Positions 1 through 64,000 of a stretch of DNA of 64,000 nt are shown in pieces. Every line of letters begins with the position of its first letter. Positions within the stretch are counted from its first letter, which is position 1. The translations under genes were made by a program, and so were the position numbers. This DNA comes from Muribaculaceae bacterium (GTDB taxonomy: Bacteria > Bacteroidota > Bacteroidia > Bacteroidales > Muribaculaceae): NCBI GenBank assembly GCA_022509085.1, contig JAFLTW010000001.1, positions 186,001-250,000 of the forward strand. Direction: 5' to 3'. The notes under the pieces were generated by a model that had not been told where the DNA came from, did no database searches, and saw only the letters and a program-made list of their open reading frames with translations.

Positions 1-1
1 T

Positions 2-3000
2 CTCTGGCTTCCCCAAAAGTCTGAAGGACTGTTCGATGCCAACCATATTGAGCTCACGGGTCTTTCGGCAGATGTGGCGTTGCCACGCCTGAGCAACGAC
101 CTTACGGAAGTCGACCTTCGTCGCCTCTCATTCAACGAGAAGTCTGGGCTACAGGTCAAGGAAATCGGTGGCCTCTTCATCATTTCCCCCCAGGCAATCA
201 CGGTAGAAGATTTCAATGTGAGGCTTCCGCAGTCGGTAGTCAAGATTGCTAACCTGCGGCTGCCCATGGCGGCAATCAATGATTTCAAAAACTTCAACGG
301 CACTATACCGGTCTCCATCACCGAAAGCTCCGTTACACCGTCAAATCTTGCCGCTTTCTTTCCTCCGCTCTCATCGTTCGACACCACTTTCGGCATCGAA
401 CTGGGAGCCGCCATCTCCAAAGACAAAATCAGCGTCACATCCTTCCGGATTGGTGAACCTGACAATCTCACCCTTAATCTCAGCGGTGTGCTTACAGGCA
501 TCCTTGAGAAAGGGAAGTTGAATGCAGATATCGACAAACTCAGCGTTAAAGCCGCACCCGACTTTCTGCGTAAGCTTCCCGACTTTCTGAGCGGTTCAAC
601 CGGAAATGAGACCCTCACCGCTCTCCTTGCCGGGATCGGCGCGCTCAATCTGGATTTGGAGGGAAGATATGATATGGCTTCAGGAGAAATCGCACTCTCC
701 ACACTTGTCAACTCGGGAGCAGGCGATATTAAGATAAGCGGTAAGACCACGTTGCTGAGCTCATTGCTTAAGGGCGCTGTCTCGGTCGAGATTCCCTCTC
801 TTTCGCTCGCCCAACTCCTCCCCAAGCTCCCTTTGCAGGAGGTCTGCAGTGCGAATTTCGACATCGAAGGCGCCGTCAATCTGAAGGATTTGAAGTCTTC
901 ATCCGGCAGCCTGAATTTCTCGCTCGGCGAGATGCAGCTGCTTAATCGCACCATCACCGGTGTGGCCGGACAGGGCGCCAAAGATGGTGACCTTATTTCG
1001 CTCAATATTGTTGCCGACGACCCCAACCTTAACGGATCTATCGACGCGTCCGTTCTCCTCGCGGCACAAGAATCCCAATGGAATCTTGAGGCCCGTATAA
1101 ATGAATTCGACACTTACAGCGCAATGATAATGCAGAGTGCCGAAAAAGGTTACGATATCAAAGGCGATATCAAGGCGTTCGCCATAGGCAACAACATCGA
1201 CAACCTGACAGGAGAACTCACCCTTAGCAATTTCTACTGCCACAAATGGGAAGGGGAGACCCTAAACCTCGACCATCTGCGCCTGGCTTCCTCAATAGCA
1301 AATGACGGTGAGCGGCAGATAAGTCTCGAGAGCGAGATCCTTGATGCCGGGGTGTCGGGGGTGTTCACTCCCTCCGAAATCCCCTCCATGGCAAAGCGTA
1401 CCCTCGCCGGGGTGTTCCCTATGCTTTTCGAATATGACGGCCTACTTGGAACTGGAGGGGAGGGTTCGTTTATCATTGCAATCAAGAATGCGAAACCCCT
1501 GATAGACTTCTTCAGCCTCCCGGTGTTTCCCCTAACTGCCATCAACATCAAAGGAAGCTTTGACTCTGCCGGCGACCTCCTGACACTCAACACCGACATC
1601 CCATACATCCAGCAGGGGAAAAACAATCTGATCACAGACACGTATGTCGACGTGCGACTCAACGGGGAGCAACATAGCCTTTCCCTTAACGCCGGAACCA
1701 TTTATCCCACAAAAAAGGGGTTGCTGAAAATGGATCTTGACGTGGCCGGGAAAGACGGCGACTATAAAATTGCCCTTGACCTCAATAGAGGACGAAACGT
1801 TAAATTTGACGGACAAGTCGACCTCAGGCTCCATATGGAGAGAAACGAGGAACGACAACTGGTGCTCGACGTAAATTTCCTCCCCTCCACTCTTCACCTC
1901 AACGACACCGAGTGGAAACTCGAGGAGTCTGAAATCATCTATTCCCCCTCCGGACTCTGGGTAGACCAGTTTTGCGTGCGCCACGACCAGCAGTTTGTCC
2001 TTATCGACGGCACCAACCTTGCAGACGACACCGGACAGATTATGCTCCAGCTTGCCGATATCGACGTAGACTACGTTTTCGGGACTCTCAACATACCCCA
2101 CGTAACCTTCGGAGGCACAGCTACCGGAAAGGTGCTGGCCGAAAGAATTTTCAGCGGTAATCCAAATGTGCAGACCCTCGATTTCAATATCCACAATATG
2201 AGCTATAACGGTGCCGTCTTGGGCGACGGAGCCGTTAGCGGCCGTCTCGACCTCCCGGGTAAGATGGTTGCAATCGCCGCTAAAATCAAGGAGGGGAACC
2301 ACCTTGTGGCCGATGTAGACGGAGGCGTCTGGTTCGGACGCGATTCCCTATCCTTCAATTTTATAGCCGACAGCGTCAACATTGCCTTCATGCAGCCCTT
2401 CATGAGCGCTTTCTCTTCCGACGTGAAAGGCAGGGCTTCCGGTGAAGCTCTCCTGCATGGCACCTTCTCCGACATTGACATGACCGGCACCATCGTGGCC
2501 AACCATGTCGATATCCTTATCGACTACATAAATGCCCGCTACACGGGCAGCGACACGGTATATCTCTATCCCGGCCGGATTGAGATCCCCGACTTTCAGG
2601 TTAATGACAAGTATGGCAATACGGCTCTGGTGAACGGTACACTCAAACACCGGTATTTCCACGAACCGGAATTCAATTTCAGAATCACAGACATGCGGCA
2701 TCTCCTTGTCTACGACACCAACGCCAAAATCAATCCCCTCTGGTATGGCACCATCTTCGCCTCCGGAGCCGGCGAGATTGTCGGCGCTCCCGGTTATGTC
2801 GATATTGCCGCGGATGTCGTGACAGGCAGCGGAAGCGATTTCACATTCGTCCTCTCCGACCAGCAGGAAGCCGTTAAATCCCACTTCCTGACATTCTCCG
2901 ACCGCCGCAAGGCCGAGCGTGAGGCTCTCCAGCCTAAAGATACGGTGCCCGACTTCCTCGCGCGGTTCCGCAAACAGCAGTCGGCCGACCATGGCGACTC

Positions 3001-4027
3001 AGATATCTTCTCCATGGATTTCAGGGTCTCGGTTACCGACGGTATCAAATTCAACCTGGTGATGGACCCCATTGCAGGCGACAAGATCACAGCCTTCGGA
3101 GACGGGGCTATGACACTGGCCTACACTTCGCTCACCGACGAGCTGAGACTATACGGGAAGTATATTCTCGATAAAGGCACCTATAATTTCTCCCTGCAAG
3201 ACATAATCCTGAAGGATTTCACCATCAAACCGGGAAGCTCCATTGCCTTCACCGGTGACCCCTATACAGGAATCCTGGACATTACGGCCGCATATAGGGT
3301 CAACACCAACCTCACGGAACTCGACCAGAGCTTTGCCAACGACAGGGAACTCAACCGCACCAGTGTCCCCGTCGAGGCTCTGCTTAAGGTAACTGGACCG
3401 CTCACCACACCCAACATTGGCTTTGACATCGAGCTCCCGACCGTCACCGAGGAGACTGCTCAGAAAGTAAGAAGCATAATTTCTACCGACGATATGATGA
3501 GCCGTCAGGTGCTCTACCTCGTGGCCCTCAATAAATTCTACTCTCCGGAATACATGTCTACCACAAATTCCGGCGGTGAATGGGCCTCCATAGCCAGCTC
3601 CACTCTCTCTTCCCAAATCCAGAACGTGATAGGCCAGCTCACCGACAAGTTCACCCTCGCTCCATCCATACGAACCGATAAGGGTGACTTCTCCGATGTG
3701 GAATTCGATGTTGCGCTCAGTTCCCAGCTCTTCAACAACCGCCTGCTGCTCAACGGCAACCTCGGCTACCGCGACCCGTCAAACTCCAGCACTACTTTCG
3801 TGGGAGACTTCGACCTGGAATACCTCCTCAATAGGAAGGGGACGTGGCGGCTCAAGGCCTACAACCACTTCAACGACCAGAACTATTACCTCAAGTCTGC
3901 ACTCACCACGCAGGGCATCGGCATAGTATGGCGCAAGGATTTCGGTAGGCCGAAAAAAGACCGCAAACCCGTAGCCGAAGAGGTGGAAATCCAACTCCCC
4001 GAAGCAGTTATTAAGGAAACTGAATAA
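2..4027 (+). CDS. TamB-like translocation/assembly module protein (DUF490), 5' end outside window
   Basis: The frame is open from the left edge, so the start lies upstream and at least 1341 residues are present. The protein is a very long series of beta-rich repeats with alternating hydrophobic residues. The last roughly 350 residues have the TamB/DUF490 look: a stretch on filling in a DKGTYNF-type strand, then LKDFTIKPGSS and a C-terminal barrel-like end (FNNRLLLNGNLGYRD). TamB-family proteins span the periplasm from the inner membrane and, with a BamA-family partner, help in outer-membrane protein assembly or lipid transport. This is family knowledge. No partner gene is visible here. An in-frame GTG at 74 is only an artefact start because homologous-looking sequence continues upstream of it. 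A hairpin terminator follows at 4055. Confidence 0.85.
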   Translation, partial: LWLPQKSEGLFDANHIELTGLSADVALPRLSNDLTEVDLRRLSFNEKSGLQVKEIGGLFIISPQAITVEDFNVRLPQSVVKIANLRLPMAAINDFKNFNGTIPVSITESSVTPSNLAAFFPPLSSFDTTFGIELGAAISKDKISVTSFRIGEPDNLTLNLSGVLTGILEKGKLNADIDKLSVKAAPDFLRKLPDFLSGSTGNETLTALLAGIGALNLDLEGRYDMASGEIALSTLVNSGAGDIKISGKTTLLSSLLKGAVSVEIPSLSLAQLLPKLPLQEVCSANFDIEGAVNLKDLKSSSGSLNFSLGEMQLLNRTITGVAGQGAKDGDLISLNIVADDPNLNGSIDASVLLAAQESQWNLEARINEFDTYSAMIMQSAEKGYDIKGDIKAFAIGNNIDNLTGELTLSNFYCHKWEGETLNLDHLRLASSIANDGERQISLESEILDAGVSGVFTPSEIPSMAKRTLAGVFPMLFEYDGLLGTGGEGSFIIAIKNAKPLIDFFSLPVFPLTAINIKGSFDSAGDLLTLNTDIPYIQQGKNNLITDTYVDVRLNGEQHSLSLNAGTIYPTKKGLLKMDLDVAGKDGDYKIALDLNRGRNVKFDGQVDLRLHMERNEERQLVLDVNFLPSTLHLNDTEWKLEESEIIYSPSGLWVDQFCVRHDQQFVLIDGTNLADDTGQIMLQLADIDVDYVFGTLNIPHVTFGGTATGKVLAERIFSGNPNVQTLDFNIHNMSYNGAVLGDGAVSGRLDLPGKMVAIAAKIKEGNHLVADVDGGVWFGRDSLSFNFIADSVNIAFMQPFMSAFSSDVKGRASGEALLHGTFSDIDMTGTIVANHVDILIDYINARYTGSDTVYLYPGRIEIPDFQVNDKYGNTALVNGTLKHRYFHEPEFNFRITDMRHLLVYDTNAKINPLWYGTIFASGAGEIVGAPGYVDIAADVVTGSGSDFTFVLSDQQEAVKSHFLTFSDRRKAEREALQPKDTVPDFLARFRKQQSADHGDSDIFSMDFRVSVTDGIKFNLVMDPIAGDKITAFGDGAMTLAYTSLTDELRLYGKYILDKGTYNFSLQDIILKDFTIKPGSSIAFTGDPYTGILDITAAYRVNTNLTELDQSFANDRELNRTSVPVEALLKVTGPLTTPNIGFDIELPTVTEETAQKVRSIISTDDMMSRQVLYLVALNKFYSPEYMSTTNSGGEWASIASSTLSSQIQNVIGQLTDKFTLAPSIRTDKGDFSDVEFDVALSSQLFNNRLLLNGNLGYRDPSNSSTTFVGDFDLEYLLNRKGTWRLKAYNHFNDQNYYLKSALTTQGIGIVWRKDFGRPKKDRKPVAEEVEIQLPEAVIKETE

Positions 4028-4054
4028 GAGTTTTCAATGATTATGAACATAACA

Positions 4055-4091
4055 GGAGGCCGAAATATTCCGGCCTCCCGTCTATTTTTTT
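4055..4091 (+). terminator. Rho-independent terminator after the TamB-like gene
   Basis: An 8-bp GC-rich stem (GGAGGCCG at 4055-4062, CGGCCTCC at 4071-4078) with an 8-base loop is followed by a T-rich run to 4091. It lies between the convergent TamB-like and prs genes and probably serves the plus strand mainly. Confidence 0.8.
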
Positions 4092-4106
4092 GATTTCCCT
4101 GTTATC

Positions 4107-5057
4107 TCAGAATTTCTTGAAAAGATACTGGGAAGAAATCGACTGGTTGTTGTGTATTCTCCTGATGGTGTCGGCAAACAGTTTTGCAATGGGAAGCACC
4201 ACGGCTTTCGGATTCTCCTTGCCGTAGGGTATGGAGTCGGTGAAGATTATCTCCGTGAGCTTGCTCTGCTTCACGCGGTCGGTGGCAGGGTCGCTCATCA
4301 CGGCGTGGCTGCACAGTGCCCTTACCGTCTTAGCGCCCTTATCTATGAGCAGGTCGGCGGCTTTCGTGATGGTGCCGGCCGTATCGGAAATATCATCGAT
4401 GAGTATCACGTTCTTGTCTTGAACGTCGCCAATCACGGTCATCGTCTCCACTACGTTGGCCTTTGCGCGCTGCTTGTGGCAAAGCACGAGAGGCACGTCG
4501 AAATACTTGGCATACGAGTTGGCTCTCTTTGCGCCACCCGCATCGGGCGATGCAATCACCATATCCGGAATGTGCAGGCTCTCAATGTAAGGGATAAAGA
4601 CGGAGGAGGCATAGAGATGGTCGACCGGTACATTGAAAAATCCCTGTATCTGGTCTGCATGAAGATCCATCGTTATCAGGCGGTCTATCCCCGCCACACT
4701 CAGCAGGTCGGCCACCAGCTTTGCGGCGATGGACACGCGGGGCTTGTCTTTACGGTCCTGCCGCGCCCAACCGAAGTAGGGAATTACGGCTACGATGGTG
4801 GCTGCCGATGCACGCTTGGCCGCGTCGACCATCAGTAGGAGCTCCATCAGGTTGTCGCTGTTGGGAAATGTCGACTGCACAAGATATACTTCAGCGCCTC
4901 GTATCGACTCCTCGAAACATACTTCGAATTCTCCGTCGGCGAAATGCTCGATCTTCATCTTGCCAAGCTCGATACCCAAGTCCTTACAGATGGCCTCGCC
5001 CAGATAGTGACTCTTGGTGCCTGCAAAAACTTTGATCGGCGGTAAATAACTGCTCAT
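4107..5057 (-). CDS. prs: Ribose-phosphate pyrophosphokinase
   Basis: At 316 residues this is the usual length for class I PRPP synthetase, which makes 5-phosphoribosyl-1-pyrophosphate from ribose-5-phosphate and ATP for purine, pyrimidine, His, Trp and NAD synthesis. Visible motifs are the ATP-binding PYFGWARQDRK segment near residue 95, the MDLHADQIQGFF metal/ATP loop near 130, and the PRPP-binding loop VILIDDISDTAGTI near 220. The ATG start gives the standard N-terminus (IKVFAGTKSHYLGEAI). It starts 19 bases downstream of the GH13 gene on the same strand, so the two may be cotranscribed. Confidence 0.97.
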   Translation of the reverse strand: MSSYLPPIKVFAGTKSHYLGEAICKDLGIELGKMKIEHFADGEFEVCFEESIRGAEVYLVQSTFPNSDNLMELLLMVDAAKRASAATIVAVIPYFGWARQDRKDKPRVSIAAKLVADLLSVAGIDRLITMDLHADQIQGFFNVPVDHLYASSVFIPYIESLHIPDMVIASPDAGGAKRANSYAKYFDVPLVLCHKQRAKANVVETMTVIGDVQDKNVILIDDISDTAGTITKAADLLIDKGAKTVRALCSHAVMSDPATDRVKQSKLTEIIFTDSIPYGKENPKAVVLPIAKLFADTIRRIHNNQSISSQYLFKKF

Positions 5058-5076
5058 GATAGAATTTAAGATTAGA

Positions 5077-6837
5077 TTATTTTGGGTTTAAAGGTTTTTC
5101 TATAGCTTTTAAAGGTATTATTAAAGCGTCGGAGGCACCTGTCTGCAATGCCACAGGCACTCCTTTCCTTAACGTTATTTTATGCCGGTTGCCCCACAGC
5201 AGGTCTTCCGTCGTGAATTCTCCCTCCTTGATTCCGGCCATTTCAAACGCAAGGTCGGGGATATTGACCTTGATTCTGCGTTCCTCTCTCGAGAAGTTGG
5301 CAACGAGCAGCAACACTTCGTCGCCGTGATATCGCAGCCAGCAATATATGGAATGCGGGTCAAAGTCCGGGTTCTGCAGATTCACATACATGAGGTCGAA
5401 AAATCCACCCTCCCTTAACGCATCATTGTCATTGCAGAGATGCAGAGCACGGGTGTAAAGCTCCCGCAGCCATTTCTCATGCTGGGTAAGCTTAGAGACT
5501 CCGGGGTTGCCGCCGGCATACCACCGGCGAAGCGTGTCCAGGCTCCAATAATCGAAGATGGTGGTGCGGTGGTTGTGGCCGGCAAATCCTTCGTTTTCCT
5601 CACCGCGCTCACCGAGCTCCTGCCCGTAATATATCAGATACGGTCCGCGGCTCATCATCGCTGATACGACCAGATAAGGCACTACTCTCGCGGGGTCTCC
5701 GGCAAATTCAGTGGAGGCAAACCTCACTTCATCATGGTTCTCGAGGAAGTTGAGCATGCTGTCGCCGATGCCGTCCACTGCCTTCCAACAGTCTGTAAGC
5801 CTGGCCGCCGATACGTTGTGCCGCTCTATCCCTACCAGGGTGTCGTAGAGATTCACTTTGTCGTAGAGATAATCGAAATGTCCGTATTCAAGAAACGGTC
5901 GGTATAACCCTATGTCGTATATTTCTCCGATGAAAAACACGCCGGGATAATCTCTCTTCACTTGAGGAATCACCCAGTTCCAGAACGGCAGGGGCACCAT
6001 GAACACCATGTCGCAACGGAATCCGTCAACTCCGAGCGAGGCCCAGTAGCGGAGAATATGTAGCATCTTCAGCCACGTGTCGGGCACAGGCTCATAATGC
6101 TCCGAACCGTCTCCGTAGTCGCGTCCGTAATTGAGTTTTACGGTCTCATACCAGTCGTTTTCTCCACAGAAGGCCGAAAAGCAGTCGTTTCCGGTAGCCT
6201 TGGCCGGAAATTCCACGTATGGACCCTTCTCTGCCATCAGATTGATGGCAGGGGAGAAAAGTTGGTTGGGAATATAGTAGTAATTGTTGTCTCGCTTGTA
6301 GAAGCAGGTGGTGTCGTCGGTGGCTCCGAAGTCGCTGATTCCTTCCGGCGCCTTGTCTGAATGATAACGGCGCGCGGTGTGGTTGGGCACGAAGTCAATC
6401 ACCACCTTCAGTCCCTCCTTGTGTATTCTCTTTACGGCGTTTCTGAATTCATCAAGTCGCCTGTCGATATCTACGGCAAGTGCCGGATTTACGTCATAGT
6501 AATCCTTGATGGCATATGGCGATCCCGCCTCTCCCTTCAATACCGCCGGATGGTCCGGCTCTATTCCATAGGCAGAAAAGTCGGTCTTTGTGGCGTGCTC
6601 TATCACGCCGGTCAACCATAGTGTATTCAGGCCAAGCGATTTCAATCCGCGAAGCAGTTTGGGGGTAAGGTCGTTGAACTTGCCTGATCCGTTTCTCTCC
6701 AGCGAACCCCAAGGCTCCGGATTTTCTCGGGTATTGGTAAGAATGCGGGGGAAAAACTGGTAGACAATCAATCGCTCGTTCCTTTCAGAGCGGGAATCGA
6801 GTTGGTCTTTTGATTGATTTTCAATTCTGTTGGCCAT
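5077..6837 (-). CDS. GH13 alpha-amylase-family enzyme, probably cytoplasmic
   Basis: This is a 586-residue GH13 TIM-barrel glycosidase or transglycosidase. The four conserved regions are present: DFVPNH (about residue 150), GFRCDMV with nucleophile Asp about 276, FFIGEIYD with acid/base Glu about 305, and FLENHDE with the third Asp about 369. No signal peptide is seen, so it probably acts on cytosolic maltodextrin, glycogen or a related alpha-glucan; the exact substrate cannot be read from sequence. The longer reading frame starts at a TTG at 6849, but the ATG at 6837 is preferred. A -7/-33 promoter lies just upstream at 6867-6896. Confidence 0.88.
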   Translation of the reverse strand: MANRIENQSKDQLDSRSERNERLIVYQFFPRILTNTRENPEPWGSLERNGSGKFNDLTPKLLRGLKSLGLNTLWLTGVIEHATKTDFSAYGIEPDHPAVLKGEAGSPYAIKDYYDVNPALAVDIDRRLDEFRNAVKRIHKEGLKVVIDFVPNHTARRYHSDKAPEGISDFGATDDTTCFYKRDNNYYYIPNQLFSPAINLMAEKGPYVEFPAKATGNDCFSAFCGENDWYETVKLNYGRDYGDGSEHYEPVPDTWLKMLHILRYWASLGVDGFRCDMVFMVPLPFWNWVIPQVKRDYPGVFFIGEIYDIGLYRPFLEYGHFDYLYDKVNLYDTLVGIERHNVSAARLTDCWKAVDGIGDSMLNFLENHDEVRFASTEFAGDPARVVPYLVVSAMMSRGPYLIYYGQELGERGEENEGFAGHNHRTTIFDYWSLDTLRRWYAGGNPGVSKLTQHEKWLRELYTRALHLCNDNDALREGGFFDLMYVNLQNPDFDPHSIYCWLRYHGDEVLLLVANFSREERRIKVNIPDLAFEMAGIKEGEFTTEDLLWGNRHKITLRKGVPVALQTGASDALIIPLKAIEKPLNPK

Positions 6838-6866
6838 TGGAGGGCTCAAGAATGTCTATTATGATG

Positions 6867-6896
6867 CAAAGTTAAGAAAAAAAATGAAGTTTCAAA
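6867..6896 (-). promoter_or_regulatory. Putative Bacteroidales promoter for the GH13 gene
   Basis: Read on the minus strand, a -7 element TAACTTTG (6874-6867) matches TAnnTTTG exactly, with TTTG (6896-6893) 18 bases upstream. The spacing is slightly shorter than the usual 19-21. It leads to the ATG at 6837 with a leader of roughly 25 bases. The element is interleaved with the terminator of the preceding gene. Confidence 0.55.
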
Positions 6897-6907
6897 AGAA
6901 ACTTCAT
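6877..6907 (-). terminator. Perfect hairpin terminator after isochorismate synthase
   Basis: A perfect 10-bp stem (6884-6893 with 6898-6907, loop of four A on the plus strand) is followed on the minus strand by a run of eight T. It begins 10 bases after the stop codon of the isochorismate synthase gene. Confidence 0.9.
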
Positions 6908-6916
6908 GCTAAATTA

Positions 6917-7900
6917 TCACAATATTGAGGCTATTGTGGCCAGTTTTCTTCGTGTCTCCTCCCATTCTGCCTTGGCATCAGAGAGTGATGTGATCCCTCC
7001 TCCGGCAAAGGCTACACCCTCCGTTGCTGTAGGCATCCATAGACACCGGAGCATTACGTGGAGCCGGAAATCTCCAGAAGGTTCTATCAGTCCGAACCAT
7101 CCGCCATACAAGGCTCTGTCTCCCTCCGCTCTGCGTATCATTTCTATCGCATCTTCCTTGGGATATCCCGCCAATGCCGGTGTGGGGGAGAGGTTTCTTG
7201 CCAACTGATATGTCTGTGAGGGGTCAATAGAGGTCGAGTCGGCTGTCAGTGTTGTCTTCAGGTGCTCTATCCTTCCGGCTCTATGCGTTTCCGGTCCCTT
7301 TTCGTCACACTGCAGCCCATGACTCTTGAACACACTGGTGATATATCTTGCCACAATTTCCTGTTCCATCCGGTTTTTAGTATCCCACTCCTCGGCTGTG
7401 CCTGCCAGACGGGTTCCTGCCAGTGCCACGGATACCAGTTTACCTTTTTTATTTTCCAGAAGCAGCTCGGGAGAAGCCCCGATCCATGTGCCCAGTTCCC
7501 GGGTGCTCAAAACGAAAACATAGGCCTCAGGATAAGCCGTGCATAGGTCTTTAAACAGTGTGTTGATATTCTTTGTTGTGGTAACCTTGACCCTGCGTGA
7601 GGCCACAATCTTCTTTTGCGTGTCGCCGGCTAAGCAGCTCTTTATGTCGGCAATATACGATGCATATTCCTCTTCGGTGGCAAAACTGAAATTGTATTCT
7701 TTTCTGTTTTCCAGGAATATATCGTCTGGAATGCTTGAAAGGGTTCCTGCCACCGGGTATTGTAGCGCTTCCTCATCGGGACTGAAGGGTGCCACTGCCA
7801 CTCGGAGAGGTCCTTCACCGAATGTTGTTTCCGAGGGGGCGCCAAGCTCATAAATCTGAGGCAGGGATGCGTTGGGCAGCCTGCAAGCAAATACGTTCAT
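6917..7900 (-). CDS. menF: Isochorismate synthase (menaquinone pathway type)
   Basis: This is a 327-residue chorismate-binding enzyme that converts chorismate to isochorismate, the first step of menaquinone synthesis. Motifs of the anthranilate/isochorismate synthase fold are clear: GASPELLL, ALAGTRLAGT, a KNRMEQEIV helix, LSPTPALAGYPK and RALYGGWFGLI. A longer open frame runs back to 8293, but that part is a shadow of the MFS gene. The ATG at 7900 overlaps the MFS stop as ATGA, which suggests translational coupling. No menD, menB or menC is adjacent, so assignment to menaquinone rather than siderophore synthesis rests on the short single-domain form and the phylum. It ends at a strong terminator. 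Confidence 0.88.
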   Translation of the reverse strand: MNVFACRLPNASLPQIYELGAPSETTFGEGPLRVAVAPFSPDEEALQYPVAGTLSSIPDDIFLENRKEYNFSFATEEEYASYIADIKSCLAGDTQKKIVASRRVKVTTTKNINTLFKDLCTAYPEAYVFVLSTRELGTWIGASPELLLENKKGKLVSVALAGTRLAGTAEEWDTKNRMEQEIVARYITSVFKSHGLQCDEKGPETHRAGRIEHLKTTLTADSTSIDPSQTYQLARNLSPTPALAGYPKEDAIEMIRRAEGDRALYGGWFGLIEPSGDFRLHVMLRCLWMPTATEGVAFAGGGITSLSDAKAEWEETRRKLATIASIL

Positions 7901-9207
7901 TCCTTTAGCGTTGGCCGCACCCGAGCCACAGCAAGAAATGTGGCGCCGCATGTGAGCATAATGAAACTGAAAAACAGTATGTATCCGGCCTGACTCATCA
8001 CTATGATGTCGCCAAACCTGGAACAGAGATTGAATATCCATCCTGCAAACATCCCCGGGATCATCATTCCCAAAGCCATGAAGGCCGTGCAGAAGGCATA
8101 ATGCGAGGTCTGGCTCTCTCCGGCACTGAAATACATCAGATAGAGCATGAAGGCTGTAAATCCGAATCCGTAACCAAACTGCTCTATGGCCAGCCCGGTG
8201 CAGATTACAGTATAGCTCTGCGGTTGGTAAAGAGCGAACAGGCAGTAGACGGCGCATGGGAGGGTCAGGGCCAAGGCCATGGGCCATAACCATCGCTTCA
8301 AGCCTCCGGCTGCAATCGCTATACCGCCTACTATACCGCCCGCAAGCAGTGCGATTACCCCTACCGTTCCGTTCACAAACCCTACCTCGGCCGTCGAGAG
8401 TCCGAGGCCTCCGTTGGCCGTGGAGTCAAGCAGGAACGGCTGCACGAGTTTGAGACACAAGGCTTCGGGAAGCCTGTAAAGCAGCATGAACGCTATCGCA
8501 ACCCATATGTGCTTTTTGGCGAAGAAGGTTACGAAGGTCTTGGCGAAGTCTCCGATAATCTTTCTGGAAGTAACTCCTGCTACGGGTGCGTCCCTGCGGG
8601 GTTTCGGCATTATGAAGGCGTCCCAAAGGAATACCAGGAGAAAGAAACCGGAGAGTAGGAAAAACGTTGTTGCCCATGCCCGAGACACTTCTCCATAGTG
8701 CTTTTCGAGCATTCCGGCTACGATGACTACGCCTCCTTGTCCCAACACACTGGCAATCCTGTAGAATGTCGACCTGACGCCTACATAGGCGGCCTGCTGC
8801 CTGTCGTCGAGGGCCATCATGTAATATCCGTCGGCCGCGATGTCGTGGGTTGCCGAGAAGAAGGCCATAAACCAGAATACAATCAGCGTAGAGGTAAAAG
8901 CGTTTCCTCCAAGCAGAAGGCAGCCCGTAAGTGCCATGGAGACGCAGATAAGGATCTGCATGCAGAGAGTCCACCAGCGTTTGGTGCGCACAAGGTCGAT
9001 GAAGGGACTCCAGAAGGGCTTTACCACCCATGGCAGGTATAGCAGACCCGTGTAGAAGGCCATCTTGTCGGCAGGCACCCCCATATTGGTATACATTATC
9101 ACAGTCAATACGTTGACGGCGAAGTAGGGAAGCCCCTCTGCTATATAGACAGTAGGAATCCAGCCCCATGGCCTGGCTTTAAATGCATTGGCAGGGGCTG
9201 GATTCAT
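7897..9207 (-). CDS. AmpG-like major facilitator superfamily transporter
   Basis: This 436-residue protein has about 12 hydrophobic segments. Its N-terminus (WGWIPTVYIAEGLPYFAVN) and the segment PWVVKPFWSPFID match the AmpG/MFS_1 group common in Bacteroidales. AmpG proteins import anhydro-muropeptides in Proteobacteria; in Bacteroidales the substrate is mostly unproven. It sits 28 bases after the M13 peptidase gene, and its stop overlaps the start of isochorismate synthase by four bases. Family identity is good; the transported compound is not known. Confidence 0.85.
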   Translation of the reverse strand: MNPAPANAFKARPWGWIPTVYIAEGLPYFAVNVLTVIMYTNMGVPADKMAFYTGLLYLPWVVKPFWSPFIDLVRTKRWWTLCMQILICVSMALTGCLLLGGNAFTSTLIVFWFMAFFSATHDIAADGYYMMALDDRQQAAYVGVRSTFYRIASVLGQGGVVIVAGMLEKHYGEVSRAWATTFFLLSGFFLLVFLWDAFIMPKPRRDAPVAGVTSRKIIGDFAKTFVTFFAKKHIWVAIAFMLLYRLPEALCLKLVQPFLLDSTANGGLGLSTAEVGFVNGTVGVIALLAGGIVGGIAIAAGGLKRWLWPMALALTLPCAVYCLFALYQPQSYTVICTGLAIEQFGYGFGFTAFMLYLMYFSAGESQTSHYAFCTAFMALGMMIPGMFAGWIFNLCSRFGDIIVMSQAGYILFFSFIMLTCGATFLAVARVRPTLKE

Positions 9208-9235
9208 ATTTTTTATATTACGTAATTATATAATC

Positions 9236-11272
9236 TTACCAGATTATCACGCGCTCCACTTCCGGACGATACATATTGTCGCCCTCCTGAATCTGGAATG
9301 CGTCGAAGAAGGGCTGGATGTTGCGCAGCGATACGTTTACGCGGTTCACTCCGAGTGAGTGCACGTCGCCTATCGTGAGGTTGCGGATCTCCTCGGGTCG
9401 CACGTTCTGGGCCCAGAGGTTTGCGAAGTTCATGTAGAATGCCTGGGCCGGGGTGAGACCGTCGATAAGTGCGTCTTCCGACTCCACGTCTACTCCCTTT
9501 TTCTTCTGAGAGTCAAGGAAAGCCGTGTAGGCTATCCTGAGACCTCCCTGGTCGGCGATGTTCTCGCCGAGGGTATACTGGCCGTTGGCGTTGAGGCCGG
9601 GAAGCACCTCCACTGCGCTATACTGGTCGGCGAGGCCCTGTGTGAGGGTAGCGAATGCCTCGGCATCTTCGGGAGTCCACCAGTTTTCCATGTTGCCGTT
9701 GGCGTCGAAGAGGCTGCCCTGGTCGTCAAAGCCGTGGGTGAGCTCATGGCCGATCACTACGCCGATGCCGCCATAGTTTTCAGCGTCGCTCGATGCGGGA
9801 TCGTAGAAGGGTGCCTGAAGTATGCCTGCGGGGAACACTATCTCGTTGTTCAGCGGGTTGTAGTATGCGTTTACAGTCTGCGGTGTCATGCCCCACTCGG
9901 TGCGGTCAACAGGTTTGCCCCATTTTTTCAGGTATTCGTCCTGATGCCAGAGGTTGGCGTTGTGCACGTTCTCCCAATAGGATAATTCGGGGTTCACCTC
10001 AAGGGTCGTGTAGTCTTTCCATTTGTCGGGATAGCCGATCTTTACGGTGATGGAGTTCAGCTTTTTCATGGCCTGGATCTTGGTGTCGTCGCTCATCCAG
10101 GGCAGGTGCATGATGTGCTTGCCGAGGGCGTTGCGGAGATTCTCCACAAGGCCTTCCATATAAATCTTGGAACTCTCGGGAAAATACTGGTTTACGTAGA
10201 GTTCACCTACGGCTTCTCCCATCAGTCCCTCTACTGTACCCTGCACGCGCTTCCAGCGGGGCTGCATCTGCTGCACTCCGCTCATCACTTTCTGGAACTC
10301 GAAGGTGGCATTGCCGAAGTCGTCGGAGAGATAAGGAGAAGCTCCGCGTACGTATTGCCAGAGATAGTAGTCTTTCTTCTCACGGTCGGTGAGTGTGCGG
10401 AGCAGCTTTTCTCCCTGGGCTACGGTGTTGGGCTCTGTCACGTAGATGTTGGCAGGTGCCTCGATACCCATCGTGGCCAGGAAGAATTTGTCGGGATTGA
10501 GGGTAGGGTAGAGTGCCCTTACCTCGTCAAGGGTCATGAGGTTGTCCATGGCGGAGAGGTCACGGCTCTGCTCGCGTGTCCAGGTGGAGTCGGCGATCAG
10601 GGTCTCGATCTTCATCACGTTCTTTGCGATACGCTTGGCATCCTTTTTCGAGTATCCGGCGTTCTGCATCTGGGTCTCGATGAGCTTTACGTAGGCCTCA
10701 CGTATCTTTTTGTTCTCTTTGTCTTGAACGAGATAGTAGTCACGGTCGCCCAACGAGAGGGGGGCGGCGCTGAGATACATTGCGTATTCGGCACTGTTGT
10801 GCAGGTCTTCCTGCGGTCCGGCGCCGATGAAGGGGGAGCTTACGTTTTTATGCATCCAGAAGAAAAGGTCTTCCATGCCGGATGCCGGTGTGTTCTCTAT
10901 CTTGGCGAGGTCTGCCTTTATCGGCTGCGCTCCAAGGCGGTTGCGCGTCACGCTGTCCATGCCTGTCTTGTAGATGGAAGCTATCTTGTAGGCTATCGTG
11001 CCTGCCTCGGGATTGGAGTCTCCGAGTCCGGTTACGATCCGCTGTATGCGGTTGTTGCTCGAATCTACGAGCACGTTAAACTGGCCGTAACGTGAATATT
11101 CCGGTGTGAGCGGATTGGCATCCATCCATTTCTGGTTCACGTGGCGGTAGAAGTCTTCCTTGGCCGGAATCTCTTGCGAGATACCCTCCTTGTTCAGACT
11201 CTTGAGATGCTCTTTTGCTCCTATCCCGAAGGCGGCGAAAAGGCATGCGGAAATTAAAAGGTATTTTTTCAT
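9236..11272 (-). CDS. pepO: M13-family zinc endopeptidase (PepO/neprilysin-like), exported
   Basis: This 678-residue protein starts with a signal peptide (MKKYLLISACLFAAFGIGA). The zinc site HELTH is at 509-513, and the third ligand lies in ENIAD at about 570. The substrate-binding NAYYNPLNNEIVFPAGIL motif precedes it. M13 enzymes cleave small peptides; Bacteroidales homologues are periplasmic or lipoprotein oligopeptidases. The protein ends in VIIW and lacks the CRVW-type terminal Cys of many family members. It is located 21 bases after rimO in the same direction. Confidence 0.95.
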   Translation of the reverse strand: MKKYLLISACLFAAFGIGAKEHLKSLNKEGISQEIPAKEDFYRHVNQKWMDANPLTPEYSRYGQFNVLVDSSNNRIQRIVTGLGDSNPEAGTIAYKIASIYKTGMDSVTRNRLGAQPIKADLAKIENTPASGMEDLFFWMHKNVSSPFIGAGPQEDLHNSAEYAMYLSAAPLSLGDRDYYLVQDKENKKIREAYVKLIETQMQNAGYSKKDAKRIAKNVMKIETLIADSTWTREQSRDLSAMDNLMTLDEVRALYPTLNPDKFFLATMGIEAPANIYVTEPNTVAQGEKLLRTLTDREKKDYYLWQYVRGASPYLSDDFGNATFEFQKVMSGVQQMQPRWKRVQGTVEGLMGEAVGELYVNQYFPESSKIYMEGLVENLRNALGKHIMHLPWMSDDTKIQAMKKLNSITVKIGYPDKWKDYTTLEVNPELSYWENVHNANLWHQDEYLKKWGKPVDRTEWGMTPQTVNAYYNPLNNEIVFPAGILQAPFYDPASSDAENYGGIGVVIGHELTHGFDDQGSLFDANGNMENWWTPEDAEAFATLTQGLADQYSAVEVLPGLNANGQYTLGENIADQGGLRIAYTAFLDSQKKKGVDVESEDALIDGLTPAQAFYMNFANLWAQNVRPEEIRNLTIGDVHSLGVNRVNVSLRNIQPFFDAFQIQEGDNMYRPEVERVIIW

Positions 11273-11293
11273 GATATTATAAAAATTAGAGTT

Positions 11294-12601
11294 TTATTTC
11301 TTTATTTCTTCAGCTATCAGTTCGAAGGGTCCTGCTCCTGTAATCTTCACGTCGATGAAGTCACCCGGTCTGGCCCCACTGTTCTTCACTATTACTTCCT
11401 GATCCACTTCGGGTGAGTCGAATTCCGTGCGCCCGATGGCGTCTTGTCCCTCACACTCCTCAACGAGCACACGCATCCTGCTGCCGATTTTTAGCCTGTT
11501 ATGGGTTTCCGAGATTTCCTGCTGAAGCTCCATAACCTCGGCGAGGCGTTCCTCTTTTACTTCCTGCGGTATGTTGTCAGGCAGTGTGCGGGCAGCCAGG
11601 GTGTCGTCTTCCTCTGAATATGCGAAACCTCCGAGACGTTCGAATTTCTGGCTTTCCACAAATTCCATGAGTTCCGCGAAGGCTTCCTCATCCTCTCCCG
11701 GGAATCCCGTCATCACCGTGGTGCGGATGTGGACGCCTGGCACTCTCCGCCTTATCTCCCGGAGAAGGTCAAGAGTTTCCTGTTTCGTTATTTTGCGGTT
11801 CATCGGCTCGAGCACTTTGTCTGAGATGTGCTGCAACGCTATGTCGATATATTTGCACACATTATCATGCCGCCTCATCACGTCGAGAATCTCCAGGGGG
11901 AAGTCGGTGGGGTAGAAGTAATGCAGTCTTATCCATTCCACACCGGGTATGCCGGCCATCCTGTCGATCAGCTCAGGGAGCTTGTGCTCTCCGTATAGGT
12001 CGAGGCCGTATGAGGAGAGATCCTGGGCTATGACGTTCAGTTCTTTCACTCCTTCCGCCACCAATTGCTTCACCTCTTCAAGTATCTCCTCCATGGGTCG
12101 GGAGGTGTGCCGCCCGGTTATATGCGGGATGGCACAGTAGGCACAATAGCGGTCACAGCCTTCCGAAATCTTCAGATAGGCGCTCCAAGGGGGTGTGGTG
12201 AGTGTGCGTTCCCAGTCTTTGGGAGCCTGCCGGTGGTCGTCGGCAGGCAATGAGTCGATGAAAGAGGTCCAGTCGAACTTTCCATACCAGGTGTCTACCT
12301 CAGGTATCTCCTCGGGCAATGCATCACGGTAGCGCTCCGACAGACATCCCATCACCACAATGTTGCCTATCTTGCCCTCCTCCTTGAGGCGGCCAAGATT
12401 CAAGATGAGATTTATGGATTCCTCTTTGGCATCGCCGATAAATCCGCAGGTGTTTACCACCACGTATTCTCCGTTAGGTTCCTCGGGATTGTGCCTGGCG
12501 GTATACCCGCGTTTTTCGAGCCGCTTTATCATACGCTCGCTGTCTATGAGGTTTTTGCTGCACCCCATAGTGATGATGTCGATCAATCCCTTGCGATACA
12601 C
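11294..12601 (-). CDS. rimO: Ribosomal protein S12 methylthiotransferase RimO
   Basis: This 435-residue radical-SAM methylthiotransferase modifies an Asp of ribosomal protein S12. Three N-terminal Cys for the auxiliary cluster are seen (MGCSKNL, VVNTCGF, VMGCLSERY). The radical-SAM motif CDRYCAYC lies near residue 147, and a TRAM domain forms the C-terminus. The absence of the MiaB-type N-terminal extension and overall similarity support RimO rather than MiaB. It starts 7 bases after the ftsY stop. Confidence 0.93.
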   Translation of the reverse strand: MYRKGLIDIITMGCSKNLIDSERMIKRLEKRGYTARHNPEEPNGEYVVVNTCGFIGDAKEESINLILNLGRLKEEGKIGNIVVMGCLSERYRDALPEEIPEVDTWYGKFDWTSFIDSLPADDHRQAPKDWERTLTTPPWSAYLKISEGCDRYCAYCAIPHITGRHTSRPMEEILEEVKQLVAEGVKELNVIAQDLSSYGLDLYGEHKLPELIDRMAGIPGVEWIRLHYFYPTDFPLEILDVMRRHDNVCKYIDIALQHISDKVLEPMNRKITKQETLDLLREIRRRVPGVHIRTTVMTGFPGEDEEAFAELMEFVESQKFERLGGFAYSEEDDTLAARTLPDNIPQEVKEERLAEVMELQQEISETHNRLKIGSRMRVLVEECEGQDAIGRTEFDSPEVDQEVIVKNSGARPGDFIDVKITGAGPFELIAEEIKK

Positions 12602-12608
12602 CGGCGGT

Positions 12609-13574
12609 TTATTCGGATTTGAAGAGTGATTTCACAAACTCCTCCGGGTTGAATATCTGGAGGTCTTCCATCCCTTCGCCGATGCCGATATACTTTACCG
12701 GGATCTTGAACTGGTCGCTGATCCCGATTACTACGCCTCCCTTTGCCGTGCCGTCAAGTTTGGTTACAGCAAGGGCGTTGACGTCGGTGGCTGCCACAAA
12801 CTGGCGGGCCTGCTCGTATGCATTCTGTCCGGTGGAACCGTCGAGAACGAGGAGCACCTCCTGAGGAGCCTCAGGCAATACTTTCTGCATCACGCGCTTT
12901 ATCTTGGTGAGCTCGTTCATCAGGTTCACTTTGTTGTGGAGCCTTCCTGCCGTGTCGATTATCACCACGTCGGCGTTCTGGGCCTTGGCGCTCTCTACCG
13001 TGTCGAACGCTACGGCCGCCGGGTCGCTCCCTGCCTGTTGCTTCACTACGGGCACTCCCACACGCTCTCCCCATTTCTCGAGCTGCGGGATGGAGGCCGC
13101 ACGGAACGTGTCGGCGGCGCCGAGTATCACTTTGTTGCCGGCCTTGGCATATTGATGGGCCAGCTTGCCGATAGTCGTGGTTTTTCCCACGCCGTTAACT
13201 CCAACCACCATGATCACGTAGGGGGTCTTGGATTTGTCTATCTGGAAGTCCTCAAGCTCTTCGGCCTTTTCTTGCGGTTTCACTATAAGGTCGCATATCT
13301 CCTCGCAGAGGAGCCGGTTGAGTTCATCGGTGCCGACATATTTGTCGCGCTGCACCCTCTCCTGAAGCCTCTCTATTATTTTGAGCGTGGTCTCTACGCC
13401 TACGTCGCTCGTTATGAAGGCCTCCTCAAGGCTGTCGAGCACGTCGTCGTCTACCTTGCTTTTGCCGGCAACCGCCCGGGTTATCTTCCCCCAGACGCTC
13501 TCTTTGGTTTTCTGCAAACCGCTGTCTAACTGCTCTTTCTTCTCTTTAGAGAATATCTTTTTAAAGAAACTCAT
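12609..13574 (-). CDS. ftsY: Signal recognition particle receptor FtsY
   Basis: This is a 321-residue SRP GTPase that receives SRP-ribosome complexes at the inner membrane. The NG domain motifs are complete: G1 VNGVGKTTTIGKLA, DTFRAAS, G3 DTAGR, G4 TKLDGTAKGG, and a C-terminal GIGE..DLQ closing segment. The acidic A domain of E. coli FtsY is absent, as is usual in this phylum. It is the first gene of a tightly packed run ending with isochorismate synthase at 6917. A candidate promoter lies 45-80 bases upstream. Confidence 0.97.
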   Translation of the reverse strand: MSFFKKIFSKEKKEQLDSGLQKTKESVWGKITRAVAGKSKVDDDVLDSLEEAFITSDVGVETTLKIIERLQERVQRDKYVGTDELNRLLCEEICDLIVKPQEKAEELEDFQIDKSKTPYVIMVVGVNGVGKTTTIGKLAHQYAKAGNKVILGAADTFRAASIPQLEKWGERVGVPVVKQQAGSDPAAVAFDTVESAKAQNADVVIIDTAGRLHNKVNLMNELTKIKRVMQKVLPEAPQEVLLVLDGSTGQNAYEQARQFVAATDVNALAVTKLDGTAKGGVVIGISDQFKIPVKYIGIGEGMEDLQIFNPEEFVKSLFKSE

Positions 13575-13621
13575 TTCTTCTTTTTAAGTCTGTCTTTTGT
13601 TCGTCCCAACTTTCCAATTTA

Positions 13622-13653
13622 CAAAAATAGTGAATTTTATTCTACGACGCAAG
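13622..13653 (-). promoter_or_regulatory. Putative promoter for ftsY and the downstream run
   Basis: On the minus strand a -7 element TATTTTTG (13629-13622) fits TAnnTTTG, with CTTG (13653-13650) 20 bases upstream as a one-mismatch -33. It partly lies in the end of the preceding gene. The leader to ftsY would be about 45 bases. Confidence 0.45.
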
Positions 13654-14530
13654 AGGGAGGCAGCTCTTTGTCGATAATTTTACCGTCGCGCCCTATCAGA
13701 TAGATTGTCGGCATCGTGGGAAAATAATAGAGGTCGTTTTCCTCAATCTCTTCCCGGTTGATGCCGAATATCCAGTTTTCGGGGTATCTCCGGGTCTTCC
13801 GCCGCCAGGCCTCATGGTCGTCGCCTGAATAGATGGCGAGCACACCTCTTTCTCCCCGGGCTATCTTTTCCGCCAACACCCCGCTCCCGGCCATAAGATC
13901 CATAACCTCGGTGCAGTTTTCACAGTCGGGGTCAAAGAAGATAACTACAGTCTCTTCGCTTGCCGTTACTGCTCTCTTTAGGGTTTCCTCTTTGCCGTCG
14001 GGGGTCTCGAAGGTGAAGTCCGTTGCCGGTTCTCCTGTCATGTTCTTCGATGTCATCTCTATCCGGTCGGCCACTCTGTAACGCTCTGTCTCAGTAAGAG
14101 TACCGGCTGCCGCGAGGGCCCGGAGATATGCGAGGTAATGTCGGTCGGAACGCATGGGTGAGTCGGCGTTGCAGAGATAGGTCTCAACAATTTCCCTCAC
14201 TTCGGGAGCTGCATTTTTTGAATTCTCGGCGGTTTTTATGAGCCCTGCAAATCCCTCCTCTATAGGTTGGTCGGAGGTAACGTAGGGCATTACACTTAGA
14301 AAATCCACAAACACCTGCTCGAATTCCTTCTGTTCTTCTTCCATTTCGGAAGGTGAAAAGTTGAGGTTGTCCCAGTAATGGGCGATTAGATAGCCGGCTC
14401 TCTCTCCTGGAGCAGTGAGTGTAGACGGTATGGTGGGAAATTCATAGCCGACGTTTCGTGCTTGTCCGGGAGTTCCGTATGCTCCGGCTATGAGCATTCC
14501 CGCTATGGATAGGTTGATGATTTTTTTCAA
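13637..14530 (-). CDS. Exported DUF5106/thioredoxin-like protein
   Basis: This 297-residue protein has a signal peptide (KKIINLSIAGMLIAGAYG). An N-terminal helical part resembles DUF5106 (GYLIAHYWDNLNF) and the C-terminal half resembles AhpC/thioredoxin folds. A CENC motif in FDPDCENCTEVMDL occupies the CxxC position, and MPTIYLIGRDGKIIDKEL gives the cis-Pro strand. It is probably a periplasmic thiol-disulfide or electron-transfer protein; the partner is unknown. It starts 43 bases after nrdG, so cotranscription with nrdDG is possible. Confidence 0.75.
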   Translation of the reverse strand: MKKIINLSIAGMLIAGAYGTPGQARNVGYEFPTIPSTLTAPGERAGYLIAHYWDNLNFSPSEMEEEQKEFEQVFVDFLSVMPYVTSDQPIEEGFAGLIKTAENSKNAAPEVREIVETYLCNADSPMRSDRHYLAYLRALAAAGTLTETERYRVADRIEMTSKNMTGEPATDFTFETPDGKEETLKRAVTASEETVVIFFDPDCENCTEVMDLMAGSGVLAEKIARGERGVLAIYSGDDHEAWRRKTRRYPENWIFGINREEIEENDLYYFPTMPTIYLIGRDGKIIDKELPPSCVVE

Positions 14531-14573
14531 GATGTTTTGAATGTCAATTTGATAATTTTTGGAAAATCGTTAA

Positions 14574-15035
14574 TCAGCGAAGATGGATGATTCTTTGATT
14601 GGAGGATCCTCGGAAGGGGAGGTCCGGGTCACGCAGGCTTTCCACATAGGGTCCTTCAACGATTGTGTCCACGTTTTTTATAGCTTTTTTCAGTTTATCG
14701 TCGGCCTCGATCTCCTCTAAAGTAAATCCGGTATAAAGCCAAATGCCATAGCCGGATTCCTTTATGGCTCGGGTCAATGTTTCGGTTGCCTCGGGATTGC
14801 AGAGAGGATCGCCGCCCGTCAAGGTTACGTCAAAATCTTCCTCTCTCACAATCTCCATAATCTCCTCCAATGTCATGGTGTGTCCGGCGTTGAAGTCCCA
14901 GCTCTGCGGATTCTGGCATCCGGGGCAGGCATGCGAACAGCCCGCCATGTAGATTGCAGTGCGAAATCCGGGGCCGTCTACTGTCGTGCCCCGGATTATA
15001 TCCATTATCTGAAAAAAGTTCGCTACGTTATTCAT
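14574..15035 (-). CDS. nrdG: Anaerobic ribonucleotide reductase activating protein NrdG
   Basis: This 153-residue radical-SAM activase generates the glycyl radical on NrdD. The cluster motif CSHACPGC is at about residues 30-37, followed by QNPQSWDF and LTGGDPL. An upstream in-frame start at 15098 would extend it by 21 residues, but the ATG at 15035 gives the family N-terminus (FFQIMDIIRGTTVDGPG). It overlaps the end of nrdD by eight bases (ATGAATAA), a classic coupling arrangement. Confidence 0.95.
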   Translation of the reverse strand: MNNVANFFQIMDIIRGTTVDGPGFRTAIYMAGCSHACPGCQNPQSWDFNAGHTMTLEEIMEIVREEDFDVTLTGGDPLCNPEATETLTRAIKESGYGIWLYTGFTLEEIEADDKLKKAIKNVDTIVEGPYVESLRDPDLPFRGSSNQRIIHLR

Positions 15036-17232
15036 GCACCACTCTGTCGCGCAGTTCGGCGAGCTTGCCGGAGTTCCAGCGGTCTGTTGTCCCGACAAGA
15101 TACCCCGTGATTCTTTGGATTGTCTCGAATCTCGACTGGCATTTCGGACACTCTTTCATGTCTTTGTCAGCGTTCTCGTAGCCGCATTTGGGACAATGGT
15201 TGCGGTTGTGGTTTACGCTGCCGTAGCCCATGTTGTATTTGTCGAGCATGTCTACAATCTGCATTATCGCCTCCTCGTTGTGGGTGGCGTCGCCGTCCAT
15301 CTCCACGTAGAAGATGTGGCCGCCGCGGGTCAGCTCATGATAGGGAGCCTCGACCTTGGCCTTGTGACGCGGTGAACATTTGTAATAGACGGGGACGTGG
15401 TTGGAGTTGGTATAGTAGTCCTTGTCGGTTACGCCCGTCACTACTCCGAATGTCTTGCGGTCTTTTTTGGTGAAGCGTCCTGCGAGTCCCTCGGCAGGTG
15501 TGGCCAGTATCGAGAAGTTGTGTCTGTATCTTTCGCTGAATTCGTTGGCCTTGCTCCTCATGCGTTTCACTATGTCAAGTCCGAGCTGCTGTGCCTCTTC
15601 CGACTCTCCGTGATGTTTCCCCGTGAGGGCTATGAGACATTCGGCCAGGCCTATAAATCCTATTCCAAGCGTGCCCTGGTTTATCACGCTTTCTATTGAT
15701 TCGTCAGGTGCGAGTTCAGATGCGCCGTTCCATAGCGAGCCCATAAGCATGGGGAATTGCTTGGCGAGTGCCGTTTTCTGGAAGTCGAAGCGGTTCTGAA
15801 GCTGACGGGCTGCGGTCTCCAGCACATTGTCGAGTTTCTGGAAGAAGAGGTCGATGCGTTGCTCAAGGTCCACTACGTTCATCACCTCGAGTGCCAGTCT
15901 TACTATGTTGACCGTGGTAAAAGAGAGATTGCCCCGGCCGATGCTTGTCTTCTCGCCATAACGGTTCTCGAATACGCGGGTTCTGCATCCCATCGTGGCC
16001 ACCTCGTATTGGTAACGCTTGGGGTCTGCGGCATCCCATTTCTCATGCCGGTTGTATGTGGCGTCGAGGTTGAGGAAGTTGGGGAAAAACCGTCGTGCCG
16101 ACACTTTGCACGCGAGGCGGTAAAGGTCATAGTTCCTGTCTTCGGGCAGGTAGCTCACCCCGCGTTTCTTTTTCCAAATCTGAATGGGGAAGATGGCTGT
16201 GGCACCGTTGCCCACTCCCTCGTAGGTGGAGTTGAGCAACTCGCGGATCACACATCTGCCCTCTGCCGAGGTGTCGGTGCCGTAGTTGATGGAGGAGAAC
16301 ACCACCTGGTTGCCGCCCCTCGAGTGGATGGTGTTCATATTGTGGATGAAGGCCTCCATGGCCTGATGAACGCGGTTTACGGTCCTGTTGATGGCGTGCT
16401 GCCTGAAGCGCTCCATTCCCTCGAGTCCGTCGAGGTCCTTGCGGATATAGTCCGTTATCTCGGCGTTGTAGAGGCCGCTGAGGTCCTTGCCCGAAACTTG
16501 CTCTATTACTTTAATTTCCTCTACGTAAGATGCTCTTACATAGGGGGCAAGGTAGAAGTCGAAGGCAGGTATGGCCTGACCGCCGTGCATCTCGTTCTGT
16601 GCCATCTCGAGCGAGATGCAGGTCATCACGCTTGCGGTCTCTATCCTCTTGGCCGGTCTGCTTTCGCCGTGTCCGGCCACAAACCCGTTATGCAGTATCT
16701 TGTCGAGAGGATGCTGCACGCACGTAAGCGATTTGGTGGGATAGTAATCCTTGTCGTGGATATGGATGTAGTTGTTTTTTACAGCCTGTCTCACCTCGGC
16801 GTCAATGAGGTAGTCGTCAACGAAGGGTTTGGTGGTCTCGCTGGCAAATTTCATCATCATCCCGGCGGGGGAGTCGGCGTTCATGTTGGCGTTTTCACGC
16901 GTTATGTCATTGTTTTTGGCCTCGATGATCTCAAGGAATACGTCGCGGGTCTTGGCCCTGCGGGCTATCGAACGTTGGTCGCGGTAGGCGATGTATTTTT
17001 TTGCCACGTCTTTGCGCGACGATTTCATCAACTCCACCTCTACCTTGTCCTGAATCTCCTCTACGGTCATCTGCTCGGGAGAGCTCATCCCGATTCGGTC
17101 AGTGATGCGTTGCACTAACGCCTCATCCTCTCCCTGCGGGGTGGTGAGCATGGCCTTCCTGATGGCGGCCTTTATCTTCTCTTCGTTATATCCTACTACG
17201 CGTCCGTCGCGTTTTACTACTGTTTGAATCAT
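15028..17232 (-). CDS. nrdD: Anaerobic (class III) ribonucleoside-triphosphate reductase
   Basis: This 734-residue glycyl-radical enzyme reduces NTPs to dNTPs without oxygen. An ATP-cone occupies residues 1-90 (VVKRDGRVVGYNEEKIKAAI). The C-terminus carries a four-Cys zinc site (CPKCGYENA and CPKCQSRF) and the radical site RITGYLVG with Gly about 709. The promoter -7 element ends four bases before the ATG, so the mRNA may be leaderless. The enzyme shows that the organism makes DNA precursors anaerobically. Confidence 0.97.
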   Translation of the reverse strand: MIQTVVKRDGRVVGYNEEKIKAAIRKAMLTTPQGEDEALVQRITDRIGMSSPEQMTVEEIQDKVEVELMKSSRKDVAKKYIAYRDQRSIARRAKTRDVFLEIIEAKNNDITRENANMNADSPAGMMMKFASETTKPFVDDYLIDAEVRQAVKNNYIHIHDKDYYPTKSLTCVQHPLDKILHNGFVAGHGESRPAKRIETASVMTCISLEMAQNEMHGGQAIPAFDFYLAPYVRASYVEEIKVIEQVSGKDLSGLYNAEITDYIRKDLDGLEGMERFRQHAINRTVNRVHQAMEAFIHNMNTIHSRGGNQVVFSSINYGTDTSAEGRCVIRELLNSTYEGVGNGATAIFPIQIWKKKRGVSYLPEDRNYDLYRLACKVSARRFFPNFLNLDATYNRHEKWDAADPKRYQYEVATMGCRTRVFENRYGEKTSIGRGNLSFTTVNIVRLALEVMNVVDLEQRIDLFFQKLDNVLETAARQLQNRFDFQKTALAKQFPMLMGSLWNGASELAPDESIESVINQGTLGIGFIGLAECLIALTGKHHGESEEAQQLGLDIVKRMRSKANEFSERYRHNFSILATPAEGLAGRFTKKDRKTFGVVTGVTDKDYYTNSNHVPVYYKCSPRHKAKVEAPYHELTRGGHIFYVEMDGDATHNEEAIMQIVDMLDKYNMGYGSVNHNRNHCPKCGYENADKDMKECPKCQSRFETIQRITGYLVGTTDRWNSGKLAELRDRVVHE

Positions 17233-17236
17233 ACTG

Positions 17237-17268
17237 CAAAATTAGAAAATTTGAACTTTTTGTGCAAT
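17237..17268 (-). promoter_or_regulatory. Promoter of nrdDG, probably giving a leaderless mRNA
   Basis: On the minus strand, TAATTTTG (17244-17237) is an exact -7 element and ATTG (17268-17265) stands 20 bases upstream as a one-mismatch -33. The ATG of nrdD begins at 17232, only four bases after the -7 element, so transcription should start at or next to the start codon. Confidence 0.65.
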
Positions 17269-17317
17269 AGAAATTTTCCTTTTGGTAAACTTTTAACGCT
17301 TATTAATTTTTTATCTT

Positions 17318-17348
17318 ATTGTAAATCTGCATTATAAAAATATTTTTG
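17318..17348 (+). promoter_or_regulatory. Promoter of the malic enzyme gene
   Basis: ATTG (17318-17321), 19 bases, then TATTTTTG (17341-17348), an exact TAnnTTTG. The leader to the ATG at 17450 is about 95 bases. It is divergent from the nrdD promoter in the same 217-bp spacer. Confidence 0.6.
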
Positions 17349-17449
17349 GAAAACTTTTGCCCATTCACCCTCCCAAATTGTTTCCCGGACAAACCTCTGC
17401 CTCTAATTGATTGTTATTTAATTGAAACCCTATACTATGACCCCTGATT

Positions 17450-18790
17450 ATGGATAAGATTACTAAGCAAGAGGCCCTCGATTACCACGAGGAGGGACGC
17501 CCGGGAAAGATTGAAATAGTTCCTACAAAACCATATGCTACCCAGAAGGACCTGTCGCTGGCCTACTCGCCCGGGGTGGCATACCCGAGCATTGAGATAG
17601 AGAAGGATCCGGAAGATGTATATAAGTACACCGACCGTGGCAATCTGGTCGGTGTCTTGAGCAACGGTACGGCCGTTCTGGGTCTCGGTGATGTTGGTCC
17701 GCTCGCCGGCAAACCCGTGATGGAGGGGAAAGCGCTGCTTTTTAAGATTTTTGCCGGTATCGATGCCTTCGATATCGAGATCGACGCGAAGGAACCTGAT
17801 AAGTTTGTGGAGGTGGCTAAGGCTATTTCTCCTACATTTGGTGGAATCAACCTTGAGGATATCAAGGCTCCGGAGTGTTTTGAGATCGAGAAACGGCTTA
17901 AGGAGGAGATCGACATTCCGGTGATGCACGACGACCAGCATGGCACGGCTATCATTTCCGCCGCTGCGCTGCTGAATGCAGTGGAAATCCAGGGTAAGAG
18001 GATTGAGGATATAAAACTGGTGGTAAACGGTGCCGGGGCTGCGGCTATAAGCTGCACGCGTCTCTATCATAAGATAGGGGTGAGGAAAGAGAATATAGTC
18101 CTCTGCGATTCTAAAGGCGTGGTCCATGTCCGTCGTGATAATCTTAACGAATCGAAGAGTGAGTTTGCCACCTCCCGACCCATCGAGACTCTGGCTGAAG
18201 CTATTGTAGGGGCGGATGTGTTCCTGGGTCTTAGTGTAGGCAATATCCTGACGCCTGAAATGGTGCGCACTATGGCGCCGAAACCCATTGTTTTCGCTCT
18301 GGCCAACCCTGACCCTGAGATTCCGTATGAGGATGCCATAGCGTCCGTTACCGATATTATTGTGGCCACGGGGCGCAGCGATTATCCCAATCAGGTGAAT
18401 AATGTCCTTGGATTTCCCTATATTTTCCGTGGGGCTCTCGACAGTGAGGCCTCAGGCATCAATGAGGAGATGAAACTGGCTGCCGTCTATGCCATCGCTT
18501 CTCTTGCCAAACTTCCCGTTCCTGAAGAGGTGGAGGTTGCCTACAGTCAGTGTGACATGAAGTTTGGCAGGGAGTATATCCTTCCCAAACCCCTCGACCC
18601 CCGACTGCTTTTCACTGTCTCGCCGGCTGTGGCGAAGGCGGCTATGGAGAGCGGTGTTGCACGCCGACCCATTACTGATTGGACCAAGTATGAGGCATTC
18701 CTCAAGGGACTTGTACATTTCGAGGACAAGGCTAAGGAGCGGCTGGAGATTCTTGCTCGCCACGAAATTCTCTGCCGTCGCAGAAAGTGA
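17450..18790 (+). CDS. NAD(P)-dependent malic enzyme, short form without phosphotransacetylase domain
   Basis: This is a 446-residue malic enzyme of the MaeB type (malate to pyruvate plus CO2). Motifs include [13 protein letters not shown] near residue 36, [16 protein letters not shown], the metal site [10 protein letters not shown] near 160, the Rossmann glycine run VVNGAGAAA, and [10 protein letters not shown]. The protein stops shortly after RRPITDW, where hybrid MaeB proteins continue into a C-terminal phosphotransacetylase-like domain of about 300 residues. A terminator follows directly, so this looks like a natural end and not a sequencing frameshift. Confidence 0.93.
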
Positions 18791-18791
18791 C

Positions 18792-18815
18792 AAAGGCGCC
18801 TCCGGGCGCCTTTTT
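18792..18815 (+). terminator. Rho-independent terminator after the malic enzyme gene
   Basis: A 9-bp stem (18792-18800 with 18805-18813) with a TCCG tetraloop runs into T residues. It separates the convergent malic enzyme and trkH genes. Confidence 0.85.
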
Positions 18816-18844
18816 ATTTGCCGAGATTTCTTTCGGAAGGAGCC

Positions 18845-20323
18845 TTATTTGCGCCAGAAACCGCGGGTAAACAGTATGAGTATGGTGAAAATCTCGAGTC
18901 GGCCCACGAGCATAAGGAACGTCAGCACCCATTTGGCGCCGTCGGGCACGAGGGCATAGTTGCCGTTGAAACCCGTGATGTCGGTGCCGACACCGGTGTT
19001 GCTCACGGCCGACAATGAGCAGAAGAATGAGTCGCTTAGCGGCAATCCAATTATGCTCAGAGCAACACCTCCTACGAGTATCACCAGCAAATACATGAAG
19101 AGGAAGGCGAGTGTCTTCTGGAGCACAGGTGTCGGAGTCCCTTTTCCGTTCATGCTTACGGTCTTTACGGAGTTGGGATGCATGAGCCGGTAGAATTCAT
19201 TTTTAAGGAATTTATAGAGCACGACGAAGCGGTCGAGTTTGGCGCCGCCCGTTGTGCTTCCCGCACAGCCACCCATACCCATCATGATGATCAGCAATAC
19301 GAAGGCTATGGGTCCCCAGTCGAAGAAGTCCGCCTCCGTAAGTCCCGTAGAGGATAGGAGTGAAACGGCCTGAAACAGGGGGTCAATCGTCAGGTCTTCC
19401 CATTCGTGGGCATGGTCTGTGATGATGACGTTGATTGTAAGCAGGACATAGCATACCAAGATAACGCAGATGAATATGCGCAACACCTCGTTTTTCCATA
19501 CGGCTTTCAACTGACCCGTAGCGCCGCGGAATACCAGGGTGAAGTTTACACTGCCCACAAACATGAAAAACATTATCACTATCTTTATATACAGGCTCTC
19601 CCATTCGTCGAGCGAGAAGTCATGGGAGGCGAAGCCGCCGGTCGACATTGTCGACATGCCGTAACAGATGGCGTTGAATACCCCCATCTTCGAGAAGGAT
19701 AGTAATACGATGGCAATCACCGTGAATATGGTGTAGACGAGCCAGAGGTCTTTGGAAGTGGAGCCGATGCGGGGTCGGATCTTGTCATGCGTCAGGCCGG
19801 TAACCTCGGCGTTGAAGAGCTGCATGCCCCCCTGATAGTTGAGCATCGGCACGATGGCAATGGTGAAGAGTAGGATTCCGAGGCCGCCTATCCATTGCAG
19901 CAGGCAGCGCCATATCAGGATGGAATGCGAGATTCCTTCATAACTGTTGAGTACGGTGGCCCCCGTTGTCGTGAAACCGCTCATCGTCTCGAAGAAGGCA
20001 TCGGTGATTCCCATATGCGTGCCGCAGAGGAGGAAGGGCAGCATGCCGAACATCGAGAGTATCACCCAAGTCAACGCCGTGAGCATAATGGCCTCCCTAC
20101 GGCCCATCTCACGGCTCGAGGGCCGGAGACTCATCAACATGAATCCGACGGCTGCCGTGATACCCATGGCGATGAGGAAGTTTATGGTATTGTGCTCGCG
20201 GTAGTAGATGCCGAATGCGGCGGGGATAATCATAATGCCTGCCTCTATAAGCAGTAGCCATCCGATCACCCTCAGCAACATCGGGATGTTGATGTAACTC
20301 TTGTGTTTGAATACGGCATCCAT
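18845..20323 (-). CDS. trkH: Potassium uptake protein TrkH
   Basis: This 492-residue integral membrane protein is of the TrkH/KtrB family, the K+-translocating subunit. Repeated P-loop segments are visible, for example MSGFTTTGATVL near residue 115 and STGGFASHDF near 225, with further loops containing SSTGLTEADF and SNTGVGTDITGF. It lies 26 bases after trkA, its cytoplasmic regulatory partner. Together they form a Trk system for K+ uptake at the inner membrane. Confidence 0.95.
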   Translation of the reverse strand: MDAVFKHKSYINIPMLLRVIGWLLLIEAGIMIIPAAFGIYYREHNTINFLIAMGITAAVGFMLMSLRPSSREMGRREAIMLTALTWVILSMFGMLPFLLCGTHMGITDAFFETMSGFTTTGATVLNSYEGISHSILIWRCLLQWIGGLGILLFTIAIVPMLNYQGGMQLFNAEVTGLTHDKIRPRIGSTSKDLWLVYTIFTVIAIVLLSFSKMGVFNAICYGMSTMSTGGFASHDFSLDEWESLYIKIVIMFFMFVGSVNFTLVFRGATGQLKAVWKNEVLRIFICVILVCYVLLTINVIITDHAHEWEDLTIDPLFQAVSLLSSTGLTEADFFDWGPIAFVLLIIMMGMGGCAGSTTGGAKLDRFVVLYKFLKNEFYRLMHPNSVKTVSMNGKGTPTPVLQKTLAFLFMYLLVILVGGVALSIIGLPLSDSFFCSLSAVSNTGVGTDITGFNGNYALVPDGAKWVLTFLMLVGRLEIFTILILFTRGFWRK

Positions 20324-20349
20324 CTCTTGACTCTGAATCTATTCGGGGT

Positions 20350-21684
20350 CTATCCGAACCATTTCTCCATTTTGCGGAGCATCCCGGCCAGGCAGAACAC
20401 AACCACGAAATCGCCGGGCTCGATCTTGGTCATACCGCTTACGAGCATACAGTCGTTGCCTCTTACGAGGGCGGCCAGTGTCATGCCGTAGGGAAGCTTG
20501 AGGTCTTTCACCAGATGTTTCGTTATCTTCGAGCCCTCCTTGGCCTGCACTTCGGCTACTTCTGCGTCGGCCAGGGTAAGGAATTTCGAACTGCTGTCGT
20601 CGGCTGCGAGAAGCAGCTTGAAGATGCGGCTCGAGGCGAGCAGTTTCTTGTTGATGGTGGTGCCGATGTTGAGGTTTTCGGCCTGCGAGAGAAACTGGAG
20701 GTTTTCAACGTCGGCTACGGTTTTCTGCACACCGAATTCCTTGGCTGTGAGGCAGGAGAGTATGTTGGTCTCCGACGATTCGGTCAGTGCCAGGAAGGCG
20801 TCGCTCTGGTAGATGTTGTTGTCGCGCAATAGCTCTATGTCTCTTCCGTCGCCGTGTATCACTTCTATGTCTGGGAGCTCTGTGGCCAGTTCCTCGCATT
20901 TTTCCCTGCTTTCATCCACAATCTTGATCTGGTAGAGATCGTGGTATTCCCGTACGAAGCGCAGGGCTATCCGGCTGCCGCCGTAGATAAAGGCCTTTTT
21001 GATGTAGCGTTTCTTCTTGCCGGAGAGGTCACGAACCTTCTCTATATATTCGGGGGTGGTGATGAAGTAGACGATGTCGTCGAGCAGCAGTCTGTCGCGA
21101 CCCGTGGGGATGATGGTCTCGTTGTGCCTCTTGATGGCTGCTACGTGGAAGTCGTGGTTCTCTACAGGGAGTTCCATGAGCATGAGATTGAGCAGGGGAC
21201 TCCCTTGATGGAGTTTCACTCCGATCAGCAGGAGTTTGCCGCCATGAAGCTCTCCCCAGTAGCGTGCCCAGTTGTGGCTTAGCGAGAGATTGATTTCCTC
21301 AGCGGCGAGCAGCTCGGGGTAGATGAGCTGGTCCACTCCCATCTCTTTCAATATCTGAGTGTTTTTGGGCAGTAGAAACTCGTAGTTGTCAATGCGGGCC
21401 ACAGTCTTTTTTGCCCCGAGTTTCTTGGCTATCGCGCAACTCGTTATGTTACGGCTCTCGTAGGGTGTCACGGCCACATATAGGTCGGCAGACGATACTC
21501 CGAGCTGCTTGAGGGTCTGGAAGGAGGAGGTGCTCCCTTTGCAGGTCATCAGGTTGTAGTTTGAGTCTATCATATCCAGCTTTTCCTGATTGGAGTCAAG
21601 CAGGATTATGTCCTGGTCTTCGTTTGAGAGCATCTTGGCGAGGTGGGAACCAACCTCTCCCGCTCCGGCGATTATTATCTTCAT
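20350..21684 (-). CDS. trkA: Trk system potassium transporter regulatory subunit TrkA
   Basis: This 444-residue protein has two RCK units. The first begins KIIIAGAGEVGSHLAKML with the NAD-binding glycines; the second has a Rossmann strand at AFIYGGSRIALRFV and HGDGRDIELL. TrkA_C domains follow each. It binds nucleotide in the cytoplasm and gates TrkH. The start overlaps the dxs stop by four bases (ATGA). Confidence 0.95.
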   Translation of the reverse strand: MKIIIAGAGEVGSHLAKMLSNEDQDIILLDSNQEKLDMIDSNYNLMTCKGSTSSFQTLKQLGVSSADLYVAVTPYESRNITSCAIAKKLGAKKTVARIDNYEFLLPKNTQILKEMGVDQLIYPELLAAEEINLSLSHNWARYWGELHGGKLLLIGVKLHQGSPLLNLMLMELPVENHDFHVAAIKRHNETIIPTGRDRLLLDDIVYFITTPEYIEKVRDLSGKKKRYIKKAFIYGGSRIALRFVREYHDLYQIKIVDESREKCEELATELPDIEVIHGDGRDIELLRDNNIYQSDAFLALTESSETNILSCLTAKEFGVQKTVADVENLQFLSQAENLNIGTTINKKLLASSRIFKLLLAADDSSSKFLTLADAEVAEVQAKEGSKITKHLVKDLKLPYGMTLAALVRGNDCMLVSGMTKIEPGDFVVVFCLAGMLRKMEKWFG

Positions 21685-23639
21685 TTGCCGCTCCTTTCCT
21701 TAATTCGTTTTATTGCCTCTATGATGGCTTCTCCGTCTATGCCGGCTTCCTTTTTCTGCTCGGGCACGGTGGCGTGGTGCATCCAGCGGTCGTCGATGCC
21801 GAGCATCTCTATCTGTGTCCGATGTCCTTTTTTTACCATATATTCTGCTACGGCACTGCCGAAACCGCCTATGGTGGTGCCGTCTTCTACGGTCACGATG
21901 CCGTCGTATTCTTCGAAGGCCTTGTCGAGTATACCGGTGTCGAGCGGTTTTAGCCAGATCATGTCGTAGAGGTCGGTTGCCGTTCCCTCTTGATTGAGCC
22001 TTTTGGCGGCTTCTTTTGCGCTGTGGAGTGTGGCGCCGATCGACAATATGGCATATCGTGCGCCTTCCGTGTTTGTTATCTGTCTTCCTTTGCCCTCCTG
22101 GAGTTTCTGCGGTTCAGAACGCTTTATTGGGGCAGGTATCTTGCCGCGGGGGTAGCGGATGGCCATAGGAGAGTTGGTGGTAGTGGCCGTCAGCATAAGG
22201 TCGCGAAGGGTCTCGCCGTCGCCGGGGGCCGTCACTTTCATTCCGGGTATCAGCCGAAGATAGGCGAGGTCAAATAGGCCGTGGTGAGTCACTCCGTCTT
22301 CTCCCACGAGGCCTGCGCGGTCAATGCAGAACACTACCGGCAGTCCCTGAATTGCTACGTCGTGTATTATGTTGTCGTAGGCCCTCTGAAGAAAAGAGGA
22401 GTAGATGGCCACGAAGGGGCGCTTGCCTGACTTGGCCAGTCCTCCGGCAAAGGTAACGGCGTGTCCCTCTGATATGCCTACGTCGAATCCTCTTTCGGGG
22501 TATGCTTTCATCATCTTGCTTATCGACGTGCCTGATGGCATGGCGGCGGTGACGCCTACTATCGAGTCGTCTTCTTTGGCAAGCTCCACGAGTGTCTCTC
22601 CAAACACGTCCTGCCATAGGGGTTCCTCAGGCTTGGCTTCGGGTTTGGAGGCGAGCTCTTTCTGCCTTATGCCGGTCTCCGGATCAAATTTTCCGGGTGC
22701 GTGCCAGGTGGTGGGGTTGGCCTCGGCCACTTCGTAACCTTTGCCTTTCACGGTGTGCAGGTGGAGCAGCCGGGGTCCCTCTATTTCCTTTACCTCCCGT
22801 AATATCTTTACGAGTTTCACCACGTCGTGGCCGTCGAAGGGACCGAAATATCTTATGTTGAGGCCTTCAAATATGTTCTGCTGCTTGGATATGAAGGCTT
22901 TAAGTGAGTTGGTGAGTCTTGTCACCCTTCCTTTCCGTGTGTCGGATATATAGCCTTTGCGCTTGAAGTAGTTGTAGGTGCGGAAACGGAAGCGGTTGTA
23001 TTTTTTCGAGGTGAGAAATTGCGACAGGTATCGGTGTAGGGCCCCTACGTTGGGGTCGATGCTCATGTCGTTGTCATTGAGCACTATCAGCAGGTTGTTG
23101 TGCTGGTTGGAGGCGTTGTTGAGGCCCTCGAATGCGAGGCCGTTGCCTATGGAGGCGTCGCCGATCACGGCCACAGTCTTGCAGTCTTTCCTTTGGGGAT
23201 TGCTCATGTCGGCTACGGCCATTCCTAAGGCCGCGGAGATGGAGTTGCCTGCGTGTCCGGCCACGAAGGTGTCATACGGACTCTCCAGGGGATTAGGGAA
23301 ACCGCTTATGCCGTCTTTGGTGCGCTGGCGTGGGAAGTCATCTTTCCTTCCGGTGAGTATCTTATGGGCATATGCCTGATGTCCCACGTCCCACACGAGG
23401 TTGTCGGTAGGAGTGTCAAACACGTAGTGGAGAGCCACGATTATGTCTATTGCGCCCATACTTGAGGCGAAATGCCCGGGATTACTGGATAGGTGTCTGA
23501 TAAGATACTCCCTCAGCTCCCCGCACACCTGCGGCAGTTGCTCTACCGCCAGTCTGCGCAGGTCGGCAGGCGTTTTAATCCTGTCGAGAAGACCTCCCTC
23601 CGTCAAGTTTTCTTTTTTTTCATCTTCCCCGTGTGCCAT
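21681..23639 (-). CDS. dxs: 1-deoxy-D-xylulose-5-phosphate synthase
   Basis: This 652-residue ThDP enzyme condenses pyruvate and glyceraldehyde-3-phosphate, the first step of the MEP isoprenoid pathway. Seen are LVWDVGHQAYAHKILTGR, the ThDP-binding GDASIGNGLAFEGLNNA with NDNDMSIDPNVGAL, and the transketolase pyrimidine domain (RAGLVGEDGVTHHG). The usual GHSSTSIS segment reads GHAGNSIS. The start follows the small membrane ORF after three bases. Linkage with trkA-trkH suggests one long operon. Confidence 0.97.
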   Translation of the reverse strand: MAHGEDEKKENLTEGGLLDRIKTPADLRRLAVEQLPQVCGELREYLIRHLSSNPGHFASSMGAIDIIVALHYVFDTPTDNLVWDVGHQAYAHKILTGRKDDFPRQRTKDGISGFPNPLESPYDTFVAGHAGNSISAALGMAVADMSNPQRKDCKTVAVIGDASIGNGLAFEGLNNASNQHNNLLIVLNDNDMSIDPNVGALHRYLSQFLTSKKYNRFRFRTYNYFKRKGYISDTRKGRVTRLTNSLKAFISKQQNIFEGLNIRYFGPFDGHDVVKLVKILREVKEIEGPRLLHLHTVKGKGYEVAEANPTTWHAPGKFDPETGIRQKELASKPEAKPEEPLWQDVFGETLVELAKEDDSIVGVTAAMPSGTSISKMMKAYPERGFDVGISEGHAVTFAGGLAKSGKRPFVAIYSSFLQRAYDNIIHDVAIQGLPVVFCIDRAGLVGEDGVTHHGLFDLAYLRLIPGMKVTAPGDGETLRDLMLTATTTNSPMAIRYPRGKIPAPIKRSEPQKLQEGKGRQITNTEGARYAILSIGATLHSAKEAAKRLNQEGTATDLYDMIWLKPLDTGILDKAFEEYDGIVTVEDGTTIGGFGSAVAEYMVKKGHRTQIEMLGIDDRWMHHATVPEQKKEAGIDGEAIIEAIKRIKERSGK

Positions 23640-23642
23640 GAT

Positions 23643-23819
23643 CTATTTCTGGGGTTTGTTGAAATATTTTCTGTATAGGGGGACGAACACTATTATTCCG
23701 GAAATGGCCACCCATATTATGTTGAGCAGTGTCACTCCGGAGCGCAAAAAAATGAAGACTACCAGCCACAGCCATACTGCGGCCAGTAGTCCTATGCCAA
23801 AATATTTTGCGCCTTTCAA
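23643..23819 (-). CDS. Small two-helix membrane protein between serA and dxs
   Basis: This is a 58-codon frame starting with TTG at 23819, immediately after the serA TAA (TAATTG), and ending with TAG three bases before the dxs ATG. The translation has two hydrophobic segments, roughly residues 7-25 (FGIGLLAAVWLWLVVFIFL) and 31-47 (LLNIIWVAISGIIVFV), followed by a basic tail (PLYRKYFNKPQK). It fills an otherwise empty 180-base gap exactly. No function is known. The non-ATG start and lack of a ribosome site mean it would depend on reinitiation from serA. Confidence 0.6.
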   Translation of the reverse strand: MKGAKYFGIGLLAAVWLWLVVFIFLRSGVTLLNIIWVAISGIIVFVPLYRKYFNKPQK

Positions 23820-24740
23820 TTATTTGTTCACCTGGAATTTGTTCCAGCCGTCTTTGAGATAGGCCACGCTCTGCTCTGCGGCGGCTACGCCGGCGTTGAA
23901 GTTGGCCTCGGCTGTCTGGGCTCCCATCTTCTTGGGGGTGAAGAATACCCTGTCGGCAAATTTCTTCTCGAATTCCTCGGCCTTGTCGGGCTTGATGTCT
24001 GACACGTAACGCAGGTCGGGACGCTCTTCGAGGGCCTTGATGAGGCCGTCTTCATCTATCACTTCCTTGCGGGCTGTGTTGACGAGCACGCCTCCCTTGG
24101 GCATCTTGGTCACGAGGTCGTAGCCGATTGAGCCCTTGGTCTGCGGGGTGGCCGGGATGTGGAGAGATACGAAGTCGTTCTGGGAGAAAAGTTCGTTTAC
24201 GTCGTGGAGCGGCGTCACTCCCTCAGCCTTGATTACGTCGTCGGGCACGAATACGTCGAGTGCTTCGATTTTCATATCGAAACCTTTGGCGATGCGGGCC
24301 ACGTTGCGGCCTACCTGACCGAAGGCATATATGCCGAGCGATTTGTCTTTGAGCTCGCTGCCAGACTTGCCGTTATACTGGTTGCGGACCATCATTACCA
24401 TCATGCCGAATACGAGTTCGGCCACGGCGTTGGAGTTCTGGCCCGGGGTGTTCATCACGCAGATGCCGCGCTCTGTGGCAGCCTCGAGGTCGATGTTGTC
24501 GTAGCCGGCTCCGGCTCTTACTATCACTTTCAAGGTGGGAGCGCCTGCGTCCATCACGTTGGCGTCTACCTTGTCGGAACGTACTATGAGGGCGTTGGCT
24601 CCGACTACGGCCTTCAGGAGGTCTTCTTTAGTGCCGCCTTCCACTACCTCGATATCGTTGCCCGATGCGTTCACCACGTTTTCAATGGCCTTTACTGCTG
24701 CGGGGGCAAACGGTTTTTCCGTGAATACGAGTATCTTCAT
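23820..24740 (-). CDS. serA: D-3-phosphoglycerate dehydrogenase, short form
   Basis: This 306-residue D-2-hydroxyacid dehydrogenase lacks the C-terminal ACT domain. The NAD site reads GIYAFGQVGRNVA, with Ala replacing the first Gly of the common GxGxxG. GAGYDNID, NTARKEVID and the C-terminal KMGAQTAEA segment are typical of Bacteroidetes SerA-like enzymes. Being directly downstream of serC supports the serine-pathway role: oxidation of 3-phosphoglycerate to 3-phosphohydroxypyruvate. The His of the usual catalytic pair near the end appears replaced (KKMGAQT), so activity should not be taken as proven. Confidence 0.85.
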   Translation of the reverse strand: MKILVFTEKPFAPAAVKAIENVVNASGNDIEVVEGGTKEDLLKAVVGANALIVRSDKVDANVMDAGAPTLKVIVRAGAGYDNIDLEAATERGICVMNTPGQNSNAVAELVFGMMVMMVRNQYNGKSGSELKDKSLGIYAFGQVGRNVARIAKGFDMKIEALDVFVPDDVIKAEGVTPLHDVNELFSQNDFVSLHIPATPQTKGSIGYDLVTKMPKGGVLVNTARKEVIDEDGLIKALEERPDLRYVSDIKPDKAEEFEKKFADRVFFTPKKMGAQTAEANFNAGVAAAEQSVAYLKDGWNKFQVNK

Positions 24741-24755
24741 GTCCTGATCCTGTTT

Positions 24756-25832
24756 TTAATGTTTGGCCTCGAATTCCTTCATGGCGTCTACGAGGGCATC
24801 TACACTCTCCATGGGGAGGGCGTTGTAGAGGGAGGCGCGGAAACCGCCAACGGAGCGGTGACCCTTGATGCCTACCAGACCCTTGGATGCTGCGAATTCA
24901 GCGAAGTCTTTCTCAAGGTCTACATAATCGGGGTTCATCACGAAACATACGTTCATGATCGAGCGGTCTTCTGTGGCTACGGTGCCGCGGAAGAGCTTGT
25001 TGCGGTCGATTTCGTCGTAGAGCTTGGCTGCCTTGTCGAGGTCCATCTTTTCCATCACCTTGATGCCGCCGATTTCCTTGTAGTAGCGGAGGGTCATGAG
25101 GGCGCTGTAGATGGGGAGCACCGGAGGAGTGTTATACATCGAACCCTTCTTGATGTGGGTGCGGTAATCGATCATTGCGGGGAGCGGACGGGTCACCTTG
25201 CCGAGGGCATCTTCCTTTACGATTACGAACGTTACGCCGGCAGGGGCGAGGTTTTTCTGCGCGCCACCGTAGATGAGGGCGTATTTCGAAACGTCTACCG
25301 GACGGGAGAAGATGTCGGAGCTCATGTCGCATACCATCGGTATGGGGCTGTCGAGGTCAACGCGGGTCTCCGTGCCGTAGATGGTGTTGTTGGAGGTGTA
25401 GTGGAAGTAGTCGCAGTCAGTGGGGATGGTGTAGTCCTTGCCCAGTTTGGGGATGCGGTTGAAGTTGAACTCCTCGGAGCTGGCCAGCACCTCTACGTCG
25501 CCGAAGAATTTGGCGGCCTTGATGGCGTTGGTGGCCCATGTGCCGGTGTTTACGTAAGCGGCCTTCTTCTCAAGCATATTGAAGGGCACCATGTAGAACT
25601 GAGTGCTGGCACCGCCGCCCAGGAAGAGAACGTGGTAACCTTCGGGCACCTCGAGCAGCTCCTTGAAGAGGGCCACTGCCTCGTCAACTACTGCCTGGAA
25701 TTCTTTGGAACGGTGTGAAATCTCGAGAATCGAGAGGCCGGTGCCGGCAAAGTCCTTGATGGCCTTTGCTGTTTCTTCGATGGTGTAGGCGCTCAGGATG
25801 CTCGGGCCTGCGTAAAAATTGTGTTTTTTCAT
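24756..25832 (-). CDS. serC: Phosphoserine aminotransferase
   Basis: This 358-residue PLP enzyme converts phosphohydroxypyruvate to phosphoserine with glutamate and may also act in pyridoxal-phosphate synthesis. The N-terminus FYAGPSILS, the PLP-Lys segment [16 protein letters not shown] and the C-terminal [15 protein letters not shown] are diagnostic. It begins an operon with serA 15 bases downstream, and a promoter is seen 65-95 bases upstream. Confidence 0.97.
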
Positions 25833-25896
25833 GAATTTGATATCAATTTGGGTTAGATAATTATTGGCAATTTTTGTTAGCGGTTATATTTTGTGC

Positions 25897-25926
25897 AAAA
25901 TTAATTATTTTCCCTTTACTTACAAA
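25897..25926 (-). promoter_or_regulatory. Promoter of the serC-serA-dxs-trkAH run
   Basis: On the minus strand TAATTTTG (25904-25897) is an exact -7 element with TTTG (25926-25923) 18 bases upstream. The leader to serC is about 60 bases. Confidence 0.55.
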
Positions 25927-25937
25927 AGTTTTGAATA

Positions 25938-27230
25938 TTATTTTGCATTCTGCGACTGCCGGCGAATAAACTGCATTCTCTCGTCCATTTTTGCTTCGGC
26001 AGGGTTTTGACCCGCAATCCAGTATCTGTCGGCGCTTACGCCGTCAGGCAGATATTGCTGCGGGGCGTAGTTGTTGGCGTAGTCGTGGGCATATTGGTAA
26101 CCTTCGTGGTATCCCATGTCTTTCATCAGTTTGGTGGGAGCGTTGCGCAGATGCAGTGGCACCGGCAGGTTGCCGGTCTGTCTTACCCTCTCGAGGGCTC
26201 TGTCGATGGCCATGTAGGCTGAGTTGCTCTTAGGGGAGGTGGCAAGATAGATGGTACATTCGGAGAGGATTATCCTCCCTTCAGGCCAGCCTATCTTGTT
26301 GAGGGCGTCGAAGGTGGCGTTGGCCAGCAATAAGGCGTTGGGGTTGGCAAGCCCGATGTCTTCGGCTGCGAGTATCACGAGCCGACGGGCTATGAAGGCC
26401 GGGTCTTCGCCTCCTTCCACCATCCTTGCCAACCAATAGACGGCGGCGTCAGGATCGCTTCCTCTTACGGATTTGATGAAGGCTGAGATGATGTCGTAGT
26501 GCATCTCGCCGTTTTTGTCGTAGGCGAGAAGGTTCTGCTGCAGTGAGTTGCTGATGTTCTGATTGTTGACGGCCACGGGTTGCCCCTCGGGGGTCGACTG
26601 CTCGAGGATGTCGAGAATGTTGAGTAGCTTGCGGGCGTCGCCCGCCGCGAAACGAAACATCCCGTCGGTCTCCTCTATCTTGAACTCACGGCCCTTGAGG
26701 ATGGGGTCGGTGTGGATGGCGTGTTCGAAAAGACGCGTAAGGTCCTCGTCGTCGAGAGGGTTGAGGGTATACACCTGGGCACGCGACAGCAGAGGACGGA
26801 TCACCTCAAACGAGGGGTTCTCGGTAGTTGCGCCTATAAGTGTCACCACTCCGCGCTCTACGGCTCCCAGCAGGCTGTCTTGCTGTGATTTGTTAAACCG
26901 GTGGATCTCGTCGATGAAAAGGATGGGGCGCCCTTTGGCAAAGAGCCCCGATGTTTCGCGCTCGCATTGAGCGAGCACCTCCCTTACCTCCTTTACGCCG
27001 GAGTTTACGGCGCTAAGGGTGTGGAAGGGAACGCCTATGCTTTTGGCCACGATGTTGGCGAGAGTGGTTTTGCCTACTCCCGGAGGGCCCCACAGTATGA
27101 AGGAGTTTACCCGTCCAGTATCTATCATGTTGCGGATTATGCCCCCTTCGCCAACGAGGTGACGCTGCCCGATGTAATTGTCGAGCGTGTCGGGTCGCAT
27201 TCTTTCCGCCAATGGAATATTGTTGTTCAT
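25938..27230 (-). CDS. rarA: Replication-associated recombination protein RarA (AAA+ ATPase)
   Basis: This 430-residue protein is of the RarA/MgsA/WRNIP1 family, a clamp-loader-like ATPase acting at stalled replication forks. Walker A GPPGVGKTTLANI is near residue 48, Walker B LFIDEIHRFNKSQQD near 103, and sensor 1 GATTENPSFEV follows. C-terminal tetramerisation segments include AARRLVILAAEDIGLANP-like sequence. Its ATG overlaps the stop of the HAD gene (ATGA). Confidence 0.96.
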   Translation of the reverse strand: MNNNIPLAERMRPDTLDNYIGQRHLVGEGGIIRNMIDTGRVNSFILWGPPGVGKTTLANIVAKSIGVPFHTLSAVNSGVKEVREVLAQCERETSGLFAKGRPILFIDEIHRFNKSQQDSLLGAVERGVVTLIGATTENPSFEVIRPLLSRAQVYTLNPLDDEDLTRLFEHAIHTDPILKGREFKIEETDGMFRFAAGDARKLLNILDILEQSTPEGQPVAVNNQNISNSLQQNLLAYDKNGEMHYDIISAFIKSVRGSDPDAAVYWLARMVEGGEDPAFIARRLVILAAEDIGLANPNALLLANATFDALNKIGWPEGRIILSECTIYLATSPKSNSAYMAIDRALERVRQTGNLPVPLHLRNAPTKLMKDMGYHEGYQYAHDYANNYAPQQYLPDGVSADRYWIAGQNPAEAKMDERMQFIRRQSQNAK

Positions 27231-27868
27231 CTGTTTTCCAATAATTTTGTCAATTCTTCTATGTCTATCTCCTGCAGTGATTTCACAACCACGTCGGCAT
27301 ATGGTTCTATCTCTTCTCTTTTTTTGGTCCCCTCGATGCCTACCACGTATGCTCCGGATGCCCTGCCTGCCATGACTCCCTGCACGGAGTCTTCAAACAC
27401 CACACAGTTCCTTATGTCAACGCCCAGCGAGGCCGCTGCGGTGAGATAACCCTCCGGATCGGGTTTCGATCTCTTTACCCTGGAGGCGTCGATGATGTGG
27501 CCTATCTTCTGCCGGAAGCCGGGTATCTCTTCGTAGAGATGGGCCATCTTCACCTCGTCGCTGCTCGTCACTAAGGCTATAGGGGCCCGGCGCTCGTTGA
27601 GGTCTTCGAGAAATGACTCGGCTCCTTCGCAATAGTCATACCTCATCTCGTTCTCGAGTCTGTGGAGCAGGCTCTTCACTTCCTCGTGCTTCTCTGGAGG
27701 GAAGTTGTCGTTGAGTATCTTGGTCAAGGTCTGACCTTTTATTATATATGCGAGGTTTTCCTTTCCCGAAGGAAACTGCCTGTTTATTTCACTCCATATT
27801 TTGGTATATTCGCTTTCGCTGTCTATGATTACTCCGTCGAGGTCGAATAGAAATCCTGTCTGCTTCAT
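27227..27868 (-). CDS. HAD-superfamily phosphatase/phosphomutase-like protein
   Basis: This 213-residue HAD protein of subfamily IA has nucleophile motif FDLDGVIIDSE near residue 8, motif II LVTSSD, and motif III/IV KPDPEGYL plus VVFEDSVQGVMAG. It resembles beta-phosphoglucomutase and phosphoglycolate phosphatase relatives; the substrate is not deducible. A TTG at 27880 would add four residues, but the ATG at 27868 is chosen. The stop overlaps rarA. Confidence 0.85.
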   Translation of the reverse strand: MKQTGFLFDLDGVIIDSESEYTKIWSEINRQFPSGKENLAYIIKGQTLTKILNDNFPPEKHEEVKSLLHRLENEMRYDYCEGAESFLEDLNERRAPIALVTSSDEVKMAHLYEEIPGFRQKIGHIIDASRVKRSKPDPEGYLTAAASLGVDIRNCVVFEDSVQGVMAGRASGAYVVGIEGTKKREEIEPYADVVVKSLQEIDIEELTKLLENR

Positions 27869-27888
27869 TAGTATATGCAATTATCAGG

Positions 27889-27896
27889 CAAAATTA
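27889..27896 (-). promoter_or_regulatory. -7 element for the HAD-rarA genes
   Basis: An exact TAATTTTG on the minus strand, 20 bases before the HAD ATG. No good -33 element is seen at the expected distance. Confidence 0.4.
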
Positions 27897-27907
27897 ATTT
27901 TTTTTTT

Positions 27908-27915
27908 TAATTTTG
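27908..27915 (+). promoter_or_regulatory. -7 element for the FAD protein-tsaB genes
   Basis: An exact TAATTTTG on the plus strand, nine bases before the ATG at 27925. No clear -33 element. It lies 11 bases from the divergent -7 element at 27889-27896, so the two polymerase sites would overlap. Confidence 0.4.
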
Positions 27916-27924
27916 CGAAAGAAT

Positions 27925-29484
27925 ATGGTTCAGACAGTACGATTAAGGCTCAAACCGGAGGAATTCGCGGACCGGTCGGTGCTTGAGCGCCGTCTTGCCT
28001 CTGCCGTTGGTCAGCGTGTCAACGACTGGAGGATTATCCGCCGTTCCATCGACTCGCGTCAGCGTCAACCGTGGATGGACGTGGAGGTGAAGGTGGCCTT
28101 GGGCGACGATTCTCGTCTGGTGGATGAGGTGCCTGTCCCGGATTTTAAGTTCGTGGGACCGGAAAGTCCGCAGGTGGTCATTGTGGGAGCCGGTCCGGCG
28201 GGTCTTTTTGCCGCCCTCCGCGCTCTGGAACATGGCTGGCGTCCCGTCGTGATCGAGCGGGGCAAGAAGGTTGAGGAGCGACTTAAGGATGTAGTGGCCT
28301 TGCAGAAAGACCGTGTGCTGAATCCCGACTCCAATTTCTGCTTCGGTGAGGGTGGTGCCGGTGCGTTCAGCGACGGCAAACTTTTCACGCGCAGCAAGAA
28401 GAGGGGTAATGTGGGCGATGTGCTCGCGCTGCTCCATCAGCATGGTGCGTCGGAGGAAATTATGTATGAGGCCCATCCACACATCGGGAGCGACCGTCTT
28501 CCGGGTGTGATTCGAAACATACGCGAAAATATAACATCCCATGGCGGGGAGGTGCTTTTCTCAACAACTTTCAAGAGTCTCCTTATTGAGGAGGGAGAGG
28601 CCGTCGGTATAGTGACTGCCGACGGTAGAACCTTCCGCGGGCCCGTGATTCTTGCCACAGGGCATTCGGCCCGCGATGTCTATCATTCGCTCGATGCTTC
28701 TGGAGTGCGCCTGGAGCAGAAGGGATTTGCGATGGGTGTCCGTCTTGAACATCCCCAAAGTCTTATCGATTCCATTATTTATCATAACCCGAAGGGGAGA
28801 GGCGATTTCCTCCCGCCCGCGGAATATAAACTGAAAACGCAGGTCGACGGTAGGGGAGTGTATTCCTTCTGCATGTGTCCCGGAGGTGTGATTGTTCCAT
28901 CACCCTCGGCCCAAGGGGAGAGCGTCGTTAACGGCATGTCGGCCTCGGGCCGCAGTGGCCGATGGGCAAATTCGGGGATGGTGGTGGAGATACGCCCAGA
29001 AGATTTCCCGGAATATCTTGATAAGGGCAACCTCGGTTTGCTCCAGTTTCAGGAAGATACCGAGAAGACGTTTTTCGATGAATCACGATCCATCAACGCT
29101 CCGGCACAGAGAATGAAGGATTTTGTGGAAGGAAAGCCTTCCACCGACCTTCCACGCACTTCTTACGTGCCCGGTATCCATCCGGCTGACATCGGGGCAT
29201 TGCTCCCGCCGCATGTCTCGGTGCGACTGATGAAGGCCCTGGAAACCTTCGGCAAGAAATACAAGGGCTTTCTAACCAATGAGGCCACCCTGATCGGTTT
29301 GGAGTCGCGCACCTCAAGTCCGGTGCGTATACCCCGCGACCCCGATACTCTATGCCATACCGAGATACGCAATCTTTACCCTGTGGGTGAGGGTGCGGGT
29401 TACGCGGGAGGCATCGTTTCCTCTGCCGTTGATGGCCGGCGTGCAATGGATGCCATCGCAGAAAATTTTAATACCCAATCATGA
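27925..29484 (+). CDS. FAD-dependent oxidoreductase (COG2509-like)
   Basis: This 519-residue flavoprotein carries an N-terminal domain of about 85 residues (VRLRLKPEEF, DWRIIRRSIDSR), then a dinucleotide-binding fold VVIVGAGPAGLFAAL near residue 90 and FGEGGAGAFSDGKL. The C-terminus VGEGAGYAGGIVSSAVDG closes the FAD site. Homologues occur in most Bacteroidetes, but no reaction is established. The ATG at 27925 is chosen over a TTG at 27913, which falls inside the -7 promoter element. The stop overlaps tsaB (ATGA). Confidence 0.88.
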   Translation: MVQTVRLRLKPEEFADRSVLERRLASAVGQRVNDWRIIRRSIDSRQRQPWMDVEVKVALGDDSRLVDEVPVPDFKFVGPESPQVVIVGAGPAGLFAALRALEHGWRPVVIERGKKVEERLKDVVALQKDRVLNPDSNFCFGEGGAGAFSDGKLFTRSKKRGNVGDVLALLHQHGASEEIMYEAHPHIGSDRLPGVIRNIRENITSHGGEVLFSTTFKSLLIEEGEAVGIVTADGRTFRGPVILATGHSARDVYHSLDASGVRLEQKGFAMGVRLEHPQSLIDSIIYHNPKGRGDFLPPAEYKLKTQVDGRGVYSFCMCPGGVIVPSPSAQGESVVNGMSASGRSGRWANSGMVVEIRPEDFPEYLDKGNLGLLQFQEDTEKTFFDESRSINAPAQRMKDFVEGKPSTDLPRTSYVPGIHPADIGALLPPHVSVRLMKALETFGKKYKGFLTNEATLIGLESRTSSPVRIPRDPDTLCHTEIRNLYPVGEGAGYAGGIVSSAVDGRRAMDAIAENFNTQS

Positions 29485-30158
29485 TACTGAATATAGAAAC
29501 CTCCTCCAAGATCTGTTCCGTTGCTCTCTGCGATGAGGGTGCCGTATGGTATTCCCTGGAGTCGGAGACGGAGATGGACCACTCCACCAAACTGGCTCCC
29601 TTTGTGGAAAACTGCATGAAGGAACTTACGGCCCGCGGACACAAGCTTGATGCGGTGGCCGTAAGTATGGGGCCGGGATCTTACACGGGTCTGAGAATTG
29701 GATTGTCGCTTGCCAAGGGTCTCTGCTTCGGCAAGAACATCCCTCTTATCGGTGTCTCCACACTCGAGCTCCTGGCAGTGAAAGCAATGTTTTCGTCAGA
29801 TTTTGATCCCGACCTGACTTTCGTTCCGCTTATAGATGCGCGCAGAATGGAAGTCTATACAGCTGCCTACAATTTGGCTCTGAATCAGGTGATGCCTCCA
29901 CAGGCACTTATCCTGACGGAAGATTCCTATAGGGAACTTGATGGCAAACCCCTCATAATGATAGGCGACGGGGTTGAGAAGGCAAGGGAGGTTCTGAAGA
30001 TACCCGTACTGAAGTGGATCGACCGTATGCCGAGGGCCACAGATATGACGGCGCTCTCCGAAAAGGCCTTCCGGAAAGGTGAATTTCTCGATATCGCCTA
30101 CTCAACTCCCTTCTACCTGAAAAATTTCCAGGCCACAACCCCAAAAAGCAGACTGTAA
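29481..30158 (+). CDS. tsaB: tRNA threonylcarbamoyladenosine biosynthesis protein TsaB
   Basis: This 225-residue ASKHA-fold protein scaffolds TsaD and TsaE in t6A37 synthesis on ANN-decoding tRNAs. It begins ILNIETSSKICSVALCDEG and has the family signature VSMGPGSYTGLRIGLSLAKGL near residue 60. It lacks TsaD's metal-binding His pair. It starts by four-base overlap with the FAD protein gene. Confidence 0.95.
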   Translation: MILNIETSSKICSVALCDEGAVWYSLESETEMDHSTKLAPFVENCMKELTARGHKLDAVAVSMGPGSYTGLRIGLSLAKGLCFGKNIPLIGVSTLELLAVKAMFSSDFDPDLTFVPLIDARRMEVYTAAYNLALNQVMPPQALILTEDSYRELDGKPLIMIGDGVEKAREVLKIPVLKWIDRMPRATDMTALSEKAFRKGEFLDIAYSTPFYLKNFQATTPKSRL

Positions 30159-30235
30159 GCATGATAGGGGAGTGCAATGAGGATGTGAATTTCTAATTTT
30201 AACATTTATTATCAAGCAGAAAACAAATTATTTGT

Positions 30236-30243
30236 TAATTTTG
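30236..30243 (+). promoter_or_regulatory. -7 element for the DUF4290-murA-rimM run
   Basis: An exact TAATTTTG, 20 bases before the ATG at 30264. No convincing TTTG lies 19-21 bases upstream. Confidence 0.4.
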
Positions 30244-30263
30244 CAAGGTAAACCCTTATTATT

Positions 30264-30851
30264 ATGATACCCTATAACACCGATCTTAAAAAATTGGTTT
30301 TGCCGGAATATGGCCGTATCGTTCATGATATGGTGCAGATCTGCAAGACACTTGAAGACCGGGATGAACGCAACCGGTTTGCCGCGGCCATAGTCGACAC
30401 GATGAAGGCTATGACGCAGGAGAAGGGTAAGCAGAACGACGACCGCAAGTTTTGGGACCACCTTTATGTGATTGCCGAAAACGACATAGATATCGATTCC
30501 CCGTTTGGCGTTCCCGATGCCAATGCGGTCAACCCGCGTCCGGGAAAAATCCCATACGTGTCGTCCGACTTTGGCCGGAGACACTACGGGAAGGTGCTGC
30601 AGAAGATGGTTCACGAAGTGGCTCTGATGCCCAACTCGGAAGAGAAGGATGCATGCGTGGAGCTCCTGGCTAACCATGTGAAGAAACTGCTCACCATCAA
30701 CAATGCCGAATATGCCAACGACGAAAGGGTATATGCCGACCTTCAGGCTATCTCGTCGGGAAGCATAGCGCTCGAGGAGGGAATCTTCGACCTCCCGGAA
30801 TATAAGGAGGAGAAACCCGCTAAAAACCAAAAGAAAAAGAAGAATCGCTGA
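30264..30851 (+). CDS. DUF4290-family protein
   Basis: This 195-residue soluble protein matches the Bacteroidetes family DUF4290 by its opening (MIPYNTDLKKLVLPEYGR) and the HDMVQICKTLEDRDERN helix. The C-terminus is strongly basic (KNQKKKKNR). No catalytic motif is recognised. Its TGA overlaps the murA ATG by one base (TGATG), and the linkage to murA suggests a role near cell-wall synthesis, though this is inference only. Confidence 0.8.
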   Translation: MIPYNTDLKKLVLPEYGRIVHDMVQICKTLEDRDERNRFAAAIVDTMKAMTQEKGKQNDDRKFWDHLYVIAENDIDIDSPFGVPDANAVNPRPGKIPYVSSDFGRRHYGKVLQKMVHEVALMPNSEEKDACVELLANHVKKLLTINNAEYANDERVYADLQAISSGSIALEEGIFDLPEYKEEKPAKNQKKKKNR

Positions 30852-32161
30852 TGGGTAACTTTTTAGTTGAGGGAGGACATGAACTGCGGGGCACAATTAC
30901 TCCGCAGGGCGCGAAAAACGAGGCCTTGCAGGTGGTCTGTGCCGCTCTGCTCACCGACGAACCCGTCACCATCTCTAATCTGCCTGATATCAAAGATGTA
31001 AAAAACCTTATCGAGCTTCTGCGCGATATAGGGGTAGACGTAAATTTCACTTCGCCTGACACGTGTGTGTTTCAGGCACGGAATGTTGACCTCGAGTATG
31101 TCTTTTCTCCCGATTTCCGGAAGAAAGCCCAGAGCCTCAGAGGGTCGGTGATGATCACCGGGGCTCTCCTGGGACGTTTCCAGAAGGCTCTGCTGCCAAA
31201 GCCGGGAGGCGACAAGATAGGACGCCGCCGTCTCGACACCCATTTTATCGGGTTCGAGAAACTCGGCGCGAGGTTTACCTACGATTCTTTCCTGAAGACT
31301 TACCAGCTCGAGGCCCCGGAGGGACTGAAGGGTTCCTATATCCTCCTCGACGAGGCCTCTGTAACCGGTACTGCCAACATAATCCTGGCTGCCGTGCTGG
31401 CCAAGGGCACCACCACCATCTATAATGCTGCTTGTGAGCCCTACATCCAGCAGCTCTGCAAGATGCTCATCAGCATGGGGGCGAAGATTCAGGGTGTCGG
31501 GTCAAACCTTCTCACCATCGAAGGTGTGGAGAAACTCGGCGGCACTACCCACCGTCTGCTGCCGGATATGATCGAGGTGGGAAGCTTTATCGGTATGGCT
31601 GCCATGACCGGCAGCGACATCACGCTCAATTCCGTGAGCGTGAAAGACCTTGGTGTGATGCCCGACGCTTTCCGCAAACTCGGTATCGAGCTGGAGATTA
31701 CGGGCGATGACATACGCATAAACCAGAAGGAAATCTACGACATCGACACCTTTATCGATGGCTCGATCATGACGTTTTCCGACGCTCCATGGCCAGGACT
31801 GTCGCCAGATCTTCTCAGCATCTTCCTTGTGGTGGCTACCCAGGCCCGAGGCAGCGTGCTCATTCACCAGAAGATGTTTGAGAGCCGCCTCTTCTTCGTA
31901 GATAAACTTATAGATATGGGAGCACGCATCATTCTCTGCGACCCCCACCGGGCCGCCGTGATCGGCAACGGGCGTTTCCATTCCCTCCATGCCACAGATA
32001 TGGCCTCACCCGACATTCGTGCCGGCGTGGCGATGCTCATAGCGGCCCTTGCCGCAAGAGGCACAAGCCGTATTCAGAATATCGGACAGATCGACCGCGG
32101 ATATGAAAACATCGATGTGCGCCTCTCGCAACTCGGTGCCAAAATATTTAGGGAAGAATGA
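30851..32161 (+). CDS. murA: UDP-N-acetylglucosamine 1-carboxyvinyltransferase, Asp-type active site
   Basis: This 436-residue enzyme transfers enolpyruvate from PEP to UDP-GlcNAc, the first committed step of peptidoglycan synthesis. Lys22 in GAKNEA is the conserved catalytic Lys. The active-site loop reads PKPGGDKIGRRRLD: Asp121 (31211-31213) stands where E. coli MurA has Cys115 in PGGCTIGARPVD. Enzymes with Asp here are known to work but resist fosfomycin. The gene overlaps DUF4290 by one base and rimM by four (ATGA). Confidence 0.97.
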   Translation: MGNFLVEGGHELRGTITPQGAKNEALQVVCAALLTDEPVTISNLPDIKDVKNLIELLRDIGVDVNFTSPDTCVFQARNVDLEYVFSPDFRKKAQSLRGSVMITGALLGRFQKALLPKPGGDKIGRRRLDTHFIGFEKLGARFTYDSFLKTYQLEAPEGLKGSYILLDEASVTGTANIILAAVLAKGTTTIYNAACEPYIQQLCKMLISMGAKIQGVGSNLLTIEGVEKLGGTTHRLLPDMIEVGSFIGMAAMTGSDITLNSVSVKDLGVMPDAFRKLGIELEITGDDIRINQKEIYDIDTFIDGSIMTFSDAPWPGLSPDLLSIFLVVATQARGSVLIHQKMFESRLFFVDKLIDMGARIILCDPHRAAVIGNGRFHSLHATDMASPDIRAGVAMLIAALAARGTSRIQNIGQIDRGYENIDVRLSQLGAKIFREE

Positions 32162-32721
32162 TAGAGAAAGACTCACTGCTGCAGATCGGCGACCTCTTTA
32201 AGCCCCATGGCTATAAGGGCGAGATGAAGTGTGACGTGCCCTTCTCACCCGACCTCTTTGCCGACCCTGAGCAGGCTTTCTTTGTGGAGCAGGATAACAT
32301 CCTCGTGCCTTTTTTCGTGGAATCCGCGCGGGGTACCGATGAGGCAACCTCGTTTCTTAAGTTTGCCGATGTAGACTCCGACCTTGAGGCGGCGCGACTT
32401 TTCACGAAGAAGAAACTCTTTGCTGATAAGACATATGTGGCCTCCATGGCCGGTATGGATGTGGAGGAATTCGAGCTCGCTTCCCAGGGAATGAAGGGAT
32501 ATGAAGTGATCGATGCCGGGAGCGGAAAACGTCTCGGCGTGGTAGATGATATCGAGGAGGGGATTGAATACCCCTATCTCAATATGATTAAAGACATCGA
32601 CGGGGAACAGATCGGTATACCGTATGTGGAAGATATGGTTACTGAGATTGTGGAAGCCGGAGAAGCCGATGGTCATGGGAAAATATTTGTGAATCTTCCG
32701 GAAGGTTTTCTGGAGATCTAA
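32158..32721 (+). CDS. rimM: Ribosome maturation factor RimM
   Basis: This 187-residue 30S maturation factor has an N-terminal beta-barrel (LLQIGDLFKPHGYKGEMKCDVPF; the GDLFKPHGYKGE core is the family signature). A PRC-barrel starts near residue 100 (GYEVIDAGSGKRLGVVDDI) and the protein ends EDMVTEIVEA and KIFVNLPEGFLEI. RimM binds S19 and helps 16S processing. Its start overlaps murA. Confidence 0.94.
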   Translation: MIEKDSLLQIGDLFKPHGYKGEMKCDVPFSPDLFADPEQAFFVEQDNILVPFFVESARGTDEATSFLKFADVDSDLEAARLFTKKKLFADKTYVASMAGMDVEEFELASQGMKGYEVIDAGSGKRLGVVDDIEEGIEYPYLNMIKDIDGEQIGIPYVEDMVTEIVEAGEADGHGKIFVNLPEGFLEI

Positions 32722-32745
32722 CACTGTTTTAAGACCTTATTATTT

Positions 32746-33063
32746 ATGGAAAACTACGTTTTTGATGAAGATAAAGCCCTGGCTTTCATACGTGAGGCCG
32801 TGGGTCAGAAAATCAGTGAGAAATATACCGACGATGATATTCTCTTTATCATCGACACCATTTGGGACTATTATGAAAACAAGGGTTTTCTCTCTCTGGA
32901 TATGGACGAGACGGAAGAGGAGATTCTCGACTCCGACGACCTCATCGACTATGTGAAGAAGGAGGTGGCTGCCGACGACGAGATTATGATGGATCCGGCC
33001 GATATTTCCCTTGTGGTTAAAGCTGAACTGGAATATGAGGAGTCTCTGGAAGATGTGGGGTAG
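32746..33063 (+). CDS. Conserved acidic hypothetical protein
   Basis: This 105-residue protein is very rich in Asp and Glu, mainly helical, with no signal peptide or membrane segment. It begins YVFDEDKALAFIREAVG and contains DDDILFIIDTIWDYYE. No known domain is recognised. Its last 11 bases overlap the start of the OmpA-like gene, which supports translation of both. Function is unknown. Confidence 0.75.
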   Translation: MENYVFDEDKALAFIREAVGQKISEKYTDDDILFIIDTIWDYYENKGFLSLDMDETEEEILDSDDLIDYVKKEVAADDEIMMDPADISLVVKAELEYEESLEDVG

Positions 33064-33700
33064 ACGACTGTCCGTGTCGCTGTTGGTATCCGGCCTGGCG
33101 CTCCTCGCGCCGAGAGAAGCCGGAGCCAAGTCTGCCCAACCTCAGGAGGATCTCGAGAATCTCTCCTTTATCGAGATGATCAACTCTGTGGAGCTTGGCG
33201 AGCAGTCGGAGTTCATACAGCAGTTTCAAAACAAGGAGGCCCGCACCAAACTGCTCGGCAAGTTTAACGGCACCGACGGGTGCTCGGTGGAAAACTACCG
33301 TAACAAGGAGGTGCTCCTCATCACCATCCCTGCGAGCCTGCTCTTCGCACCCAACGAGACTCTGCTCAACGATAAGGCAGCAAGCTATCTCGTGAACTTC
33401 AAGCGCTACCTGAAGCAGCCCGACACGTATCGGGTCCTTCTGGTGATGCATACCGACAACACGGGGTCGCCCCAATATCGTGACGAGATTACGGAAGAGA
33501 GGGTAGAGTCTGTGTTTGAATGGTTTGAGCAGCAGGGCTGCGACACTTCCTTCCTTTTTCCCTATGCGATGGGCGACGACATGCCTATAGTGGAAAATGA
33601 CTCGCAGAAAAACCGCGACACCAACCGCCGCCTGGAAATCTACCTCATGCCGGGGTCTAAGATGCTCGAGCAGGCTAAGAAGGGGAGGATTGAATTCTGA
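33053..33700 (+). CDS. OmpA-domain exported protein
   Basis: This 215-residue protein has a signal peptide (RRLSVSLLVSGLALLAPREAGA). Residues about 90-205 resemble an OmpA C-terminal peptidoglycan-binding domain: ASLLFAPNETLLNDKAASYL, VLLVMHTDNTGSPQYRDEI, and NRDTNRRLEIYL with the conserved NRRLE. Diaminopimelate binding through the Asp and Arg of this region is known for the family. The ATG at 33053 is chosen over 33011 because it places the signal peptide at the N-terminus. The protein is probably a small periplasmic or anchored wall-binding protein. Confidence 0.82.
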   Translation: MWGRRLSVSLLVSGLALLAPREAGAKSAQPQEDLENLSFIEMINSVELGEQSEFIQQFQNKEARTKLLGKFNGTDGCSVENYRNKEVLLITIPASLLFAPNETLLNDKAASYLVNFKRYLKQPDTYRVLLVMHTDNTGSPQYRDEITEERVESVFEWFEQQGCDTSFLFPYAMGDDMPIVENDSQKNRDTNRRLEIYLMPGSKMLEQAKKGRIEF

Positions 33701-33701
33701 T

Positions 33702-34511
33702 ATGTCAGGATATTCTCTTACATACATATATCATGATTGCTTTGTGTGGGAAACACGCGAGGCAATTTTTGTATTCGACTACTGGAAAGACCCTCTGGCA
33801 GCCGGTGCGGATAAGGATAATCCGCCTCTGTTGACAGAATTACAAAGGGGCAAACGGGTCTATGTGCTCGTGAGCCATCACCATAAAGACCATTTCACCC
33901 GGAGGATATTCCGGTGGGGAAGTGTTTTGGACGACGTGAGATATATCATAAGTCGCGACGTATATAAGTCTGTAAGCTACCTCTTCAGGGAAGATGGGGA
34001 CTACAGGGGAACTAAACCGGACCCAAACAGGGTTACGGTCTTGGAACCAGGTGAGGTGTTTGAAAATGAGCTGGCGCGTGTGTCGGCCTTCGGCTCAACC
34101 GACATTGGGAACTCCTATGCTGTGGAATGCGGTACGTTCAGGATATTCCATGCCGGCGACCTCAATGCATGGCTCTGGATTGACGAGAGCACCCCCCGGG
34201 AGATTGAGGAAGCACGTGTAGCCTTTACCGACATCGTAGCCGGGATTAGGGAAAAGTTTCCTGAGTTTGATCTGGTGATGTTTCCTGTCGACTCACGCTT
34301 GGGTCGGGAATACTGGTGGGGCGCCAAGTATTTTGTAGAGCATATCAATGTGCGTATGTTCGTTCCCATGCATTTCGAACTTGTACTTGATGAAAAAGAT
34401 AAGCAACAGCGTAGATTAGACGCTGCTGCCTTTAATCTTTTCGGCCGTAATTCCTACGGCTCCTACCTTCAACTCGCCGCCACCCGGGCCTGCTATATTT
34501 TCAGGCCTTAA
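33702..34511 (+). CDS. Metallo-beta-lactamase-fold hydrolase
   Basis: This 269-residue protein of the MBL superfamily has the metal motif HHHKDH near residue 60 (HxHxDH), a later His in FHAGDLNAW near 148 and MHFELV near 223. No signal peptide is seen. The class includes nucleases, lactonases and lipases, and the substrate is unknown. A longer frame begins at 33597 but overlaps the OmpA-like gene; the ATG at 33702, one base after that stop, is clearly better. Confidence 0.8.
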   Translation: MSGYSLTYIYHDCFVWETREAIFVFDYWKDPLAAGADKDNPPLLTELQRGKRVYVLVSHHHKDHFTRRIFRWGSVLDDVRYIISRDVYKSVSYLFREDGDYRGTKPDPNRVTVLEPGEVFENELARVSAFGSTDIGNSYAVECGTFRIFHAGDLNAWLWIDESTPREIEEARVAFTDIVAGIREKFPEFDLVMFPVDSRLGREYWWGAKYFVEHINVRMFVPMHFELVLDEKDKQQRRLDAAAFNLFGRNSYGSYLQLAATRACYIFRP

Positions 34512-34531
34512 CCGTCCGCTTTAGCTTCCCC

Positions 34532-34681
34532 TTAGTTAGCAATCAATTGCGAGAATGCAATGGACGAAAGGGGAGTGCAGACTCTTGCGTATTGTTTTAT
34601 CAACTCGAGTGTCGAGCTCTTAGGTTTTCTTCCGATAAATTCAACGGCTTTGCCGTCAGATGAAGTGGTAAATTCTCCCAT
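34532..34681 (-). CDS. Possible 49-residue small protein in the 34512-34867 spacer
   Basis: Within a 356-base spacer the minus strand holds an ATG frame of 49 codons ending in TAA. It begins MGEFTTSSDGKAVEFIGRKP, continues with an amphipathic, positively charged helix (STLELIKQYARV) and ends AFSQLIAN. The composition looks protein-like and the frame fills the spacer between two real genes. No Shine-Dalgarno or exact -7 element is evident. I do not recognise a family with certainty. The rest of the spacer holds only the sigma-factor terminator. Confidence 0.5.
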   Translation of the reverse strand: MGEFTTSSDGKAVEFIGRKPKSSTLELIKQYARVCTPLSSIAFSQLIAN

Positions 34682-34750
34682 AGGCAATATGGTTGTGGTT
34701 ATGTCTTAATTACAACTTAATAACGCTTTTGGTTGCCGATTTATTGAAAA

Positions 34751-34794
34751 AAAATAGAGGGTGTATCAAAAAATATTGATGCACCCTCTATTTT
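34751..34794 (-). terminator. Terminator after the ECF sigma factor gene
   Basis: A 17-bp stem with one G-T wobble (34751-34767 with 34778-34794) and a 10-base loop. On the minus strand it is followed by a run of eight T. It lies about 75 bases after the sigma factor stop and could also stop plus-strand transcripts. Confidence 0.85.
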
Positions 34795-34867
34795 CCTATA
34801 ATTTTAAAACCGCTATGGGGTATTTGACTTATTTGCTTTCCGTAAGGAGTCTTTCTTTCAGGAATTA

Positions 34868-35458
34868 TTACATGGTGAGTACTATATCCTTTTCGGAGGC
34901 CAGACGACGGAGGTTGATGATGGCATACCTCATGCGACCCAGCGCCGTGTTGATGCTCACGCCGGTGAGTTCGGCTATCTCCTTAAACGAGAGGTTCTGG
35001 TAATATCTCATCTTGAGCACCTCTTTCTGGAGCTCGGGGAGGAGTTCGATAAGATATTTCACGTCATCGCGAATCTGGTCGGCGATGATGATGTCTTCGA
35101 TAGTGGCTTCGCAGAGGTCTTTTCTGTTGAAGACGTCCACCTCCTCAATGTCGGAGCTCTGCATGTTTTCCGACTTCTCCTGGCGGTAATGGTCTATGAT
35201 GAGATTGTGGGCTATACGTGAAATCCAGGCGGGGAAGCGGCCGTTTTCGGTATAGCGTCCCTGCTTTATTGTGAGGATAGCCTTGACAAAGGTCTCCTGG
35301 AAGATATCGTTGGCGATATCTTCGTTTTTGATTATTCGGAGGATATAGTTGAAAATCCTGTCCTGATGTCTTTTCAAAAGGGCATCGAATGCCTCATTGT
35401 CGCCGGAAGCGTAAGCTTTAACCAATTGGTCGTCGGTTATGCTTTGACGTTTTGCCAT
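34868..35458 (-). CDS. ECF-type RNA polymerase sigma factor
   Basis: This 196-residue sigma-70 family protein has region 2 (DRIFNYILRIIKNEDIANDIFQ and GRFPAWISRIAHNLIIDHYR) and region 4 (LPELQKEVLKMRYYQNLSFKEIAELTGVSINTALGRMRYAI). Region 3 is absent, as in ECF factors. No FecR-type anti-sigma gene or membrane regulator is next to it, which is unusual for Bacteroidales ECFs. It has its own promoter at 35556-35587. Confidence 0.93.
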   Translation of the reverse strand: MAKRQSITDDQLVKAYASGDNEAFDALLKRHQDRIFNYILRIIKNEDIANDIFQETFVKAILTIKQGRYTENGRFPAWISRIAHNLIIDHYRQEKSENMQSSDIEEVDVFNRKDLCEATIEDIIIADQIRDDVKYLIELLPELQKEVLKMRYYQNLSFKEIAELTGVSINTALGRMRYAIINLRRLASEKDIVLTM

Positions 35459-35555
35459 CTTATTTCAAATTTACTTTAACAATGAGTAGAGTTTTTTCGA
35501 TAGGCAGGATTGGTTGAATTGAGTGTTATTTTGATTATTTTTCGTTTTCGGAATG

Positions 35556-35587
35556 CAAAATTAGGGAATTATTGTGTAAAAAACAAG
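35556..35587 (-). promoter_or_regulatory. Promoter of the ECF sigma factor gene
   Basis: On the minus strand an exact TAATTTTG (35563-35556) with CTTG (35587-35584) 20 bases upstream. It would give a leader of about 90 bases. The 35459-35666 spacer holds no other feature that I can see. Confidence 0.55.
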
Positions 35588-35666
35588 AAAAAATTCAAAA
35601 AAAATGAAAAATCCCTCCCCATTCACCCCCTTCGTCTCTCAAAGAACTACTACAATCCTTTGCATT

Positions 35667-36515
35667 TTAGGGGCGCGTGGCAAGGAGCGAGGTCCAGGAG
35701 CCGGGTTGCTCCGTAATGGAGCGGACGGTAAGGCCGTTGGCGGCGAGGGCGCGCTCAAGCAAGGGAACGTCGGAGCGGTAGAAGCCGCTCAACACAAGAA
35801 CGCCATCGCGTGAGAGGGTGGACACGTATCTGGAGAGGTCGGCAAGGATGATGTTGCGGTTGATGTTGGCAAGAAACACATCGACATCTCCGATGCCGTC
35901 AAGCTGTCTCACATCGCCCAGGCGTATCTCAACTTCCTCGCCATTGAGAGCGACGTTCTCCAAAGCATTCTCATAGGCTCCGGGATCTATCTCTATCCCG
36001 ATTGCAGATGCGGCTCCCAGTTTCTTGGCAATGATGGCAAGAATGCCGGTGCCTGTGCCCATATCCACCACTTTCTTACCCTTCAGGGGGAGCGAAAAAA
36101 GGTGGTCAACCATCATGGTGGTAGTAGCGTGATGACCGGTGCCGAAAGCCATCTTCGGGTCAATCACAATCTCCATCTCGGCCTGCGGGAAATCCTGATG
36201 GAAGGTGGAGTGTACCACACACCTTCCCCCTGCCAGAACCATAGGCTGGAAATAGTTTTTCTCCCATTCAGCATTCCAGTCAGTGTGAGGAATAAACTCA
36301 TTGGTCCAGCTAAGCGAAACCTCGAAGGGGAGATCGCTTAGGGCTCCCTTCAGCGCCTCTTCCGAAAATGCATCCGCCTGGACATAGGCCGAGAGACGGC
36401 CCGAGTCAGTCTCGAACGACTCGTACCCGATATCCGCAAGAGATGCGGCAAGAAGGTCTGCCGCATCTTCATTGAATGGTGAAATCTTTATGTCAGTGCG
36501 AATGTAATCGCTCAT
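35667..36515 (-). CDS. prmA: Ribosomal protein L11 methyltransferase
   Basis: This 282-residue SAM-dependent methyltransferase modifies ribosomal protein L11. The SAM motif VVDMGTGTGILAIIAKKLGA is near residue 147. It is preceded by DPKMAFGTGHHATT and followed by VFLANINRNI (NxxN substrate motif). The N-terminal L11-recognition domain is present. The start overlaps the stop of the upstream small gene (ATGA). Confidence 0.95.
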   Translation of the reverse strand: MSDYIRTDIKISPFNEDAADLLAASLADIGYESFETDSGRLSAYVQADAFSEEALKGALSDLPFEVSLSWTNEFIPHTDWNAEWEKNYFQPMVLAGGRCVVHSTFHQDFPQAEMEIVIDPKMAFGTGHHATTTMMVDHLFSLPLKGKKVVDMGTGTGILAIIAKKLGAASAIGIEIDPGAYENALENVALNGEEVEIRLGDVRQLDGIGDVDVFLANINRNIILADLSRYVSTLSRDGVLVLSGFYRSDVPLLERALAANGLTVRSITEQPGSWTSLLATRP

Positions 36516-36847
36516 TTCTTCTTCTTTTTAAAGAGGGAAAAAATCTTCTTGCCGGCGGTGAAGGCCGAGATGCCGAGCATTATGTAGTCGGCGTAGTTGA
36601 GTCCGCGGATCACCCTACCCACCATCGACTGTGGCGACATGCCCGAGAGGGGAGACTTGCCGTTGATTACGGGAATGCGTTTTTTCAGACTCTGGGTCTG
36701 CTGTACGGCCTTCTCCTTCAGAAACTCCCTCTTAAGCATGATAAGAGCGCGCTGGTAACGCAGCTCGTCGAGTGTATAGCCCTTGAAATTTTCTTCTTCG
36801 GCCGGAGCGGGTACACCACCCTTGTTGGTTTCGTCGGTCGTTTTCAT
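36512..36847 (-). CDS. Conserved small hypothetical protein of an envelope cassette
   Basis: This 111-residue protein has no signal peptide. It has a basic helical middle (YTLDELRYQRALIMLKREFLKEKA), a weakly hydrophobic segment near residues 85-100 (DYIMLGISAFTAGKKIFSLF) and a poly-Lys end. It is coupled to the holin-like gene (TAATG, one-base overlap) and to prmA (ATGA). Association with the upstream YqjE/holin-like membrane protein suggests a membrane-peripheral role; no family name is assigned. Confidence 0.75.
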   Translation of the reverse strand: MKTTDETNKGGVPAPAEEENFKGYTLDELRYQRALIMLKREFLKEKAVQQTQSLKKRIPVINGKSPLSGMSPQSMVGRVIRGLNYADYIMLGISAFTAGKKIFSLFKKKKK

Positions 36848-37197
36848 TATTTCTTAGGAGTTAGGAAGAGTTTGGTGATGAGTCTTGTGATGGGGTTCAC
36901 AACCAGGGGAATCCGAAGCAGGTAGAGACACCCGATCAGCAAAAGGAGAATACCGCCTACCGTGACGCATGCCAGCGCGTGAGGCATGAAGAGATTGAAA
37001 AGGTCGACCAGCGCAAAAGCAAAAACGATGAGAACGACCATAAACACGATGAAGAGGACAATGACAAGAATGAGGGTGGATAGCAGCACACTGAGTTTCT
37101 CAGCGGCTGTCAGTTTCAGATATTCAATCTCTACCGTGAGCCAGCTTTTCACCTCGCTCACAACGGATTTCATTTCATCTCCCACTTTATTTTCCAT
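36847..37197 (-). CDS. Phage-holin-like/YqjE-type membrane protein
   Basis: This 116-residue protein has a short amphipathic N-terminus and two long transmembrane stretches (roughly residues 38-70 and 75-95) of the DUF1469/holin_X type. It is not phage-related in this context: the neighbours are YtxH proteins and prmA, as in envelope-stress cassettes. The ATG at 37197 (MENKVGDEMKSVV) is preferred over an upstream in-frame start at 37224, which would lie in the terminator region. Confidence 0.8.
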   Translation of the reverse strand: MENKVGDEMKSVVSEVKSWLTVEIEYLKLTAAEKLSVLLSTLILVIVLFIVFMVVLIVFAFALVDLFNLFMPHALACVTVGGILLLLIGCLYLLRIPLVVNPITRLITKLFLTPKK

Positions 37198-37202
37198 ATA
37201 AC

Positions 37203-37260
37203 AAAAAATAGTTGCCCCCGCCAATAGGTCGCATCCTCATGGACAGAATGGCGGGGGTAA
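37203..37260 (-). terminator. Terminator after the second YtxH gene
   Basis: An 11-12-bp stem built around CCCCCGCC (37215-37222) and GGCGGGGG (37250-37257) with a 27-base loop, followed on the minus strand by T-rich sequence (37203-37210). It separates the YtxH pair from the holin-like gene. Confidence 0.7.
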
Positions 37261-37273
37261 TACAGTTAAAAAT

Positions 37274-37462
37274 TTATTCGCCCGTGAGTTCAGCAACGAG
37301 AGCATCAACCTCGTCATCGCTAATCTTCAGACCCTTCTTCTTGATAATGCGGCAGAGGCGTTTGCGAATATCCTCACCCTTTTCGGGAGCGAAAAGAAGC
37401 GCGGAACCGCAACCTACAATAGCACCACCCAGAAATGCGAAAATCAAAGCTTTGGCATTCAT
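37274..37462 (-). CDS. YtxH-domain protein, paralogue 1
   Basis: This 62-residue protein has an N-terminal glycine-rich transmembrane helix (ALIFAFLGGAIVGCGSALLF) followed by APEKGEDIRKRLCRIIKKKG, the YtxH signature. A start at 37501 would add 13 residues overlapping the neighbouring gene, so the ATG at 37462 is used. It is a paralogue of the gene 13 bases upstream. YtxH proteins are small inner-membrane proteins linked to general stress in Firmicutes; their role here is unknown. Confidence 0.85.
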   Translation of the reverse strand: MNAKALIFAFLGGAIVGCGSALLFAPEKGEDIRKRLCRIIKKKGLKISDDEVDALVAELTGE

Positions 37463-37475
37463 CTTGTTTGCGATA

Positions 37476-37676
37476 TTATACGTTTTCCAATTGTTCTTCA
37501 ATCTCGTCTACGAGCTCTTCCATCTTGCTCTTCTTCAAGCAGATGCCTTTTTCCTTGAGAACCTTGAGTATTTTGCTACGAGTGTCGCTTCCTTTTTCGG
37601 GAGCAAGAAGCAGACCTACTGCGGCGCCGGCCACGGCACCACCAATCACTGCACAGATTACGTGTAAGGGTTTCAT
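37476..37676 (-). CDS. YtxH-domain protein, paralogue 2
   Basis: This 66-residue protein has a glycine/alanine-rich membrane helix (VICAVIGGAVAGAAVGLLL) then APEKGSDTRSKILKVLKEKG. It aligns along its whole length with the next gene, including the acidic C-terminal helix (MEELVDEIEEQLE against DEVDALVAEL). Tandem duplication is the simplest explanation. Confidence 0.85.
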   Translation of the reverse strand: MKPLHVICAVIGGAVAGAAVGLLLAPEKGSDTRSKILKVLKEKGICLKKSKMEELVDEIEEQLENV

Positions 37677-37742
37677 AATTGTTCGATTTTATTGGTTTAT
37701 CTTTTTTCTTTATAAACATAACGGGGAATGTTTTTGTTCATT

Positions 37743-37803
37743 ATAAGACCCCACAAATTAAACTGTAGTCTAACCTCAATAAGACACCCGAAATTAAACT
37801 ATA
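37743..37803. repeat. Two imperfect 25-bp direct repeats
   Basis: Copies at 37743-37767 and 37779-37803 share 21 of 25 positions around a core AATTAAACT, 36 bases apart start to start. They lie in the 211-base spacer between divergent genes. The arrangement could be a paired operator or, by analogy with the multiple terminal repeats of IS21-family elements, a relic IS end. No transposase is nearby. Confidence 0.6.
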
Positions 37804-37813
37804 AGGAGAAAAG

Positions 37814-37845
37814 CTTGTCAATTAGTTAACTTTTTATTATCTTTA
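37814..37845 (+). promoter_or_regulatory. Putative promoter of the Trp/Gly-rich exported protein gene
   Basis: CTTG (37814-37817), 20 bases, TATCTTTA (37838-37845; seven of eight matches to TAnnTTTG). It leads to the ATG at 37889. Confidence 0.4.
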
Positions 37846-37888
37846 CAAGCAATTTCTAACGCACAACTCAAACGAAAGGGGACGCCAT

Positions 37889-39235
37889 ATGAAAAAAGCC
37901 ATACTTCTAAGCATAGCTTTCCTGACCATAGCCACGGGTATGAAAGCATACGAATATGAGGATGACATCTACTACAATCCCAAAAAGACATCCTCGGCAA
38001 ATACAACCTCCAAGCAAAAAAACAAAGGAGGGCAATATATTGTGGACTTCGAGACCATAGACGTAGACGAATACAACCGCCGCGGACAATATTACTACTC
38101 CCCGGTGGACACCATCGGCACCTATATCGAAAACGAGCCTGACTTTGTCTATACCACACAGATACAGAAATATTACAATCCGACGATCGTGACTGACAAC
38201 GCCGACGTGCTCGCCGATGTGCTCGACAACTCATACGGCAACGTCGACATCATCATCAATTATGACGGTGTGCCGAGTTTCTCGCCATGGTATTCCTACT
38301 CCTGGCCCTACTATACCTACACAAATTGGTATAGCCCCTGGAGCTGGAGCTTCAACATAGGCCCCTTCGGCTGGAGCGTAGGCTGGAACAGCTGGTGGAA
38401 CTGGGGTCCGTCATGGAGCTGGAACTGGGGGCCGTCGTGGGGCTGGGGACCCTCATGGAGCTGGGGCTGGGGTGGACCCGGATGGCGCCCCGGCTGGGGA
38501 CCCGGATGGGCATGGCGACCCGGTCACGGACCTGGTTGGGGACCCGGACATGGTCCTAACCACGGTTGGAGACCCATGGCAACGTACAGCCCCGGCGGAA
38601 GAGCGCCTTTCGGTGGCGGAAGCTATGGCGGTGGCCACGCTTCCAACTACAACGGCGCCGGCCATAACTCAGGCGGCAATGTGGGAGGCTTCGGCAGCGG
38701 GCAACCAAATAAGAGAGGTCAGGCTGGAGTAGGCAGCAATGCCGCCAACGCAACCCGACCCAGCATCGGCACCAACGGCAGGAGAGGAAGTTCTTCGTCG
38801 GGTGCGGTCTCAACCCCGACAAGAGGTAACGGTAGCAACAACCGCACGTCAGTGTCGGGAACCGTTCGACCCGCCACTCAGGGCCAGAAACCCTCTTCGG
38901 CCACTACGGCCCGTCCTGTAACGACAACCCCGTCGAAGGGTAATGCCAAGAGTAACGCACCCTCAACCAACCGCAACACCAACACCAGGGTGACAACCAA
39001 CAGCGGCAGCGGTTCAAGCAGCAGTGGTAGCTCTAACACCACAGCTCGCCCCACAAAGTCTTCTACCTCGACCTCTTCGGGGAGCAGGACCGGTAGCTCT
39101 CGCCCCTCATCCGGCAGCTATAACAGCGGCAGCCACTCCAGCGGCAGCAGCGGCCGATCAAGCGGCGGATTCAGCGGCGGCGGTCGCTCCGGTGGTGGCG
39201 GCGGTGGTGGTCGCTCCGGCGGCGGCAGAAGATAA
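37889..39235 (+). CDS. Exported Trp/Gly-rich low-complexity protein
   Basis: This 448-residue protein of unknown function has a signal peptide (KKAILLSIAFLTIATGMKAYE). Residues about 25-130 are ordinary and acidic/Tyr-rich. Residues about 130-230 are a striking Trp-Gly-Pro region with repeats such as WGPSWSW and GPGWGPGHGP. The rest, about 230-448, is Gly, Ser and Thr-rich and disordered, ending in a Gly-Arg tail. It precedes two outer-membrane barrel genes, so a cell-surface or periplasmic role is plausible. No domain is recognised. The stretch of aromatic repeats is not a frame artefact: no stop breaks it and the start is conventional. Confidence 0.8.
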   Translation: MKKAILLSIAFLTIATGMKAYEYEDDIYYNPKKTSSANTTSKQKNKGGQYIVDFETIDVDEYNRRGQYYYSPVDTIGTYIENEPDFVYTTQIQKYYNPTIVTDNADVLADVLDNSYGNVDIIINYDGVPSFSPWYSYSWPYYTYTNWYSPWSWSFNIGPFGWSVGWNSWWNWGPSWSWNWGPSWGWGPSWSWGWGGPGWRPGWGPGWAWRPGHGPGWGPGHGPNHGWRPMATYSPGGRAPFGGGSYGGGHASNYNGAGHNSGGNVGGFGSGQPNKRGQAGVGSNAANATRPSIGTNGRRGSSSSGAVSTPTRGNGSNNRTSVSGTVRPATQGQKPSSATTARPVTTTPSKGNAKSNAPSTNRNTNTRVTTNSGSGSSSSGSSNTTARPTKSSTSTSSGSRTGSSRPSSGSYNSGSHSSGSSGRSSGGFSGGGRSGGGGGGGRSGGGRR

Positions 39236-39329
39236 TGCACCGCGCATATTATCTGCTATTTCCCATTAACCGACCCTTTCACTTCAAGACTACAATACTT
39301 CGACCCAATTCACTTAACAGGACTATAAT

Positions 39330-41066
39330 ATGAAAAAGATAATATTGGCAACAGCAGGTTTGGTGGCGTCGGCCTCGGCATACTCACAGAGTGCCGTAGA
39401 CGCCTACCGACTGAGCCAGCCCGACATGAAGGGCACCGCACGGTATATGAGCATGGGCGGAGCCTTCGGAGCCTTGGGAGGCGACCTCTCGACCCTCTCC
39501 CACAATCCCGCCGGTATAGGCGTATACCGCAACAGTGAGGTAGGCTTTACCCTCGACCTGGACCTGCAGCACGCAGAGGCAACCCAGATGGGTATGAAAT
39601 ACAGCCTTAACCAGACGAAGTTTCTGCTCAACAACATGGGCTTCGTCTGGACACTCAGGCTCCCAAGCTCGTCGATACCCAACCTTAACGTAGGTTTCAC
39701 CTATAACAAGGACGTGTCATTCAACCGCCGTTACCGCGGAGGCATCAGCCTCAACAACTCTCTCTCCAACTACATCGCCGCCGTTACGACACAGGGCGGA
39801 TATACCGAGAGCCAACTGCTGGGAGACAACAACAACGACCCCTATAACCCCACAAACGGTTACGGAGCCCCCTGGCTTTCGATCCTGGGATATGACGGTT
39901 ATCTGATTTCAGACCAGCCGCTGCAGGGACAACCCAACACCCCCAACTATATCGGCCAGTGGGGGAGCAACACTTCCGGAATGGGTTATTTCGACGTGCA
40001 GGAATCGGGAGCCGTTGACGCCTACAACATTGCCCTCGGCGGCAATATCGCTAACGTGGTTTACTGGGGAATGGACTTCTCCATAACCCACATGAACTAC
40101 AGCCTTACGCCTCTCTGGTCGGAAAATCTCCAGAACGCGAGGGTTGGAGACGACAGGGGATTCATCAGCGAGATGCCGGCTCAGTGGACACTCAACAATT
40201 ACTACAATTGCTCAGGCACAGGCTTCAACTACAAACTCGGGTTTATCGTAAAACCGATCCAGGAATTCCGTCTCGGCTTCGCATTCGAGACCCCGACATG
40301 GTATAACCTCGGCGAGGCCTTCAGCGCCAATATCGATTACCTTTACAATGGCAAGGACTCCGGAAGCGTGCAGACCAACGGCGGCTACACCGGCACCAAC
40401 GATGTAAACTTCCGCACACCCTGGAAGATCAATGCAAGCGCCGCAGCCGTACTGTTCAACAGCCTCATACTCTCGGCTGAATATGAATGGACACAATATA
40501 AGAAGATGAAATATTCCGCCCCTACGCCCTGGGGCAACGACTACTGGTATGACTACGGTTGGGGTTACGACTACCCCTGGGACTACTGGTGGGCCAACAC
40601 ACCGCCCAACTACGATCCCTATCAGCCCAATCAGCCCGGACAATCACTCGACCAGTACTTTTACACCAATAACTCCATCAACGAGTATTACTGCAACACC
40701 AACACCTTCCGCTTCGGTGCGGAATATAGGGTGACTCCCCAGTTAAGCGTAAGGGCAGGCTACAGCTTCGTAAGTTCTCCGGTGAAGGAAACCACCAAAT
40801 TCTCCATGGTAGAGACCGCCGGCACGGTGCCTAACTACAGGCTTGACAACACCACCAACTACATAACTTGCGGACTCGGGTACAAGATCAAGAACTTCTA
40901 CGTAGACCTGGCATACGTTTACAAGCACATGAGCTCGACATACCATGCCTTCTCGCCGTGGTGGCCCGGCTCGAACACGAGCAACCAGCAACCTATACAA
41001 AGCCAGATATCCTCCCTCTCACTCAACAACAACCAGATAGTACTCTCGGCAGGATTCAAATTCTAA
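39330..41066 (+). CDS. OmpP1/FadL-family outer-membrane transport protein
   Basis: This 578-residue protein has a signal peptide (KKIILATAGLVASASAYSQ). The N-terminal RYMSMGGAFGALGGDLSTLSHNPAGIGVYR is the hallmark of OmpP1/FadL/TodX proteins, where the NPAG segment lies at the start of the barrel hatch. Alternating beta strands continue to the C-terminal aromatic (LSAGFKF). FadL proteins import hydrophobic compounds; in Bacteroidetes some are labelled hemin receptors without proof. It ends one base before the next gene. Confidence 0.88.
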   Translation: MKKIILATAGLVASASAYSQSAVDAYRLSQPDMKGTARYMSMGGAFGALGGDLSTLSHNPAGIGVYRNSEVGFTLDLDLQHAEATQMGMKYSLNQTKFLLNNMGFVWTLRLPSSSIPNLNVGFTYNKDVSFNRRYRGGISLNNSLSNYIAAVTTQGGYTESQLLGDNNNDPYNPTNGYGAPWLSILGYDGYLISDQPLQGQPNTPNYIGQWGSNTSGMGYFDVQESGAVDAYNIALGGNIANVVYWGMDFSITHMNYSLTPLWSENLQNARVGDDRGFISEMPAQWTLNNYYNCSGTGFNYKLGFIVKPIQEFRLGFAFETPTWYNLGEAFSANIDYLYNGKDSGSVQTNGGYTGTNDVNFRTPWKINASAAAVLFNSLILSAEYEWTQYKKMKYSAPTPWGNDYWYDYGWGYDYPWDYWWANTPPNYDPYQPNQPGQSLDQYFYTNNSINEYYCNTNTFRFGAEYRVTPQLSVRAGYSFVSSPVKETTKFSMVETAGTVPNYRLDNTTNYITCGLGYKIKNFYVDLAYVYKHMSSTYHAFSPWWPGSNTSNQQPIQSQISSLSLNNNQIVLSAGFKF

Positions 41067-41067
41067 G

Positions 41068-42426
41068 ATGAACAACATTACACTCAAATACCTCATCGCT
41101 CCGGTTTTGATAATCGGGGCGATAAGTGTGTCAAACGGAGCCACCCCCAAGAAGCGTACAGGGGAGGGGTTGAGAAGCAATTCTATGGTAGACATGCAGG
41201 AAGACTCCCTAAGGAGAAACCACAAGATAATCTACATAGACGGAAGGCCCGAAAACCCGCAGCAGGAATATGAAGATTCCCTCCGCCATATGATCGACAT
41301 GTTCTATTTCGACCAGTTCCGAAACTTCTCCGACCCCGCGGCCCCTTACTTCCTTTTCATGAGCAAGGACGCCCAGCTGGCTATGGGTGTGGGCGGTTGC
41401 GTAAGGATGAGAGGATGGTATGACTGGGGTGGGGCCATACCCGCCAACGGGTTTGCCCCCTACCTGATACCGATGGAGCCCGACCCCACAAACATGAAGA
41501 AATTCGGCACCACACCCTCCGGTTCTTCTCTATTCTTCCGTGTTATTGGCCGCAACAAGAAATTAGGCGACTATCAGCTCTACATCGAGGCTAACTTCAA
41601 CGGATATGGCGGCAAGGACTTTCACCTCAAGAAAGCCTACGCCACGCTCAACGACTGGACAGTGGGCTACGCACCCACCACATTCTCCGACCCGGCAGCC
41701 CTGCCCCCGACGGTAGACGCCTCAGGGCCCAACAACAAACTCTCGGCTACCTCCGTCCTGGTGAGATACCTGCACCCCTTCACCAACCGGTGGTCGATTG
41801 CCGTATCGCTCGAGACCCCCGCCTCCGGCATCAACGAATCGGAAAACACAAAGAAGGTGAGCGACTGGCTGCCCGACGCAGCCGCGTTCGTGCAATACAA
41901 CTGGGGAAGGAGCGAGCACGTTAGGCTGGCCGGCATCATACGGACGCTGGGCTATCGCGACCTACTGCAGAAGAAAAATTTCAACAAAATAGGTTGGGGC
42001 CTTCTGCTCTCTACAGTAGCGCATCCCATACCTGCAATGACCATCTACGGCAACGTATGCGGCGGCCAGGGATTCGAAAGTCTCTGCGCCGACCTCCAGA
42101 TAGGCAACTATGACCTCGTGGTGTCGCCAAACACCCCCGGCAAGATGTATGCACCCTGGGCTGTGGGCTGGAATCTCGGCCTGCAATACAACTTCCTACC
42201 CAATCTCTTCGCCTCCGTCAGTTTTTCCGAAAGCCGCTACCTGCCTGAGAAGGGCACCGACGGGAGCGAATACAAATGGGGCAACTTCATGGCTGTAAAC
42301 GTATTCTGGAATATAACACCCCGCATACAGACAGGCCTTGAATTCGACACCGGCGAGCGCAAGAACATCGACGGCAGGCACCGCAGGGCACAGCGTGTTG
42401 GCGCCATGGCACAGTTCTCTTTCTAA
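41068..42426 (+). CDS. DcaP-like outer-membrane porin
   Basis: This 452-residue protein has a hydrophobic N-terminal export signal and a periplasmic helix with charged residues (EDSLRHMIDMFYFDQF). A porin-like barrel follows (FFRVIGRNKKLGDYQLYIEANF, LKKAYATLNDWTVGYAPTTF) and ends in QFSF, the outer-membrane insertion aromatic. The order coiled segment then barrel fits the DcaP family. Substrate is unknown. It is probably cotranscribed with the FadL-like gene just upstream. Confidence 0.75.
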   Translation: MNNITLKYLIAPVLIIGAISVSNGATPKKRTGEGLRSNSMVDMQEDSLRRNHKIIYIDGRPENPQQEYEDSLRHMIDMFYFDQFRNFSDPAAPYFLFMSKDAQLAMGVGGCVRMRGWYDWGGAIPANGFAPYLIPMEPDPTNMKKFGTTPSGSSLFFRVIGRNKKLGDYQLYIEANFNGYGGKDFHLKKAYATLNDWTVGYAPTTFSDPAALPPTVDASGPNNKLSATSVLVRYLHPFTNRWSIAVSLETPASGINESENTKKVSDWLPDAAAFVQYNWGRSEHVRLAGIIRTLGYRDLLQKKNFNKIGWGLLLSTVAHPIPAMTIYGNVCGGQGFESLCADLQIGNYDLVVSPNTPGKMYAPWAVGWNLGLQYNFLPNLFASVSFSESRYLPEKGTDGSEYKWGNFMAVNVFWNITPRIQTGLEFDTGERKNIDGRHRRAQRVGAMAQFSF

Positions 42427-42448
42427 TTTCGTATCCGATATCAAAAAA

Positions 42449-43612
42449 ATGGATCAACCTACCAACATACAACCCTCCGGCAGCCAATCCACATCCGGAA
42501 TTCAGAATTCCAGATCCCAACCCTCCGGCAGTCAGCATCCCAAGAAAGCTCAGGACGGCCTGCACAAGGCACTCGACATAGTGGGTAAGGTGTGCAAGAT
42601 AGTGCTGCCCATGGGCATCAGCGCCGTGCTCGTGATCTGGCTGTTCCACAAGGTAAACATACAGGAGATAAAGACCGTGCTCCACAACGGAGTGAGGTTT
42701 GAGTTCATCGCCATGATGATGTTTTTCACGATGCTCTCCTACATAATCCGCGGTATACGCTGGGGTATCCAACTCAGGGCGGCCGGCGTCCCGCGTATGA
42801 GCCCAGTAGCCGAGAGTGTCTCCATATTCGGAGCCTACGCCCTTAACCTGCTGGTGCAATATCTCGGCGAGGCGTGGCGATGCATCTACGTGGCCCGCAA
42901 AGAGAAGGTAAAGATAGCCACCATAGTGGGCACCGACCTTGGCGACCGCGGGTCAGACCTGGTGATGATTCTGCTCATTCTGCTCCTGACGCTCTGCGTG
43001 GCGAGCCAGCAAATCCACCACTTCTTCGACCAGTATTCGCTCGGAAGGTTTCTGGAGCACCTCTTCGACAACTGGTGGCTCTACGCCATCATTATAGTGG
43101 TGTTCGGAGGCTTCATCCTGGCCGACAGGGAATGGGACAAGACCAAATTCTTCTCGGGCTTCAACCTCAGCTGCCGACGAATGTGGGATGGCTTCAAGGT
43201 GCTCTTCTTCATGAAAGGACGCTGGAACTACCTCTGGCTCACGATAGGAATCTGGGTTTGCTATTTCCTCGACACCTACCTCTGTTTCTTCGCATTCCCC
43301 TTCACCCGCGAACTGATAGCCACCCCGGGATCGGCCTACGGCCTCGTGCCCGGCCTGGTGGTCTTCATTTTCGGGTCCATGAGTATGGCTGTGCCCAGTA
43401 ACGGCGGCCTCGGTCCGTGGAACGTAGCCGTGATGTATGCCCTGATGCTCTACGGAGTGAGCTCAGCCAACGCGGCAGCCTATTCTCTCGTGGTGTGGGG
43501 CTTCCAGGCCATCATGATAATCGCGCTGGGTATATTCAGCGCCATCTACGTGATGCTCTCCAACGACAAAGCCAAGAAACGGGCACAGGAATTGCAAAAG
43601 CAATCCACATGA
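42449..43612 (+). CDS. LPG-synthase-like membrane protein (YbhN/UPF0104)
   Basis: This 387-residue protein has a Ser/Gln-rich cytoplasmic N-terminus of about 40 residues, in which a PSGSQ motif occurs twice, then about eight transmembrane helices. The conserved IRGIRWGIQLRAAGVP and LNLLVQYLGEAWRCIYVARKE segments match the lysylphosphatidylglycerol-synthase TM family. The aminoacyl-transferase domain is absent, so lipid flipping or export rather than lysylation is more likely. The ATG at 42449 is chosen; its stop overlaps uvrA (ATGA). Confidence 0.82.
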   Translation: MDQPTNIQPSGSQSTSGIQNSRSQPSGSQHPKKAQDGLHKALDIVGKVCKIVLPMGISAVLVIWLFHKVNIQEIKTVLHNGVRFEFIAMMMFFTMLSYIIRGIRWGIQLRAAGVPRMSPVAESVSIFGAYALNLLVQYLGEAWRCIYVARKEKVKIATIVGTDLGDRGSDLVMILLILLLTLCVASQQIHHFFDQYSLGRFLEHLFDNWWLYAIIIVVFGGFILADREWDKTKFFSGFNLSCRRMWDGFKVLFFMKGRWNYLWLTIGIWVCYFLDTYLCFFAFPFTRELIATPGSAYGLVPGLVVFIFGSMSMAVPSNGGLGPWNVAVMYALMLYGVSSANAAAYSLVVWGFQAIMIIALGIFSAIYVMLSNDKAKKRAQELQKQST

Positions 43613-46458
43613 AAACGAAGCAAAGCGGAATTGAAGTTCACGGTGCCAGAGTGCACAATCTCAAGAATATAGATGTAACGTTTCCCCACAACAGCCTATC
43701 GGTAGTAACCGGCCTAAGCGGTTGCGGGAAATCGTCATTGGCCTTCGACACCATCTTCGCCGAGGGGCAGCGCCGATATATCGAGACATTCTCGGCCTAT
43801 GCACGCAATATGCTTGGCAATATGGAACGCCCCGACGTTGACAAAATCGACGGTCTGAGCCCGGTGATAAGCATTGAGCAGAAAACCGTAAACAAGAATC
43901 CGCGAAGCACCGTGGGTACCACCACTGAGATCTATGACTTCCTCCGCCTGCTCTACGCGAGAGTGGGCCAGCCCCACAGCTACATCAGCGGAAAACCGAT
44001 GGTGAAATACACCCGCGAGCAGATTGAAGACCTGATTGTTGAGAAGTATAAGGACAGGAAGATTTACATCCTCTCTCCCCTCGTGAAAAACAGAAAAGGG
44101 CACTATAAGGAGCTCTTTGAAAACCTCCGCAAAAAAGGATATATAAGGGTCTATATCGACGGCAACCTGCAGGAGCTCAACTATGGCATGAAGGTAGACC
44201 GTTACAAGAACCATACGATTGACCTCGTTGTAGACCGTCTGCGCGCCTCGGGTGAAGACATCCCGCGGCTGAAGAAAACCATCGAGGAAGCCCTGAAGCA
44301 GGGAGGCAAACAGATGAAAGTGCTCGATGCCGAAACCGGAGAGATCAGACACTTCAGCCAGCTCATGATGGACCCCGAGCACGGGCTTTCGTATCCCGAA
44401 CCCGCACCCCACAACTTCTCGTTCAACTCCCCTCAGGGAGCGTGCCCCAAATGTAAGGGCATCGGAACGGTCAACGCAATCGACCTTGACAAGCTTATAC
44501 CTGACAAAAGGAAAAGCATCGCCGAAGGGGGCATCACGGCATTGGGAAAGTATAAGAACTCCCTTATATTCTGGCAGATCGAAGCCATCTGCAAGCTACA
44601 CGACACGGATATAAAGACACCTCTCAAAGACTTGCCTCAGGAGGCCATAGACGACATAATGAACGGCACCAACGAGCGCCTGCACCTGCACACCGACTCC
44701 GGAGTGGCCAACCACCTCAATATGGAATTCAACGGGCTGCTCAAATATATCGAGATGCAGAGCCAGGAAGACGCCGGCTACGACGCCAACAAATGGAGCG
44801 GTCAGTTCTACACCAAATGCGAATGTCCCGAATGTCACGGCCGGCGCCTCAACAAAATCGCCCTTCACCATTACATCGACGGCAAGAACATAGCCGACCT
44901 CGCCGAGATGGAGATAGAAGACCTCTACGCATGGACCACCGGACTCGCATCCCGACTGAAAGGGAAGGACAAAAAAGTGGCGGTAGAGATCCTGAAGGAG
45001 ATAAACAGCAGACTCAAATTCCTGCTCGACGTGGGACTCAAATATGTCACGCTCAACCGTACCAGCGGTTCGCTGAGCGGCGGCGAGAGCCAACGCATTC
45101 GCCTCGCCACACAGATGGGAAGCCAGCTCGTAAATGTGCTTTATATTCTCGACGAACCCTCTATCGGCCTTCACCAGAAAGACAACAGGAAACTCATTTC
45201 AAGCCTCAAGACACTTCGCGACGCCGGCAACAGCATCATCGTGGTGGAACACGACAAAGACATAATGGAGGAGGCCGACTATATAGTAGACATCGGTCCC
45301 GGTGCCGGCGACAAAGGGGGAGAGGTTATGTTTCAGGGCACTCCAAAGGACCTCAAGAAACATGACTCCCTGACTTCCGACTACCTCACAGGGCGCCGCA
45401 ACACCGGCATGCCGGAGACCCGCAGGAAGGGGAGCGGCAAGACCCTCGAACTCATTGGCGCCACAGGCAACAACCTGAAAAACGTGGACCTAAAGCTGCC
45501 CCTGGGTAAATTCATATGCATCACGGGAGTGAGCGGTAGCGGCAAGTCATCGCTCATCAACAACACTCTCTACCCCATCCTCAGCAAGCACTTCTACCGC
45601 TCGCATGAGATGCCCCTTCCATATAAGGAAATCAAGGGACTCGAGAATGTGGACAAGGTGGTGACCGTAGACCAGAGTCCCCTTGGAAGGACTCCTCGAT
45701 CCAACCCGGCCACCTACACCGGTGTTTTCGCCGACATACGAAAACTCTTCGTGGAGCTGCCCGAGTCGAAGATACGGGGCTACAAACCCGGTCGCTTCTC
45801 CTTCAACGTTTCCGGAGGGCGGTGTGAGGTCTGCAAGGGCAACGGCTACCGCACCATCGAGATGAACTTCCTTCCCGACGTGCTCGTGCCTTGCGAACAT
45901 TGCCGCGGAAAAAGATACAACAGGGAGACACTCGAGGTGAGATACAAGGGAAAATCGATATCCGACGTGCTCGAGATGACCGTAGACGAGGCCGTGGAAT
46001 TCTTTGAAAACGTGCCGGCAATCATCCGCAAGATCAAGGTGCTGAAAGATATCGGCCTCGGATATCTAAAACTCGGACAACCCTCCAGCACCCTCAGCGG
46101 CGGGGAAAACCAGAGAGTGAAACTTGCCACGGAGCTGGCAAAAAAAGACACCGGGAACACCATTTTCCTGCTTGACGAGCCCACCACCGGCCTCCACTTC
46201 GAAGACATAAGAATACTGCTGAACGTGATAAACAGGCTTGTGGAGAAAGGGAACACGATCGTGGTGATAGAACACAACCTCGACATCATCAAGAATGCCG
46301 ACTATATAATCGACATGGGACCCGGCGGCGGTAAGGAGGGAGGAACGATAGTGGCCACAGGAACTCCCGAAGAGATAGCCCTCGGAGAGTCTCCCACAGC
46401 CGAATTCATCAGAGAAGAACTTTCCGGGCTGCCATCGAAGCCCAAGAAAAAGAAATAA
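43609..46458 (+). CDS. uvrA: Excinuclease ABC subunit A
   Basis: This 949-residue protein is the damage-recognition ATPase of nucleotide excision repair. It has two ABC modules: Walker [15 protein letters not shown] near residue 35 and [14 protein letters not shown] near 640, signature LSGGESQRI and LSGGENQRV, and Walker [10 protein letters not shown] and LLDEPTTGL. Zinc Cys pairs occur at [16 protein letters not shown] and CEVCKGNGY...CEHCRGKR. A longer open frame from 43417 overlaps the membrane-protein gene and is rejected; the ATG at 43609 gives the family N-terminus. uvrB lies separately at 57252-59348. Confidence 0.97.
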
Positions 46459-46462
46459 GACA

Positions 46463-46903
46463 ATGGCAAAAGAGATTGAAAGAACGTTTCTGGTAGACGA
46501 CGACTCATTCAAGGAGATGGCCGTAATAACGGTCCACATTCTGCAGGGCTATCTCAACCGTGACCCGGAACGCACAGTGAGGGTAAGGATATTGAACGAC
46601 TCAGCCTTCCTGACCGTCAAAGGGAAAACCGAGGGTTGCGAGAGAGACGAATTCGAATACGAGGTGCCCCTTGAAGACGGACTCGAGATGATGAAACTCT
46701 GCAGCGGCCGCATCCTCGACAAGACCCGCTACATCGTGCCCTATGAAGGCTACTCCTGGGAAGTAGACGAATATCACGGCGATCTCGAGGGCCTGGTGGT
46801 GACGGAGGTGGAGATGAAATCGGCCAAGGATGACGTGCCAATCGCCCCCTTCGCAGGCAGAGAGGTGACAGGAGATCCCAGATATTTCAACTCCCAGCTG
46901 TAA
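46463..46903 (+). CDS. CYTH-domain protein (triphosphate tunnel metalloenzyme type)
   Basis: This 146-residue single-domain CYTH protein opens AKEIERTFLV, the ExEx(K/R) motif that coordinates metal and phosphate. It continues RTVRVRI, FLTVKGK and VDEYHGDLEGLVVTEVEM, the rest of the tunnel. Bacterial homologues hydrolyse inorganic triphosphate or act on nucleotides; the substrate cannot be read. It starts four bases after uvrA. Confidence 0.88.
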   Translation: MAKEIERTFLVDDDSFKEMAVITVHILQGYLNRDPERTVRVRILNDSAFLTVKGKTEGCERDEFEYEVPLEDGLEMMKLCSGRILDKTRYIVPYEGYSWEVDEYHGDLEGLVVTEVEMKSAKDDVPIAPFAGREVTGDPRYFNSQL

Positions 46904-46912
46904 AGGAAAAGA

Positions 46913-49270
46913 GTGGGGGGGACGATAAAAAAATATGACTGGAAGAGGTGGCTCGCTGGGCTGCTTCTTTTAGTGGTTTTATCCACCTCCACAATCTCGG
47001 CAAAAAAGACAGAACCGGAAGAGGAAAAGGTGACCGAACTACAGGAGGTAATCATAAAACCCAAGCGCCAGAAATACAGGAAAAAAGGAAATCCCGCATA
47101 CGAACTGATGCAGGAGATCCGAAAGAAAGCAACCGCTTACAATCCCTCCCGACAGCCTGATTACAGCTACGACTACTATGAAAAGATAATGCTCGGAATG
47201 AACGACATGATGGTAGACACGGCCTCACGTTCACTCGGCTTTCTGAGCAAATACCAGACGATAGCCTACAACACGGGGAAACCCGTAGTGTTGCTTACAC
47301 TAAAGGAGAGAATCGGCACTAACGTAAAATCAAGTGACCCCCAGACAGAGAAAGACATAATTCGAGGGCGGAAAAACGCCGGGATCGATGAAGCCTTCAA
47401 CCAGAAGAACTTCAACAAGATACTTGAGGACGTGCTTCGCGAGGTAGACATCTACTCCAACGACATCACCCTGATGCAGCAGAAATTCGTATCTCCGCTG
47501 GGACGCCTCGCCGGCGACTACTACCATTACTTCATCAACGATACCGTCTACCTTCCCGGCGACGACAGGAAATTCATAGAACTAAACTTCTCTCCCGTCA
47601 ACCCCGAATCCTTCAGTTTCAACGGACGCCTATATGTCGCCGACGACTCCACAAGGTTTATCAAAAAAGTGGTGATGAGAGTGCCACGAGCAATTAATCT
47701 CAACTACATTGACAACATCTTCATAACCCAAGACTTCGTGCAGGACTCGCTGGGCAACCGCCACAAGACCCTCGACGACATGGCTCTCGAGATAAGGGTA
47801 ATCCCCGGCACACCCTCTTTCTACGGGAGACGGTCAACTTCGAGAGACAACTTCAGCTATGAAACCCGCAGTGACCTCAAGGATTACCTCAAGACATTGG
47901 GCAGTCAGATAGAGATAGAGGAGACAGACGACCAGAAAAACCGGCTGCTCTGGAACCAGATGCGTCTCGTTCCCCTCAGTATCGCAGAAAAAAACCTCGC
48001 AGGCATACACGACGAAATAAAAAAACGGCCACTCTTCTATTGGGCAGAGAAAATAGTGATGATAGTGGCCAAGGGATATATCGGCACCGGATGGAAAGGG
48101 GCACCGAGCAAATTCGACCTGGGCCCCGTAAACACCCTCATATCCTACAATACCCTCGAAGGAGTGAGGCTGAGAGCCGGAGGCATGACCACCGCCCAAC
48201 TGTCGCGCCACGTCTTCGGACGCGGCTACGGAGCCTACGGCTTCCGCGACCACCGCTGGAAATATATGATAGAGGCCGAATACTCCTTCACCCCGAAAAA
48301 GATACATGCCAAGGAATTCCCGATACACTCCCTGAGAGCGACACATCAATATGACGTGGACATGCTCGGGCAACACTACCTCTTTACCAACCCCGACAAT
48401 GTGTTCCTCTCCTGGAAAAGGAAGGAGAGCGATCTTGCCACCTACCGGAGGCATACAACCTTCGAATACACCCTTGAGCTTCGGAACAATTTCTCCGTAA
48501 ACGCCGGATTCCGACACCAGATACAGTTCGCATCCAGGTTCGTACCCTTCGTTGACGGGCGCGATATACGCTACGGCCACTATGCACAGTCATCCTTCTT
48601 CATAAAACTCCGTTATGCTCCGGGCGAAGTGTTTGTGGAGGGAAGAAATGTCAGGTTGCCCGTAAACATGGACGCACCCGTGATACAGCTTACCCACGAA
48701 TACGGGCCCAAGGGATTTCTGGGAAGCCGCTTCACACTCAATTATACGGAACTCTCGTTTCAGAAACGCTTCTGGTTCTCTTCATTCGGCTTCACCGACA
48801 TCATTCTGAAGGGTGGAAAGATATGGAGCAGGGTAGAATATCCCGCACTGCTTTGGCCCAACGCCAACCTGTCCTATACCATCCAGCCCGAAAGCTACTC
48901 TCTGATGAATCCCATGGAATTCGCCAACGACTGGTATGGAGCACTCGACCTCACATATTGGCTGAACGGACTGATCCTTAACCGCATTCCTCTCGTAAAC
49001 AAAGCCAAGCTTCGCGAGATCTTCACCTTCAAGCTCCTGATGGGAGGACTTACAAAAAAGAACAACCCCGCCGACAATGAGGAACTCTTCAGATTTCCTT
49101 ACGACTCCAACACCCATATCTTGAACCGCACTCCATATATGGAGATAGGGGTGGGGCTCGACAATATCCTGACCATACTGAGGGTAGATTATGTATGGCG
49201 GCTCACCTACCGTGACCTCCCGGGCATAGACCGCTCGGGACTGAGGGTGGCGCTTCACTTCTCCTTCTGA
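46913..49270 (+). CDS. DUF5686-family outer-membrane protein, GTG start
   Basis: This 785-residue protein has a signal peptide (LAGLLLLVVLSTSTISA). It opens into VTELQEVIIKPKRQKYRKKGNPAYELMQEI, typical of DUF5686, and continues as a large beta-barrel-like protein ending ALHFSF. Many family members carry an N-terminal carboxypeptidase-regulatory domain; this one does not. The only start in frame before the signal peptide is the GTG at 46913, 10 bases after the CYTH stop, which is in the same frame. The start is followed by a run of seven G, making this spot prone to indel or frameshift. Confidence 0.82.
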   Translation: MGGTIKKYDWKRWLAGLLLLVVLSTSTISAKKTEPEEEKVTELQEVIIKPKRQKYRKKGNPAYELMQEIRKKATAYNPSRQPDYSYDYYEKIMLGMNDMMVDTASRSLGFLSKYQTIAYNTGKPVVLLTLKERIGTNVKSSDPQTEKDIIRGRKNAGIDEAFNQKNFNKILEDVLREVDIYSNDITLMQQKFVSPLGRLAGDYYHYFINDTVYLPGDDRKFIELNFSPVNPESFSFNGRLYVADDSTRFIKKVVMRVPRAINLNYIDNIFITQDFVQDSLGNRHKTLDDMALEIRVIPGTPSFYGRRSTSRDNFSYETRSDLKDYLKTLGSQIEIEETDDQKNRLLWNQMRLVPLSIAEKNLAGIHDEIKKRPLFYWAEKIVMIVAKGYIGTGWKGAPSKFDLGPVNTLISYNTLEGVRLRAGGMTTAQLSRHVFGRGYGAYGFRDHRWKYMIEAEYSFTPKKIHAKEFPIHSLRATHQYDVDMLGQHYLFTNPDNVFLSWKRKESDLATYRRHTTFEYTLELRNNFSVNAGFRHQIQFASRFVPFVDGRDIRYGHYAQSSFFIKLRYAPGEVFVEGRNVRLPVNMDAPVIQLTHEYGPKGFLGSRFTLNYTELSFQKRFWFSSFGFTDIILKGGKIWSRVEYPALLWPNANLSYTIQPESYSLMNPMEFANDWYGALDLTYWLNGLILNRIPLVNKAKLREIFTFKLLMGGLTKKNNPADNEELFRFPYDSNTHILNRTPYMEIGVGLDNILTILRVDYVWRLTYRDLPGIDRSGLRVALHFSF

Positions 49271-49307
49271 CGGGGACAGGAAGGATGGAAAGGATGGAAA
49301 GAAGACG

Positions 49308-49336
49308 AAAGGAGAGCCTTGACGGGCTCTCCTTTT
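49308..49336. terminator. Bidirectional terminator between DUF5686 and tryptophanase
   Basis: An 11-bp stem AAAGGAGAGCC (49308-49318) and GGCTCTCCTTT (49325-49335) with a six-base loop; A-rich and T-rich flanks allow function on both strands for the two converging genes. Confidence 0.85.
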
Positions 49337-49358
49337 CAGCTATACTGTTTGGGTCGGT

Positions 49359-50738
49359 TTAGTCTTCGATGGGTTTGAGCTTCACCGTGAAGTGGCGCAT
49401 GAGTTCTGCTTCCCAAACGATTTCCACGCCGTGCTTGATCTCGTTGCGGCGGTCGTAGACATTCTTAAGGGCAGCTGCGATCACGCGGATATGATTGTCG
49501 GTGTAGACCCTGCGGGGGATGCAGAGGCGTACGAAGTCGTTGCCACCGAAACGGTTTTCGCGGGTCACGGGATCACGGTCGGCCAGGATGTAACCGATCT
49601 CACAGCCACGGATACCGGCTTCCTTATAAAGCTCGATTGTGAGAGTCTGGGCCGGGAACTGCTCCTTCGGAATCTGGGTGAGAACCTTGAGGGCATCGAT
49701 AAAGACTGCGTGGCCACCGATGGGACGCTGGTAAGGGATGCCGTACTCATCGAGGAGCGAGGCGAGAAGCTTAAGCTGGTGGATACGGGTGTCGAGATTG
49801 TCGAACTCCGTATTCTCGTCGAGACCTACGGCGAGAGCAGCCATATCGCGGCCGTTCATACCGCCATAAGTAAGATATCCTTCGAAAGGAATCACGAAAG
49901 CCTTGGCGGCCTCATACCAGTCTTCCCAGCGGGTTGCGATAAAGCCACCCATATTGACGATACCGTCTTTCTTGGCAGACATTGTCATGGCATCGGCAAG
50001 GTCGAACATCTCCTTGCAGATTTCCTTGATAGTCTTGTCGGCATAACCCTCCTCGCGGGTCTTGATGAAATAGGCGTTCTCGGCGAAACGGGCGGAGTCG
50101 AGCACAACGCGCTTGCCATACTTGTCGGCAATCTTGCGCACCTCGCGGAGGTTCTGCATGGAAACAGGTTGGCCTCCGGCCGTATTGTTGGTGATGGTAA
50201 CTATGATGAAGGGCACCTTATCGGCGTGTTCGGCCAGCACCTTCTCAAGCTTTTCCGGATCCACATTGCCCTTGAAGGGAAGCTCCTTCTGGGTGTCTTT
50301 TGCGTCGTCGATAGTGCAGTCTACTGCAAAAGCCTTACGGAACTCGATGTGACCCTTGGTAGTGTCGAAATGGGAGTTGCCGGGCACATAGTCGCCTTGA
50401 TGCACGAGAGCTGAGAAAAGCACATTCTCGGCAGCGCGACCCTGGTGGGTGGGGATAACATATTTAAAACCCGTGATGCGTTCGATGGAATCTTTCAACT
50501 CGTAGAAGGAGCGTGCGCCGGCATAAGATTCGTCGCCCATCATAAGGGCAGACCACTGACGGTCGCTCATAGCACCAGTACCGGAGTCGGTAAGGCAGTC
50601 GATATAGACCTGATCGGCGCGAAGCTGGAACACATTGTATCCGGCTTCCTTGATCCACTGCTCGCGTTGTTCGCGAGTACTCTTGGTGATGGGTTCAACC
50701 ATCTTAATTTTCCATGATTCTGCAAACGGAAGTTTCAT
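49359..50738 (-). CDS. tnaA: Tryptophanase (tryptophan indole-lyase)
   Basis: This 459-residue beta-eliminating PLP lyase releases indole, pyruvate and ammonia from Trp. The PLP Lys is in MTMSAKKDGIVNMGG. Residues that separate tryptophanase from tyrosine phenol-lyase favour Trp: Asp125 in HFDTT (Thr in TPL) and Ile381 in CEIG (Arg in TPL), and DSARFAENAYF matches E. coli TnaA. It is monocistronic with its own promoter. The 75-base leader has no ATG for a TnaC-type peptide, so the E. coli control mode is absent. Confidence 0.9.
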   Translation of the reverse strand: MKLPFAESWKIKMVEPITKSTREQREQWIKEAGYNVFQLRADQVYIDCLTDSGTGAMSDRQWSALMMGDESYAGARSFYELKDSIERITGFKYVIPTHQGRAAENVLFSALVHQGDYVPGNSHFDTTKGHIEFRKAFAVDCTIDDAKDTQKELPFKGNVDPEKLEKVLAEHADKVPFIIVTITNNTAGGQPVSMQNLREVRKIADKYGKRVVLDSARFAENAYFIKTREEGYADKTIKEICKEMFDLADAMTMSAKKDGIVNMGGFIATRWEDWYEAAKAFVIPFEGYLTYGGMNGRDMAALAVGLDENTEFDNLDTRIHQLKLLASLLDEYGIPYQRPIGGHAVFIDALKVLTQIPKEQFPAQTLTIELYKEAGIRGCEIGYILADRDPVTRENRFGGNDFVRLCIPRRVYTDNHIRVIAAALKNVYDRRNEIKHGVEIVWEAELMRHFTVKLKPIED

Positions 50739-50811
50739 TGCTTATTATATTTAAGGTAGGTTATGTTATTGACTTGTGTGAGTCTCAAAAATTGAGGTTC
50801 CTAATTTTTGA

Positions 50812-50843
50812 CAAAGGTATAAAAAATTTACTGATATAGCAAA
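50812..50843 (-). promoter_or_regulatory. Promoter of tryptophanase
   Basis: On the minus strand TTTG (50843-50840), 20 bases, TACCTTTG (50819-50812): a full match to the Bacteroidales consensus. The leader is about 70 bases. Confidence 0.7.
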
Positions 50844-50990
50844 TAACGCATCAACATTATATTGTTGTTGCACTATAATTTAGAGGCCAGAAATGCATAA
50901 AAATTCAGTTGCGCTCAACAAATATCAAAAAATTGGAGGAAATATTTTGAAAAAATTTTGGACTATAATAAAAAAGAAAAAAAATATTAT

Positions 50991-50998
50991 TAATTTTG
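50991..50998 (+). promoter_or_regulatory. -7 element for the HU operon
   Basis: An exact TAATTTTG, 22 bases before the ATG of the HU gene. No TTTG at the normal distance; the nearest is about 30 bases upstream. Confidence 0.45.
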
Positions 50999-51020
50999 CA
51001 GTTTGAAACCCCTACCGAAT

Positions 51021-51299
51021 ATGGATCATAAAACCTTCATTAAGAAAGTAAGCGACAGCTCGGGGCTCGACAGGGACACCTGCGAGGCCTTGCTCGAGTC
51101 GCTCGTAACCGTTCTCGCAGACACCATTTCGGAGGGAGAAAGCATTTCTATACCCTCATTCGGGAACTTTGAGTCCAGGAAACGCAAGGAGCGCATCATG
51201 AGTCACCCCTCGCTGAAGGGAAGGCGACTGCTCGTGCCCCCGAAACTGGTGATAAACTTCAAACCTTCCACGTTACTGAGGAATAAAATAAACGAGTGA
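51021..51299 (+). CDS. HU-family DNA-binding protein
   Basis: This 92-residue HU/IHF-fold protein has helix segments (TFIKKVSDSSGLDRDTCEALLESLVTVL), the hinge FGNFESRKRKER and a DNA-arm region RRLLVPPKLVINFKPS. A TTG at 51003 is possible but lies next to the promoter, so the ATG at 51021 is used. It stands directly before a second gene whose N-terminus is also an HU domain, and the pair is probably cotranscribed. Confidence 0.88.
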   Translation: MDHKTFIKKVSDSSGLDRDTCEALLESLVTVLADTISEGESISIPSFGNFESRKRKERIMSHPSLKGRRLLVPPKLVINFKPSTLLRNKINE

Positions 51300-51304
51300 T
51301 AACG

Positions 51305-52747
51305 ATGGGAAAAAAGATATTGCTCCCCCAGCTCGTAAGCATGCTGTCTTCTTCGTCAGGAATGGCTAAGAAGAGCAGCGAGACTTTCATCAAGACATTC
51401 TTCGCAACGCTTACTGATGTTCTCGCAGAGCACGAAAACGTTAGGATAAAAGGATTCGGCACATTCAAGGTAAACAGGGTTGAGGCCCGAAAGAGCGTCA
51501 ATGTCTCTACCGGAGAAGAGATGCAGATACCGGCCCACTACAAGGTGGTGTTTCTACCCGACAAGACAATCTCTGAAAAGATAAACCGTGAATTCTCATG
51601 GTTTGAGATAGTCGAGATAGCCGGACCGCCGAAGACCGCCGAACTCACGCCTGAAGAAGAGGAACGGAGCGAACACCTGGGAGAAGAGATTGAAAAAGAC
51701 TTCGGGGAGATAGAACCTGTGGAGCCCTTCGGACCAATAGATCCGGACGACCCCGAACCGGGAGAACCCATTCCGGAAGACAATGCGGCACGAGAGGATG
51801 ACTCGCCGGTGCCCAAGGTGACGATAGTGCCTCCATATCAGGCTCCTCCGCCTGTGATGGAGACACCGGTAGCCACGGCTACACAAAGCGTAACGACTCC
51901 CGACCACGAATTCGACCCCTATAAATTGGACGCACCCAAATCCCTTGACCCTTTAGCCGCCAATCCCGATTCCCCTTACGTTACACGCGAAGAGCTCGCG
52001 GAATATATCACCAAGGCAGACATCAAGCCGCTGGTGAGAACCGTAAAGAAAGTAAAGGGAAATGTAGATAAGACAGAGAGAGCCGGGAAAATACGTTCAC
52101 GGGCCTACTTCATCTGGACATTGCTGATATGCGCCGCACTCATAACGGGCGGCTTTTTCCTTGTTTATTATCTCCTTGAGAAAAAGATAACCGGCAACAA
52201 CCCGGAACAAGTGGACCAGACTCCCGGAAGCAACAATGCAGAAGAAGACACGGAAGTGGTGAACGTAAAACTCGAAAACCACGACTTTATAGAGGCAGAG
52301 ATCACAGCGGATCCCGACATGGAGCCGGAACGGGAAGAGGAGATGCCGCATAATGCCGCAGGCATACAGGCCAAAACACAGACCGGGTCCGCACCAAAGT
52401 CAACCTCGACAAGCACCGCATCAACGGCCACAACTGCATCAACTGCATCATCGACATCCTCGTCATCATCGACACCCTCGACATCCTCCGACATCAAGGC
52501 TATGGACAAAGTGACCTCCACAAGATACCTCACCACCATGGCCAAAGAACATTACGGCAACTATAATCTCTGGCCCTATATCTATCTTGAGAACGAAGCT
52601 AAGCTCGGTCATCCCGACCGAATAAAGCCGGGCACAGTAATTGCAATACCCGATATAGCCAAATATGGCATCGATCCCACCAACCCAAAGGATATTGAGA
52701 AAGCCAAGAGGTTGAGTGTGGAAATTTACCAGAAATACAGCAACTAA
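51305..52747 (+). CDS. HU domain-transmembrane-LysM protein, candidate DNA-to-cell-wall tether
   Basis: This 480-residue protein has an unusual domain order. Residues 1-95 are an HU/IHF-like domain (IKGFGTFKVNRVEARKSVN, then PAHYKVVFLPDKTISEKI). Residues 100-225 are an acidic, Pro-rich linker. About 267-291 is one transmembrane helix (FIWTLLICAALITGGFFLVYYLL) preceded by basic residues, predicting N-in topology. About 362-396 is a Ser/Thr linker. Residues 402-450 form a LysM-like module (LTTMAKEHYGNYNLWPYIYLEN and PGTVIAIPD). The DNA-binding part would be cytoplasmic and the peptidoglycan-binding part periplasmic. A GTG at 51296 overlapping the HU stop is an alternative start. The tether role is inference. 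Confidence 0.85.
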   Translation: MGKKILLPQLVSMLSSSSGMAKKSSETFIKTFFATLTDVLAEHENVRIKGFGTFKVNRVEARKSVNVSTGEEMQIPAHYKVVFLPDKTISEKINREFSWFEIVEIAGPPKTAELTPEEEERSEHLGEEIEKDFGEIEPVEPFGPIDPDDPEPGEPIPEDNAAREDDSPVPKVTIVPPYQAPPPVMETPVATATQSVTTPDHEFDPYKLDAPKSLDPLAANPDSPYVTREELAEYITKADIKPLVRTVKKVKGNVDKTERAGKIRSRAYFIWTLLICAALITGGFFLVYYLLEKKITGNNPEQVDQTPGSNNAEEDTEVVNVKLENHDFIEAEITADPDMEPEREEEMPHNAAGIQAKTQTGSAPKSTSTSTASTATTASTASSTSSSSSTPSTSSDIKAMDKVTSTRYLTTMAKEHYGNYNLWPYIYLENEAKLGHPDRIKPGTVIAIPDIAKYGIDPTNPKDIEKAKRLSVEIYQKYSN

Positions 52748-52821
52748 TCCCTTTCCGTTGGGGTTGGCCGACCCGATAAAGGGAGGCTGAGATACGCTGT
52801 ATGGAACATACAGATAGCTAA

Positions 52822-54834
52822 ATGACGAACAAGACTACAAGAAGACTGGCAACAGCATTTATCGGGGCGTTTGCTTTTATGGCGGCCTATGCCCACAACG
52901 ACTCCATTCCCGACTTCGACGACTTCGAGCTTGACGAGGTGGTGGTGAAGGCAAAAGGCACAAGCAAGATCAACTACGCCGCCACCAACACCGAACTCAT
53001 AACTGCGGTAGAGCTTACAAGAGCCGCCTGCTGCAGCCTCGGCGAGAGTTTCAGCACCAATCCATCGGTAGACGTAAGCTATTCCGATGCAGCTACCGGA
53101 GCAAAACAGATTAAGCTCCTCGGCTTGTCGGGAAGCTACGTGCAGATGCTCACGGAAAACGTTCCAAACTTCCGTGGAGTGTCCTCGCCCTATGCACTCG
53201 ACTTCATCCCGGGGCCGTGGATACAGTCGATCCAGGTGTCGAAAGGGAGCAGCAGCGTAAAAAACGGTTTCGAATCCGTAACGGGGCAAATCAACGTGGA
53301 GCTGAAAAAGCCCCAACTCGACAACGCCCTCAACCTTAACGCCTATTTTGACACCGACGGCAAACTGGAATTCAATGCATCCGGCAACCTGCATCTCGGC
53401 AAGAAATGGAGCGGCGCATTGCTGCTGCATGGCGCCAACACCTTCTGGACCCACGACGGAGACGACGACGGTTTCATAGACATGCCCAAACTGAAACGCG
53501 CCTCACTTCTAAACCGATGGGCTTACCTCGGAGAAAGATACGTGTTTCAGATCTCAGCCAAGGGTTTGCTGGAAAGGAGACAGGCCGGCCAGATAGGGCA
53601 TCCTAGCCATAAGTTGACTAATCCGTATGTTATCAATGTGGAGAACAACCGACTGGAGCTTTTCACCAAAAACGCCTTCATCATCGACAAGGAAAACGAC
53701 GCCAACTTGGCGTTGATACTTTCCGGCAATGTGCACGACCTTGACTCTAAATTCGGGTACAAGGCCTATAAGGCTCTTCAGTATGACGCATATGCATCTC
53801 TGATGTTCGAGCGCAAATGGGCCGAGAGACATTCACTGAGCACAGGCGCCAGCCTGCAGTATGACAACTATCGCCAGCATTACCGTACGATGCAGAGCGA
53901 TGCCTCCCCGCTACTTCGGGACTACACTCACGAGGCCGTAACCGGACTTTATGCCCAATACACATATAACCACGATGAAAAGGTTATAGCCATGGGAGGA
54001 ATGAGATATGACTACAGTTCTCTCTATGGCAGTTTCGTGACTCCAAGGTTACACCTAAGATACAATCCCACAGAGGCATGGTCGATTCATGCATCGGCCG
54101 GGATGGGTAGACGTTCGCCGCATCCCCTTGCAGAATTCAGCTACCTCTTCGCCTCGTCGCGCCGCTTCATAATGCCCGCTGAACTCAGGATGGAGACAGG
54201 AGCCAACACCGGAGGCGGCGTAACCTGGAGTCCGGAGTCAGGGGAGAGGAATCTCAGAATGTCGGCAGAATATTACTACACCCATTTCTTCCACCAGATG
54301 AACGCTGATTTGGAAAACCCGCACGAAGTGGCGATTCTTACAGACACAAAAGGCTATAGCCACAACTTTCAGATCGAGATGTCGGTGGATCCCATCGAGG
54401 ATATGACGGTTACGGCAGCCTACAGATATATCGACGTAAAAGTCGACTATGGCCGTGGATACCAGACCAAACCATTGACATCTCATCACCGAGGGCTCTT
54501 CAGCGTTGGATATTCTCCCTTTATGGGGAAATGGCAATTCGACGCCACACTCAGCATAAATGGCGGAGGTGTAATGCCAACTCCATACAGGATGGCCGAC
54601 GGAGAAATGTCGTGGAGCGAGCGGTTTCCTACATACTGCACGCTAAATCTGCAGGTTACCCGCAACTTCCGCCACTGGAGCATCTACATTGGGGGAGAAA
54701 ACCTCACAAACTACAGGCAGAAACACCCAATAATCGATGCCGGAAATCCATGGAGCAAGGATTTTGACGCCACTATGGTGTGGGGTCCGCTTTCAGGAGC
54801 CATGGGATACATAGGTGTGAGAATCAATATATGA
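52822..54834 (+). CDS. TonB-dependent outer-membrane receptor, possibly for a soft metal
   Basis: This 670-residue receptor has an export signal, a TonB-box-like stretch (DEVVVKAKGT near residue 39), a plug domain (residues about 55-160 with IQSIQVSKGSSSVKNGFESVTGQI) and a 22-strand-type barrel. No carboxypeptidase-regulatory extension and no SusD partner are seen, so it is not a glycan-utilisation SusC. Two adjacent Cys (70-71) lie in the plug. The next gene encodes an exported HMA metallochaperone-like protein, which points to copper or a similar soft metal; this is inference. Confidence 0.87.
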   Translation: MTNKTTRRLATAFIGAFAFMAAYAHNDSIPDFDDFELDEVVVKAKGTSKINYAATNTELITAVELTRAACCSLGESFSTNPSVDVSYSDAATGAKQIKLLGLSGSYVQMLTENVPNFRGVSSPYALDFIPGPWIQSIQVSKGSSSVKNGFESVTGQINVELKKPQLDNALNLNAYFDTDGKLEFNASGNLHLGKKWSGALLLHGANTFWTHDGDDDGFIDMPKLKRASLLNRWAYLGERYVFQISAKGLLERRQAGQIGHPSHKLTNPYVINVENNRLELFTKNAFIIDKENDANLALILSGNVHDLDSKFGYKAYKALQYDAYASLMFERKWAERHSLSTGASLQYDNYRQHYRTMQSDASPLLRDYTHEAVTGLYAQYTYNHDEKVIAMGGMRYDYSSLYGSFVTPRLHLRYNPTEAWSIHASAGMGRRSPHPLAEFSYLFASSRRFIMPAELRMETGANTGGGVTWSPESGERNLRMSAEYYYTHFFHQMNADLENPHEVAILTDTKGYSHNFQIEMSVDPIEDMTVTAAYRYIDVKVDYGRGYQTKPLTSHHRGLFSVGYSPFMGKWQFDATLSINGGGVMPTPYRMADGEMSWSERFPTYCTLNLQVTRNFRHWSIYIGGENLTNYRQKHPIIDAGNPWSKDFDATMVWGPLSGAMGYIGVRINI

Positions 54835-54895
54835 AAAGGGGAGAGGGATACGTTACATAAAAAGAATAATAATACAAAAAAATAAATCGAGAAAA

Positions 54896-55231
54896 ATGAA
54901 AAAAATATTAGTTTTGGCAGCATTTGCCTTCTTCCTCATAAACGCTAATGCCGAAAAGAAGACCGTAAACTTCACGGTAGAACCTGCATTGGTTTGCCAC
55001 AACTGTGAGGCTAAGGTAAAAGACAACCTTCGCTTTGAGAAGGGAGTGAAAGCCGTAAAACCTTCTGCAGAGAAGGGGATAGTGGAAGTGACCTTCGACG
55101 ACAAGAAGACCGACGTAAGCCATCTTCAGGAGGGCTTCCGTAAGATCGGCTATGAGGCTACACCTGTAGAAGAGGGCCCTGAGGTATGTCACGAGCCGAC
55201 GACTGCCCCTTGCTGTAATTCAAAAAAGTAA
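54896..55231 (+). CDS. Exported heavy-metal-associated (HMA) domain protein
   Basis: This 111-residue protein has a signal peptide (KKILVLAAFAFFLINANA). It has one HMA fold with the metal-binding CHNC at residues 34-37 (family CxxC in a beta-alpha-beta-beta-alpha-beta core). A His/Cys tail (CHEPTTAPCCNSKK) adds further possible ligands. HMA domains bind Cu(I) and related ions, and a periplasmic one beside a TonB receptor suggests uptake rather than efflux. It starts 62 bases after the receptor. Confidence 0.85.
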   Translation: MKKILVLAAFAFFLINANAEKKTVNFTVEPALVCHNCEAKVKDNLRFEKGVKAVKPSAEKGIVEVTFDDKKTDVSHLQEGFRKIGYEATPVEEGPEVCHEPTTAPCCNSKK

Positions 55232-55259
55232 GAGAAAAAGCGAGAAAAGCCTCAAAAAA

Positions 55260-55291
55260 TTTGGAGAATTGAGCAAAAAGTCTTAATTTTG
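55260..55291 (+). promoter_or_regulatory. Promoter of tRNA-Cys
   Basis: TTTG (55260-55263), 20 bases, TAATTTTG (55284-55291): a full consensus match. The mature tRNA begins 14 bases after the -7 element. Confidence 0.75.
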
Positions 55292-55305
55292 CTCCCTGAA
55301 AATAG

Positions 55306-55376
55306 GGTTCCATGTCCGAGTGGTTAGGTACCGGTCTGCAAAACCGTTCACACCAGTTCGAATCTGGTTGGAACCT
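55306..55376 (+). tRNA. tRNA-Cys (anticodon GCA)
   Basis: A 71-nt cloverleaf: acceptor GGTTCCA with TGGAACC and discriminator U as expected for Cys; anticodon loop CTGCAAA with GCA at 55338-55340; T arm ACCAG-TTCGAAT-CTGGT. The lowest anticodon-stem pair is C-T, a mismatch. CCA is not encoded. It sits between its own promoter and a terminator. Confidence 0.93.
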
Positions 55377-55385
55377 CTTCCTGAT

Positions 55386-55435
55386 AAGAAGCAGTGTTAG
55401 GTGTATAGTAATAGCCTTCCACTGCTTCTTTTATT
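55386..55435 (+). terminator. Terminator after tRNA-Cys
   Basis: An 11-bp stem AAGAAGCAGTG (55386-55396) with CACTGCTTCTT (55420-55430), a 23-base loop, then TTATT. It may also serve the convergent ygiQ-like gene. Confidence 0.75.
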
Positions 55436-55440
55436 AATTC

Positions 55441-57251
55441 TTATTTACGACGTTTTGAGGAGGATACCGGGTAGAGTTTACGGAGGAGGTCGGGGCGGTG
55501 CAGCCTGCGAAGGCGGTCAATGATGCGCTGCCGCGCGTCAGGTTTGTACCAGAAAAAGAAGAGACGCTGCGCCTCCTTTTCGATGGGAGACTTAGCGGTG
55601 AACTCCTTGGTGCCCGTATAAGGATTGATGCCGGCGTAGAACATTTCGGTGGCCAGAGTCATCGGCGTGGGCGTGAAATCCTGCACCTGCTCGAGATGAA
55701 AATTGAGGTCTTTGGTCCTGACTGCCAACTCGGCCATGTCAACCTCGCGGCAACCCGGATGTGAGGAGATAAAATAGGGGATGAGTTGCTGGTTGAGTCC
55801 GTATTTACGGTTGACCTTATGGAAAAAGGTGTTGAACTCTTCAAACAGTTTAAACGACGGCTTCCGCATAAGGTTGAGCACATGGTCCGACGTATGTTCC
55901 GGAGCCACCTTCAGCCTACCGCTGACATGGCGACTGATCAGTTGCTCGAGATAAAGCCGGTTGGTTCGGTTAACGTCATCGTTGCCGGAGTCGGCCATAG
56001 CCAGGTCGTATCTCACACCGCTGCCCACAAAAGCCTTCTTTACCTCCGGCAGACTGTCAACTGCCCTGTAGACATCCAGAAGACGGGAATGGTCGGTGTT
56101 GAGATTAGGACAGACCTTCGGGTGGAGGCACGACGGGCGCGAACACTTCCTGCATAGCTCAGTATTCTTACCGTCGGTCATATACATATTGGCCGACGGA
56201 CCACCAAGGTCGGATATATAGCCTTTATAGTCGGGCATCTCAGCAATACGCTTCACCTCCTCCACAATCGACTCCTTAGAGCGGGAGGAAATGGCTTTGC
56301 CCTGGTGGGCCGAGATGGTGCAGAAAGCGCAACCTCCATAACAGCCCCGATGCATCGTTACCGAATGGCGAATCATCTCGTAAGCCGGGATAGTCTTTCC
56401 CTTATAGCGCGGATGGGGAAGGCGGGTAAACGGAAGTTTATAAATGCTGTCGATCGCTGCCGTAGAAAGGGGAGGGAACGGAGGATTAATCTTAAGCATA
56501 CGGCCGTTGGTCTGCTGCCAGATGGTGTGACATTCCCGCTTGTTTGACTCAATCTCCACTTTCTTGAAATTCTCAATCTGCTTCGTCTTATCCCTAAGGC
56601 ATTCCGAAAACGGAGCCAGGACAATATCGGAGTGTGCGGGCGTCTCAGACGAGAAGACTGCGGTCTGCCTCACATCTGAAAGCGACGCAAGGGGTTCACC
56701 CTTGTCGAGCTTATGGGCAATCTCAGCGATGGGTCGTTCGCCCATCCCGTAGATGAGGATATCCGCTCCGGAATCGAAAAGGATAGAGGGCCGCAGCTTA
56801 TCCTGCCAATAGTCATAATGTGCGATGCGGCGCAATGAGGCCTCGATACCCCCGATAACAACGGGTACATCAGGGAAAAGCTTTTTCAAGGCTTGGGTAT
56901 ATACTATCGACGGATAGTCTGGTCGTCGGCCATGACGGCCACCTGCCGTGTAGGCATCGTCGTGACGCAGACGTCGGCCGGCAGTATAGTGGTTGACCAT
57001 AGAGTCCATGGCTCCCGGCGAGACACCGAAAAAGAGGCGCGGGCGACCGAACTTCCTGAAGTCGCGCAAATCGTCTTGCCAGTTGGGTTGTGGCACAATA
57101 ACCACTTTAAAGCCCTCCGCCTCGAGCACGCGTCCAATCACGGCAGCTCCGAAAGAAGGATGGTCGACGTAGGCATCGCCTGAGAAAAGGATCACGTCGG
57201 GCTGTTCCCAGCCCAGCTTCTTCATCTCGTCGAGGGTGGTGGGAAGGAAAT

Positions 57252-57255
<4 letters not shown>
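55441..57255 (-). CDS. YgiQ-family radical SAM protein
   Basis: This 604-residue protein of the YgiQ family has an N-terminal B12-binding-like region (DVILFSGDAYVDHPSFGAAV), the radical-SAM motif CYGGCAFC near residue 307, and a conserved Cys-rich insert later (ELCRKCSRPSCLHPKVCPN). The C-terminal DFTPTPMTLATEMFY segment is typical. The biochemical reaction of the family is unknown. Its start overlaps the uvrB stop by four bases (ATGA). Confidence 0.92.
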
Positions 57256-59348
<2,093 letters not shown>

Positions 59349-59352
59349 ACTA

Positions 59353-59384
59353 CAAAATTAACATAAGGTTACATACTACGCAAA
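59353..59384 (-). promoter_or_regulatory. Promoter of uvrB, probably giving a leaderless mRNA
   Basis: On the minus strand TTTG (59384-59381), 20 bases, TAATTTTG (59360-59353): a full consensus match. The ATG begins at 59348, four bases after the -7 element, so little or no 5' leader is left. Confidence 0.7.
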
Positions 59385-59424
59385 AGAAATGCCAAAAAAA
59401 CTGCAAATTAGTCGCATATTCGGA

Positions 59425-59442
59425 TAATTTTGAGTAATTTTG
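59425..59442 (+). promoter_or_regulatory. Tandem -7 elements before tpiA
   Basis: Two exact TAATTTTG copies at 59425-59432 and 59435-59442, ten bases apart. Neither has a good -33 element. The leader to tpiA would be about 75 bases. Confidence 0.4.
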
Positions 59443-59521
59443 CAGATATAGAGAGGCTTCGGCGTAACCCGGGGCTCCCTAAATAGTATAATCTATTATA
59501 AAACAAATATTTATAATAACT

Positions 59522-60277
59522 ATGAGAAAGAATATCGTTGCAGGTAACTGGAAGATGAACACCACGCTCGATGAAGGAGTGGAGCTTGCAAATGAAATCA
59601 ACGAAAAGGTAAAAGGTATCAAGCGCAATTGCGAAGTCATCATATGCGTGCCGTTCACACATCTCACATCGGTGAATGCCGTGATAGAGAGCGAGAATGT
59701 AGCTCTGGGAGCTGAGAACTGCTCGGAACACGACAAAGGCGCCTACACGGGCGAGGTGAGTGCGGCTATGGTAAAATCGACGGGCGCAACCCACGTAATC
59801 CTGGGCCACAGCGAGCGTCGGCAATATTTCGGAGAGAATAATGAGCAGCTCCTGGCCAAGACACGCCAGGCACTTGCCAACGGCTTGACTCCCATCTTCT
59901 GCGTGGGAGAGGTGCTCGAAGACAGGGAGAACGGCAGCTACAACGACGTAGTGGAAGGTCAGGTTGAGGCTCTCTTCGACCTCACGGCAGAAGACTTCGG
60001 CAAACTCGTGATAGCCTACGAACCCGTATGGGCAATCGGTACGGGCAAGACCGCCACAGCCGACCAGGCACAAGACATGCATGCACACATCCGCAAAGTG
60101 ATAGAGGGCAAATATGGCAAGGACGTAGCCGACAACACCTCGATACTCTACGGCGGCAGCTGCAAGCCTGAAAACGCAAAGGAAATATTCTCGAAGCCTG
60201 ATGTAGACGGCGGACTCATAGGAGGCGCAGCCCTCAAGGCAGACTCCTTCATGGGAATCATCGAGGCGTTCAACTAA
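59522..60277 (+). CDS. tpiA: Triosephosphate isomerase
   Basis: This 251-residue TIM-barrel enzyme interconverts dihydroxyacetone phosphate and glyceraldehyde-3-phosphate. Catalytic residues are visible: NWKMN (Lys12 region), LGHSERR (His about 100), and [14 protein letters not shown] (Glu about 170 and flexible loop 6). Phosphate-binding YGGSC and GGLIGGAAL are at the end. It heads a run with SPOR, folE and a ROK kinase. Confidence 0.98.
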
Positions 60278-60290
60278 CCTCAGCGAAACC

Positions 60291-60833
60291 TTGAGGATAT
60301 TCGGAAAGCCAATAAGGTTACTTTCGGTGCTCGCCATGCTGATGGCGGGTGTCGGCTTTATGTGGGCGCAGACGGAAAAGGAAAAGGAGAGCGAGGAGGT
60401 AGACTCCACCCTCATTCTGGAAATGCTCGGGCAGGCAGCGATAGCCAATTATGACATCCCTGAAGACATACTGGAGAACCTTTCTAAAAATCCCGGTGCC
60501 CTGAAGCGACCGGGAGCGGTGGTAAAGAAGCGTACCGGAAACTCAGCGGTGCAGAAAAAGCAGGGATTCAGAATCCAGGTGTTCAGCGACGGGCGAAACC
60601 CCTCGACATTGCAGGCCAGGGCCAGGGCACGTGGCAATGCCATAGTAGCCAAATTTCCAAAATATCGCGGACAGATCTATTCCTTCTCGTCAGCTCCCAA
60701 CTGGTACACGCGCATCGGCAACTTCCAGACGCAGCAGGAAGCCAACAATGCCCTCATGGAGCTCAAGAGGGCCTTCCCGGCCTTCGCCGCCGAGATGCGA
60801 GTGGTGAAAAGCCAGATTACCATTATAAAATAA
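60291..60833 (+). CDS. Exported SPOR-domain protein, TTG start
   Basis: This 180-residue protein has a SPOR domain at about residues 90-175 (FRIQVFSDGRNPSTLQARARARG and WYTRIGNFQTQQEANNAL), which binds denuded glycan strands of septal peptidoglycan. The TTG at 60291 is chosen because the next ATG would cut the signal peptide (RIFGKPIRLLSVLAMLMAGVG). It follows tpiA after 13 bases, an arrangement seen in other Bacteroidetes. Confidence 0.82.
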   Translation: MRIFGKPIRLLSVLAMLMAGVGFMWAQTEKEKESEEVDSTLILEMLGQAAIANYDIPEDILENLSKNPGALKRPGAVVKKRTGNSAVQKKQGFRIQVFSDGRNPSTLQARARARGNAIVAKFPKYRGQIYSFSSAPNWYTRIGNFQTQQEANNALMELKRAFPAFAAEMRVVKSQITIIK

Positions 60834-60843
60834 TCGGTAAGAG

Positions 60844-61422
60844 ATGAATAAATCACTTCCATACGAAGAGAAACTCAACCTCATTGCAGGTCATTATCGC
60901 GAGATACTGAAGCTGATAGGGGAGAACCCCGAGAGGGAGGGTCTGGTAAGAACCCCGGAGAGAGCTGCAAAAGCATTGCTCGCAGTAACTTCTGGTTACG
61001 AGTCAGACCCCGTGGAGATAGCCCACAAGGCCATATTCCGGCATGAGGGGTCGAAAATAGTGACCGTTAAAGACATAGAGTTCTATAGTCTTTGCGAGCA
61101 TCATATCCTTCCCTTCTTTGGTCATATCTCCATCGGTTACATCCCTAAGGGCAAAATAATCGGTCTCTCCAAACTGCCACGCATCGTGGAATGTTTCGCA
61201 AGGCGCTTGCAGGTGCAGGAGAACCTGACAGCTCAGATCTGCGATTTCCTGAGTCGGGAGTTGCCCAATGAAGGCGTGATCGTAAACTGTGAGGCCGGGC
61301 ACCTTTGCATGAAGATGAGAGGGGTTGAGAAGCAGGATTCCACTACCGTGACATATGAATGCACAGGGAAATTTGCCCAGGACCCACAGCTGAGGGAAGA
61401 GTTTTTCCGCATGATAAATTAA
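60844..61422 (+). CDS. folE: GTP cyclohydrolase I
   Basis: This 192-residue enzyme converts GTP to 7,8-dihydroneopterin triphosphate, the first step of folate synthesis. The zinc Cys and His in CEHHILPFFGHISIGYIP (near residue 80) and the second Cys in GHLCMKMRGV are present, as is the SKLPRIVE and RRLQVQENLT catalytic segment. It starts 10 bases after the SPOR gene. Confidence 0.96.
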   Translation: MNKSLPYEEKLNLIAGHYREILKLIGENPEREGLVRTPERAAKALLAVTSGYESDPVEIAHKAIFRHEGSKIVTVKDIEFYSLCEHHILPFFGHISIGYIPKGKIIGLSKLPRIVECFARRLQVQENLTAQICDFLSRELPNEGVIVNCEAGHLCMKMRGVEKQDSTTVTYECTGKFAQDPQLREEFFRMIN

Positions 61423-61442
61423 ACATAAAATCAAGATAAGCC

Positions 61443-62441
61443 ATGAGTAAACCTTATGTAATGGGTGTCGACATAGGAGGCACCAACACAGTGTTCGGAA
61501 TCGTAGACGCACGCGGCCAAGTTGTGGCCAGCGGTTCTATAAAGACACAGAAACACACCGATTTTGACTCCTATATCAAAGAGCTCCACGCGGAGATGGA
61601 AAGGCTTATAAAGGCCAACGACGTAGAGGGACAGATTCAGGGAATCGGCATCGGTGCCCCGAATGCCAATTACTACACCGGCGAGATCCAGAACCCTCCC
61701 AACCTTCCCTGGGGCGACGTGATACCCCTGGCAGAGAAAGTGAGCAAAGCCTTCGGGGGCATACCGGTGGCCATCACCAACGACGCCAATGCGGCAGCCC
61801 TGGGCGAGATGACCTATGGAGCCGCACGCGGACTCAAAGACTTCATCATGATCACGCTCGGCACCGGCGTTGGGTCCGGTATCGTAATCAACGGTCAGCT
61901 TGTGTACGGACATGACGGCTTTGCCGGCGAGCTGGGTCACCTTGTGGTGAAGCGCAACAACGGCAGGGTTTGCGGTTGTGGTAGGACGGGATGCCTTGAA
62001 GCCTACTGCTCGGCTACGGGTGTGGCACGCACGGCCCGCGAATTCCTCGAACTGAGGTCGGAACCCTCCGCACTGCGCGACCTCTCGATAGAAGACATAA
62101 CTTCGAAAGACGTGTATGATGCAGCTCTGAAGGGCGACAAGATGGCCAAGGAGATATTCGAATACACTGCCAAGATACTCGGAGACGCCCTGGCCGACAT
62201 GGTAGCCTTCAGCAGTCCCCAGGCCATAATCCTCTTCGGTGGACTCGCTAAGAGCGGCGACCTTCTGCTCAAGCCCCTCAGGGAAGAGTTTGAAAAGGCA
62301 CTGTTCCCCATCTTCAAGGGGAAATGCAAGATTATCGTATCCGAACTCAAGGAGGCCGACGCCGCCGTGCTCGGCGCCTCAGCCCTTGGTTGGGAAGCCA
62401 AATATCACTACGAGGAGAAATCCCCGGCCCAGCAGGACTAA
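61443..62441 (+). CDS. ROK-family sugar kinase (glucokinase type)
   Basis: This 332-residue ROK kinase has the ATP motif GVDIGGTNTVFGIVD at the N-terminus, the catalytic segment VAITNDANAAALGE near residue 110, and the ROK zinc motif GHLVVKRN...CGCGRTGCLEAY with three Cys near residue 175. No DNA-binding helix-turn-helix is present, so it is a kinase and not a repressor. Glucose is the likely substrate, but other hexoses are possible. Confidence 0.88.
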   Translation: MSKPYVMGVDIGGTNTVFGIVDARGQVVASGSIKTQKHTDFDSYIKELHAEMERLIKANDVEGQIQGIGIGAPNANYYTGEIQNPPNLPWGDVIPLAEKVSKAFGGIPVAITNDANAAALGEMTYGAARGLKDFIMITLGTGVGSGIVINGQLVYGHDGFAGELGHLVVKRNNGRVCGCGRTGCLEAYCSATGVARTAREFLELRSEPSALRDLSIEDITSKDVYDAALKGDKMAKEIFEYTAKILGDALADMVAFSSPQAIILFGGLAKSGDLLLKPLREEFEKALFPIFKGKCKIIVSELKEADAAVLGASALGWEAKYHYEEKSPAQQD

Positions 62442-62456
62442 AAGTAGTAAAGCTAC

Positions 62457-63017
62457 TTACTGAAAGGCCTGGAGCTCCTTATGAAGGCGATGCACCGGCA
62501 GACCCATCACATTATAGAATGAGCCTCTGATACCGGCCACGCCCACGGCCCCGATCCATTCCTGAATGCCATAGGCTCCGGCCTTGTCTAACGGACGGTA
62601 GGAAGATACGTAATAATCGATATCATCATAGCTCAGCGATGCAAATTCCACATCGGTAACCACAGAAAAGGTTGCCGATTTTTTTATGGATGTGAGGCTT
62701 ACGCCTGTAATTACCTTATGGGTTTTTCCTGACAGTTTATGCAGCATTGCCCTGGCATCGTCAAGTGTGCGGGGTTTGCCGATAATTTCACCTTCGAGCA
62801 GCACGATGGTGTCGGCCGTAATCAGGATGTCTCCCTCCTTAAGGTCTGGGAGATAGGCTGTAGCCTTGAGTCGCGAGAGAAAGGTAGGAACCTCTTCCGC
62901 AGGGAGGTCGGCGGGGAAATTCTCCTCCACCTCCCGACCTTCCACTATCTCAAAAGGCACATCAAGCATCTTGAGGAGCTCGCGTCTTCTGGGAGACTTA
63001 CTTGCAAGATAAAGCAT
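62457..63017 (-). CDS. maf: Maf-family nucleotide pyrophosphatase
   Basis: This 186-residue Maf/HAM1-fold protein opens LYLASKSPRRRELLKML, the Maf signature. The catalytic ITADTIVLLEG segment is near residue 68, and GAYGIQEWIGAVGVAGIRGSF near 150 belongs to the dTTP/UTP-type group. Maf enzymes hydrolyse NTPs or modified nucleotides and are linked to septum inhibition. It starts 12 bases after the DUF2520 gene. Confidence 0.93.
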   Translation of the reverse strand: MLYLASKSPRRRELLKMLDVPFEIVEGREVEENFPADLPAEEVPTFLSRLKATAYLPDLKEGDILITADTIVLLEGEIIGKPRTLDDARAMLHKLSGKTHKVITGVSLTSIKKSATFSVVTDVEFASLSYDDIDYYVSSYRPLDKAGAYGIQEWIGAVGVAGIRGSFYNVMGLPVHRLHKELQAFQ

Positions 63018-63029
63018 AATATTGTCTGA

Positions 63030-63776
63030 TCAATCTTTTTTACTCATTATAAAATTACTGACTGCCTCATATATAGCCGCCAATTCGGGTCGGAAGGCGA
63101 GCATATCTACATGTTGGCGGAGAACCTCGGTATCCTTACGGCTCGCCGGACCGGTCTGGCACTCCTTTGGCGACCGTTGAAGAGCCTTCAGCATAGTCTG
63201 CCGGATCAGAGGCGTGACAACATCAAACGGTAAACCGCAGTCTTTCAGAATATCCTCCGCCGCTGTATACATGGCATTCACAAAATTGCACGCAAAGACA
63301 GAGGCGAGATGGAGGGTCTTCCGCCGCTCGGAATCCAAGACATGGACATTATTGGAAATTCTGAAGCCAAGCCATTCCAAGGTTGGAAGTACCTGTGGAG
63401 ATCCCTCCACAAAGACCGGTATCTCGGAATAATCGTCAATCTCCACATTGCGCGAGAATGTCTGGAGGGGGTAGAAGACTCCATAACTCTCAAAGAAAGG
63501 TGAGAGGATAGAGGCATCCACAGAACCGGCGGTATGGGCTACAATCCCCTTGAACTTTGGTAGGGCAATTCCCACACGCTCAGCAACTTCCTTGATAGCC
63601 TTATCGGAAACCGCAATCAGAAGCACATTGAAATCCGTTCCCAATCCAAGGAGAGAGCGGGAATTGATCTGAACGATATCCAAAGATGCAGACCTGAATG
63701 CGCGTTCGAGGTGTGTGGCGACATTTCCACTGCCGATAATTCCTATTTTTAATCTTATTGAGCTATTTGATTCCAT
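63030..63776 (-). CDS. Rossmann-like/DUF2520 protein
   Basis: This 248-residue protein has an N-terminal Rossmann fold (KIGIIGSGNVATHLERAF) and a C-terminal helical DUF2520 domain (ASVFACNFVNAMYTAAEDIL near residue 165). It resembles ProC and NADP-dependent reductases, but the reaction is unknown. It starts immediately after the stop of the ATP-grasp gene (TAAATG) and precedes maf, so all three are likely one operon. Confidence 0.87.
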   Translation of the reverse strand: MESNSSIRLKIGIIGSGNVATHLERAFRSASLDIVQINSRSLLGLGTDFNVLLIAVSDKAIKEVAERVGIALPKFKGIVAHTAGSVDASILSPFFESYGVFYPLQTFSRNVEIDDYSEIPVFVEGSPQVLPTLEWLGFRISNNVHVLDSERRKTLHLASVFACNFVNAMYTAAEDILKDCGLPFDVVTPLIRQTMLKALQRSPKECQTGPASRKDTEVLRQHVDMLAFRPELAAIYEAVSNFIMSKKD

Positions 63777-64000
63777 TTATTTTGAAACCGGGAAAAAGGG
63801 GAGAGGAATTTCAGTGAGTAAATACTTTCTCGAGTTAAGCGCTTTGGCGAGTGAAAGGGCCACATGGCCCATAGTGCGTCGCAGATTCACCTCCACACAA
63901 GGATAGAGCGTTCCTTGGCTGTCGGCCATCATATCCACACCCATCACTCCGACAAACTTACCCGCAATCTCCGCTCGGATAAACTCCTGCTGACGGAGTA
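63777..64000 (-). CDS. ATP-grasp-like protein, C-terminal end only
   Basis: The last 73 or so codons of a minus-strand gene run to the right edge without a stop. The segment FVGVMGVDMMADSQGTLYPC followed by VEVNLRRTMGHVAL fits an ATP-grasp C-terminus, in which the Glu and Asn of EVN bind the Mg ions. The N-terminal part is outside the window, so substrate is unknown. The stop is directly followed by the DUF2520 ATG. Confidence 0.65.
   Translation of the reverse strand, partial: LRQQEFIRAEIAGKFVGVMGVDMMADSQGTLYPCVEVNLRRTMGHVALSLAKALNSRKYLLTEIPLPFFPVSK

Follow-up and report, generated by a model that had tools for sequence, protein, structure and literature searches.

The window analysed here (the whole stretch of DNA, 64,000 nucleotides) encodes a protein, designated T, whose single chain carries an HU domain at the N-terminus, one membrane-spanning helix, and a LysM-type fold at the C-terminus, and directly upstream of it a small HU protein, designated P, that almost always accompanies T in gut members of its order, the Bacteroidales. 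We propose that P and T would form an HU/IHF-like heterodimer fixed at the cytoplasmic face of the inner membrane, in which P would provide the stronger DNA grip via its basic, Pro-tipped arm, and T would provide a second, Val-tipped arm, a long acidic tether, and one membrane helix, its periplasmic LysM-fold module docking to the cell wall or to a wall-associated protein. Bent chromosomal DNA would in this manner be pinned to the envelope of the window organism, and the role of the pair may lie in nucleoid positioning or segregation; in lineages that have lost both DNA grips, the same frame would serve another job. We assign the whole DNA-membrane-wall anchor model a probability of roughly 0.45.

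T is an intact open reading frame, from the ATG at 51305 to the stop ending at 52747, and the reverse strand of this stretch contains several stops (one frame translated). The reading frame of P is also open from a TTG at 51003, and the ATG at 51021 is the more likely start. The features of the locus are as follows.

50991..50998, + strand: possible Bacteroidetes −7 promoter box (TAnnTTTG), weak, from a pattern scan; 22 bases before the ATG at 51021
51021..51299, + strand: P, small HU partner (92 aa), its beta-arm Pro-tipped and net positive (PF00216, E 1.2e-18)
51305..52747, + strand: T, HU-membrane helix-LysM-fold protein of 480 aa, beginning 5 bases past the P stop
51329..51586, + strand: HU domain of T, residues 9–94 (PF00216, E 4.5e-23; model and Foldseek)
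51479..51532, + strand: beta-arm of T, residues 59–76, from alignment to a canonical HU of the same genome
51503–51505, + strand: arm tip of T, Val67, at the position of the intercalating Pro of canonical HU
51617..52084, + strand: acidic, Pro-rich linker of T, residues 105–260, probably disordered and predicted to be cytoplasmic (low pLDDT; unconserved)
52109..52165, + strand: single membrane helix of T, hydrophobic core residues 269–287, with basic residues on the N-side
52202..52498, + strand: acidic, then Ser/Thr-rich linker of T, residues 300–398, predicted to be periplasmic (low pLDDT)
52499..52654, + strand: LysM-type fold of T, Kbp/YgaU-like, residues 399–450 (model and sequence matches)
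52685..52732, + strand: helix after the LysM fold of T, residues 461–476, aligned in most family relatives

TAnnTTTG is the consensus of the −7 element of Bacteroidetes promoters, and no TTTG was found at the scanned spacing from the candidate box upstream of P.

The HU domain of T scored 81.8 bits against PF00216 (cut-off 22.4), and the same Pfam entry matched all 30 members of the T family alignment (A2). In the AlphaFold model, which was built from a 37-sequence alignment, residues 11–90 formed helices and a beta-arm with pLDDT block means of 92–97, and among the best 50 rows shown of a Foldseek search of the PDB, nearly all were HU/IHF chains, the rest being viral or other HU-type proteins. 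The model placed the membrane helix at residues 261–296, and over most of both linkers the pLDDT was about 55 or lower.

The C-terminal part of the model adopted a beta-alpha-alpha-beta fold at residues 399–448, with pLDDT block means of 93–98 over residues 401–480. The LysM part of NCBIfam PRK11198 matched T residues 392–450 with an E-value of 1.8e-6 (28.5 bits vs a cut-off of 134), and PDB chain 7pvc (Kbp) was matched both by the family profile (E 2.1e-9) and by the window LysM domain alone (E 2.5e-5). In BFVD, Foldseek listed a phage LysM protein at rank 48, over 62 columns and with an E-value of 3.2e-3 (aligned range not printed). The Pfam LysM entry (PF01476) gave no match to the window domain at any E-value up to 1, matched only one of 30 T relatives (E 0.0097, short of the threshold), and did not return T in a profile search of its own genome. 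The assignment of a LysM fold is thus based on the alignment-based model, the sequence matches, and one BFVD row; a single-sequence model of the C-terminal piece gave a pLDDT of 50.6. SPOR was considered as the identity of this domain and rejected, as no Pfam SPOR match was found in the C-terminus of T and the model gave a LysM-type fold. By sequence, Kbp/YgaU is the closest solved relative of the fold, and the T module appears nearest to this type, which should not be presumed to bind the wall; Kbp is a named potassium-binding protein and, unlike T, has neither an HU domain nor a membrane helix. Kbp also carries a BON domain. That the outer end of T docks to the wall or to a wall protein is put forward as a putative step that we somewhat favour.

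The preliminary description had read an HU domain, a transmembrane helix, and a LysM-like module at residues 402–450 from the letters alone. All three parts were found again in the model and in the relatives, the HU domain also by Pfam, and the structure prediction it had proposed for the two ends of T gave an HU fold and a LysM-type fold, both at block-mean pLDDT above 90. The same architecture recurred in 19 family codes, and a chance or artefactual fusion as the origin of T was thereby ruled out. We regard the order HU, one membrane helix, C-terminal LysM-type fold as practically certain.

To define the family, a LysM-type hit at E <1e-6 was required of each T locus, so that the set cannot show how frequently the LysM end is lost. 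Of the 126 distinct loci, three gave no HU hit and were set aside: L041 begins near a contig end, L111 has HU and LysM on separate reading frames, and L156 has a broken reading frame. The 123 loci then read in detail, our own included, are not independent species samples; they come from 19 family codes of the order, where f1 was assigned by default (including the named loci L034–L043). The closest named relative is a Muribaculaceae MAG (L034), and the window is accordingly placed in that family. Some match was obtained in 98 of 99 genomes of the family sample, HU-only matches counted, and a broader profile matched 76 of 392 genomes of the order (39 of 205 genera) at E ≤1e-22, some of these matches spanning the HU end only or the LysM end only. 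No T was found outside the order in two class-wide samples: among 247 genomes searched at E 1e-15, ten matched, eight of them in the order and two outside it as HU-size reading frames of 114 and 124 aa, and among 296 genomes searched at E 1e-18, twenty matched, ten in the order and ten outside it as plain HU-size reading frames of 91–200 aa.

Some relatives have a longer HU-to-LysM stretch (L114, 726 aa; L113, 754 aa; L138, 657 aa). In two further f53 loci (L117 and L141, from G374 and G562), an armed HU domain, a helix, and an upstream P were present and the C-terminal profiles gave no hit; their C-terminal ends resemble a diverged LysM by eye, and they stand outside all counts.

Between the HU and LysM parts, exactly one membrane helix was present in 121 of the 123 T proteins, and two in the other two. 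The inner linker had a median length of 126 residues and the outer one of 73 (range 26–154). Lys and Arg residues were more numerous before the helix than after it in 95 of the 123, less numerous in 12, and tied in 16. By the positive-inside rule, this bias places the HU end inside and the LysM-fold end outside, which is the orientation that the preliminary description had claimed; a cytoplasmic HU end is very likely, and the LysM-fold end is predicted to be periplasmic. The opposite topology, in which the HU end would lie outside and bind extracellular DNA, agrees with the 12 proteins that have a Lys/Arg excess after the helix, but the 95 point the other way, and the HU domain begins about 10 residues from the N-terminus of T, leaving no room for a signal peptide. 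We consider this arrangement highly improbable.

In the first survey, 65 loci were read and a small HU gene lay upstream of T in 63; L020 and L041 lacked one, but both start too near the sequence end for an upstream HU to be visible. In the enlarged set, P was found for 121 of the 123 T loci (own included), and the partner was missing in L136 and L165. P was a separate gene directly upstream in 112 loci, overlapping T in 78, lying within 60 bases of it in 32 and further away in two, and in nine loci it was fused to T, forming the leading HU region of a reading frame that contains two. Eight of the nine fusions gave profile hits to both HU types and the ninth, L127, was assigned by its likeness to L100; together they fall into four family codes (f16, f26, f53, and f79). 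Since the pair is almost never separated and has become fused in several families, there is strong evidence for a single dimer, and we judge a heterodimer contact between the two HU domains to be likely, with good confidence, from these gene-level patterns.

Canonical HU grips DNA via two beta-arms, the tip proline of which intercalates. The pair in the window is armed: P has Pro at the tip, and T has kept its arm with Val67 in place of the intercalating Pro. P looks the better DNA binder of the two, because T has Val and not Pro at its arm tip. In L108 and L109, which belong to other families, T keeps the canonical Asn-Pro tip, so that Val at this position may be a derived state. All 12 copies read of a second HU paralogue (L217–L220, L222, L224, L225, L228–L230, L232, and L234) have Asn-Ile in place of Asn-Pro at the arm tip, and Val in T is therefore compatible with DNA binding. 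The window genome also carries an HU paralogue with the Asn-Ile tip (L046).

Across the 123 loci, the arm of T was kept in 80 and deleted in 43; two f26 fusions with a shortened arm of 14 residues were counted as armed. The tip residue of the 80 armed T proteins was Val in 67, Ile in eight, Pro in two, and another residue in three. When T was armed, the tip of P was Pro in 78 of 78 pairs and the mean charge of the P arm was +2.62. When T was arm-less, the P tip was Pro in only 11 of 43, and the mean P arm charge was −1.44 in the 36 separate pairs and +0.29 in the seven fused ones. The mean net charge of the T HU core was +0.36 in armed proteins, −5.36 in arm-less separate ones, and −4.14 in arm-less fused ones. 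As a control, the other HU proteins of 15 genomes with an arm-less T were examined (40 matches listed, 30 loci taken, 26 sequences recovered, one of which, a P, was excluded), and 24 of these 25 had a complete arm, while the remaining one is truncated by a stop.

Arm-less T proteins occurred in f1, f16, f53, f71, f79, and f95, and armed ones also occurred in f1, f16, f53, and f95, which indicates that the arm was probably lost more than once. In a quick tree of the T and P columns, in which long branches were flagged (the careful tree search being unfinished), there were eight arm changes, at least six of them forced by starred branches; a smaller first tree gave five, at least two of them forced. 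Over six independent contrasts of the quick tree, the P arm charge was concordant in a mean of 5.0 (median p of the sign test, 0.06) and the disappearance of Pro from the P tip in a mean of 4.1 (median p, 0.125), and neither ever went in the opposite direction, the phylogenetic power of these contrasts being modest. The two HU domains evolve as one unit. Their joint arm loss shows that they share one task, and this pattern suggests that the task includes a DNA grip in the armed lineages and not in the arm-less ones. The preliminary description had inferred from the adjacent HU gene that the two proteins work together and had proposed a survey of the domain order and the HU neighbour in other Bacteroidales; the survey recovered the domain order in 19 family codes and the partner in 121 of the 123 loci, and the near-constant partner, the natural fusions, and the co-loss of arms bear out the joint working.

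Repeated loss of the arm also means that a DNA grip is not the universal job of the family. The tether between nucleoid and wall that had been proposed from the sequence therefore stands in part: in the window, where the pair keeps its arms, a DNA-membrane-wall anchor is plausible, but as a universal role the tether fails, as 43 of the 123 T proteins are arm-less and their partners are mostly decayed.

The neighbourhood of the pair was read in 26 cases. The moxR gene followed T directly in nine of them and after one reading frame in one more, rimO preceded P or T in seven, and ftsY preceded rimO in six. The full order ftsY-rimO-P-T-moxR-DUF58-Bat was observed in L094, L096, L097 (with one extra reading frame), and L100 (with P fused), the gene identities being assigned by Pfam on one locus, L096. 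In these four loci, ftsY-rimO thus lies on one side of the HU pair and the moxR-DUF58-Bat (aerotolerance) operon on the other. In the window, this order is lost, and the pair is flanked by a beta-eliminating lyase, a TonB-dependent receptor, and an HMA protein. The TonB-dependent receptor and the small HMA (heavy-metal) protein follow one another at 52822–55231 and possibly constitute a metal uptake pair, and a DUF5686 protein is encoded at 46913–49270.

Several of these observations count against the anchor: the T HU core has a charge near zero in armed proteins, the window T has no Pro tip, the arm is missing in 43 of the 123, the PF01476 threshold was not reached, and the positive-inside bias fails in 12 and ties in 16. 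The arm loss in particular raises the alternative that the HU heterodimer is an envelope protein-protein platform, in which the HU fold would serve dimerization and the docking of other proteins and DNA binding would be an ancestral, fading property. The 43 arm-less T proteins with matching decay of P, the eight changes on the tree (at least six of them forced), and the position of moxR of the aerotolerance operon after T are as such a platform would have it. However, P is Pro-tipped with a positive mean arm charge in all 78 armed pairs, the window pair included, a pattern that would be difficult to account for if DNA binding were not under selection. DNA binding by the window pair is predicted as rather likely, and the platform is a less likely account of the pair than the anchor; for the arm-less lineages, we favour an envelope scaffold over an anchor.

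T could also be a membrane-bound regulator, the LysM end of which would sense wall fragments or another periplasmic signal and alter the bending of DNA by the HU pair at particular promoters. Its layout of a putative sensor, a helix, and a DNA-binding domain would suit this function, as would the long linkers on both sides of the membrane. The neighbouring genes, however, vary between the families and the window, the disordered linkers show no sign of signal transmission in the model, and HU domains have little sequence preference in DNA binding, which counts against such a regulator; we regard it as quite improbable.

The nearest known kind to T is the HU-CCDC81 (PF18174/PF18175)-helix-SPOR protein of Bacteroidetes, which has in common with T the HU domains, one strong hydrophobic helix, and a C-terminal domain of a wall-binding type. 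The two differ in that HU-CCDC81-SPOR has two fused, arm-poor HU domains and an outer SPOR domain, whereas P-T has canonical PF00216 domains, usually in two genes, and an outer LysM-type module. Membership of T in the HU-CCDC81 group was rejected, as T scored 13.2 and 14.9 bits against PF18174 and PF18175, the tandem that defines the group (cut-offs 26 and 35). The same genome encodes an HU-CCDC81_bac_1/bac_2-helix-SPOR protein of its own (L044:1210-2574; G000:C1 near 411794), and among 148 genomes of the order, 131 had a PF18174 match, which exceeded the cut-off in 126. The P-T pair is a second system beside HU-CCDC81-SPOR: it usually occupies two genes, its HU domains are canonical, and its outer module is of another kind. 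The HU-CCDC81-helix-SPOR proteins were reportedly described by Burroughs et al. 2017, where a chromosome-partition role is reported to have been proposed for the CCDC81-type HU proteins of Bacteroidetes.

When 21 HU-CCDC81 reading frames (our own and the 20 returned) were scored with the P and T profiles at a 3-bit floor, the partner profile scored higher on the first HU domain in all 21 and the T profile on the second in 20, the remaining one being without a hit; the rows were counted by eye from the printed output, and since the scores are low and arm-less profiles favour arm-poor domains, the result is suggestive only. We hypothesize that HU-CCDC81 and P-T may share an origin in a common fused pair. 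The wider proposal, that P-T is a heterodimeric chromatin anchor to the wall and that tandem HU-CCDC81 is an ancient fused, arm-poor version of P followed by T, is in our view improbable.

IHF alpha/beta and HU heterodimers resemble P-T as two-gene pairs of HU folds with beta-arms and gave the best structural matches of the T HU domain, but they are soluble and, unlike P-T, have neither a membrane helix nor a LysM-fold end. The layout of HubP/FimV was found in T only in part: the LysM-type end and the acidic stretch are present, but T has HU where HubP has TPR, and the LysM and cytoplasmic parts of HubP are in the opposite chain order to those of T. According to PMC8789113, the polar landmark HubP of Vibrio combines a LysM in the periplasm with a single helix and an acidic part in the cytoplasm, features shared with T, and it acts on the chromosome 1 origin via ParA1. 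The attachment described there is to ParA1 and not directly to DNA, and no HU domain is reported, so that HubP would be comparable in the way it works only; as a precedent, it indicates by analogy that a LysM-helix-acidic protein can help to hold a chromosome origin in place. No description of an HU-LysM protein was found in the open-licence library searched, where absence is no proof of novelty; in PMC10434189, the HU and LysM terms belong to separate genes in a table.

To our knowledge, nucleoid positioning and segregation in Bacteroidales are poorly known, and the P-T pair is a specific, deletable candidate for these functions, for which natural comparison sets exist in the armed pairs, the arm-less pairs, and the fusions. 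From the pair one can also derive a testable hypothesis on how the HU-CCDC81 proteins arose. CCDC81, a centrosome protein of eukaryotes, is said to have come from Bacteroidetes; if this holds and the fused-pair reading is true, eukaryotic CCDC81 would descend from the P-T machinery. If the anchor model is true, a DNA-to-wall tether would have been repeatedly turned into an envelope scaffold in bacteria.
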